DNA of 38,673 nucleotides from positions 1-38,673 of the IMG/VR virus record IMGVR_UViG_3300009702_000049; one strand, given 5' to 3'. Position numbers and translations under genes: made by a program. Each line of letters begins with the position of its first letter. Within the stretch, counting starts at the first letter, position 1. Source of the DNA: a virus. Under the pieces are notes generated by a model. That model was not told the origin of the DNA, ran no database searches, and worked only from the letters and a program-made list of their open reading frames with translations. Of this stretch, positions 1 to 38,673 are shown in pieces.

Positions 1-529
1 CTCAGGAGCACGTAAAAACCTTCTAAATATGAGACAATCCGCAGGGAAGACTTTCGACAAACGATTTAACGAAAGAACCCTCAACGACTACACGCCCGAC
101 TCATTTAGAGTTTGTAACAAATGTGGAGAGTCAAAACCACTGACTGAATTTTCACCTCACAGTAAGAAAAATCCATGGCTGCGGCTACATTGCAAAGCAT
201 GTGCAAGTGCAATGGTTGCCGCAAACGAATATGGTATTTCTTTGCAACAAGTTATAAATTTGCGAAAGCAAAACACTTGTGATTGTTGTGGTTGTAAATT
301 TACTAAAGATAATTGGTCTGATATTCATCATATCGGTTCAGAAGTCAGAGGTTTGATTTGTCACAATTGTAATCGCTTATTAGTCGATGAAAGTGAAGAA
401 CAACTTTCAAGATTATGCGATTGCGAACAATGGATTCTGGATGATGAAGATATAGTCTGTTCTGCATGGAGACATGCAGAGGTTAGCAGAAATGACTAAC
501 CCCTTGCAAAGTGCAAGAGTAACAATCTG
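1..529 (+). ncRNA. Group I intron (td-like, subgroup IA2), 5' end outside window
   Basis: Catalytic-core pieces can be read directly. P5 is CTTTCG 51-56 paired with CGAAAG 70-75, and P4 is AGGG 43-46 paired with CCCT 78-81, with AA (76-77) in the joiner. P7 is GACTA 86-90 paired with TAGTC 453-457. The context CTCAACGACTA ... GAAGATATAGTCT matches the conserved R and S elements of phage introns. P3 is probably ATGAG 29-33 with CTCAT 100-104. Downstream come P9 (461-468/473-480, GAGA tetraloop), a P9.1-like hairpin (481-486/496-501) and a P9.2-like hairpin (503-508/512-517). From memory, the 453-480 segment closely resembles the T4 td intron. The HNH frame fills P8. The 3' splice site is inferred as after G529, so that exon 2 begins QESLAILEE; G519 is the alternative. 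The 5' splice site and guide sequence lie upstream of the window. Confidence 0.88.
29..499 (+). CDS. Intron-encoded HNH homing endonuclease, endonuclease VII-like
   Basis: A 156-residue protein with two zinc-type Cys pairs: CNKCGE (about residues 29-34) with CKAC (about 55-58), then CDCCG with a later CHNC. The His-Asn motif DIHHIGSEVRGLICHNCNRLL-type segment (about residues 97-118) is typical of recombination endonuclease VII / HNH enzymes in phages. It presumably cuts intronless coat alleles so that the intron is copied into them. The only ATG in frame ahead of the domain is at 29. The first roughly 25 residues are therefore translated from the intron core (P3-P7), and the last 15-20 from P7-P9.1. 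The stop at 497-499 lies in P9.1. The frame is the same as the coat exon but separated from it by this stop. A translation start inside the domain cannot be excluded. Confidence 0.85.
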   Translation: MRQSAGKTFDKRFNERTLNDYTPDSFRVCNKCGESKPLTEFSPHSKKNPWLRLHCKACASAMVAANEYGISLQQVINLRKQNTCDCCGCKFTKDNWSDIHHIGSEVRGLICHNCNRLLVDESEEQLSRLCDCEQWILDDEDIVCSAWRHAEVSRND

Positions 530-1888
530 CAAGAATCGCTCGCAATCCTCGAAGAGAATATGGTGATGGCCAACTTGGTGCATCGCGATTTCTCCCCGCT
601 GGTTGCCAGCTATGGTGATGTTGTCAACACTCGTCGGCCGCAAGAGTTTGAAATGCGGCGTAAGGCTCAGAGCGACTCGGTCGAGAACCAAGACGCCGTG
701 AGCACAAATGTGCAGGTTCCTTTGAACCAGCACGTGTACGTCACGTTCACGATCAAGGACGAAGAGTCGTCTTTGAGCTTCAAGGAACTGATTCAGTATT
801 ACATGCAGCCCGCCGCCAAGGAAATGGCGAGTGCTGTCGACAAAATCTTGGTTGGCCAAGTCCACCAGTGGCTGGCGAACAAGGTCGGCAAACTGGCTGG
901 CATGACTTCCGCGAACGCCAAGGAGTACATCCTTGAGGCTCGTGAGAAGCTGAATGTCAACAAAGCATATCCGTACGGGCGTAACTTGGTTATCAGCCCA
1001 TACTCGGAGACGCAGATGTTGAACACGGACATGTTCATCAAAGCCAACGAGCGTGGCGACGATGGAACGGCTCTGGCAGAGGCCCGCTTGGGTCGTGTGC
1101 TGGGCTTCGACACTTACATGGATCAGAACGTCCCATACGTTCCGCTCAGTGGTGCCGACATCAACACGTTGAATCACACTGCTGGTGCTTCGGCTGGCGA
1201 TACAGGCAACAAAGCCTGCACGTCCGCCACGGAAGTTACCAACGGCGAATTTGTGTGGATCACTGGTGACCAGCAAGCGCAGGTCATCAGCGCACACACG
1301 GGCTCTGGTAGCACGACTGGCATCACGCTGGTTGACGCTTATGACAACGCGGTTGCCGCGAACGCTGTGGGTTATGCCTACAACGCCGCTTCAGTTGACC
1401 TCGCTGGTCATACCTCGGCCAACAGCTCGATTACTGCCTATGCGGCTGGCTATGACAAGAAAATCCGAATTGACGGCATGACCGCCAACAAGGTTCTGGT
1501 CGTGGGTCAACTGCTGGCCTTTGCCACTGGCGCGTCTCGCCACACCTACACTGTTGTGCAGGTGGAGAGCGTCAACACGACTACCGTGTACGTCTGGTTG
1601 GATCGACCGCTGACCACAGCGCTTGCCAACAACGACGCCGCATTCCCAGGGCCGCATGGTTCCATGAACTTCGGTTTCCATCGGGATGCTCTTGCGCTCG
1701 TCAACCGTCCGCTGGCCGTTCCGAGCAACGCTCTTGGCGTACAGGCTGCCGTCGGTAGCTACAACGACTTGGCGATGCGTGTCGCGATGCAGTACGACAT
1801 TTCGAGTCAGGGCACGAAGGTGACCCTCGATATGTTGCTGGGTGTTGCGCAGCTCGACGAAAACCTGGGTGTGGTCCTCCAAGGCTGA
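530..1888 (+). CDS. Major capsid protein, P22 coat-like, exon 2 (5' partial)
   Basis: The product builds the icosahedral head shell. The N-terminal stretch (LEENMVMANLVHRDFSP, GDVVNTRRP, then a QDA motif) and the C-terminal MNFGFHRDALALVNRPLAVP are hallmarks of the P22 gp5-like coat family. The middle third (nt about 1160-1600) is Ala/Thr/Gly-rich and may be the inserted surface domain. The first in-frame ATG is at 560, but conserved coat sequence continues in frame upstream (QESLAILEE from 530) until the intron stop at 497, with no start codon or ribosome site. The ATG at 560 is therefore not the real start, and the missing N-terminus should come from an exon to the left of the window. Exon 2 gives about 452 residues, close to full length for the family. 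A strong terminator follows. The boundary of 530 is inferred. Confidence 0.88.
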   Translation, partial: QESLAILEENMVMANLVHRDFSPLVASYGDVVNTRRPQEFEMRRKAQSDSVENQDAVSTNVQVPLNQHVYVTFTIKDEESSLSFKELIQYYMQPAAKEMASAVDKILVGQVHQWLANKVGKLAGMTSANAKEYILEAREKLNVNKAYPYGRNLVISPYSETQMLNTDMFIKANERGDDGTALAEARLGRVLGFDTYMDQNVPYVPLSGADINTLNHTAGASAGDTGNKACTSATEVTNGEFVWITGDQQAQVISAHTGSGSTTGITLVDAYDNAVAANAVGYAYNAASVDLAGHTSANSSITAYAAGYDKKIRIDGMTANKVLVVGQLLAFATGASRHTYTVVQVESVNTTTVYVWLDRPLTTALANNDAAFPGPHGSMNFGFHRDALALVNRPLAVPSNALGVQAAVGSYNDLAMRVAMQYDISSQGTKVTLDMLLGVAQLDENLGVVLQG

Positions 1889-1920
1889 CCCAACGCGGTT
1901 CTAACCGCTTCTTGATAACA

Positions 1921-1957
1921 CCCCGGCAGGCACAACCTGCCTGCCGGGGTTTTCTTT
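1921..1957 (+). terminator. Rho-independent terminator after the coat gene
   Basis: A perfect 12-bp stem (1921-1932 with 1938-1949) around a 5-base loop CAACC is followed by TTTTCTTT. It should stop or reduce coat-gene transcripts before the next gene at 1976. Confidence 0.92.
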
Positions 1958-1975
1958 CTCCCTCTGGAGGTTTGC

Positions 1976-2257
1976 ATGACTACTTATGTCGCTTACGACG
2001 CCATCACCCCTTATGGGTACTCGCAAATTACTAACTTGTCTGCGGTCATTGGCATCGAAGGCGGCAATGGAAGAGTAGCCTTGCTTCAAGCCATCGACCA
2101 AAACATCCGATGGCGCGACGATGGCACCGACCCGACAGCCAGCATTGGCATGCGTCTGCACGCTGGTGAGACGTTCCTGTACAACGGGGACTTGGCAAAA
2201 ATCCGATTCATCGAAGAAACTGCTGGGGCTGAATTAAACATCAGCCGATATCAATGA
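1976..2257 (+). CDS. Small virion-associated protein, function unknown
   Basis: A 93-residue protein preceded by a strong ribosome site (TGGAGG, 5 bases before ATG). Its central part (IRWRDDGTDPTASIGMRLHAG, then FLYNGDLAKIRFI) follows a pattern I recognise from small beta-rich proteins next to phage coat genes: an Arg-Trp-Arg-Asp-Asp-Gly turn, then Gly-Met and an aromatic strand. A role as head decoration or adaptor protein is an inference from position just after the coat gene. No signal peptide or membrane segment is seen. The stop overlaps the next ATG (ATGA). Confidence 0.75.
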   Translation: MTTYVAYDAITPYGYSQITNLSAVIGIEGGNGRVALLQAIDQNIRWRDDGTDPTASIGMRLHAGETFLYNGDLAKIRFIEETAGAELNISRYQ

Positions 2258-2982
2258 GATCACGCGCATTGCCACGTTTCGACCCGCTTGAACCCTATTC
2301 TGGGGGTGCGGGGCTTATTGAGAAGCGAGAAATACTCGTTTCGGCGTTGGCATTGCAGCAAACCCTGGTTCACACAGGGGATTGGCAGCATTCGGCGGAT
2401 AGCTTGCTGCTGCTGGACGGTGAGGCTACCTCTCACGTCAACCACGAGAGCGACTCAGGCGACTCGACGCTTAACCTGTCTGATGACGCCCTATTTAACA
2501 TGGATCGCTTACGCGGCCTCTCAGACACTCTCACGCTGTCTGATTTTGCTCACGTCTGCCTATGCGGATACACCGCCCCAAGTGGTGGAGGTTCTGGGGA
2601 CACTTATCTGGATAGACACACGGTGACGGCCAACGAAACCATTGTTATCGGTCAGCCTGTCTATATTTCCGGCAACAACACAACTAATCTGGCAGATGCA
2701 GACAACATTGCCACATCTCACGTCCTGGGCTTAGCAGAGACAAATGGAACAGCCAACGGCACAATGAATGTGCTCAGTGATGGCAGAATAACCCAATCAG
2801 ATTGGTCTTCAGTAGTTGGCTCAACATCTCTAACTCCAGGGGCTCAATATTATCTTAGCACCTCTGCTGGTCAATTAACCACAACGCCTCTATTTGGCAT
2901 AAGTGATGCTGTTGTAACATGCGGAACTGCCGTTAATACCACTACATTGGATATTGAAATCAACGAGATCGCAGTATTATGA
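2254..2982 (+). CDS. Virion structural protein with C-terminal beta domain
   Basis: A 242-residue protein starting at an ATGA overlap with the previous gene. The N-terminal half has loose repeats of the type STLNLSDDA and DTLTLSDFA, which resemble the LxLTQTV repeats of the protein at 14989. A glycine-rich linker (PSGGGSG, about residue 110) leads to a beta-rich domain: HTVTANETIVIGQPVYI, then VLGLAETNGTANGTMNVLSDGRI, then LTPGAQYYLSTSAGQLTTTP. This domain occurs in many phage head-decoration and fibre proteins. It may be exposed on the virion and work with the fibre gene that overlaps it downstream (ATGA). The exact role is unknown. Confidence 0.72.
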   Translation: MRSRALPRFDPLEPYSGGAGLIEKREILVSALALQQTLVHTGDWQHSADSLLLLDGEATSHVNHESDSGDSTLNLSDDALFNMDRLRGLSDTLTLSDFAHVCLCGYTAPSGGGSGDTYLDRHTVTANETIVIGQPVYISGNNTTNLADADNIATSHVLGLAETNGTANGTMNVLSDGRITQSDWSSVVGSTSLTPGAQYYLSTSAGQLTTTPLFGISDAVVTCGTAVNTTTLDIEINEIAVL

Positions 2983-5306
2983 CAACCTACAAGCCTTTAG
3001 TCTTGATCGCTGGTCTGGATCAACAGCTTTCCAATTCTGATGCGCTAGATGTCTCGACTTTTGATACCGCGACCGTCAATTTCACCGGCAACCTAGACGT
3101 TACTGGCAATGTTACCTGCAACAATCTGACGACAAACACTCCAATTGACCACTCAGCGCTGTCTAACTTATCGGCTGATGACCACACGCAGTATATTCTC
3201 GCTGATGGCACGCGAGACTTCACCGGAACTGTCAATGGCGTCACCCCTACCGCGAACGCACATCTCGCTACCAAGGCCTATGTAGACGCGAACGATAGCG
3301 ACACAACAAATCACTCGCTACTGACCAACCTCTCTGCTGATGACCACACTCAATACATTCTAGCGGATGGAACACGAGCTTTCACTGGAACTGTTAATGG
3401 TGTTACACCAACAGCAAACGCGCACCTAGCCACTAAAGGCTATGTAGACGCAAACGATAGCGACACAACAAATCACTCGCTACTGACCAACCTCTCTGCT
3501 GATGACCACACTCAATACATTCTCGCTGATGGAACACGAGCTTTCACTGGAACTGTTAATGGAGTAACTCCAACAGCAAACGCGCACTTGGCTACCAAGG
3601 CCTATGTAGACGCAAACGATAGCGACACAACAAATCACTCGGCGCTATCTAACCTCTCCGCTGATGACCACACGCAATACATTCTCGCTGATGGAACACG
3701 AGCATTCACCGGGACAGTTAATGGCGTCACCCCGACAGCGAACGCGCACTTGGCTACCAAGGCCTATGTAGACGCGAATGGTACAACAAATCACTCATTA
3801 CTTACCAACCTCTCGGCTGATGACCATCCCCAATATGTTCTAGCTGATGGCACACGCGCCTTCACTGGGACAGTTAATGGCGTAACTCCAACAGCGAACG
3901 CGCACTTGGCTACCAAGGCCTATGTAGACGCAAACGATAGTGACACAACAAATCACTCGCTACTGACCAACCTCTCTGCTGATGACCACACTCAATACAT
4001 TCTCGCTGATGGAACACGAGCTTTCACTGGAACTGTTAATGGTGTTACACCAACAGCGAACGCGCACTTGGCCACCAAAGCCTACGTGGATGCAAACGAT
4101 AGCGACACAACAAATCACTCATTACTTACCAACCTCTCGGCTGATGACCATCCCCAATATGTTCTAGCCGACGGCACACGCGCCTTCACCGGAACTGTTA
4201 ATGGTGTAACCCCAACAATTAACGAGCACCTAGCCACTAAAGGCTACGTGGATGCAAACGATAGCGACACAACAAATCACTCATTACTTACCAACCTCTC
4301 GGCTGATGACCATCCCCAATATGTTCTAGCCGATGGCACACGTGCCTTCACCGGAACTGTTAATGGAGTAACACCGACAATTAACGAGCATCTAGCCACT
4401 AAAGGCTACGTGGATGCAAACGATAGCGACACAACAAATCACTCATTACTTACTAACCTCTCGGCTGACGACCACACTCAATACACGCTGGCCGATGGGT
4501 CACGCGCCTTCTCGACAAATAATGGTGCAATTGGCCTAGTTCTATGGGATACTGGGAACAATTCTCTTGATACCACAAATCGAGGGGGTAGTGTAATAAT
4601 AGGTGGGTACACCAACGCAATAAATGGTAGAAACAGTACCATTATTGCTGGTTACATTAACTCCATCACCTCTAATGTAGATAACTCAGCAATCATCGGC
4701 GGTGGGTCTCACACGATCAACAAAAGTCATTCTGCTATTCTCGGTGGTTGGGACAACAGTATAACCGGAAATTATGCTGGCATCTTATCAGGTCAGGGTA
4801 ATGAAGCCAATGAAGAGTACAGTGTTGCCCATGGTAAATATGCTGTAGCCGATATTTATGGCGCACAAGCCCAGGCCTCGTCAAGAATCGGAGTCTCTGG
4901 GGATGTTCAAACGATGGTTTGTACCCTTGTCCTGAATGATGGTTCAGGTAACTATACAGAGATGTTTCTTGATTCAAATGGTGCTACACATGGGACAAAG
5001 CAGCTTCTTGTGCCTCCTAACACAGCTTGGGCAATAAAAGCCTTATTGTGTGGTCTCGCAACGAACGGATATGCAATGGCCGCATATGAATGGAGAGCAG
5101 GAGTAAAAAGAGATGGAACAGCTACGGCAGCTTTTTCTGGGACTCCAACACGCACGATAATTTCTGAAGATGACATAACCTGGGATACTGATATGACAAT
5201 TGACACGACTACCAATGCTGTACAAATTAAGGTAAAAGGTACAGCAGGCTGGTACATAAATTGGTGCGCCCGTGTTGAAATAACTCAAGTAAAGGTACAA
5301 TCATAA
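2979..5306 (+). CDS. Tail fibre / receptor-binding protein with tandem repeats
   Basis: A 775-residue protein. A short N-terminus (about residues 1-57) leads into eight complete and one partial copies of a 54-residue repeat (NLSADDHTQYILADGTRAF, then GVTPTANAHLATKAYVD), a well-known trimeric phage fibre shaft repeat. From about residue 510 the pattern changes to short GG-containing beta turns (VIIGGYTNAI, IIAGYINSI, IIGGGSHTI, ILGGWDNSI), typical of the YadA-head type of trimeric beta roll. A C-terminal beta domain follows (about 650-775). The protein probably contacts the host surface. It begins at an ATGA overlap with 2254-2982 and shares one base with the next start. The family is clear; the receptor is unknown. 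Confidence 0.87.
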   Translation: MTTYKPLVLIAGLDQQLSNSDALDVSTFDTATVNFTGNLDVTGNVTCNNLTTNTPIDHSALSNLSADDHTQYILADGTRDFTGTVNGVTPTANAHLATKAYVDANDSDTTNHSLLTNLSADDHTQYILADGTRAFTGTVNGVTPTANAHLATKGYVDANDSDTTNHSLLTNLSADDHTQYILADGTRAFTGTVNGVTPTANAHLATKAYVDANDSDTTNHSALSNLSADDHTQYILADGTRAFTGTVNGVTPTANAHLATKAYVDANGTTNHSLLTNLSADDHPQYVLADGTRAFTGTVNGVTPTANAHLATKAYVDANDSDTTNHSLLTNLSADDHTQYILADGTRAFTGTVNGVTPTANAHLATKAYVDANDSDTTNHSLLTNLSADDHPQYVLADGTRAFTGTVNGVTPTINEHLATKGYVDANDSDTTNHSLLTNLSADDHPQYVLADGTRAFTGTVNGVTPTINEHLATKGYVDANDSDTTNHSLLTNLSADDHTQYTLADGSRAFSTNNGAIGLVLWDTGNNSLDTTNRGGSVIIGGYTNAINGRNSTIIAGYINSITSNVDNSAIIGGGSHTINKSHSAILGGWDNSITGNYAGILSGQGNEANEEYSVAHGKYAVADIYGAQAQASSRIGVSGDVQTMVCTLVLNDGSGNYTEMFLDSNGATHGTKQLLVPPNTAWAIKALLCGLATNGYAMAAYEWRAGVKRDGTATAAFSGTPTRTIISEDDITWDTDMTIDTTTNAVQIKVKGTAGWYINWCARVEITQVKVQS
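3150..4511 (+). repeat. 162-bp in-frame tandem repeats in the fibre gene
   Basis: Eight full units and one truncated unit, each encoding 54 residues from HSLLTN or HSALSN to DSDTTN. One unit is shorter because it has NGTTN in place of NDSDTTN. Some units are almost identical at DNA level over 100 bases or more, while others carry TINEH in place of TANAH and PQYV in place of TQYI. This suggests recent unit duplication and gene conversion. Confidence 0.95.
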
Positions 5307-5728
5307 TGAGCTTAGACAGAATACCCGCTGACACACCGGTAAACATACCTTCAAGAGCAGCCAAGACTTATCCTGATGTGTTCATAACTGACTTTCGAAT
5401 TGGCTATAATGGCGATGGGACACAACCCGCCACTGTAATCTTCCGAGGGTACAATTATGATACAAAGGAACTTGCCCCGGAGATGGCTAGAAACGCTATT
5501 CAAATAAAGAACATCTGGACTGAAGTGGCCAGAAGCCCCGTTGTGGCGGACGCTCTTGGCAGATTGGTTAATGCAATATCCCTCTTGTACCGAGAGAGAA
5601 ACCTTCGAGAGCAATTGCGAAGAACAGATAAGGGTTCAGACAGGGATCGCCTAATCACTAGATTCAATAATGTGCAGACACTGTTGGGTATTGACCCGTT
5701 GGAAGACCCTCCGTCCTTTGGATCGTAA
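5306..5728 (+). CDS. Hypothetical protein in virion operon
   Basis: A 140-residue protein whose ATG shares one base with the fibre stop codon (TAATG). No family is recognised. The first half looks beta-rich (DVFITDFRIGYNGDG, then ATVIFRGYNYDT). The second half is helical and charged (LLYRERNLREQLRRTDKGSDRDRL). The position between the fibre gene and a small membrane protein suggests a structural or assembly role, for example a fibre-attachment protein or chaperone. That is inference only. Confidence 0.65.
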   Translation: MSLDRIPADTPVNIPSRAAKTYPDVFITDFRIGYNGDGTQPATVIFRGYNYDTKELAPEMARNAIQIKNIWTEVARSPVVADALGRLVNAISLLYRERNLREQLRRTDKGSDRDRLITRFNNVQTLLGIDPLEDPPSFGS

Positions 5729-5740
5729 TGGAAATGTAAA

Positions 5741-5989
5741 ATGGAAATCGCAAATCTTGTGCAAAGTTTTGGGCCCCTTGTTGGCATAGTCCTGTTCTTC
5801 ATTTGGCGCGATTGGAGACGTGAAGAGGGGCTAGTTGAAAGGGTCAAAGGTCTGGAAGAGTTCAATAATGAAGTTCTTACTGATCTAGTCAAGCAGGCTA
5901 CCAGCGTCATTGCGACCAACACCGAACAACTTCGAATTATGAATTCTCTTATGCAAGGTTGTGGGGCGAGAACCGATGTCAAGACCTAA
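5741..5989 (+). CDS. Small membrane protein with coiled coil, BhlA/holin-like
   Basis: An 82-residue protein. Residues about 8-22 (FGPLVGIVLFFIWRD) form one hydrophobic segment followed by basic residues (WRDWRREE), then an amphipathic helix of about 45 residues (LVERVKGLEEFNNEVLTDLV and onward). One N-terminal membrane helix with a charged coiled coil is the architecture of BhlA-type and other small phage holin-like proteins, so a lysis or membrane role is plausible. No endolysin gene is next to it, so the assignment is weak. It overlaps the next gene. Confidence 0.6.
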   Translation: MEIANLVQSFGPLVGIVLFFIWRDWRREEGLVERVKGLEEFNNEVLTDLVKQATSVIATNTEQLRIMNSLMQGCGARTDVKT

Positions 5990-6488
5990 CTACAATCTGA
6001 TTCGCTTTATCAAGCGCAACATACTCACGCTGAAGAAAGAGTATGGCGGTCCTATCACTGTCTATGCGCTTGGAAGCACAACAACAAACTTGGACACAGG
6101 TGTGAAAACTCACACTCGTACATCTCAGTTTATCAACAGAGCTGTAGTATTGCCTGTCACACTGTCGCGAGAAGTGACCCAAACTATCTCGCTTATCTCA
6201 GCGAACAAGAAACTTGTCCAAGGCGGCTCATACGATGTCGGAAAACGTCGATTTATCATTGACAGATCAGATGTGCCGAAGGGTTGGACGATTGGGAACG
6301 ACGATTGGCTCGTATACGATAACAGACGATACGAACTGATCGCTGTTGAAGAATTTGAACAGAAAACAGCATGGCTGATTGTTGCCAAGATGGTAGATGG
6401 ATCGGCTGCCGTTGAGCAGGACCACTACGCCAAAGGCAATTCATATCTGCTTGATTTAACACAAACCGTCACTGCGACGGTTAACTAA
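5976..6488 (+). CDS. Head-tail connector / head-closure-like protein (putative)
   Basis: About 170 residues from the ATG at 5976, preceded by GGGGCGAG; a GTG at 5961 is an alternative start. The core reads as a small beta barrel (FINRAVVLPVTLSREVTQTI, RRFIIDRSDVP, DDWLVYDNRRYELIAVEE), the general pattern of phage neck/stopper proteins. Position before a tail-terminator-like gene and the tail tube gene fits that role. The C-terminus ends LLDLTQTVTATVN, the same LxLTQTV motif found repeatedly in the 14989 protein. No enzymatic motif is present. The connector assignment is an inference from fold pattern and position. Confidence 0.55.
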   Translation: MSRPNYNLIRFIKRNILTLKKEYGGPITVYALGSTTTNLDTGVKTHTRTSQFINRAVVLPVTLSREVTQTISLISANKKLVQGGSYDVGKRRFIIDRSDVPKGWTIGNDDWLVYDNRRYELIAVEEFEQKTAWLIVAKMVDGSAAVEQDHYAKGNSYLLDLTQTVTATVN

Positions 6489-6501
6489 CCGGAGGCCTGC
6501 A

Positions 6502-6984
6502 ATGAATGAAAACCTCGCGCGGTGGATTTTTCAATCTATTGCAAAGCACTTTGTGTCTACAGCCAATGGGATTTCTTTACCGTATTTCGTAGAGGGGGTC
6601 GACGAGCGATCTGAAGACGATATGCGGGCGAACCACGTAGAATTACGTGTCACTGGACCGGATGTCAAGGAACTAAGCCGGAACTACTTCAAAATTAAAA
6701 TGGTAATCAACTTTTTGTTTACTAAGGAAATGGAAATGAGCGGTGCGGACGCTTTTGACCTGATCCAGTGGACTGGAGTTTTTGCCACGGCAATGATGGA
6801 GCCAATTCCGATTTACAAGAAAGGCACTGGTGCGGAGGATGATGGCAGTCTAGTAGGCTGTCTCGAAATTGACAAAGGTAAGAATGAAATGGTTCGAATC
6901 TTCCACTTCGGTCAAATAAAGCCCGACACGAGAGTCAGGTTTTCAGAAGTGGATGCCGTCTATTCAATGGAATTGTCTAATTAA
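6502..6984 (+). CDS. Tail completion/terminator-like protein (putative)
   Basis: A 160-residue protein with a good ribosome site (CCGGAGG). The N-terminal helix (ARWIFQSIAKHFVSTA) is followed by strands (HVELRVTGPDVKEL, NYFKIKMVINFLFT), then FATAMMEPIPIYKKG. This order of helix, long strands and a C-terminal strand resembles siphovirus tail terminator proteins, which cap the tail tube and lie just before the major tail protein gene, as here. No sequence signature proves it. Confidence 0.55.
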   Translation: MNENLARWIFQSIAKHFVSTANGISLPYFVEGVDERSEDDMRANHVELRVTGPDVKELSRNYFKIKMVINFLFTKEMEMSGADAFDLIQWTGVFATAMMEPIPIYKKGTGAEDDGSLVGCLEIDKGKNEMVRIFHFGQIKPDTRVRFSEVDAVYSMELSN

Positions 6985-7006
6985 CCTCTTGTAGGAGTAC
7001 CATATA

Positions 7007-7744
7007 ATGGCACGAATCGAATTGCGTGACGTGACCGTTTACGTGCAGGACGGGCTTAGCGGCTCTGCTCTGCTCACTGCAAATGGCACCGCCAATGACA
7101 CCACCATTAACATCAACACGGTCGTGCTGAATACCACCACGACCAACTTGGTGCCAATCGGTGGTCGATTTTATTTGCCCGGCGAAACGACCAATACGGT
7201 TCATACCGTTACGGCACGTAACCCGGCAGCGGCGGGCCCGACAACTTGTGTGACGTTTACCCCGGCACTGGGCGCTGGCAGCTACAATAGTGGCAACAGC
7301 GAAAACGCCGTCACGTTCATTAACCAGCGGCTCGAAGTCAAAATCGGTGAAGGTAACCTCACCTGGACAGAAGCCAAGGAATACGAATACCTTCGTGACC
7401 GGGGCAACCTGGATACCGTGAAGGAAGGCGACGAGCAGCCCGTTGAGATGTCTCTGGAATTCGTCTATGAGTACATCAAGTCGGAGTCCGGCACATCAAT
7501 CACCCCGGTTGACGCCCTGAAGAACGTAGGTTATGCCAGCGAGTGGGTTTCCACATCTGCTGACCTGTGCGAACCTTACTGTATTGATATTCTCGCGAAG
7601 CACTGTGTGCCTTGCGGGACTGACGAGGATGAAGACGTACTGTTCAACGACTTCCGTTGGGAAGGTCTTGACTACGATCTGCAGGCCGCCACAATCTCTG
7701 TTAGTGGCCGTTGCAACGTCAGCGACCCAACTGTTACACGCTAA
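7007..7744 (+). CDS. Major tail (tube) protein
   Basis: A 245-residue protein with ribosome site TAGGAG ahead of ATG 7007. The start ARIELRDVTVYVQDG and the second half (LEVKIGEGNLTWTEAKEYEY, DEQPVEMSLEFVYEYIKS, ATISVSGRC) match the alternating strands of siphovirus tail tube proteins. A Thr/Asn-rich beta segment (about residues 24-105) is inserted into the first third and may form an outward-facing decoration. Cys residues near the C-terminus (LCEPYCIDILAKHCVPCG) are unusual and could bind metal or form disulfides. Position directly before the chaperone pair and tape measure supports the call. Confidence 0.78.
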   Translation: MARIELRDVTVYVQDGLSGSALLTANGTANDTTININTVVLNTTTTNLVPIGGRFYLPGETTNTVHTVTARNPAAAGPTTCVTFTPALGAGSYNSGNSENAVTFINQRLEVKIGEGNLTWTEAKEYEYLRDRGNLDTVKEGDEQPVEMSLEFVYEYIKSESGTSITPVDALKNVGYASEWVSTSADLCEPYCIDILAKHCVPCGTDEDEDVLFNDFRWEGLDYDLQAATISVSGRCNVSDPTVTR

Positions 7745-7774
7745 ACTGACGCTGAGTGTTGATCCACTGAGTGA

Positions 7775-7800
7775 CATGCGCCCTCACCCGAGGGCGCATG
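7775..7800 (+). terminator. Hairpin after the tail tube gene (attenuator or terminator-like)
   Basis: A perfect 11-bp stem (7775-7785 with 7790-7800) with the 4-base loop ACCC. No T run follows (CACTCACCTC), so it is more likely an mRNA-stabilising or partial-termination structure that keeps tail tube mRNA more abundant than the downstream chaperone mRNA. Confidence 0.6.
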
Positions 7801-7840
7801 CACTCACCTCTTCCTATTGCCTCAAATAAAGGGAAATGAA

Positions 7841-8293
7841 ATGAAAATCGGTGGAGTCCAAGTTACTGCTTCCGAAGAGACTCTTGTGCTGCCGCGTGAA
7901 GGCGGTGATATTGTCATCAAGGCCCAGGCCTATCGAATCGGAGACGAGTTCGACAAGCGATGCCCATTACCGACGCCTCCAATGGTGACAACGAAGGATG
8001 GCCCAGCACCAGACTTCAGTGACAAACATTACAAAGCTGCTATCACTGTTCGCGACGAGCGTAGGTTTGCATACCTTGTTCTGAAGTCCATTGAGCCAAG
8101 TGATATTGAGTGGGAGACAGTAGACATCGACAAGCCCGCCACTTGGGACAAATGGGGCGACGAACTTATGGACGCTGGCCTAACGGAAGTAGAAGTAAAT
8201 CGCATCGTGAATGCAGTCCTGGCCGCGAACTCTCTCGATGAAGAGAAAATCAAACAGGCGCGCGAGCGTTTTCTACGTGGTCAGGGGGCGTAG
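7841..8293 (+). CDS. Tail assembly chaperone, short form (gpG-like)
   Basis: 150 residues from the ATG at 7841, which follows AAAGGGAAATGAA; a TTG at 7817 would add 8 residues. The middle and C-terminus are helical and charged (LTEVEVNRIVNAVLAANSLD, EEKIKQARERFL). The location between the tail tube and tape measure genes is that of lambda gpG. The frame ends at TAG 8291-8293 directly after a run of five G, and the -1 frame continues open for about 70 codons. This is the usual arrangement of gpG/gpGT recoding. Chaperone function is inferred from position and recoding, not from sequence identity. Confidence 0.7.
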   Translation: MKIGGVQVTASEETLVLPREGGDIVIKAQAYRIGDEFDKRCPLPTPPMVTTKDGPAPDFSDKHYKAAITVRDERRFAYLVLKSIEPSDIEWETVDIDKPATWDKWGDELMDAGLTEVEVNRIVNAVLAANSLDEEKIKQARERFLRGQGA

Positions 8294-8505
8294 CTCGGAA
8301 AATCCTCTGGCCGCCACACAGAACGTCTGATTACGCTGCATGGGCAGCATGCCGAGACTTCGGCATCCTGCCCCCCGGCTTCAACGAGCCTGGGCATGTC
8401 TGTTTCGACAACATTGGAGTAGACCTCCAAGCAGACTTGATCGGGTTCTATCAGACTTCCGAGCATGAGCGGTTCGAAATACTGAAGATGACCAAGGGTT
8501 TGTGA
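8284..8505 (+). CDS. Tail assembly chaperone T-domain, made by -1 frameshift from 7841 gene
   Basis: An open frame with no start codon of its own, in the -1 phase relative to the gpG-like gene. From GGG GGC GTA it encodes GGVARKILWPPHRTSDYAAW, then ACRDFGILPPGF and a helical end (LIGFYQTSEHERFEILKMTKGL). Its TGA (8503-8505) overlaps the next ATG as TGATG. The slip site is inferred to be the G run at 8284-8288 (G GGG GCG, with the P-site GGG re-pairing on GGG). A T run at 8269-8272 is a second possible site. The fused GT protein would be about 221 residues and would recruit tail tube subunits to the tape measure. Confidence 0.7.
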   Translation, partial: GGVARKILWPPHRTSDYAAWAACRDFGILPPGFNEPGHVCFDNIGVDLQADLIGFYQTSEHERFEILKMTKGL

Positions 8506-9020
8506 TGGACATAAAAACCGAAGCCGATATGGTTGGGATGTCTCTCGACTTGGCCATGTATAAGAAGGTCGCGTTTAACGAACTTCTGGCCTTAAATGAA
8601 CGGGCTGGCCGGGCTTGGTTAAATGCCATCATCAAAGAAACTCCCATCCCAGCTTGGTCTGGGGCATCCAGAGCCACATTCTTAAAGGTAGCGAGGCTGT
8701 TAGGCACCTCAGTACCTATCTCGATTGCACCGGGAGCACCTAATCGCATCGCGATGGGTAAGTCATCCAGTCAAGGCCGACTAATCAAAGACAAGGGCAA
8801 AGTGATTGTTGGCTTCGAATACAAATCCTCGCTAGGACATTTGAACTACAACGAATACAACAGGGCTGTGGCGGGTAAGTCCTACCCGCAGCCTTGGAGT
8901 AATAATGTGAGGTACACTCCGTACTTCTTTCAACAGCGAGGTAGTACTGCATGGAAAGCGGTAGCTGTTACCGCCCGGCTGCCTAATCCGTTCAATTACC
9001 TGAAAAGAATCAAGTTGTAA
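8505..9020 (+). CDS. Tail protein, weakly HK97 gp10-like
   Basis: 171 residues from ATG 8505 (GTG at 8502 also possible), overlapping the chaperone stop as TGATG. An N-terminal helix with NERAGRAWLNAIIKETPIP and SGASRATFLKVARLLG is followed by a beta-rich part (KGKVIVGFEYKSSLGHLNYN) and a PYFFQQRGSTAWKAVAVTA tail. The pattern of helix, PxxSGxx, long strands and a terminal helix resembles HK97 gp10-like tail-completion or minor tail proteins. The position between chaperones and tape measure is slightly unusual for that family. Confidence in the exact function is low, but a virion or tail assembly role is likely. Confidence 0.6.
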   Translation: MDIKTEADMVGMSLDLAMYKKVAFNELLALNERAGRAWLNAIIKETPIPAWSGASRATFLKVARLLGTSVPISIAPGAPNRIAMGKSSSQGRLIKDKGKVIVGFEYKSSLGHLNYNEYNRAVAGKSYPQPWSNNVRYTPYFFQQRGSTAWKAVAVTARLPNPFNYLKRIKL

Positions 9021-9022
9021 AC

Positions 9023-12000
9023 ATGACAGACATCACACAAAGACTCAATTTCAACGCCAGCGGTGCTATTCGCACACTGGGAACCTTGAAAGGTAAGCTG
9101 AACGAAGGCACGACGGCTCTGAAGCAATTCAAAGATGCAGCCGACAAAGTAGGAGGCACTGGTAAAGCTGGCAAGACCTTAAAAAACGAAGGTGAAGCCG
9201 CCGACAAGACCGCGAAAAAGGTCAACAGCCTGACCGTGTCATGGAAAACGATGGTCCGGGTGATCCAGACCCAGATCGCTTTGCGCGCATTGAACGGTGT
9301 AATAAATGGATTGGAAGATGCCACTGAGCGTGCCCGCGATTTAGGCTTGGCCATCGCGGAAGTTCAAACTATTGGCAGCGGTTTAGGTTCCAGTACCGGT
9401 AAACTTACTGACGACATCTTGGCTCTATCGGATGCCATAGGCAAAACACCAAAGGACTTGGCAGAAGGTCTGTATCAGACCTTATCAAACCAAGTCGTCG
9501 ATGCTGGTGACGCCTTCGAGTTTAATGCTGAAGCCGCTAAATTGGCCACGATTGCCGTTTCTGACCAGAAATCGGCCATCAATGCTCTGTCATCTGTGTT
9601 AAACAGCTATGGAAAGAGCGCTGGGGATGCCGCTTATATTTCCGGTACCTTGTTCAAGACGGTAGAGTATGGTCGTTTACGGTTGAGTGATATTGGTGAC
9701 ATTCTAGGCCGCGTTCTTCCATTGTCATCGAAGCTCGGTATCAAGTGGGAAGAGGTGGCTGCTGCAGTCGCCACCATGACTCGCCAAGGTGTGAAGGCCG
9801 ACACAGCGCTCACTCAGTTGCGTGCCATCTTCCAGCAGTTAATTCGTCCAGGTGACAAACTAAAGGCCCTGATGAATAACGAGTGGGGTGTGCCTAACGC
9901 TGAGGCCGCCTTCAAGGCTTTCGGGGGTTTCCCGGGGGTGATGCAGAAAATCGCCAAGGAAACTAAGGGCGACACTGAGGCAGTGGGCGATTTGTTCCGT
10001 CGTGTGCGAGCTGTGGCTGGCTACTTCGGTACGATGACAGAAGAAGGTGACCAGCTTACTGACACACTTGGCAAAATCAAAGGTGAGGCCGGTGATGCTA
10101 GTAAAGTCTTCAACGAGTTTACTCAGACTGATGCGTTTAAGCTGACTCAGCAGATGCAAATCTTTGAGAATCAATGGACCCGCCTGGGCAATACCACAAT
10201 GCCTCTGGTGAATTCGTTAATCACTAAGATCAACGGTTTGATGGAAAACACCGCCATAACATGGAAGATAATCACCGGGCAGATAAATAGCAGTTCTCGT
10301 GCGGCTAACACTTATAAATCTGTTCAAGAGTCTATCAAGCGCAAGGTCAAAGAGATAAATGACGAGTACCAGAAGAATCCCCCTGGGAAGCAATATGAAG
10401 ATGCCCTCTCTGAAGCTAACAAATATTATTCTGAGATCAATAGGCAGGAAGCTAATCTTGAACGTATTCGCGACAACGGTATCGCGTCAGCCAACGCGAA
10501 GTTGGCCGCCACCAATGATCGTATCATTGGCAGTTTGAAAGACGGTGCCAAGGAACTCAAGAAGTTCTTGGATGATGCCGCCAAGCTGGCAGAGAACACT
10601 GCCAAAGACATCGGCAAAGTTCAACAAGATATCGACAAACGTACGTTAGATAACCGTCTTCAGAATGCCAAGACTGTAGCTGGCAAATTACGGATCATAG
10701 ATCAGCAATTGGCCAAGGCGAGAGCCAAGGTAGCAAAGACCTTTGGTGACATTAGTGCTGACCCTGCTACAAAGAAAGCGTTCAAGGACGCTGTCGATGC
10801 GGCGGTAAAGCTCGCTGACCAAGGCGCTAGTATAGCCAAGAATCAGCGAACCCGTAATAAATACTCGCAGGAAGCTATTGGTTTTCTAGAGAGTGAAAAG
10901 AAAGGAGTTCGTACTTACGCGGATGAAGTCAAGAAGGCTACTGCAGGTGCCAAGAAGCAATACGACGCTATAAAAGATGGTGAGAAGCAGGCCAGTACAC
11001 TGCTTGAAAAGCGAACAGGTCTTTTGAAAGAATCAATTCGCCAGGGTACATCTGAAAAGAGAAAAGCTGATATTGCCAAGGAAATTGGGGGTCTTGACAA
11101 GCAGTTAAAGGCCGTCTTTGAGAAGGCTAACATCGGTGATGCCCTTATCAAATCCTTGAATCTGGACGCTGCTTATGGCACCTTGGGTGCTGGACTTACC
11201 GAAACTTTGAACAACGCCACCAAGGATTGGAACGCCGAAGTCGAACGGATGAAAGCGGCATTCGCCAAAGAAATTATCCCAATCAAAGTATCCATCGAAA
11301 AAGTCGCCAGTATAACGGATGTTGGTAAGCAGCTTGGTACGAATATACGACCCGGCGAGTCTCAAGGTCAATTTGCCAGCCGCGTTGGCGATGAAGCTCT
11401 GAAGGTTATCCAAAAACAAGGGGAGCAACAGAGAAAGAACGCGATTGCCCAAGCCAAAGTAGCTACCAATGAAAAAGCCAATGCAATAAATCTGCGAGGC
11501 ATCTATGCGGAGACTAATGCTCAGATTGCAGAAGCTCTGGACAGCAGACGCAGAAAAATAGTCAAGGCGAACAAAGGTCAAATCAGTGAGGTTGAGGCTT
11601 TACGACAAGCCAATCTTCAGTTGAACAAAGACATGGAAAGCGGCTCCTTGCCTCTTTATAAGCGCTGGAAGACCATGCAAGACATGAATGCGGAGATGAA
11701 AGAGCTTTCAGCCCGCAGTAATAAAGCAGAAAAGGTCGAGACAAGTGTTTATCAAGCGATGAATAGACGTTTGGCGCAGATGGCTGCTGCAGGAACAATT
11801 TCTCGCGATGCTGCCGAGGCATGGGCAAGGTTACTTCCTCAGTTTCAAAAGCAGAATGCACAAGCCGTCACAAATGGTAGCGCCATTGTTCCGATTGACG
11901 AAGAAAAGCTGGCAATAGCCAAAGCATATCTTGACAATTCGAATAAGGGTACGGATGCCATTAAGGAAGCAAAAACTCCCTCAGAGCAATTGAAGACCTC

Positions 12001-12574
12001 ACTTGAGAATGCCAAACCGGCTGCACAGAATCTGTCAACAGAAACGGCCAACACATCGAACAATACCCAAAATGCTGCGGGTGCCATGTCGGCTGTTGGC
12101 TCGGCTGCTTCTGCTGCACAGCCTGCAGTGGCCGCTTTGACGCAGCAGACTAGCAAGCTGGCCGATCAGGCCGAGCGAGCTGCCCGTGCTCAATCTGCCG
12201 CCAGCGGCGGAAGTGGTGTGACTCGCACTCGCACACCGGGTGGAGGTGAGATGGTGACCAATCCGTTCTTCAAATGGCACGGGGGGCGTCCAAAGTATTT
12301 TGCTCATGGCGGTCGTGGGCAAGACCGAATCCCAGCCATGTTGGCCAGGGGTGAGACAGTAATAAACCGAAGAAATTCGCTGAGGTTCTTTTCTGAATTG
12401 AATGCGATGAATCAAGGTAGCCAACCTGTTTACCGTGAGCAGGGCGGCACCGTCACCAATGTCGGTGACATCAACGTCACGGTGAACGGTGGCGATAGCT
12501 CGCAGCAAACGGTGCGCGAGATCGGCCGCGCGTTGAGACGCGATGTCCAACGCGGAAATATTAAACTCCGTTAA
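9023..12574 (+). CDS. Tail tape measure protein (TP901 type)
   Basis: 1183 residues, the longest gene in the window. Residues about 110-330 form the TP901 tape-measure core (LADDILALSDAIGKTPKDLA-like segment, ALSSVLNSYGKSAGDAAY, VAAAVATMTRQGVKADTALT, LRAIFQQLIRPGD). Long Lys/Ala/Asp-rich coiled-coil segments fill residues about 430-1000. The C-terminus has the usual glycine-rich tape-measure ending (FAHGGRGQDRIPAMLARGET, VINRRNS). It sets tail length and is extruded into the host cell during DNA entry. At about 0.15 nm per residue a tail near 180 nm would be expected; this is an estimate from family knowledge. No lysozyme or peptidase domain is seen. Confidence 0.93.
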   Translation: MTDITQRLNFNASGAIRTLGTLKGKLNEGTTALKQFKDAADKVGGTGKAGKTLKNEGEAADKTAKKVNSLTVSWKTMVRVIQTQIALRALNGVINGLEDATERARDLGLAIAEVQTIGSGLGSSTGKLTDDILALSDAIGKTPKDLAEGLYQTLSNQVVDAGDAFEFNAEAAKLATIAVSDQKSAINALSSVLNSYGKSAGDAAYISGTLFKTVEYGRLRLSDIGDILGRVLPLSSKLGIKWEEVAAAVATMTRQGVKADTALTQLRAIFQQLIRPGDKLKALMNNEWGVPNAEAAFKAFGGFPGVMQKIAKETKGDTEAVGDLFRRVRAVAGYFGTMTEEGDQLTDTLGKIKGEAGDASKVFNEFTQTDAFKLTQQMQIFENQWTRLGNTTMPLVNSLITKINGLMENTAITWKIITGQINSSSRAANTYKSVQESIKRKVKEINDEYQKNPPGKQYEDALSEANKYYSEINRQEANLERIRDNGIASANAKLAATNDRIIGSLKDGAKELKKFLDDAAKLAENTAKDIGKVQQDIDKRTLDNRLQNAKTVAGKLRIIDQQLAKARAKVAKTFGDISADPATKKAFKDAVDAAVKLADQGASIAKNQRTRNKYSQEAIGFLESEKKGVRTYADEVKKATAGAKKQYDAIKDGEKQASTLLEKRTGLLKESIRQGTSEKRKADIAKEIGGLDKQLKAVFEKANIGDALIKSLNLDAAYGTLGAGLTETLNNATKDWNAEVERMKAAFAKEIIPIKVSIEKVASITDVGKQLGTNIRPGESQGQFASRVGDEALKVIQKQGEQQRKNAIAQAKVATNEKANAINLRGIYAETNAQIAEALDSRRRKIVKANKGQISEVEALRQANLQLNKDMESGSLPLYKRWKTMQDMNAEMKELSARSNKAEKVETSVYQAMNRRLAQMAAAGTISRDAAEAWARLLPQFQKQNAQAVTNGSAIVPIDEEKLAIAKAYLDNSNKGTDAIKEAKTPSEQLKTSLENAKPAAQNLSTETANTSNNTQNAAGAMSAVGSAASAAQPAVAALTQQTSKLADQAERAARAQSAASGGSGVTRTRTPGGGEMVTNPFFKWHGGRPKYFAHGGRGQDRIPAMLARGETVINRRNSLRFFSELNAMNQGSQPVYREQGGTVTNVGDINVTVNGGDSSQQTVREIGRALRRDVQRGNIKLR

Positions 12575-12590
12575 TTTCGAAAGGTTAACA

Positions 12591-13088
12591 ATGGAACCGC
12601 AGAAAGCTAACATCAAAGGCCGCTTCATCGTAGAGCACCGGGATCGCGATGACAATCTTAAGGCTGTGTACGAATTCCCGAATGGTATCGTCGACGAAGG
12701 CATCAATTCTCTTCTGGACGTGGGCTTCCACGGCAGTGCGCAGATTGGCACTTGGTACATCGGGCTGGTGGACAACAGTGGCTGGACCGCATTTGCGGAC
12801 GCCGATACTCTCTCCAGTCACGCAGGCTGGGTAGAGAATACCGACTACACGGAAGCGAATCGTGTGGAATGGGCCGAGGACGCTGCAGCAAGTCGAGCTA
12901 TCAGTAACAGCACGACCGCCAACTTCTCGATCAACGCCACGGGTAATCTCAAGGGCGTCTTCATTAGCTCGAACAACGTCAAGAGCACGGGCAACACAGG
13001 CACACTGTGGAGCACCGCAGCGTTCTCCAGCGTTGTGGCCACGGCCAATGGTGACACTCTGAAAGTCACTTACACAGTAAGCGGCTGA
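12591..13088 (+). CDS. Tail-associated structural protein, unknown
   Basis: 165 residues from ATG 12591, preceded by CGAAAGG. The start at 12543 would overlap the tape measure gene and lacks a ribosome site. It begins like many phage virion proteins (KGRFIVEHRDRDDNLKAVYE) and continues FPNGIVDEGINSLLDVGFHG and IGTWYIGLVDNSGWTAFADA, a conserved pattern of proteins after the tape measure in siphoviruses. The C-terminal half is beta-rich (FSINATGNLKGVFISSNN, DTLKVTYTVSG). Probably a tail-tip or fibre adaptor. A strong terminator and a tRNA follow. Confidence 0.7.
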   Translation: MEPQKANIKGRFIVEHRDRDDNLKAVYEFPNGIVDEGINSLLDVGFHGSAQIGTWYIGLVDNSGWTAFADADTLSSHAGWVENTDYTEANRVEWAEDAAASRAISNSTTANFSINATGNLKGVFISSNNVKSTGNTGTLWSTAAFSSVVATANGDTLKVTYTVSG

Positions 13089-13098
13089 TCTTCTTAAC

Positions 13099-13128
13099 GG
13101 GGCGGCGCCAGCCGCCGCCCCTTCTTTT
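13099..13128 (+). terminator. Rho-independent terminator before tRNA-Thr
   Basis: A GC-only stem of 9 bp (13099-13107 with 13113-13121) around CCAGC is followed by TTCTTTT. The T run abuts the first base of the tRNA. Confidence 0.88.
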
Positions 13129-13201
13129 GCACCCGTAACTCAATTGGCAGAGTACCTGATTTGTAATCAGGCTGTTGCGGGTTCGACTCCCTCCGGGTGC
13201 T
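13129..13201 (+). tRNA. tRNA-Thr(UGU)
   Basis: A full cloverleaf of 73 bases. The acceptor stem GCACCCG 13129-13135 pairs with CGGGTGC 13194-13200, with discriminator T 13201. The D arm is ACTC...GAGT. The anticodon stem CCTGA 13155-13159 pairs with TCAGG 13167-13171, with loop TTTGTAA and anticodon TGT at 13162-13164, which reads ACA/ACG threonine codons. The T loop TTCGACT is in place, with one C-T mismatch in the T stem. No CCA is encoded. It lies between a terminator and the ribosome site of the next gene, inside the late tail cluster. Confidence 0.93.
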
Positions 13202-13215
13202 CTTAGGAGAACGAT

Positions 13216-14112
13216 ATGGTAAGACGAGAACAATTTGTGAATGATGCCAGTGCCACAATGAATGGCACGGTGAACTCCACCACAACAAGTTTCGTTGTGG
13301 ATGATGCTTCAGTGTTTCCAACCAGTGGGGACTTCCGCCTATTGGTGGACAGCGAAGTTGTTCTGGTAACGGATGTGACAGCCAACACCCTCACTGTTGA
13401 GCGAGCAGCCGATGGAACAACCGCCGCTACCCACGCTGACACCACCTCCATCGAAGCAGTTCTTACAGCAGGGGCAATTGACCAATACATGGACGACGCC
13501 ACTGCTGGGTACAGTGACCGCTACCCCTTCCGTATTCTGGACGAGAGTGGTAACACACTCACTTCGTCCAACTTCACCTGGGTGAACCAAGGCACCGCAA
13601 CTGTGTCAGATGACGCCTGGGGCGGAATCACCATGACAACCAACACGTTGGCTGGTGATAACATGCGAATCCTGAAACGGTCAGCCCCCTCTGGTGCCTG
13701 GACATTGACTGCTCACTTTCTGTTCGGCCCGGGCTACAACAATGGTGGGGGCGCATCCAGCTCCTACATGTCTCTGCTCGTTCGTGAGTCTGACACAGGC
13801 AAGCTGGGAGTCATCGAGATTCGCATCGGGGGGTTGGTGCGGGTTCGCCGTTATTCCAGCCCAACCAGCTTTAATTCAGAGCAGGCCACCCTTGATTTTT
13901 CCAGCGACCGGGCTTGGTTGCAAATTGAAGACGATACTACTAATCTGATTTTCCGAATATCTGCTGATGGTATCAATTGGTTGGATGTAGCCAGTTACGC
14001 ACGCGCAACTTACATGACCAGCGCGGGACCTGATGAGATTGGCTTCTTAGCCAACAGCGACAGTGGCACTAATTTGCAGCCTTACCACATTCAAGCGTGG
14101 GTGGTGGAATGA
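13216..14112 (+). CDS. Fibre or receptor-binding-like protein, lectin-like beta sandwich (paralog A)
   Basis: 298 residues with ribosome site TTAGGAGA right after the tRNA. The first 75 residues form a small beta domain seen in many phage proteins (TTSFVVDDASVFP, FRLLVDSEVVLVTDV, LTVERAADGTTAATHA). The rest looks like a concanavalin-A-type sandwich, with SSNFTWVNQGTATVSDDAWG, WTLTAHFLFGPG, RAWLQIEDDTTNLIFRISAD, GINWLDVASYARA and a final PDEIGFLANSDSG. The next gene encodes a clear paralog with the same domain order. Carbohydrate or host-surface binding is an inference from fold pattern and location among tail genes. Confidence 0.7.
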   Translation: MVRREQFVNDASATMNGTVNSTTTSFVVDDASVFPTSGDFRLLVDSEVVLVTDVTANTLTVERAADGTTAATHADTTSIEAVLTAGAIDQYMDDATAGYSDRYPFRILDESGNTLTSSNFTWVNQGTATVSDDAWGGITMTTNTLAGDNMRILKRSAPSGAWTLTAHFLFGPGYNNGGGASSSYMSLLVRESDTGKLGVIEIRIGGLVRVRRYSSPTSFNSEQATLDFSSDRAWLQIEDDTTNLIFRISADGINWLDVASYARATYMTSAGPDEIGFLANSDSGTNLQPYHIQAWVVE

Positions 14113-14978
14113 GACGAACACGATTCGTAAATGCTCAGACTCTTTCTCTTGGCACCACTGTTAATGCCACAAACACCTCGGTAGTGCTATCTGATGCTAC
14201 TACCTTGCCAGCCTATGGTGATTTCAACATTACCATAGAGAATGAGATCATGTTGGTAACTCACCGCACAGCGAATACGTTGACTGTTGTTCGTGGTGAG
14301 GATGGTACAACTGCGGCAGGGCATAATAGTGGATTAGATGTGCAAGTAATCGCCACAAAGACTGGAATGGACTCGATAATATGTGATGCTGGTTTGCTAT
14401 GCGCGACATATCCAACCAACCTATCCGTCAATACAGCAAACTTCTCTTGGAGCAACCAAGGCACTTCTAGCCTTGTGCAAAATACTTGGGGTGGCATTTC
14501 AATGCTTACCCAAAATTCATCCACCCATTCTCTGCACATAGCCTACATGTCTGCGCCTTCCGAGCCTTGGACTTTGACAGGTCTGATTGATCTTGGCCCC
14601 TCAGCATTAGGGGGTATCTCTGGTTCCCACGGGGGTTTGATATTAGGCGATTCTGGAAGCACCAAATGGGAGACCATTGGCCTACGAGCAAACTCAGGTA
14701 TAAATTGGTGGGAATGGAATAGCCCAACAAGTTATGCGTCAACAATTGGCTCTTATGATTGGGGATTGTCCCGGCCGACTTGGATGCGGTGGGTAAATGA
14801 TGCCACAAACATACAGCCGTTTATTAGTATGGACGGAGTCAATTGGCTTAGTTTAGGGACAGCACAAGCCAAAGGTTCTTTTCTAACTGTGAATGGCCCA
14901 GATCGGATAGGCTTCTACTATTCCAACCACCAAACAGACGGTGAGATTTGCAACCTCAATGCGTGGCTGCTAACATAA
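14109..14978 (+). CDS. Fibre or receptor-binding-like protein, lectin-like beta sandwich (paralog B)
   Basis: 289 residues from ATG 14109 (ATGA overlap with paralog A). It repeats the domain order of the preceding protein: VNATNTSVVLSDATTLPAYG, FNITIENEIMLVTHRTANTL and VVRGEDGTTAAGHN match the first domain. TANFSWSNQGTSSLVQNTWG, EPWTLTGLIDLGP, FISMDGVNWLSLGTAQAKG and GPDRIGFYYSN match the sandwich domain. Divergence is high outside these motifs, so the duplication is old or the binding surfaces have diversified. Probably a second receptor- or glycan-binding subunit, or a heteromeric partner of paralog A. Confidence 0.7.
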   Translation: MRRTRFVNAQTLSLGTTVNATNTSVVLSDATTLPAYGDFNITIENEIMLVTHRTANTLTVVRGEDGTTAAGHNSGLDVQVIATKTGMDSIICDAGLLCATYPTNLSVNTANFSWSNQGTSSLVQNTWGGISMLTQNSSTHSLHIAYMSAPSEPWTLTGLIDLGPSALGGISGSHGGLILGDSGSTKWETIGLRANSGINWWEWNSPTSYASTIGSYDWGLSRPTWMRWVNDATNIQPFISMDGVNWLSLGTAQAKGSFLTVNGPDRIGFYYSNHQTDGEICNLNAWLLT

Positions 14979-14988
14979 AGAGAGTGAC

Positions 14989-16326
14989 ATGGCCAAACAA
15001 TCACAACTAGGGACAGTCAACTCCATTCTCGCCAGCACAATGGCGCTGGGGATTCCTGTTGGTCTGGGTGGCCCCTCCACGTTCAACGAGACGGTCAACC
15101 ATTCACTCGGGATCACTGACTCTGCTATTGGCCGCAAAGATGCTCAGAGTATAGACCACAGTCTCACACTGAATCAAACAGCGGTGGGCGCTCGCGAAAT
15201 CTCGATCAGCATCTCACATGCTCTTTCATTGACTGATACCGGTAGGCAGACGTACTCTGAAAGCATTTCGAGCACGTTGGTCATAACGGACCTGCTGAGC
15301 TACTTCAATTATGTTGACGATCGAAAGCCGGTCGGACACACTCTGAATCTCACCCAGACTGTCACCACTCTTTCTGGCTTGGCGGTATCCAATACCCTGA
15401 ATCTTGTTCAGACGGCTGTTGGAAAAGGGCCTCTTCACGAGAGCATCAATCAGTGGATGGCTCTGGCGCAGCACACCTCCACCCCATACCACGCGTTCAT
15501 CACGGATAACCTTGTTCTGGTAAGCACCGGCTACACACCAATCTATGTGGTCGAGAGCATCACTCAGAATCTGATTCTTGAACAGTCAATTGATCCGTTC
15601 GGTGTGGCGAACACATTGAACTTGACACAGACTGTTCTGGTCGGCAAAGGCCACGTCGTCACCCAGACTTTGAACATCACTGACGAAATGGAAATGACCG
15701 GCTTGTGGATTCGCAACGTGGAGCAAGACCTGGGAATCGGGCACGCTATGACATGGCTGGAAGATACCAAATGTGCCAGGAAGCAATACACCCCATTCCA
15801 AGGTGAGAATACTATTTCATCAGTGACTGCCCCACGAGAAACTTTGCAAGACCCTCAAGGCAGCACCACTGACCGCTTGTCTCTATATCAACCTGTTACT
15901 GGGGTGCATACCAGCGAAGTTATTCTACGGGCACCTGAACTGGATAACCGAGACAGGAACTCTTATACCCGCGTCAACACCGAGACTCGCGGCGGTCGCT
16001 TGATTGTGTATGCTGATCCGAACTGGCCAAAGGTTCGCACGTTGGCAATTACTATCACCGGGTTGACTGAGTCTCAGGTAGACGATTTGCACACCTTCCT
16101 TCAAGCTACCATTGGCCAGTTAATCGGCCTCACTGACTGGGAAGGCAACCTCTGGTCTGGTTTCATTACCAATCCGAATGAAGTTGCCACACAGGAAGGG
16201 AAGCAAAATTGGACTGTGACTCTCGAAATGGAAGGTGAGAAACTAGAAGTGGAGCAACCTGGAAGCGATGATGGAAATGGAATGGCACTGAACCTATCTC
16301 AAACCGTGACGGCGGTGATTGTATGA
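14989..16326 (+). CDS. Tail protein with LxLTQTV repeats and distal-tail-like C-terminus
   Basis: 445 residues with ribosome site AGAGAG. Residues about 30-250 hold some dozen short degenerate repeats of 20-30 residues, with cores such as HSLGITDSAIG, HSLTLNQTAVG, HALSLTDTG, HTLNLTQTVTT, NTLNLVQTAVG, NTLNLTQTVLV and QTLNITDEMEM. They may form a beta-solenoid or fibrous spacer. The C-terminal part (about 260-430) includes GGRLIVYADPNWPKVRTLAI, a linker helix and TIGQLIGLTDWEGNLWSGFI, and resembles the 129-residue protein encoded next. The protein ends with another repeat motif, MALNLSQTVTAVIV. It overlaps the next start as ATGA. Confidence 0.72.
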   Translation: MAKQSQLGTVNSILASTMALGIPVGLGGPSTFNETVNHSLGITDSAIGRKDAQSIDHSLTLNQTAVGAREISISISHALSLTDTGRQTYSESISSTLVITDLLSYFNYVDDRKPVGHTLNLTQTVTTLSGLAVSNTLNLVQTAVGKGPLHESINQWMALAQHTSTPYHAFITDNLVLVSTGYTPIYVVESITQNLILEQSIDPFGVANTLNLTQTVLVGKGHVVTQTLNITDEMEMTGLWIRNVEQDLGIGHAMTWLEDTKCARKQYTPFQGENTISSVTAPRETLQDPQGSTTDRLSLYQPVTGVHTSEVILRAPELDNRDRNSYTRVNTETRGGRLIVYADPNWPKVRTLAITITGLTESQVDDLHTFLQATIGQLIGLTDWEGNLWSGFITNPNEVATQEGKQNWTVTLEMEGEKLEVEQPGSDDGNGMALNLSQTVTAVIV

Positions 16327-16712
16327 GTTTTATACTGAAGGCCCCTTACCCAGGCGTTGCTACGACAACGCTGCTGCCAAGTCCATCGTGGGGCGATGCC
16401 AAGGGCTTGACGGCTTCTGTTATAAGCATGCGAGCAATGGATGGTACGCTATACACGTACGTTCACTCGCGTAATGGGCGTAAGAAATTCAATTGGGAAT
16501 TCGAAGTCAGTCGCCATAAGGCCCTTGAACTGAGAGCATTCATCAACTCTTACCACGGCGAGTTGATCCAAATAATTGACCACGACGGCGACACATTCTT
16601 GGGCTACCTGCGAAACAACCCGTTCGAGTTCTCAGGTGCCGGACGGGCAGGTGATGGCTGGCCGGGCGGCGAAACCATGACAGTCATTTTGGAATTTGAG
16701 GAAAAGGCATGA
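16323..16712 (+). CDS. Small tail-tip protein (distal tail-like)
   Basis: A 129-residue protein with ATGA overlaps on both sides. The order SFILKAPYPG, MRAMDGTLYTYVHSRNGRKKF, WEFEVSRHKALELRAFINSY, LIQIIDHDGDTFLGYLRNNP and TMTVILEFEE is the same strand/helix/strand plan as the C-terminus of the 14989 protein. That includes the helix before a GD-TFLG or DWEGNLWSG turn, so the two may be distant paralogs. It probably forms a ring or connector near the tail tip, between the repeat protein and the large tip protein. Confidence 0.65.
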   Translation: MSFILKAPYPGVATTTLLPSPSWGDAKGLTASVISMRAMDGTLYTYVHSRNGRKKFNWEFEVSRHKALELRAFINSYHGELIQIIDHDGDTFLGYLRNNPFEFSGAGRAGDGWPGGETMTVILEFEEKA

Positions 16713-19700
16713 GAACTCTAACAGCAAACGCCTCTGCGCTTCTCAGTCAGAACATGGGCACCGAGTGGGTAGTCCTTCTAGAAGTTGATTGGGTTGGCAA
16801 CCGCACCATTATGTACTCCGATCAAGAGTACGGCACTGCTTTACCAACAGTAATTTCGATGAGCGGCTTCGACGGCTCCATGATGCTGTCAGGTGCCAGT
16901 GACTCACAGCAATTGAGCATCGTGTTGGACGATGTTGACGGCGAACTGAGAGCCATTTACAACAGAAACGATTTACACAAGAGGCCTGCGCGCGTTTACA
17001 TGGTGGGCAAAGGTCTGCCTGCGAGCGACAAGATTCTTGTGTTCAAAGGTGAGCTTGTCACGCCAATAGCGTGGGACGAGTCACAACGCACATTGGCATT
17101 CGACATCATGTCGAAGCTGAATTCTACACAGGTCGGCTTCAGCATGGAAGAGGGTGACTTTGCAAATATCCCAGATGAGGCGCTGGGGAAGGCGTGGCCG
17201 CTTGTATTTGGGCAAGTTTGCCACTTGCCTGCCGTCAAAATACGAGCGCCACGCCGAGGTTATTTGGAGACAGGTATAGGCATCCATGACTTCACGTTGG
17301 AGCCTCGTATTTGTCAAGCGGTGAAGATTGAATGCCCAAGTCAGTCGACAGGCAATCAAGATTTTCCAACTCAAGGGGCAAACAATACCTGGACAAGCAA
17401 CGTCCAGAAAACCATTGGCCCCGACCTGGAGTGTGTGAACAGACGCTTCGGAGAAATCTGCAAGCTGAAAGATTTGCTTGAACAGCAACTTGCTTATGAG
17501 TATTCCACTGTCAACATTTACAATGGTACCAGCTTTCCACAAGGAGAGCAGATTGATTTGTTCGTCGACAATGCTGTGCTTACAGGCACGTTCTCCGGCA
17601 ACGTATTCACGATCACCAGCCGGAAACATCCAGAATATGACACCTTCAACCATGTCGCTTGCCGGGATGTCCCTTCACTCGGTTACGGACAAGTGTCTGC
17701 TGTAGCACAGATTGGAGGCACAAACAATGTCAATAACACGGGCGGATACTGGCAGGTGAACCACGGCAACAGCCCCGGCTCTGGATTGCAGTCAGCCACG
17801 TGGATTCCTGCCGATACTAATGGTGTTGGTTTTCAAGCCGACCAGAACGAGGCCCAGGCGTTCGCATCCTGTGAGGAAGCCTTGTCTACCGCCCCGGGGA
17901 TGTCAGGCGGCCCGAAAGACTCGTGGAAATACTACGACGAAATGGAGGCCAGCGATTTCTTCTGGGCCCCTCCTGGCAGCGAAGTCTACATGGAATCTGA
18001 ATCGGAAATCTTATACCTTGCAAGCCTATTGCCGGGCACCGTGGACAAGGTATGCGCCTTCCGAACCGCTCCTAATGGCTTCAGGTACCTCACGGAAGTT
18101 CCCACCGATTACTACACTGCCTACTTGACTGACTACGGCGGGTATCAGGTCGTGGAGATCGGGATGAACAAAGCCCTGTCTCTGTACAACGACCAGTGGG
18201 ATGACGATATCTATGTGTCCTTCACCTCTACGGTGGGCCCTAACCCATGTGATATCATCGAATGGCTTGTTGGCAAGTATACTGAGCTGACCGTCGACTC
18301 CACAACTTTCGCCGATGTGAAAACCAAGTTGACTGACTACGGTCAGAACTTTTACCTTATCGACAGGCCCGATGTCTACGACCTAATCAATGATATTGCG
18401 TACCAAGCCCGATGTTCGGTGTTCATCCGAAACGATGTCATTTACATCAAGTACCTGCCGGAAGAACCGACAGCGGTGCGAGAGATCAGTGAGAGCGACA
18501 TCCTGAATGGCACATTCACCGAGTCTCTCAGTGAGACTGAGGAAGTCTACACAACGCACAGCATCAAATGGCAGAAAGCAGGGGCGGCGGTCCGCGATGA
18601 CCAGGACGTCGAACGAAAGATAATCCTGAAATACAACGTGGCCAAATATGGTACTGTTGAATTGAATGAGGATTTCTTCTGCTACAACGTGTACGATCAA
18701 GTCAACCACGCCGCCACCTTCTGGCTGATTCGCAAGGCCAACTGCTGGAAGAAAGTGGAATTCACGCTTCCTCTGAAGCACATGGACCTGGACGTCGGGG
18801 ACTGCATCACATTGAATGTGGCACAGTTCGGCGACGCTGTAAAAGCGATCATCGAGACCTCCACGGTGAATCCTGACGACAACACCGTGTCGATGCGTTG
18901 CTGGACGCCTGTGCGGTCCGGTGAGACATCGGCATATCACTGGGCTTGGCCCGCAGCGAAGCCCTGCAGCGACGTGTGGCCCCTCCCGTTGGACACTAAT
19001 GGCGGTGGTGGGTACGATTTTGAAGTAACCCCTCCAATTGGGCATTTGCTCACAGGCGGGCAGCACAGAGACGACCAACTGGTCATCTCGTCTGGAGAAC
19101 TCCATCCAAGTGACCTCTGTACCATAAGCAACGAAGTTATCTGCGAAGTCTCGGACTACATTAACTTCGACGAAACTGATCCAGTTATTGAGGCCAAGTC
19201 TATCGCTCAATCAGCCGCGAGGCAGGCCACCGAGACCCAGATGTCTGGCGGCGGTAACGCTGGCGGTGGTGGAGACACAAAGACGCGATCCGTGGACGGG
19301 TGTGGCACCGGAGCTGGCTGCAATTACAAAGTAAACGTCCAATGGCATACTTCACATGCGCAGGGTCAGGCAGGGCCGTCAGGGGGATCGAAACCCGGCG
19401 GTCCTTGCGGCGGTCCTTGCAAATGTGAGGGAGGTTGCCCATCGTGCTATGGTCCAATCTGGACTGTGTGCCACAGCTATGGGGCTGCCTGGGCGGCTCA
19501 AAGTGCGGCTGAATACTGGGAAGGTCATTATGGTGCACGAGAAGATGGTTGGTGGAATTGTAATGAAACCCGTGTTCTGAGAGCCAAAGCTGCAAATGGC
19601 ACACATGATCCTCATACCACTCACAATGGTGACGATTGTGCTGATGTAACCAACGCATCTGAAGTGGCTACAGAAGCGGAAAAGGATGGGGCGACAGAAA

Positions 19701-19813
19701 TGGGAAAAGGAGGGGAAGCCGCTCAACGGGAGACAGGGGATGCCACAGGAAGTACCGGGGACGAGCCCAGCTATGAGGAAGCTGCTCAGGAACCACTTTA
19801 CCCACGAAAATAG
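16709..19813 (+). CDS. Large tail-tip / baseplate hub protein with Cys-rich C-terminus
   Basis: 1034 residues starting at an ATGA overlap. The N-terminus (WVVLLEVDWVGNRTIMYSDQ, ASDSQQLSIVLDDVDGELR, ILVFKGELVTPIAWDESQRT, LAFDIMSKLNSTQVGF) matches tail-tip proteins of siphoviruses without a lambda J signature. The middle (about 500-730) contains hub-like segments (DPVYDLINDIAYQARC-like, SESDILNGTF, LKHMDLDVGDCITLNVAQFG). The last 190 residues are different: glycine-rich, then about a dozen Cys between nt about 19296 and 19650 (DGCGTGAGC, GGPCGGPCKCEGGCPSCYGP), ending in an acidic low-complexity tail. The extension may bind metal or be disulfide-linked. It likely organises fibres and membrane contact. 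Confidence 0.75.
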   Translation: MRTLTANASALLSQNMGTEWVVLLEVDWVGNRTIMYSDQEYGTALPTVISMSGFDGSMMLSGASDSQQLSIVLDDVDGELRAIYNRNDLHKRPARVYMVGKGLPASDKILVFKGELVTPIAWDESQRTLAFDIMSKLNSTQVGFSMEEGDFANIPDEALGKAWPLVFGQVCHLPAVKIRAPRRGYLETGIGIHDFTLEPRICQAVKIECPSQSTGNQDFPTQGANNTWTSNVQKTIGPDLECVNRRFGEICKLKDLLEQQLAYEYSTVNIYNGTSFPQGEQIDLFVDNAVLTGTFSGNVFTITSRKHPEYDTFNHVACRDVPSLGYGQVSAVAQIGGTNNVNNTGGYWQVNHGNSPGSGLQSATWIPADTNGVGFQADQNEAQAFASCEEALSTAPGMSGGPKDSWKYYDEMEASDFFWAPPGSEVYMESESEILYLASLLPGTVDKVCAFRTAPNGFRYLTEVPTDYYTAYLTDYGGYQVVEIGMNKALSLYNDQWDDDIYVSFTSTVGPNPCDIIEWLVGKYTELTVDSTTFADVKTKLTDYGQNFYLIDRPDVYDLINDIAYQARCSVFIRNDVIYIKYLPEEPTAVREISESDILNGTFTESLSETEEVYTTHSIKWQKAGAAVRDDQDVERKIILKYNVAKYGTVELNEDFFCYNVYDQVNHAATFWLIRKANCWKKVEFTLPLKHMDLDVGDCITLNVAQFGDAVKAIIETSTVNPDDNTVSMRCWTPVRSGETSAYHWAWPAAKPCSDVWPLPLDTNGGGGYDFEVTPPIGHLLTGGQHRDDQLVISSGELHPSDLCTISNEVICEVSDYINFDETDPVIEAKSIAQSAARQATETQMSGGGNAGGGGDTKTRSVDGCGTGAGCNYKVNVQWHTSHAQGQAGPSGGSKPGGPCGGPCKCEGGCPSCYGPIWTVCHSYGAAWAAQSAAEYWEGHYGAREDGWWNCNETRVLRAKAANGTHDPHTTHNGDDCADVTNASEVATEAEKDGATEMGKGGEAAQRETGDATGSTGDEPSYEEAAQEPLYPRK

Positions 19814-19827
19814 TAATTTAGCGGAGA

Positions 19828-20403
19828 ATGACGGCAATGCTAAAGATTGACTGTAAAAAACGGCAGAAGGTTGTTGACCGGATTAAGGGCCTTACTTACT
19901 TCCGGTGCATCAACAAACGGTGTGGGGCGCACGGACAAACTGTAACTGAAGAGATGTGCTCTTCATGCCCCGTCCGTGAGGCGTTACGCACAAGGCGGTG
20001 TGACGCTGGCAGACCTTCTGCCGTGAAGTCAGCGCCAACTCAAGAAGAGTTGGTGCAAGATGTGAAGGAAATGATTGCTGATTCACCTTTGCAAGACATG
20101 AAAATAGAGGGTCTGGAAGTTAAACCAGAAGGCGAAGGTCCTACACCCGAATACCCTGCTTTGTCCATGCAGCTTTGGCTTTATAAAGAGGCTTTGCTGC
20201 GATGGAACCAAGCTGGACGGCCAACACGTTCAGACGAGGAAGTCAAAGAAATCCATGACAAGTACTGTACGCACTGCTCGTGGTATGACAAGGAAAAGAA
20301 ACGCTGCAAAGGATGTGGTTGCAAGGTCACGGTTGGTTCGGTAGCGGTATTCAACAAGATCAAGATGGCCACTGAAAAGTGTCCACAGGGGTTGTGGGAA
20401 TGA
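19828..20403 (+). CDS. Cys-rich zinc-ribbon protein, unknown
   Basis: 191 residues from ATG 19828 (ribosome site GCGGAG). The first part has four Cys (CINKRCGAHG, MCSSCP). The last part has a second cluster (YCTHCSWYDKEKKRCKGCGC, then CPQGLWE). The C-terminal CxxC ... CxxCGC ... CPxGxW pattern recurs in small phage zinc-binding proteins found after tail genes. Between the clusters is an acidic linker. A metal-binding role is a fair inference; partner and function are unknown. The stop overlaps the ClpP-like start (ATGA). Confidence 0.7.
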   Translation: MTAMLKIDCKKRQKVVDRIKGLTYFRCINKRCGAHGQTVTEEMCSSCPVREALRTRRCDAGRPSAVKSAPTQEELVQDVKEMIADSPLQDMKIEGLEVKPEGEGPTPEYPALSMQLWLYKEALLRWNQAGRPTRSDEEVKEIHDKYCTHCSWYDKEKKRCKGCGCKVTVGSVAVFNKIKMATEKCPQGLWE

Positions 20404-20969
20404 AATTCGAGAAAGACTGGGTTGACGCTTATTTTAACAGTGGTATCGACATCGCCAATAGGCGAGTATTCATCGGAGACATCGACGCTGTGTCGGTGGA
20501 CTATGCCATCAAGGGATTGTACCTGATGGAAACCCAGTCTTCTGAGGAACCGATCGAGATGTTCATCTCGTCGTATGGTGGCGACGTGTATGAAGCCCTT
20601 TCCTTGTATGACATCATGCTGACTATCAAATGCCCGATCCACACTTTCGCTTATGGCAAGTGTATGAGTGCCGCACCACTTATATTGGCGGCGGGCAAGC
20701 AAGGCTGTCGCTGGGTAGCCCCTCACTGCGCTTTCATGCACCATGATTGGGCAGCCGAAGTAGAAGGGAAGGGCCAGGAACTGACGAACGTGGTCAAGCA
20801 TTATGAAGTGCTGGAAAATCAGTGGACAGCTCTGTTTGCCTCTCACACAAACAAAGACAGTCGCTGGTGGAGAACACGAGCGAAGAAAGCCACAGATTTC
20901 TACTTCACTGCCGAAGAGGCATTGGAGTGGGGTGTAGGCGATCAATTTTGGATCGAGAAAGACAGCTAG
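20400..20969 (+). CDS. ClpP-like serine protease
   Basis: 189 residues from ATG 20400 (ATGA overlap; GTG 20379 possible). ClpP fold signatures are in order: IEMFISSYGGDVYEALSLYD (oxyanion Gly-Gly, residues about 52-71), then GKCMSAAPLILAAG with the nucleophile Ser about 90. FMHHD follows with the catalytic His about 115 (family motif M-x-H), and TDFYFTAEEALEWGVGD carries the catalytic Asp about 166. All three catalytic positions look intact. Phages use ClpP-like proteins as prohead proteases, but those genes lie before the coat gene. This one lies after the tail genes and is a free-standing protein, so it may instead process tail proteins or act on host targets. That part is open. Confidence 0.85.
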   Translation: MKFEKDWVDAYFNSGIDIANRRVFIGDIDAVSVDYAIKGLYLMETQSSEEPIEMFISSYGGDVYEALSLYDIMLTIKCPIHTFAYGKCMSAAPLILAAGKQGCRWVAPHCAFMHHDWAAEVEGKGQELTNVVKHYEVLENQWTALFASHTNKDSRWWRTRAKKATDFYFTAEEALEWGVGDQFWIEKDS

Positions 20970-21000
20970 GCAATGCCGGTGGAACGAGCGGCATTGCTAG
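20966..21000 (+). promoter_or_regulatory. Imperfect hairpin after the protease gene
   Basis: CTAG-G-CAATGCC (20966-20977) pairs with GGCATTG-CTAG (20990-21000), leaving one bulged G and a 12-base loop. The left arm includes the stop codon of the protease gene. No T run follows, so it is at best a weak terminator or an mRNA 3'-end stabiliser. Confidence 0.5.
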
Positions 21001-21028
21001 GCTGTCTTCAAAATGGAAGGTTGTTTTA

Positions 21029-21205
21029 ATGGCCAAGAGATGTAGAAAATGCAGAGATAAGAAACAGATGGCGCAAGCGTTGTCACGTACGCCAAAACGC
21101 CCGCCTCGCGGCTCCATACGAGCAGCAAAGCGGGCGGAACAACGTAAACAGAAGATGGCAAGACTGAAAGCCGCGCGAGAGGCCGAATCAACCGAAACTC
21201 CGTAG
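21029..21205 (+). CDS. Small basic protein with CxxC, unknown
   Basis: 58 residues starting MAKRCRKCRDKKQMAQALSR, preceded by GGAAGG at a good distance. The longer frame from 20822 runs inside the ClpP-like gene and is a shadow. The protein is very basic (Lys/Arg more than one third) with a CRKC pair near the N-terminus. Nucleic-acid binding is possible, but there is only one Cys pair, so a zinc site would need dimerisation. It ends in an 18-base overlap with the minus-strand exonuclease gene, where the two transcription directions meet. Confidence 0.6.
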   Translation: MAKRCRKCRDKKQMAQALSRTPKRPPRGSIRAAKRAEQRKQKMARLKAAREAESTETP

Positions 21206-21787
21206 CAGTTCTCGGTATAGCCGGGCAGTTGCCACACAATCAGCCAAGGCATCGTGGGCATTCTCAAGAGGGATCGAGAATCTATTGCACATCCCTGTTA
21301 AACTCAAGGTAGAAAACGGAGGTGTGTGCCCCTGCCAAGCGTAGACATCATTCACGGCGGCTGGGAATGTCATCGTGTCTCGCGGATGGAAATGGAAGAT
21401 TGTATCAAACAACTCCTGTCCAAGCCACATGGATAAGAATCCACGCTCAAACGCATAGTTGTGCGCTATCGGGACCAGTCTCTTGCCGAAGGGCAGGTTC
21501 AGCTTCATAAACCAGTCATCCAAGTCCTGAGCCACCTGATCCGGCGACCGACACTCTTTAGCCATTTTCTTGGCGTCAAGCCCATGCTTTGCTTTGGCCT
21601 CTTTGCTTGCCCTTTCGGGGTGCAGAGGGGCCATGTTTCTATAGAAGAACTTGTGTTTCTCGGATGGGTTCAGTTTGTTGTCCAGTGGCAATACGGCCAC
21701 TTGGAGGATTTCGTGATATCCAAAGATTGTGCCCGTGGTTTCAACGTCGACACAAGCCATCACATTACCATATAAATTAGCCGTCAT
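21188..21787 (-). CDS. DEDDh 3'-5' exonuclease (RNase T / epsilon-like)
   Basis: 199 residues. ExoI motif ACVDVETTG gives D14 and E16. ExoIII is HDALADC with H178 and D183, the H-x4-D of the DEDDh class. The ExoII region reads PIAHNYAFERGFL, where the usual Asp after Phe is Glu, a conservative change that could alter metal binding. Such enzymes proofread for DNA polymerases or degrade single-stranded DNA or RNA. The gene is the last in the minus-strand replication operon, and its ATG overlaps the upstream stop (ATGA). A few in-frame starts exist (M1, M10); M1 keeps the overlap and is preferred. Confidence 0.88.
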   Translation of the reverse strand: MTANLYGNVMACVDVETTGTIFGYHEILQVAVLPLDNKLNPSEKHKFFYRNMAPLHPERASKEAKAKHGLDAKKMAKECRSPDQVAQDLDDWFMKLNLPFGKRLVPIAHNYAFERGFLSMWLGQELFDTIFHFHPRDTMTFPAAVNDVYAWQGHTPPFSTLSLTGMCNRFSIPLENAHDALADCVATARLYRELLRSFG

Positions 21788-22824
21788 TTCTTAGGGTCCT
21801 CACTCAGATAGTAGCCATATTCATCCAACCAACCAAAGAAAGTATGATCGGCTTTTTCTGCCTCTTCATGCAGATGATCCAGTGCGGCTTGAATGCACTG
21901 TTCTTTCATGTTTGTGTCATAATTCTTTGACCAACTTTTTCTCACCTTACTCAATTCATCAGCCGCCTTCCTGCAATCCTCTGCCTTTCGCATGCTTTGT
22001 GTCACACGCTCGATTGAACTGATAAAATCGAACGGGTCCACTCCGTGCAGTTTCGCTATCGACAGGAACTTGTCGATCTGCTCCAGGCTGTACTTCTGGT
22101 ACAGATTACCTATGCGATCTTCAAGTTTCTGCATGGAAGCGAGCTTCTCTTTGTCTTTGATTTCGAATCGAACTCCTGGTGTGGGAGGGTTATTGATTCG
22201 TTGCAGATTCTCCAACTTCTTTGCTGCCTGCTCCGCCTTTATGGCGGGCCCACTTTTAATGAGTTCAGGAACCTTTACGGCGGGTGATAGGAGCGGATCA
22301 CATTTCTTCGAGTCATCATAAAACTTCCCCTGCCACTGTTGCATGAACTCATATTCTGAGTAATCGCAAGGTGCCTTGCCACAGCAATCAACGGGGCTGT
22401 CCGCGATGGTATACTGGTATGGATTCTCGTCCTTGAATAGCTCTTGCAAATGGGCGATCTTGCCCTGTAAACCATCAATGTGGTCACTGACGGGTGCACG
22501 CGGCGGGCGATCATCATTCAATTTTCCCAGCAGCTTAGCGTCCAAGATAATGGCGCAGCACGCCATCACCGAGGCAAGATGGCTGACATGGGTCACAGCA
22601 TCCTCATCTTCGCCGTTTAACCACTTTGACATATGGCGTCGCATGGCCGAATAATAGATGGATGCCCGTACGCCTTTCTCTCGCCAGTTGTAGCGTCCAT
22701 ATTTCAACGCTCCCTCCAGAAAAGACATGGCCATTTCGGCCACCGCGCTCTCTGGGACCAAGTCCATAGCTAGTTTGGTCGAACCAACCGCATCTTTGGG
22801 GTTGGTCGGTTTGCTGTCAGTCAT
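21784..22824 (-). CDS. dATP/dGTP diphosphohydrolase N-terminal domain (DUF5664-like) protein
   Basis: 346 residues. The first 125 match the all-alpha nucleotide pyrophosphohydrolase-like phage family: NPKDAVGSTKLAMDLVPESA, FLEGALKYGRYNWREKGVRA, SIYYSAMRRHMSKWLNGED, VTHVSHLASVMACCAIILDA and KLNDDRPP. The LEGALKYG/NWR/GEDxDxxTxxxHL acidic-histidine signature is clear. Activity on dATP or dGTP is family knowledge, not shown here. The remaining 220 residues are helical and charged without a recognised family and may be a coupling or regulatory part. It probably adjusts the nucleotide pool for replication. It overlaps the primase stop by one base (TAATG) and the exonuclease start (ATGA). Confidence 0.82.
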   Translation of the reverse strand: MTDSKPTNPKDAVGSTKLAMDLVPESAVAEMAMSFLEGALKYGRYNWREKGVRASIYYSAMRRHMSKWLNGEDEDAVTHVSHLASVMACCAIILDAKLLGKLNDDRPPRAPVSDHIDGLQGKIAHLQELFKDENPYQYTIADSPVDCCGKAPCDYSEYEFMQQWQGKFYDDSKKCDPLLSPAVKVPELIKSGPAIKAEQAAKKLENLQRINNPPTPGVRFEIKDKEKLASMQKLEDRIGNLYQKYSLEQIDKFLSIAKLHGVDPFDFISSIERVTQSMRKAEDCRKAADELSKVRKSWSKNYDTNMKEQCIQAALDHLHEEAEKADHTFFGWLDEYGYYLSEDPKK

Positions 22825-25800
22825 TACACTTCATCCTCTCGTTTCAGACGACTACCGTCTTTTGTAAAGGGCGTCATCGGTTCACATTCTTGGAAACTGA
22901 TGTTGCCTACCACTTGTACATTACCTCGGCCGCGACCTACTGGAAATCTCTCAGACAGAATGCGAACAATCTCTCTATCGTTTTTCCACTCTGTCTCTTG
23001 ATACTCTTCCAGTGTCTTGAAGAACGCTTCCTTGAATTCCTTCAATGCAATCGACCTGCCAGGAATAGCGTAGCAGTTATTGTCAATGAAGTCATCCAAT
23101 GGGTTGTTGTTCACAGCAGCAGCGTCATACTTGCCCTGAGTCTCGATGATCGGCAGCATGATACGGCTGGTCGCTTCAGGGATTTCAAAATCCAACAAGG
23201 TCCTCATGAAGTGTGGCGCCTCTCGCTTCAGAAGCTCGCGGAACTTGTCACGCGGGATTTCCTCTTCGAGACTTGGTACATTCATAGCAGTTATTCTGGT
23301 ATCCCCAGGGAACACAGGCAGGCTGGCCCGCGAATTAGCCATTTGCACCAGATGCAGCGTACTGCGAACTTCTTCGACCTGTTTGTACTTCGCATGGACT
23401 GAGAGAGTCTCACCTGTTACCCATTCCTTCAATTTGTTGTAAGCCTCAATTCCACCTGTCTTGCTGATGTCCACCTCGTCAACCACGCCGAGAATGGCAT
23501 TCGTAAGTTCGCCATTATATCCTGATTTGCTTGTAAGCGCTCTGTCAGCTTTGCAAACACCTTTGGTGACAAGAAGGGCGAGAGCCTCATGGAAAGATGA
23601 CTTCCCGCTGTTCTGCGGTCCATAGAAAAACAGGTAAGGCAGCTTGCCGTAAGGGTTCTGGAACATGCAGGCCACCCACGCTGTCAGGTAATCGCCTCCA
23701 TTCTCAATCCCCCATTCTTTGCACCATGGCAAATTTGGGATTAGTTGATCCAGCTCGATGCCACAATGCCGCATCAGCCTGTTCCAAGTTGGGTGTACTG
23801 CATGCTCCCCTTCCTGTAACTCGATTGGAGTGTACAAGAACTGAGTTGCATTACGGTTCCACTCCCGTCCTCCGGGATACTCTGATTCAAAAGGTCTATT
23901 CACTAGCTTCCAACATTTGAAAATGGCTTGGCCAAAGATCACATCATTCTTAGTATGGCCTTCTGATACCAAGAATAATTTCACGTTCTCGCGTGGGTGT
24001 GTAATCCAATCCCCCTCTTCATCTCGTAGCACCCACTCTTCGAATCTGCTGCCCACTTTCAATGCTCGGAACTGGTTATCCAATTCACTCCACATCTCAG
24101 CATCTTCGATTTCCTTATCTGTTGTCTTGACAGCATCGTCAACCACCCGCTCCCAGCCCTTGGAAGTTTTGGCGTAACGAGGGAAATCAACGGGCTTATC
24201 CCCTCTTGTCTTGCCAATGACCAAGATGATCTTGCCGTCGTCCCGTGGCCTAATGACGAACTGTCTTCCATCACTATCTGATACCCCACGAGGAATCTCG
24301 ATATTGGAAGACAGCAATTTAAGGGCATTTGCAATTTCCTCGACCAGCGAGAACATGTAACCGCCTTTGCCGTCCGGGGCTTCAAAGCCTCCGCACGAGC
24401 AGCAGATTTGTCGCAGGGTGGCAGGATAATTGAATGTGGTGTGGGTCCACTTTCCTTGCTTACCCCAGAGAGGGTGTTCAGTACACCCCTCACCGAAACG
24501 ATACACGTCCCACCCGCCGCCGAGCTTTGGTCGCATAAAGCAGTTGCCGATAAGGATGAAGTCTTCCAGCACGAAGCAATGGTGCTTTGGAACTGTGCAG
24601 CAGAATACTTCCTCGCGCCCGGCAGGTTCTACGCTGACTACTCTCCAGTAATGGTGCTGCCGGTTCTCCGTGCTGCCCCATCTCTCACGGTGATGGGTGA
24701 GCAGGAAGAACTCTTCCGACAAATCAGAGGCTTTCAAGATTGTCGTGTACATCATGCTATCTTTGTAGCCCGAATGCACCCTACTTGTGATCTTTGAAGT
24801 CTCGATTCCGAGAATGTGACACACTTGGCGAACATGCTCAATACTATTTTTGTCGGCGGAGCGAATTATGCACGAACCACTACCAGACACGCAGCCATCA
24901 GCAGCGAAGTAACCCGCCAGCCATCCATACAAGTAAGCCTTATCGTAGTGCAAAGGCACCAAAGACTTGAAGTGGTGAGGGAGGTTCCATACTTCCACCC
25001 CACCAACAGATCGTGTGATCGGTCGTTGAGGATGCCCAGCAAAATACTTTAACAGTTCGGCATCCTTCTTGCCAAACAAGCTCAGCGATGATGTTCTCCG
25101 ACCGCCTCCATTGGTGCCGTCGCCCCACACTAGACCATGTTGAATTCCGACCACACTAGGTGTGTGATTGCATTGCGGCTTGGTTTGCACGAGGATACGC
25201 CCCTCGGTCAAATCCTTGGTGACAACTTCCTCTCGGTCGCCAAAGTTCACCTTGGTCTTTCGCTTGCCATTACTTCGATACTTTGTCACATACCAGCGGT
25301 GATCGCCGGTGGCCCGGATGACTTTACGTTGGTTGCGGTTCTCAAGTGTCACGGCAAACACTTCCTGCTCCCCGTAGGACTTGAATGGTACGGTCATCCA
25401 CTTACCACGGTAAGTGATGATTTCCGCATTCTTACCTGCCAACTCGCCAATGGGCTTAACCCCCTCACGAGTGATGACCTTGGTGTCTGCGCATAGACAG
25501 TTCGCCTTACCCGGATCAGAGTCAAGCGAGTTTGTGTCAAACAAACCCCGCATCGGGGTCCCCCGTTCTTTCCAATCCTCGTAGACTGCTTTCAGCCCGG
25601 CCGTGTGCCCCTGCCACAGATAGTGGTCATGCACCCACAAGCTAGTGTGGCCTGTATGCTCAAGGTCTTCGAGGATTTTCAGGTGGGTCTCGTCTAATGG
25701 AACCCGGGCGTGAGCTTGAGTCATTTCGTCAAGCTCGTCGCCCTCGGTTGGTAGTCCATCGGCGGTCCATCCTTGGACTCGCACTTTGGTTCTGCTGCCG

Positions 25801-26528
25801 GTGACGACTTCGAGATTGTCCCGCCAGTTAGGTGGAACGTGAGCAGCAGTTAGAATTTGTGTCGCTGGTTTTATTAACTCGTAACCATGATTCTCTTTTG
25901 TCGCACTCTCGTGGTGAATCCACATGACCGATCCACAGACATCTACACTGGCCTCAACGTCGAGTCCCGTGTGCTGCGCGATCAGTGGGATATATGAGCG
26001 CGCCAAGGCGGCGTGTTCAGTGTGGTTCATTGTGACCGGGTATGGGTCCTTGAACCAGATGTAGATGTGTCGACCCATTCCCTTGGTGCTTCGAATAACT
26101 TCGAGCCAAGGAACGTCGATTTTGTCTAGCTTCGCAATCTCAGAATCGGATACGCCTACCCCTTCGGCGTGCCCGGCAATGGAATCGAAGTCAAAGCCAA
26201 GCCCAATGGACCGCTTGTTCTTCCAATCCCACCACGTTGTGCCGATGCACTTCATGCGATCGCGTATAATATATTGAATAGGTGGGTCGCTGTAGTTCGG
26301 ATTTCCGGCCGCGTCGTAAGGCCACCGTTGTGGGCCAAACTTCTCGCCCCCTTCCTCATACATATTTGAATCTGGAACCTTCACACCCATCTTGTGACAC
26401 ATTATCTGTGTTTCTAAGCGCGACGGGTCCTCGCCCCACTTGCCGATCAATTCTGGGTTATTGTGCTTCTGTGACAGCACGTTGTCGTAGTAGGCTTTAT
26501 ACGCCTGGGTCACTGGCGAGTTTTTCAT
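22824..26528 (-). CDS. Primase-helicase (AEP primase + SF3/D5-like helicase) containing an intein
   Basis: 1234 residues from the ATG at 26528-26526. This start has a proper GGAG upstream; the longer start at 26561 directly abuts the TATATA box and is unlikely. The N-terminal primase domain has GFDFDS (metal-binding Asp about 113 and 115) and GMGRHIYIWF (His about 154). An intein follows (residues 344-662), then NCFMRPKLGGGWDVYRFGEG, a linker typical of phage PrimPol-helicases. The helicase has Walker A GPQNSGKSSF (about 970-979), Walker B GVVDEVD (about 1014-1020) and an SF3-like sensor region around MANSRASLPVFPGDTRI. The fusion would both prime and unwind at the fork. Removing the intein gives about 915 residues. 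It is the first gene of its operon. Confidence 0.9.
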   Translation of the reverse strand: MKNSPVTQAYKAYYDNVLSQKHNNPELIGKWGEDPSRLETQIMCHKMGVKVPDSNMYEEGGEKFGPQRWPYDAAGNPNYSDPPIQYIIRDRMKCIGTTWWDWKNKRSIGLGFDFDSIAGHAEGVGVSDSEIAKLDKIDVPWLEVIRSTKGMGRHIYIWFKDPYPVTMNHTEHAALARSYIPLIAQHTGLDVEASVDVCGSVMWIHHESATKENHGYELIKPATQILTAAHVPPNWRDNLEVVTGSRTKVRVQGWTADGLPTEGDELDEMTQAHARVPLDETHLKILEDLEHTGHTSLWVHDHYLWQGHTAGLKAVYEDWKERGTPMRGLFDTNSLDSDPGKANCLCADTKVITREGVKPIGELAGKNAEIITYRGKWMTVPFKSYGEQEVFAVTLENRNQRKVIRATGDHRWYVTKYRSNGKRKTKVNFGDREEVVTKDLTEGRILVQTKPQCNHTPSVVGIQHGLVWGDGTNGGGRRTSSLSLFGKKDAELLKYFAGHPQRPITRSVGGVEVWNLPHHFKSLVPLHYDKAYLYGWLAGYFAADGCVSGSGSCIIRSADKNSIEHVRQVCHILGIETSKITSRVHSGYKDSMMYTTILKASDLSEEFFLLTHHRERWGSTENRQHHYWRVVSVEPAGREEVFCCTVPKHHCFVLEDFILIGNCFMRPKLGGGWDVYRFGEGCTEHPLWGKQGKWTHTTFNYPATLRQICCSCGGFEAPDGKGGYMFSLVEEIANALKLLSSNIEIPRGVSDSDGRQFVIRPRDDGKIILVIGKTRGDKPVDFPRYAKTSKGWERVVDDAVKTTDKEIEDAEMWSELDNQFRALKVGSRFEEWVLRDEEGDWITHPRENVKLFLVSEGHTKNDVIFGQAIFKCWKLVNRPFESEYPGGREWNRNATQFLYTPIELQEGEHAVHPTWNRLMRHCGIELDQLIPNLPWCKEWGIENGGDYLTAWVACMFQNPYGKLPYLFFYGPQNSGKSSFHEALALLVTKGVCKADRALTSKSGYNGELTNAILGVVDEVDISKTGGIEAYNKLKEWVTGETLSVHAKYKQVEEVRSTLHLVQMANSRASLPVFPGDTRITAMNVPSLEEEIPRDKFRELLKREAPHFMRTLLDFEIPEATSRIMLPIIETQGKYDAAAVNNNPLDDFIDNNCYAIPGRSIALKEFKEAFFKTLEEYQETEWKNDREIVRILSERFPVGRGRGNVQVVGNISFQECEPMTPFTKDGSRLKREDEV
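24543..25499 (-). mobile_element. Intein 1 (LAGLIDADG type) in the primase-helicase
   Basis: A 319-residue element from Cys (codon 25497-25499) to Asn (codon 24543-24545), followed by Cys at +1. Block A is CLCADTKVITREG, block B is RATGDHRW with Thr and His, and blocks F/G are KHHCFVLEDFILIGN. Two dodecapeptide motifs lie in the middle: VGIQHGLVWGDG and LYGWLAGYFAADG, the pair needed for a LAGLIDADG homing endonuclease. The residue before the terminal Asn is Gly where most inteins have His, a variation known in some inteins and possibly slowing C-terminal cleavage. The exteins join as PGKAN-CFMRPK, a conserved site between primase and helicase domains. Confidence 0.93.
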
Positions 26529-26637
26529 AGTATCTCCATACTTTCTCGAATCGTCTATCATTATATAGGCCAGAACTCGTGATTTCGTTAGCGCAAAATC
26601 TCAAAAAGGTGTCTGAAATAGGTCACCCCAAAGGTGG

Positions 26638-26769
26638 CCCCTCTGGGGAGAGGGGGTCAATTACCTCCCCACCCCTACCGGGTGGTTTGATCCCTCATTC
26701 GGGGTGTGGGGGATGGGCTAACCCCGCTGGAGGATGGAGGAGGTAATTGCCCCCCTCTCCCCAGAGGGG
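26638..26769. repeat. 31-bp inner inverted repeat, C-rich hairpins
   Basis: Left arm 26638-26668 and right arm 26739-26769 are reverse complements except for one base. Each arm itself folds into a small hairpin with stem CCCCTCT/AGAGGGG. On the plus strand the right one is followed by TTTTTG and looks like a terminator. The 70-base loop between the arms holds another small hairpin (CCACCC/GGGTGG). Confidence 0.9.
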
Positions 26770-26774
26770 TTTTT
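26752..26774 (+). terminator. Terminator-like hairpin inside the control region
   Basis: CCCCTCT (26752-26758) and AGAGGGG (26763-26769) flank a CCCC loop, followed by TTTTTG. It is oriented to stop rightward transcription. No gene feeds it from the left, so it may block antisense reading or belong to a larger structure. Confidence 0.5.
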
Positions 26775-26820
26775 GACATAAGTCTTTGGCAGCTAAGTAT
26801 TTAAGTGCTAGGCGCCAAGG

Positions 26821-26925
26821 GGTGGGGAGCAGGGAGCAAAAAACTACTGTCCCAGAAAAAAACGCGCAAAGCGTCGAAAACGAGAAAATACCAGGGAGGT
26901 TTATTTTTGCTCCCCACTCCCCACC
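26821..26925. repeat. 22-bp inverted repeat (GGGGAGC / GCTCCCC)
   Basis: Left arm 26821-26842 and right arm 26904-26925 are reverse complements at 20 of 22 positions; two central bases differ. An A-rich, partly symmetrical segment of about 60 bases lies between them. Confidence 0.88.
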
Positions 26926-26935
26926 ACCCCACTTA

Positions 26936-27028
26936 CAGGGGGTAGGCATGTCTCAGAAAACTTTTTTCGGCCTAGCGCTTTGTCATCCCCGCTATCAGGG
27001 GGTGTGTTAGTATTTCGAAAACTTTTTC
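26936..27028. repeat. 60-bp-period direct repeat next to the right operon
   Basis: CAGGGGGT at 26936-26943 recurs at 26996-27003, and GAAAACTTTTT(T)C at 26956-26968 recurs at 27017-27028. Two composite sites with the same order and spacing could be binding sites for a regulator or initiator. Confidence 0.75.
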
Positions 27029-27077
27029 AGAAACTGCTAACGAAATCCCGAGTTCTGGCCTATATAGTGGTAGAACG

Positions 27078-28022
27078 ATGAAAGACGAACTAAAACACAT
27101 CTCGCTCGACCAACTTAATTCGCCAAAGGTCGCATTGCGAACCGTGCGAAAGAAGTCAGTTGAATTTCAAGAGTTGGTAGAATCCATCAGAGTTGACGGT
27201 GTTCTTCAATCTCTTCTTGTGAGACCGCTCGACGGTGAATATGAAGTAGTTGAAGGCGAGCACAGACGAGAGGCCAGCATAATCGCTGGACTCGACACTG
27301 TGCCTTGCATTGTCAGAGAGATGACTGACGATGAAGCGATACTCGTACAACTTAAGGCCAATGCTGTCCGGCCAAAGGAAACACAAGTATTCGAATATGC
27401 TCGTCGCCTGCGAAAGCTGCTTGACGACGGGATGACGATGGGCGAGCTGAGCAATCAGATCGACAAGAATAATGACTGGATTCGGCGGATGCTCAGGTTG
27501 AACAACCTGATAACTGAAGCCATCAACCCAGTTAACACGGGTGACATCCCGTTAAGGGCAGCAGAAGCATTGGCTAGATTGCCACAAGAGCTTCAGGGAC
27601 AGTTTCTGACGGATGCAAAGACAATGAAGGTCACCGCATTCGTAAATCGTGTACGTGAAGCCCTGAAGGATTATGAGGCATTCCTGACCCATCAGTCGGA
27701 AGAGGAAAAAGCCAAAGGCCTCATACCCAGACTGAGATCGCTGCACGATATTCGCAAGGAACTTGACTCTGACTTCCATCAAGCTCGGAAGGTCATTGAA
27801 GTTACAGGTGCAAAGACAGTAGAGGATGGATACAGAGCCGCGTTGGCATGGATGTTAAAGCTCGACCCTGTGTCTATTTACAATAGGTTGAACAAGGTAT
27901 CGGAGGGCGAGCGTGAGAGACTGAACAAATATGACAAACGGAAACTGATGCGTAAGATTGTTGACACTTTAGTAATTGATTCTTTGAAACCAGACAATGG
28001 AGATCAGACACATGGCGAATGA
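27078..28022 (+). CDS. ParB-like nuclease/partition-domain protein
   Basis: 314 residues. The N-terminal ParB/Srx fold is shown by LVESIRVDGVLQSLLVRPLD, YEVVEGEHRREASIIAGLDT and VPCIVREMTDDEAILVQLKA, with the GEHRR box (about residues 59-63) that binds CTP or phosphate in the family. A helix-turn-helix-like segment follows (MTMGELSNQIDKNNDWIRRM, about 132-151), as in KorB/Noc-type DNA binders. The rest is helical. There is no ParA in the window, so roles in replication initiation, transcription control or DNA packaging are as likely as partition. As first gene of the rightward operon, right beside the inverted-repeat region, it is the best candidate to bind those repeats. No strong ribosome site precedes the ATG. 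Confidence 0.82.
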   Translation: MKDELKHISLDQLNSPKVALRTVRKKSVEFQELVESIRVDGVLQSLLVRPLDGEYEVVEGEHRREASIIAGLDTVPCIVREMTDDEAILVQLKANAVRPKETQVFEYARRLRKLLDDGMTMGELSNQIDKNNDWIRRMLRLNNLITEAINPVNTGDIPLRAAEALARLPQELQGQFLTDAKTMKVTAFVNRVREALKDYEAFLTHQSEEEKAKGLIPRLRSLHDIRKELDSDFHQARKVIEVTGAKTVEDGYRAALAWMLKLDPVSIYNRLNKVSEGERERLNKYDKRKLMRKIVDTLVIDSLKPDNGDQTHGE

Positions 28023-28707
28023 ACTTGTACCCTTCAAATCGAATTTCCTTCCGGCCGTCCAAGAAGAGGTTCTTGGCGAAGTAGCGGAAGTCAGCCAAGG
28101 CGCGGAGTTTTTGCCCCGCATTCAGCTTGTCACAAAGGGCAAGTACGTTGACACCGGTAAGATTGCTCCCGGCCACTGGGGTGTGCCTCAACCGGGCGGC
28201 GAGGAAATTATCGACCTGGGCGAGTCCATCGACATTATTCCCTTGGATGCCCGCGCGAAGGCCCTGGACGTCGGTGACCGCGATGCTATCGTGGCTGTCT
28301 ACAAGACGAGCGATCCCGAGTTCCAGCGTATCAAGACCGCGCCCAAGAACACGGGCTGCATGTGGGGGCCGAGCTTCCTCGTCATTGAGCGAAGCACGAG
28401 CAAGATGTACGAATTGTTCTTCGGCAACGCTTCCGGCCGTAATGAGGCCGGTAAGTTGCGACCGTTCCTTCCTTCCGAAGCCAATGGCGGAGTTCCCTCG
28501 CCCGCCACGCTCGGCATCCGCTACAAGAAGACGCCCGACTACGGTTGGCACGTCCCTGTAGTGACCAAATGCTCGGAGCCATTCAGTGCAAGTGATTGTC
28601 CAGCGCAGGATTCGATCACGAAAGAGATCGAGAAGTTCCGCAACCCATCATCGGGTGTGCAGAAGGTCGAAGAGAAGGACGCGCCCGATAACAAGCGGGC
28701 CCGTTAA
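28012..28707 (+). CDS. Hypothetical protein, possible ssDNA-binding role
   Basis: 231 residues from ATG 28012 (GGAG at 27999-28002), overlapping the ParB-like stop by 11 bases. It has a beta-rich middle (EFLPRIQLVTKGKYVDTGKI, IIDLGESIDIIPLDARAKAL, KMYELFFGNASGRNEAGKLR). The C-terminus, after a few Cys residues, is Lys/Glu/Asp-rich and ends in RAR. This type of protein is common beside phage primases and helicases. A single-strand-binding or recombination-accessory role is a guess from context and the charged tail, not a family match. Confidence 0.7.
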   Translation: MANELVPFKSNFLPAVQEEVLGEVAEVSQGAEFLPRIQLVTKGKYVDTGKIAPGHWGVPQPGGEEIIDLGESIDIIPLDARAKALDVGDRDAIVAVYKTSDPEFQRIKTAPKNTGCMWGPSFLVIERSTSKMYELFFGNASGRNEAGKLRPFLPSEANGGVPSPATLGIRYKKTPDYGWHVPVVTKCSEPFSASDCPAQDSITKEIEKFRNPSSGVQKVEEKDAPDNKRAR

Positions 28708-28733
28708 TCAGTAAACACCGGGAGGCGCACCCC

Positions 28734-28835
28734 GTGCCTTCCTGGCTGGTGTTAAGTCTTGCTGTCCTGACGTGGAGAAGTGGGAAGCCATCACCCTCAC
28801 GGAGGGGCAGCAAGGCAAACGGGGATTGGAGCTAA
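28734..28835 (+). CDS. Possible 33-residue membrane peptide
   Basis: GTG at 28734 has an ideal ribosome site (GGAGG 28721-28725, 8-base spacing). The frame encodes a hydrophobic stretch (WLVLSLAVLTW) followed by a basic, Ser/Arg-rich end, and its TAA stops one base before the next ATG. It overlaps a long imperfect hairpin (28713-28752, AACACC/GGTGTT outer stem). Either may be the meaningful element; support is position and ribosome site only. Confidence 0.35.
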   Translation: MPSWLVLSLAVLTWRSGKPSPSRRGSKANGDWS

Positions 28836-28836
28836 C

Positions 28837-29214
28837 ATGCAAACATACTACCCGCATTCACTTTGGCCAGACCCGGACCCACCTCCGAAGAAACCCACAG
28901 AGAAACCAATGAGCAAACCCCCTGTCGAGCAGGAAGTCAGTCTGCAAGATTCACTGCTGTGGTGTATCAAGAACAGGGGTGAGATTTCCATGATGTACGA
29001 CCCGGATGTAGGCTATGTGGCCTTTCATGTGCAGGTGAACAACATCTTTGCAGAATATGAAATCGACAAGCCCGTAACCCCTGAGAGCGTGGGCGCTGCA
29101 TTATTGCAAAGCATCCATGCAGTTGAACACGGGACGCGATTTCATCAGAAGTTCGGCGACTTCCCGCCGATTGACCCGACTCTCTCTGACGGACCACCAG
29201 GATACAATGAATGA
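28837..29214 (+). CDS. Hypothetical early-region protein
   Basis: 125 residues from ATG 28837 (TTGGAGC ahead). A Pro/Lys-rich N-terminus (WPDPDPPPKKPTEKPMSKPP) is followed by a compact alpha/beta part (SLLWCIKNRGEISMMYDPDV, GYVAFHVQVNNIFAEYEIDK). No family is recognised. It overlaps the next gene by ATGA, so the two are translationally coupled. Confidence 0.68.
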   Translation: MQTYYPHSLWPDPDPPPKKPTEKPMSKPPVEQEVSLQDSLLWCIKNRGEISMMYDPDVGYVAFHVQVNNIFAEYEIDKPVTPESVGAALLQSIHAVEHGTRFHQKFGDFPPIDPTLSDGPPGYNE

Positions 29215-29732
29215 GCGGAGTAGCATTGGTACAAATTTCCGCACTGGACTTGAAGAAACTGCTCCCACTGGGGCGACAAGCGTTCGGCCGGAACATAGCG
29301 GAACAGGCGGACTCTTCCGGGTTCGAACCCCCGCTACATCACATGCTGTGCATTGCCTCTATGAAAGATGGCTCGCTGAGAGCAAACGCACAGGCAGTCA
29401 TCCCTTACTTGAACCTTTTTCATGCTGGCTTCATTATCGCTGCCGATGAACGAGACTTCGCTGAGATTCTGGAGCTGTGCGGTATGCCGTGTGTTCTAAC
29501 AGAATCGCAGACTCGCGGTGTCTCAGTGGCTTTTATCGCCGGGACGCTGTCACAGTGGAAGGACGCGACGCTCAGGGGCTGCCAAACTACAGTCAGCCGT
29601 GAAGTCTGCGCCGTCTTCAACTCGATTTTCTCTGAGTTCAAACGGCTCGGTCTGAATGCGATCTTTGAAGCGAAGCAGGTGCCTGACCGGGGTCAGAATG
29701 GTTTATTCTATTTGGAGTACAACGGCAAATGA
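29211..29732 (+). CDS. Hypothetical early-region protein
   Basis: 173 residues, ATGA-coupled to the preceding gene. Segments include ALDLKKLLPLGRQAFGRNIA, FHAGFIIAADERDFAEILEL, RGVSVAFIAGTLSQWKDATL and LGLNAIFEAKQVPDRGQNGL. The final Tyr/Leu strand and the ATLRGC region suggest an alpha/beta fold, and similar proteins sit before helicases in other phages. No catalytic motif is obvious. Its stop overlaps another ATG (29729). Confidence 0.68.
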   Translation: MSGVALVQISALDLKKLLPLGRQAFGRNIAEQADSSGFEPPLHHMLCIASMKDGSLRANAQAVIPYLNLFHAGFIIAADERDFAEILELCGMPCVLTESQTRGVSVAFIAGTLSQWKDATLRGCQTTVSREVCAVFNSIFSEFKRLGLNAIFEAKQVPDRGQNGLFYLEYNGK

Positions 29733-29809
29733 TTTTGTACCCTCATGAATCGAAGTATGAACTGCCGATGCTTTCATTGAAATACCCGATTCCATTCTAG
29801 AGGGCGACG

Positions 29810-32551
29810 ATGACCATACGTTGCCTGTACGGGGTGACAACGGGATCATGTACGAAAGAATTGAAGATGACAATTGAGAATATTCGCCTGATTAAAGAGA
29901 CAAAGAAGGGCACCCGAGTGTGGGTACCTTGCTCCATTCAACGTGCCAATGGCCGCATCAACTTTCTTGGGCACGGTGCCACCGAGGGACGGTTTCGACA
30001 AACTCCGTTCGAGTTGAAAGACGAGATAAAGGCGATGAAGGGTAGTCGTTGGCATGGACATGTCGATGGCGACAACCGCAAGATGTGGTCTGTTGAAGAC
30101 TGCACACGGAATAATTTCCAGCTTGCGTACATGACGGGCGGCAACCCTTATGCGAACTGGGACCAACCCCTTCGCAACTGGGGCTACAGCAGGTCGCTCT
30201 ACGAGCACCAGAAACTGATGTCCGATCACTGCCTCACCTATCATTACAAGATTCTGGCCGCCGAAATGGGATGTATCAGTGGGAATGCCATTGTGAATTG
30301 CAACCGTGCTGGTCGCGGGTTCAAGATTACACTATCAGAACTGTATGACAAGTGGTCAAATAAGAAAAACCACGTCGGTAGGAAGGGACAAAAATCTTGG
30401 GATTCTAGTATTCCGACGTTTGTTCGTTCGATGAAAGGTAGCTTTCTTGGCCTAAATCGACTAATCAATGTTCTGGATAAGGGTGTCAAGAAGGTCGTTA
30501 AAATAACTCTGCAATCTGGTAAGACTTTGGTATGCACACCTGACCATGAAATTTATATTAGTGAATCTGTGTGCATTCCAGCAGATAGGCTTACTCCTGG
30601 TGACACTGTATTGACAAATGGTACTTGGGTTGACAAGGATGGGTATGTCCGCGTAGGGGGTTTGAAAGGAAAACACCCAAGATGGACAACGGGAGGCGTC
30701 TATGAGCATATTCTTGTGATGGAAGAAAGTTTAGGTAGACACTTGACTATTGCTGAAGTGGTACACCATAAGAATGGTGTCAGGCATGACAACCGTATAG
30801 AGAATTTGGAGCTTCACACCACATCTAGCCACGCAAAGAAGCATGGAAAAGCAGGGGGATTTGCAAAATTAGACGGCGGTCGCGGTCGCGTGTTCTTCAT
30901 CCCTAAGCCTGACACTGTTGTTAGTGTCGAAACAGCCGGAGAAGAGAGAGTATTTGATTTGGTTATGGATAACCCATATCGAAACTTTGTGGCGGATGGT
31001 TTTGTGGTTCACAATTGTGGAAAAACGCTCTCTGCCATTGAAGTGATGGAACAGTCTGGCAAGCAGGATTGGTGGTGGGTGGCTCCGAAGTCAGCTATTG
31101 CCGCCGTTGAGCGGGAGTTCGAGAAGTGGGGCTTGCGCGTCCAACCTCGCATTATGACCTACGAGCGTCTCCGCATCGACATCGAGCGGTGGGAAGACGG
31201 GATGCCCGCTCCGCAAGGCGTCATCTTCGATGAATCCTCACGACTCAAGTCCGGCCTCGCCAAACGGACCAAAGCAGCGATGCACCTCGCCGACTCGATT
31301 CGCAAAGAGCACGGCTGGGACGGTTATGTCATACTGATGTCCGGCACGCCTTCGCCGAAGTCACCCGTTGATTGGTGGTCGCAATCGGAAGTCTGTTACC
31401 CTGGTTTCCTGAAGGAAGGGTCACCGAAAGCATTCGAGTGGAGGTTGGCCATCTTCGAACAACAGATGACAGAGCAAGGCAAGTTCTGGAAACGTAAGAC
31501 ATGGCGCGATGACGAACTGAAGTGCGACAAGTGCGGCGAGTATGCTGAGCACGAGAATCATGAAATGGATGACATCTTCGGAATGGGTAAAGACTCCCAT
31601 TCGTTCGTGCCTTCCAAGAATGAAGTCTCTTATCTGCACGAACGTCTCGATGGGCTGGTGCTACCACTCAAGAAGAAAGACTGCCTCGATATTCCTGAGA
31701 AGATTTATCGAGAAGTCACGCTCGAACCTTCCAGCACGCTCAAGCGCGTCGCCAAGGCCCTGGCGTCGTCGGCCGCCACCGTCATCCAAGGCATCACTTG
31801 GCTGCGTGAACTGAGTGATGGCTTCCAGTATCGCCAGAAGCAAGTTGGCATGAAGCAGTGCGAAGTTTGCCGAGGCGAAGGTCAATACGAGCAATGGTTC
31901 AATGTTGACGGTGAGCTGGGCACTGATTTGTCAGATGTCAACGATCTGACTGAATCAGGCTACACGAAACAAATGGCTGTGTGCCCACATTGTGAAGGCA
32001 CTGGTGAAGTGCCAAACATGGTACGCGAATCCAAGGAAGTGAAGTGTCCAAAGGAAGCGGCAGTCCGCGACCTGCTCGAAGAGAATGAAGACCAGGGTCG
32101 TTTGGTTCTCTTCGCTGGTTTCCAAGGCTCGATAGACAAGATCGTCAAGATTTGTCACAAACAGTGCTGGGACGTCGTGAAGGTAGACGGTCGCGGGTGG
32201 AAGGTGCTACGCCATAATGGTGAATCGGTTGGTAAAGACGTCAAACCCCTAAATTACTGGGCTGACCTGAAGAACAACGAGAGAGTTGCATTCGTTGCGC
32301 ATCCAGAGTCAGGAGGTATGGGACTTACTCTTACCGAAGCACGCATGGCAGTGTTTTACAGCAACGACTTCAAACCAGAGTCTCGAATGCAAGCGGAAGA
32401 TCGAATCCACCGTCCTGGAATTGACGAAAACAAAGGGGCCACAATCGTTGATCTATTCCATCTAGGCACCGACAGAAAGGTGCTGTCCGTGCTACGTGAT
32501 AACCGTCGATTAGAGAACATGACGCTTGGAGAACTACAGGAATCATTATGA
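29810..32551 (+). CDS. SNF2-type SF2 helicase with intein in the P-loop
   Basis: 913 residues from ATG 29810, which has GAGGG five bases ahead. ATG 29867 (TIENIRLIKETKKG) is a likely alternative start where homology would begin. Motif I is KILAAEMG-[intein]-CGKTLSAIE. Motif II is DESS (474-477), motif III is SGTP (511-514) and motif VI is QAEDRIHRPG (861-870). Two Cys clusters lie in the middle: CDKCGEY, and a DnaJ-like zinc pair CEVCRGEG ... CPHCEGTGE. Walker A exists only after intein removal. SNF2-like phage helicases act in replication or recombination. The stop overlaps the next start by 4 bases (ATGA). Without the intein it is 665 residues. Confidence 0.92.
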   Translation: MTIRCLYGVTTGSCTKELKMTIENIRLIKETKKGTRVWVPCSIQRANGRINFLGHGATEGRFRQTPFELKDEIKAMKGSRWHGHVDGDNRKMWSVEDCTRNNFQLAYMTGGNPYANWDQPLRNWGYSRSLYEHQKLMSDHCLTYHYKILAAEMGCISGNAIVNCNRAGRGFKITLSELYDKWSNKKNHVGRKGQKSWDSSIPTFVRSMKGSFLGLNRLINVLDKGVKKVVKITLQSGKTLVCTPDHEIYISESVCIPADRLTPGDTVLTNGTWVDKDGYVRVGGLKGKHPRWTTGGVYEHILVMEESLGRHLTIAEVVHHKNGVRHDNRIENLELHTTSSHAKKHGKAGGFAKLDGGRGRVFFIPKPDTVVSVETAGEERVFDLVMDNPYRNFVADGFVVHNCGKTLSAIEVMEQSGKQDWWWVAPKSAIAAVEREFEKWGLRVQPRIMTYERLRIDIERWEDGMPAPQGVIFDESSRLKSGLAKRTKAAMHLADSIRKEHGWDGYVILMSGTPSPKSPVDWWSQSEVCYPGFLKEGSPKAFEWRLAIFEQQMTEQGKFWKRKTWRDDELKCDKCGEYAEHENHEMDDIFGMGKDSHSFVPSKNEVSYLHERLDGLVLPLKKKDCLDIPEKIYREVTLEPSSTLKRVAKALASSAATVIQGITWLRELSDGFQYRQKQVGMKQCEVCRGEGQYEQWFNVDGELGTDLSDVNDLTESGYTKQMAVCPHCEGTGEVPNMVRESKEVKCPKEAAVRDLLEENEDQGRLVLFAGFQGSIDKIVKICHKQCWDVVKVDGRGWKVLRHNGESVGKDVKPLNYWADLKNNERVAFVAHPESGGMGLTLTEARMAVFYSNDFKPESRMQAEDRIHRPGIDENKGATIVDLFHLGTDRKVLSVLRDNRRLENMTLGELQESL
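30272..31015 (+). mobile_element. Intein 2 (HNH type) in the helicase P-loop
   Basis: A 248-residue element from Cys155 (codon 30272-30274) to Asn402 (codon 31013-31015), followed by Cys at +1. Block A is CISGNAIVNCNRAG, block B is CTPDHEIYI with Thr and His, and block G is VADGFVVHN with His-Asn. The insert carries an HNH_3-type nuclease: DKDGYVRVGGLKGKHPRW, VYEHILVMEESLGRHLTIAE, VHHKNGVRHDNRIENLEL. Insertion in the ATP-binding loop (MG-CGKT) is a favoured site for inteins because it is invariant. Splicing restores the P-loop, so helicase activity depends on it. Confidence 0.95.
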
Positions 32552-32949
32552 GAAATAGAATCGAACCGTCCTTTATGGATGACACTAATTTAGTTGCCAT
32601 CTGCACTTGTGATAACGAGCTTACCATCTTGGAACCTGGACGGAAGATCAATTTCCGGTGCTCGGATATCGTTCAATTGAAAACACTGTTGAGTGAGCTT
32701 AAAAGCTCCAAAGATGTCGACTCAGTGCAAATTGTCGTAGATGCCTACGGTGTCGTATACGATATTCGGATCAATGACTTATCCATCGGTTATCTGGCCA
32801 CTAGTACATACTGCCAACGCTACGAACTGGAGCAACGGCCCTACAAGTACCACGGCGAATACACCACCGAGCAGATTGAGGAAATTGTTCGGCAAGAAGA
32901 TGGCGTTTCGATCGTCCCATTATTCGCAGAAACTGGAGACCCGGTATGA
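32548..32949 (+). CDS. Hypothetical protein
   Basis: 133 residues, ATGA-coupled to the helicase. It has alternating strands and helices (TNLVAICTCDNELTILEPG, IVQLKTLLSELKSSKDVDSV, VQIVVDAYGVVYDIRINDLS) without a recognised family or catalytic motif. The acidic C-terminus (YTTEQIEEIVRQEDG) and tight coupling suggest an accessory protein for the helicase or the next gene. Confidence 0.65.
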   Translation: MRNRIEPSFMDDTNLVAICTCDNELTILEPGRKINFRCSDIVQLKTLLSELKSSKDVDSVQIVVDAYGVVYDIRINDLSIGYLATSTYCQRYELEQRPYKYHGEYTTEQIEEIVRQEDGVSIVPLFAETGDPV

Positions 32950-33107
32950 AAGCCGACAAGTTAATTGACGAGCTAGGTCTTGACGGCTCGGCCGAAGTTT
33001 TTGTTGAGATCAATGATGTCATTCATCCGATCTCTCACTTGTTCGAGGATTCACAGGGCATCTACCTTGTGGTCGACACTGACCAAGAAGAAAGAGAAAT
33101 GCGATGA
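32946..33107 (+). CDS. Small acidic protein, 53 residues
   Basis: A short gene with ATGA overlaps at both ends. It encodes MKADKLIDELGLDGSAEVFV, then EINDVIHPISHLFEDSQG and IYLVVDTDQEEREMR. It has the helix-strand-strand look of small phage proteins with a SEVxVEIxxVxxPI pattern and no known function. Codon use and perfect coupling to neighbours make it a real gene. Confidence 0.78.
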   Translation: MKADKLIDELGLDGSAEVFVEINDVIHPISHLFEDSQGIYLVVDTDQEEREMR

Positions 33108-34315
33108 TTAGGTGCCCTTGCTGCAATTCTCGTAATAACGAGTTCCTTTTCGATATGGGTTGGCAGCCGCTGTCATTAGTGGAAATGCAGGATAACCCGG
33201 ATGACTCCAGCATGTTGGACCGACACAAAATCCGATTGCGAGTATGCCATAATTGCTGCCACGTGTGGAATTCAGCATTCGATTCCACAGTTGAGCAATA
33301 CAGCGGCGCTGGCTGCAGAATGTACAACAACGGTTCGAACTGGGTATGCCACACTGAAAGGATCAAAGACGTACTAGATGGCCTTAAGCCATCTTGCATC
33401 GTTGAGATCGGGGCTGGGGATTGCTCATTCCTCAATTCATTGGATAGCGATGTTGTGAAGATCGCGGTCGACCCTTGCGAGGCCGTCGAGCGCGCTCAAG
33501 AATACGGCATCAAATACTACCGAGAATACTTCAAAGCAGAAAAGCACATCCCTGATGCTGATACTCCACTTATTGTGATGCGCCATCTGCTCGAACACAT
33601 GGAGAGTCCTCGCGATTTACTTGAGAGCATTGTCATTGACAATTACAAGCGAGCGGACCGCATGACTTGGTTGTACATCGAAGTTCCCTGTGCAACCAAG
33701 GCATTGCAATCTTGTCGTATTGAGGATTGGACCTACGAACACCCGCACCACTTCACAGGGTCAAGCATGCGCGCCCTGTTAAGGAGCGTTGGCATCACTG
33801 GCTTCAGCACCTGGACGACTTATGGCGAAGAAGTGCTTTGCTGTGTGTGTCAACTGAGTCCGAGAACGGACCTGAGTTTTAACAGCGATGAAGTCATCTG
33901 CAACTATGATCGGGTGCACAGGTCGATCATGAAGACAGTTGACTGGTTCGAAGAAAATCTCGACAACCTAGTGTTCTGGGGCGGGGCCGGAAAGTCGGCC
34001 ATGTTTCTCAATTTGTTCATGGTTAATGCTTCCGGGCAGAAAAAGTTCGACCCATATGAGCCTTATAAAATCATCCCAGGGATGCCCACTGTTGTTGACA
34101 GCCATGATGTTAAATGGAACATGTATGTTCCCGGCACCCGCATCCGTATCCAACCGCCCAGTGTAATCTGCAGAATGGAAAAGCCGCCGACCATTATTGC
34201 GACGACGTCTTGGCGCGCGGAGGATATTCGAAACGAAATCATCCGCGATGAAATTCCCTGTGAGCGGCTACTGAAATTCTCAAACGGTCAACTTGTGGAG
34301 GTGCCTATTGGGTAA
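33104..34315 (+). CDS. Class I SAM methyltransferase, sugar C-methyltransferase-like
   Basis: 403 residues. An N-terminal zinc-binding domain (CPCCNS, about 4-9, and CHNCCHVW, about 48-55) with DMGWQPLSLVEM is typical of the Methyltransf_13/23/14 class of deoxysugar C-methyltransferases. The SAM site is VEIGAGDCSFLN (about 100-111), followed by acidic IAVDPCE and the HLLEHMESPRDLL segment with His-Glu. The C-terminal domain has VFWGGAGKSAMFLNLF (about 294-309), matching the GAGxK loop of that class. The substrate is probably a nucleotide-linked sugar or a sugar already on DNA or protein. The gene overlaps the glycosyltransferase start, which supports a common pathway. Regioselectivity cannot be read from the sequence. 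Confidence 0.85.
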   Translation: MIRCPCCNSRNNEFLFDMGWQPLSLVEMQDNPDDSSMLDRHKIRLRVCHNCCHVWNSAFDSTVEQYSGAGCRMYNNGSNWVCHTERIKDVLDGLKPSCIVEIGAGDCSFLNSLDSDVVKIAVDPCEAVERAQEYGIKYYREYFKAEKHIPDADTPLIVMRHLLEHMESPRDLLESIVIDNYKRADRMTWLYIEVPCATKALQSCRIEDWTYEHPHHFTGSSMRALLRSVGITGFSTWTTYGEEVLCCVCQLSPRTDLSFNSDEVICNYDRVHRSIMKTVDWFEENLDNLVFWGGAGKSAMFLNLFMVNASGQKKFDPYEPYKIIPGMPTVVDSHDVKWNMYVPGTRIRIQPPSVICRMEKPPTIIATTSWRAEDIRNEIIRDEIPCERLLKFSNGQLVEVPIG

Positions 34316-36194
34316 GCGAACAAAGCAACGACAGCAAAATATCAAGAAGATGAAGAAGCGGCGTATCAAGAAGCAGCGTGCAACTCTCGTAAACATCCCG
34401 AAGAATGCCCGAGAGGGCTTTCCCGAGGTGAATTATCTGGCGTGTATGGAAACCATCAGTCGTTGTGATCCCGCGATCTTCGACGCCATCTTGCAATTCA
34501 TGGGTTTCTTCGAAGTAAATCAATACAAGCAGCTCGGTCGTGATGGCGTCAAACGGGTGACCATGTTTTGTCAAGTGGTTTATTCGGCCTGTTTGAATGA
34601 ATCTCTGATACCTACCCCGAAACAGGCCATGATGCTGGTGCAGATGTCGCACATCTTTCATCATCTGGTAGCCTGCACGGGCTTCGAAACCAACGACGGC
34701 GTTTTGCGAGGCACACTACTCACAGAGCACAATTTGCCAAAACTGTTGCTGCTGCAGAATCCTCGCTGTGTTACCCAGGTCGAGCAAAAGCAGTTCTTTG
34801 AGCTGGACCCAACACTTTCTACCATGTGGTTCAACTCGTACATTCTAGGCATCTCCACACCAAACGCAAGGCTGCAGAGGAACATCTACAATCACTTGGC
34901 CAACATGGACGATCGTTGGACCGCCTACACCCATCAAGTGACGGGCACTTATTTCACGTGCACATACCACAACACCGGGGCCGCTCGTCGTTGCAAAGGC
35001 ATCATGAATCGCTCGTTCAAAGCAGCCCAGCAGTGGGAATTCAACAATCAGAAGAACGAGGGTGACAAGCCACATATCGCGATCATTACATGTCGGTGGC
35101 ATCGCAACCATGCGGTTTATAAGTCGGCGGCCCCGCTGGTCGAACAGTTGAAGGGCAACTGCAAGCTGACGCTGATTTGGACTAGCCGAAAGCAAGATAT
35201 GCCTCACACGGCAGTCACCGACTACTTTGACAACGTATGGAATTGCTACTTCGACGATCGCGGTGAGCTTCATATACCGGAAGGCATGAAGAACAACGAT
35301 TTCGATATGGTCTACTTCCCTGACATCGGTATGAGCAACGAGTCAGTGTGGCTGAGCAACCAACGAATCGCCCCGATCCAAGCCATGGGTTATGGGCATC
35401 CCGACACAGCAGGTGACGACTCTGAGATTGATTACTTCATTGGCGGCGACATCGAGAAAGATGCGACCGACCAATATGCCGAGACTATGGTGTTGCTTCC
35501 TGGATTGGGGCAACATCCGGCATGGCCTACCTATGAGCGCAAGAACAACTACAAAGACGACGGAGTTGTCCGAGTTAACTGCGTGTGGGGGCCTGACAAG
35601 TACAATTACACACTGCTGACATTGCTGGCAGAGATAAACAAGACGGTAAACTCGATCCGCCAAGAACGGGGCGACTCCCCGGCCGATCATGAGATTCATC
35701 TGTTTGCCAGCCCCGGCGTGAATCGCTACGCCGCGCTACCCAGCTTCACAATGGATGTTGCCAAGCTGCTGCCAAACGCGATCATTCACAGCGAGCAGGA
35801 ATACTACGATTACATGGAGAATGCTGAACAGCATGACTTCTCGATCAACAGCTTTCCGTTCGGCTGTTACAATGTCTTGGTCGAATCTTTGTATCTTGGT
35901 TTGCCTTTTATCTCGTTGGTTGGCGACCGGTTCTATAACCGGGCGGGTATGTGGTTGAACGATCAGATAGGAATGAGTGAGAACAATTTCACGGTTCCAC
36001 GCGATCTAGTAAATAAGGCCGCCCGCCTAATAACCGAGCCTGAGCTGCTTCGCGCCCAACGAGAGCATTTGGCAGGTGTCGATTTGAAGGCTTGCCTGTT
36101 CAACGAGAACACCTACTTCAAGCAAGCAGTAGATTACATATTGTGCAATCATCCTTTCACAGAAACTAAACTTATCGGAGATCAGAATGGCTAA
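34308..36194 (+). CDS. Glycosyltransferase, OGT/SPINDLY (GT41)-like
   Basis: About 628 residues from TTG 34308, with GGAGG at 34297-34301; TTG 34293 lacks such spacing. The N-terminal segment is very basic (GKRTKQRQQNIKKMKKRRIK), which could bind DNA. A helical region of about 230 residues precedes the GT domain, possibly in place of TPR repeats. The GT-B domain has HIAIITCRWHRNHAVYKSAA, then RIAPIQAMGYGHPDTAGDDS, IDYFIGGD and MVLLPGLG, and a second half with SINSFPFGCYNVLVESLYLG, LPFISLVGDRFYNRAGMW. These match the conserved donor-binding motifs of GT41 (O-GlcNAc transferase, HMW1C-like). Donor and acceptor are unknown. Being next to a sugar methyltransferase suggests virion or DNA glycosylation. 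Confidence 0.85.
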   Translation: MGKRTKQRQQNIKKMKKRRIKKQRATLVNIPKNAREGFPEVNYLACMETISRCDPAIFDAILQFMGFFEVNQYKQLGRDGVKRVTMFCQVVYSACLNESLIPTPKQAMMLVQMSHIFHHLVACTGFETNDGVLRGTLLTEHNLPKLLLLQNPRCVTQVEQKQFFELDPTLSTMWFNSYILGISTPNARLQRNIYNHLANMDDRWTAYTHQVTGTYFTCTYHNTGAARRCKGIMNRSFKAAQQWEFNNQKNEGDKPHIAIITCRWHRNHAVYKSAAPLVEQLKGNCKLTLIWTSRKQDMPHTAVTDYFDNVWNCYFDDRGELHIPEGMKNNDFDMVYFPDIGMSNESVWLSNQRIAPIQAMGYGHPDTAGDDSEIDYFIGGDIEKDATDQYAETMVLLPGLGQHPAWPTYERKNNYKDDGVVRVNCVWGPDKYNYTLLTLLAEINKTVNSIRQERGDSPADHEIHLFASPGVNRYAALPSFTMDVAKLLPNAIIHSEQEYYDYMENAEQHDFSINSFPFGCYNVLVESLYLGLPFISLVGDRFYNRAGMWLNDQIGMSENNFTVPRDLVNKAARLITEPELLRAQREHLAGVDLKACLFNENTYFKQAVDYILCNHPFTETKLIGDQNG

Positions 36195-37458
36195 ACTGAC
36201 AGGAGACCAAGTCAAGAAAATCAAGAATGATATCTGCGAAAAGATTCTCACTCAAAAAGAAATTGGTGAGAAATTTGGAGTCAGCCGTTCTGTAGTAAGC
36301 GACATCGCATGCGGGAGAGTGCACACTGACATCCGCGCGGACGTTGAAATGACAGACGAGGAAGCCCAGATTTTCAAGCTCAAGGCTGAGAACGAGCACC
36401 TTCGTGAAGAACGAAACTTGTACAAGCGGCAACTCAAAGGTGCTGCGAAGACTCAAGGTTTGTTCCAAGCGGTTGTAGACGAGATTGCTGACCTGAAGCC
36501 ACTCCGCCCATTGCCTTCGGCACGCCCTACTTTCAAACCCAGCAAGGGCACGAAGCGTGAGCATCTTGTAATGCACCTTAGCGACGGGCACCACGATCAA
36601 GTAATTACCCCGAGTGACACAGGCGGACTCGAACGATATGACTTTCCTATTTCAATGTGTCGGGCCGAGAGGTATGTTGACACGATCCTGTCGTGGACCC
36701 AGAAAACCCTCGCACCCCAATTCTACTTTCCGTCCCTTACGGTGCTTGCCTATGGCGACCACACCAGCGGCGAGATTCATGGACATACATCGAGATCATA
36801 TTTCAGGAACGCTTTCAAAAATGCGTTCGCTATCGGTCAACTCCACTCGCTGATGTACCGTGACCTTGCTCCCTACTTCGAGCAGGTCAACATCGTCTAC
36901 GTTCCTGGAAATCACGGCCGCCGCTCGAACAAGAAAGACTACCATGGGGCACACGACAATTGGGACTACCTGATTGCTAAGGTCGCGGAAATGCACTTGC
37001 GGGACATTGAAAACATCAAGTTCAACATTCCCAATTCATTCTCCGCGAACATCGACATTGACGGCGTGGGCTTCCATGTATTTCATGGTGATGACGTTCG
37101 CAGCAACCTCGGCATCCCTTGGTATGGCCTGGAGAAGCGCCGACACCGGCTAATGGCTCTCGACAATATTCGTAATGGTGTCCCCATTCGTTACTACTGT
37201 TGCGGACACTTTCATCGTCCCGGCTCGACTACCGAGGTTAATGGTGAAATGCTTATTAACGGGGCGTGGCCAGCCTCAGATGCTTATGCGTATAATTCGT
37301 TGGGTGGGTTCACCGAGCCGTCTCAATTGATCCATGGCGTCAACAAGAAATATGGAATCACATGGCGGCTTCCCGTGAAGCTGCGGTGTGACTATGAACA
37401 TCAAGGTCCGCGACGTTACCGGATCGACATGATGGACGAGATCGCCTCTCAACTGTAG
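36187..37458 (+). CDS. HTH + calcineurin-like metallophosphoesterase
   Basis: 423 residues, overlapping the glycosyltransferase by 8 bases. An N-terminal helix-turn-helix (ILTQKEIGEKFGVSRSVVSD, about 20-39) and a short coiled coil (about 55-85) lead to a metallophosphoesterase. Its motifs in order are SDGHH (132-136), GDHTSG (190-195), GNHGR (241-245), FHGDD (299-303) and GHFH (340-343). All metal ligands of the family seem present. Phage enzymes of this type act as nucleases or phosphatases in DNA processing. The HTH suggests site- or strand-specific binding. It is the last gene in the operon, followed by 76 non-coding bases before the virion-like gene at 37535. Confidence 0.85.
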   Translation: MAKLTGDQVKKIKNDICEKILTQKEIGEKFGVSRSVVSDIACGRVHTDIRADVEMTDEEAQIFKLKAENEHLREERNLYKRQLKGAAKTQGLFQAVVDEIADLKPLRPLPSARPTFKPSKGTKREHLVMHLSDGHHDQVITPSDTGGLERYDFPISMCRAERYVDTILSWTQKTLAPQFYFPSLTVLAYGDHTSGEIHGHTSRSYFRNAFKNAFAIGQLHSLMYRDLAPYFEQVNIVYVPGNHGRRSNKKDYHGAHDNWDYLIAKVAEMHLRDIENIKFNIPNSFSANIDIDGVGFHVFHGDDVRSNLGIPWYGLEKRRHRLMALDNIRNGVPIRYYCCGHFHRPGSTTEVNGEMLINGAWPASDAYAYNSLGGFTEPSQLIHGVNKKYGITWRLPVKLRCDYEHQGPRRYRIDMMDEIASQL

Positions 37459-37534
37459 GAGTTTGGTAACTCTGACGGCACAGGATAAACTAACTTACAA
37501 GGATGTGCTCACTTCCTTTTTGGAGAACTGATTT

Positions 37535-38266
37535 ATGGCAGGAACTATCGCAACACTTCTCTCAGGCGCTAAAAGCATCGCGCACGCTCGTGGCCCTCTT
37601 CGGCACGCTTACGATGAACTCGTCGACTTGCAAACGTCGTTGAAAGACCCAGACTTGGCATCACCTTATTTGCAAGCATCTGCAGTCAACACTATCCCGG
37701 CTCGCGCATCCACAGCGACGTCTGGCAACTTTACCGTCACGGTCAATTTCCCGAAGTATGGTGTCGCTGTCACCACGGCTAACATTGCCTACAATGCCAC
37801 CGGGGCTACCGTACAGTCGGCTGTTGACACTGCATTGTCTGGTGAGTCCATCCTGGCGACTTATTCGGCGGGTGACGTGGACGTGGCTCTCACGGGCAAC
37901 ATGGATGACACTGGCAACGATTGTGTCATCACTGCCAACGGCACTTCCGTTAATGGTGCCTACATGACCATCACCACAGCGAATGTCGACCTGGGTGCCG
38001 ACACTCTGACCACTCCCGTTGTTACCACGCCGGGAACTCAGAACCGTCCGGCTGAGGCCACTTTGAAAATCCTCGGTATCGTCCAGCCGACCGGTGATGT
38101 TACGCCTCAAGGTCTGACAGTGGCCATTGGTGACTACGAATTGGTCGACGAGGCCGACAACCCCTTAACGGTGAGCCCTGGCTTGCAGGACTTGCTGATT
38201 AAGGAAGTGGCTCAGGAAGACGACGCCCTGGCGATCGAATTCCGGCGTCTGGTTGGGTGTGTTTAA
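37535..38266 (+). CDS. Virion-like protein with repeated phage beta domain
   Basis: 243 residues with GGAG ahead of the ATG. The N-terminus is helical (SIAHARGPLRHAYDELVDLQ). The centre contains a phage surface domain: GNFTVTVNFPKYGVAVTTAN, IAYNATGATVQSAVDTALSG, DVDVALTGNMDDTGNDCVIT. A C-terminal part (EATLKILGIVQPTGDVTPQG, DYELVDEADNPLTVSPGLQD) looks like a head-associated protein. It may belong to a head module that continues beyond the window. No enzymatic motif is visible. Confidence 0.7.
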   Translation: MAGTIATLLSGAKSIAHARGPLRHAYDELVDLQTSLKDPDLASPYLQASAVNTIPARASTATSGNFTVTVNFPKYGVAVTTANIAYNATGATVQSAVDTALSGESILATYSAGDVDVALTGNMDDTGNDCVITANGTSVNGAYMTITTANVDLGADTLTTPVVTTPGTQNRPAEATLKILGIVQPTGDVTPQGLTVAIGDYELVDEADNPLTVSPGLQDLLIKEVAQEDDALAIEFRRLVGCV

Positions 38267-38269
38267 CAA

Positions 38270-38494
38270 ATGAAACGAAGGACGTTTCTTAAAGTAATCG
38301 GAGCGGCAGTGCCCTGCGTGGCATTGCCGCTCCCGGCGTTTGGCGACCTTACCCCCGCCACCGAGGCAATCACTTCCCCACAAATAGGGGCGGCCAGTGC
38401 TTTGGTGCCTGAAGTCTGGGCACAGGAAGCCTTGAAAGTGATCGAAGATTGCTATGTAGAGGGAATTGGCAGAAAATTATTTGACAAACCCTGA
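38270..38494 (+). CDS. Short protein with Tat-like signal and coat-N-terminus-like segment
   Basis: A 74-residue protein starting MKRRTFLKVIGAAVPCVALP. RRTFLK followed by a hydrophobic stretch and a possible AFG cleavage region fits a twin-arginine (Tat) signal. A Cys at position 16 does not form a clear lipobox. Further on, VPEVWAQEALKVIED (about residues 47-61) resembles the N-terminal arm of P22-like coat proteins; compare QESLAILEE at 530. The sequence then departs and ends after 13 residues. It may be a real exported peptide or a fragment of another gene. The ribosome site is weak (no GGAG), and the stop overlaps a promoter. Confidence 0.55.
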   Translation: MKRRTFLKVIGAAVPCVALPLPAFGDLTPATEAITSPQIGAASALVPEVWAQEALKVIEDCYVEGIGRKLFDKP

Positions 38495-38508
38495 AAATGT
38501 GTTACACT
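38481..38508 (+). promoter_or_regulatory. Sigma70-like promoter
   Basis: A perfect -35 box TTGACA at 38481-38486, 16-base spacer, and -10 TACACT at 38503-38508 with an extended TGT before it. It lies 40 bases before the ATG at 38548 and overlaps the end of the preceding gene. It is the clearest bacterial-type promoter in the window. Confidence 0.78.
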
Positions 38509-38547
38509 CTTAATAGAGCAACTACGTAACTTAACAGAGAGGAACCT

Positions 38548-38673
38548 ATGGGTGCTGTTCAAGTAAAACTGGAGCAGATGGACTCTCTTCTGCAAGAGAA
38601 GCGATACTGGCTCAAGGTGCTGGGTTTGTGGGCTGTGGCCAAGGAAGCAGGCTACGCACCCGAGGAAATCAAA
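38548..38673 (+). CDS. Partial gene cut by the window end, unknown
   Basis: The first 42 residues begin MGAVQVKLEQMDSLLQEKRY and continue WLKVLGLWAVAKEAGYAPEE. AGAGAGG lies ahead of the ATG, and the promoter at 38481 reads into it. It looks helical. No function can be given from this fragment. Its own promoter suggests it starts a new transcription unit. Confidence 0.7.
   Translation, partial: MGAVQVKLEQMDSLLQEKRYWLKVLGLWAVAKEAGYAPEEIK

Follow-up and report, generated by a model that had tools for sequence, protein, structure and literature searches.

A td-like group I intron carrying a frame of the endonuclease VII/HNH type in the P22-type major coat gene of a metagenomic virus

Introduction

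Few phage genes are expressed as highly as the major coat gene, and an intron in it therefore implies very efficient splicing. Introns in capsid genes are known but rare. Mycobacteriophage LittleE carries one in its major capsid gene, probably of group I according to its authors, and the splicing of this intron was proven by RT-PCR and N-terminal sequencing (PMC3706429). The same paper cites a capsid intron of lactococcal phage Tuc2009 (PMC3706429). The word capsid is absent from a survey of the Bastillevirinae (PMC11878797), and the literature searched here, which was limited in extent, yielded no description of a P22-type coat gene with an intron.

The stretch of DNA analyzed here, hereafter the window, is an entire IMG/VR fragment of 38,673 bases devoid of terminal repeats, the first base of which is the edge of the record and lies inside an intron. 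An earlier note on this DNA had claimed that a td-like group I intron interrupts a P22-like coat gene, the codons of which continue in frame upstream of the ATG at 560 with no start codon. The intron is real and deserves to be annotated, with LittleE as its precedent.

Interruption of the coat gene

Exon 2 of the P22-type major coat gene occupies positions 530–1888 on the plus strand (452 codons and a stop) and matches PF11651 with 109 bits (cut-off 24) and phrog_283, the major head protein, with an E-value of 4e-60. The coat codons upstream of ATG 560 are present as claimed, encoding QESLAILEEN at 530–559, and the exon begins with CAAGA. A relative of this coat protein is encoded by 194 stretches in IMG/VR, 80 of which were kept. 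At nearly all of the relative loci inspected, the coat runs unbroken through ...NDNDALIPELWA-QESLAILEENMVMANL... (with variants), whereas the coat of the window, set against these intronless relatives, breaks exactly after the alanine codon and before the next codon. The insertion falls in the conserved N-terminal segment ...LIPELWA|QESLAILEENM... of P22-type coat proteins.

The earlier note had proposed an alignment with coat genes of related phages and had allowed that upstream sequence might supply a complete coat start without a gap. With the upstream DNA of the window off the record, this was examined in relatives. The intronless ones are uninterrupted, and the 55.5-kb contig L009 is interrupted at the codon boundary of the window by a complete group I intron, placed exactly between WA and QES. 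This intron measures 934 nt and scores 84.9 bits with Rfam. The first exon of L009 encodes MNQYPLCYANDNDALIPEIWA and ends with GGGCT, the intron starts with TGATTTTGGG and ends with AAACGG, and the second exon starts with CAAGAGTCT; joined together, the exons encode a normal P22-like coat protein of 462 aa. Between L009 and the window, the introns are 79% identical over 514 nt and the coat exons are 75% identical. A 23-nt probe from the P8/P7 segment matched the contig of L009 solely. In L098, a P22-like coat gene at 1713–4131 contains one group I intron of 681 nt and another of 328 nt, with a micro-exon of 36 nt between them, and its product after joining has 470 aa.

Among isolated phages, no coat intron of such a kind was found, the matches being td-like P7/P9 segments and coat proteins below 60% identity only. 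The bacterial genomes searched for the coat gave five relatives only, all at most 51% identical, and therefore no host is named.

Fold of the intron

The 3' part of the td-like intron covers positions 1–529 on the plus strand, and all elements of the fold described below lie on the same strand. The 5' splice site, P1, P2, and the 5' strands of P3 and P4 are all upstream of the record start; the record contains neither the 5' half of this intron nor exon 1, and P1 and the complete P3 and P4 were therefore assessed in relatives. The covariance-model search that the earlier note had suggested gave a match of Rfam Intron_gpI (RF00028) to positions 1–479, covering model positions 70–253 of 253 with 48.6 bits and flagged as 5'-truncated, the E-value being 6.1e-11 for a search of 1.5 kb and 1.6e-9 for the whole window. 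This score, reached without the first 69 model positions, is 1.4 bits short of the gathering score of 50 bits, and a tRNA is the sole listing for the window in an Rfam scan at the gathering threshold. Complete relatives score 51.8–86.8 bits with Intron_gpI, with full-length matches in the introns of eight relatives. No further group I introns were found when the whole window was searched with Intron_gpI.

The partners of P4, P5, and P7 had been placed at 43–90 in the earlier note, and strands of P4, P6, P7, and P3 were recovered at or near there. The 3' strand of P4 (UCCGCA) lies at 38–43, by alignment with complete introns in which P4 is 100% paired at this place, followed by the P6 region at 44–80, where the Rfam alignment and the complete introns pair 44–45 with 79–80. 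The 5' strand of P7 (GACUA, 86–90) is invariant in relatives and pairs with 453–457 in the Rfam alignment, and the 3' strand of P3 (GCCCGA) lies at 94–99 with its partner off the record. The two strands of P8, at 101–109 and 436–444, can pair with each other according to the Rfam alignment and direct reading of the sequence. The P7' and P9 elements of the earlier note stand as well: the conserved GAAGATATAGTCTG at 446–459 holds the 3' strand of P7, as placed by the Rfam alignment and the relatives, and the next element is P9 (462–479), a hairpin of 7 perfect base pairs closed by a GAGA tetraloop. Two more hairpins succeed it, namely P9.1 at 481–501 with the conserved loop CAGAAATG(A) and P9.2 at 503–517. 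Judged from intronless relatives and complete introns, the 3' splice site is at 529/530, G529 being the last intron base and C530 the first exon base. The window itself displays P7, P8, P9, P9.1, and P9.2, and only one strand each of P3 and P4; likewise, the window shows the intron-terminal G, whereas the exon-1 U and its U.G pair were read from L009 and L098. In these two relatives, from which P1 and P10 were read with the rows of L093 and L095 left out, the intron start can pair with the end of exon 1 over 4–5 bp with a U.G at the splice site (P1), and the intron bases directly beside P1 can pair over 5 bp with the CAAGA that starts exon 2 (P10).

Covariation was evaluated in an alignment of 11 related introns, including that of the window, from P7 through the 3' splice site. 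P9 is 100% paired in the 11 introns with covariation in six of its seven pairs, P9.1 is 90.8% paired with covariation in five of six, and P9.2 is 83.6% paired with covariation in all five. For the three hairpins together, standard pairs occur in 92.4% of cells, and 16 of 18 pairs changed on both sides at least once. The observed covariation score was reached by none of 500 shuffles, and pairing fell to 25–47% when partner columns were slid by 1–3. P3, P4, and P6 are 100% paired in nine complete introns, with five of six P3 pairs changed on both sides; this support for P3 and P4 comes from the relatives, the window contributing one strand of each. The resemblance to the td intron of phage T4 was also borne out, as the isolated phages gave their best DNA matches in the P7/P9 segments of td-like introns, one of which lies within an annotated thymidylate synthase gene that an I-TevI homologue splits.

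The endonuclease frame inside the intron

A frame absent from the earlier note runs from 2 to 499 on the plus strand, comprising 165 open codons. It is open at its 5' end and may start at ATG 29 or upstream of the record. The encoded protein is of the endonuclease VII/HNH type and matches phrog_2633, endonuclease VII, with an E-value of 2e-13, and PHROG 2340 too. Against PF02945 it reaches 20.4 bits, under the curated cut-off of 23.6, whereas both domains of the corresponding L009 frame are above the cut-off. Cys4, HH, and CxxCN, which supply the zinc-binding cysteines and the HH...N active-site motif of the family, are invariant in seven homologues (C38, C41, C64, C67, C93, C95, C96, H109, H110, C120, C123, and N124). 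The predicted structure (mean pLDDT 74) resembles Hpy99I, a beta-beta-alpha-Me enzyme, weakly (E 0.015), a sequence search of the PDB gave a zinc-finger match only, and endonuclease searches in IMG/VR returned only distant endonuclease VII genes and L009.

The globular part of the protein corresponds to about 110–430 and sits in loop P8, and at both of its ends the frame runs into the ribozyme core. Before the globular part the frame spans P5, P4, P6, P7, P3, and P8, and after it P8, P7, P9, and most of P9.1. This overlap is an extreme case of core creep, a term taken from PMC3073962.

In L009, one intron frame of 277 codons (3149–3979), opening at an ATG with a good ribosome-binding site, contains two HNH/endonuclease VII-type domains located in loops P5 and P8. 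Over 110 residues, these two domains share 31% identity, and they are fused in frame through the ribozyme core. A second intron with tandem HNH domains was not found, a 16-nt probe from the tail of the first domain giving the contig of L009 and three unrelated hits. The window starts at the P5 loop with its frame open to base 1, and it is possible, though doubtful, that its intron resembles that of L009 and would encode a single protein with two HNH domains (P5 and P8) and a linker read through the core, the same bases serving as catalytic RNA and linker and translation and splicing being mutually exclusive. At two discriminating positions, bases 1–12 (CTCAGGAGCACG) match an empty P5 loop and not the tail of an extra domain, which points faintly to an intron without a first HNH domain in P5, as we tend to think. 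An initial reading, in which the window would open with the end of such a first domain, was dropped because the ORF-less intron of L050 (5026–5242) has the same ...CACGTAAAAA... there.

Frame 2–499 could also be a chance or remnant frame with no active homing endonuclease, in an intron that would be functionally ORF-less and moved only by recombination. Over the ribozyme core, the comparison of the window with L009 displays no codon-position bias and no coding constraint (dN 0.41, dS 0.48), and the reading frame over the core varies among relatives, as a remnant would have it. In the P8-loop part, however, the changes between the two fall mainly in third codon positions (33/16/55 at positions 1/2/3), as in a constrained gene, and a frame of equal length arose in 1 of 5000 first-order simulations. 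With the endonuclease VII match and the invariant Cys4, HH, and CxxCN residues also against it, a remnant is improbable. Synonymous divergence between the window and L009 is saturated, hence no dN/dS ratio is given for the endonuclease.

Distribution and mobility

The coat tree comprises 83 rows, 10 of them intron-bearing. The presence of the intron on this tree calls for six changes (gain or loss), each of them required by branches with good support, and the nearest rows to the window are intronless. The intron is mobile or often lost. The six changes would fit repeated gain by homing, gain and loss being indistinguishable on the tree, and the patchy distribution is consistent with an endonuclease of putative activity that cuts the intronless allele.

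Three insertion sites were recognized. Site 1, GAGCT|NTGGGC, is 7 nt upstream of that of the window and is used in L050, L060, L093–L095, L097, L099, and L100; site 2, GGGCT|CAA, is shared by the window, L009, and L098; site 3, ATGGTT|ATG, was seen in L098. All three fall in one short conserved coat stretch and are occupied separately on the coat tree. The window intron is one of a small family of mobile introns, which would have hit this one stretch of P22-like coat genes repeatedly.

Introns were also observed in a further gene, which lies downstream of the coat gene. Those of L041 (6669–7577) and L081 (4212–5120) are short, td-like, and ORF-less, and each directly follows a GIY-YIG frame of the I-TevI-like type in a layout that recalls collaborative homing. 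The L050 intron at 5026–5242 is in apparently the same gene.

Proposed splicing and homing

The best explanation overall, which we hold with high confidence, is a mobile td-like group I intron between the alanine and glutamine codons of the coat gene, removed by its ribozyme and spread by its endonuclease. The coat pre-mRNA would fold the ribozyme and be cut after the U of GCU, at the U.G pair of P1. The exons would then be joined at G529/C530, leading to an uninterrupted coat mRNA with the predicted junction ...GGGCT joined to CAAGAATCG. The P8-loop endonuclease would most likely cut intronless coat alleles of co-infecting relatives near the site, and the intron would be copied in. This explanation is built on the intron anatomy, the insertion site and restored frame of a relative, the constraint on the endonuclease, and the patchy distribution, as read from the sequences. 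From these we infer splicing in the cell, together with the cleavage activity and its target, and a dependence of head formation on splicing would follow from the anatomy.

A decayed group I relic that no longer splices, with the coat broken or served by the internal start ATG 560, is far less probable. The 5' half is off the record and a disabling change may lie there; yet every 3' helix of the window is intact and covaries with the relatives, the endonuclease frame is open and constrained, and coat exon 2 is intact over its 452 codons. A start at ATG 560 would lose about 30 conserved N-terminal residues that are kept in every relative read. An assembly chimera, in which the intron and coat of different genomes were misjoined in a metagenomic contig, is hardly credible: the record is a metagenomic fragment ending inside the intron, but L009 and L098 independently have the same intron-coat junction, and at least three further distinct lineages have related ones located 7 nt upstream.

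Other elements of the genome

The helicase gene at 29810–32551 on the plus strand contains an intein with an HNH_3 endonuclease at residues about 155–403, identified by Intein_splicing PF14890 (47 bits), intein_Nterm, and intein_Cterm. An apparent second intein begins at residue about 355 of the primase gene, at 22824–26561 on the minus strand (intein_Nterm 25.4 bits, cut-off 24.5). Besides the group I intron, the genome probably contains two inteins. A tRNA gene (13129–13201, plus strand, 61.7 bits) lies among the tail genes, immediately after the tape-measure gene.

Comparison with known systems

Coat genes of contigs such as this one will be annotated without their N-terminus. The three coat sites provide a natural set for studying how homing endonucleases pick conserved, essential sites, and the same set bears on the balance of splicing against translation through the ribozyme core. 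It also bears on whether a capsid intron gives an advantage over intronless competitors, as has been shown for phage PhiPA3, where an intron endonuclease interferes with a co-infecting phage (PMC11620839).

Compared with td-type introns, the P7 and P9 segments of T4 td-type introns are nearly identical to those of the window (37–40 nt at 92–95%), and the td-likeness of the window intron, a putative member of the IA2 subgroup, rests on this segment similarity. In td-type introns and in L009 alike, the 5' splice site is immediately followed by a stop codon. In contrast, td-type introns reside in thymidylate synthase genes and encode a GIY-YIG enzyme (I-TevI), in loop P6 in T4, whereas here an HNH/endonuclease VII gene occupies P8, with an extra P5 domain in L009.

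The locus resembles the introns of SPO1, in which HNH genes are likewise placed in P8 and the frame overlaps the core (PMC3073962). In Bastillevirinae, genes with two or three introns and a small exon between introns occur, as in L098, and PHROG 2340, which the window frame matches too, is among their intron-encoded families (PMC11878797). The targets of the SPO1-like and Bastillevirinae introns are genes for DNA polymerase, terminase, ribonucleotide reductase, and thymidylate synthase (PMC3073962, PMC11878797).

The capsid intron of LittleE shares with the present one the major capsid gene as its location, an endonuclease gene inside, the intron-final G, and the exon-1-final U, here seen in L009 and L098. 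The two differ in that the LittleE endonuclease is LAGLIDADG-like and encoded on the opposite strand, whereas here an endonuclease VII/HNH-type enzyme is encoded on the same strand, in P8, within a P22-type coat gene.
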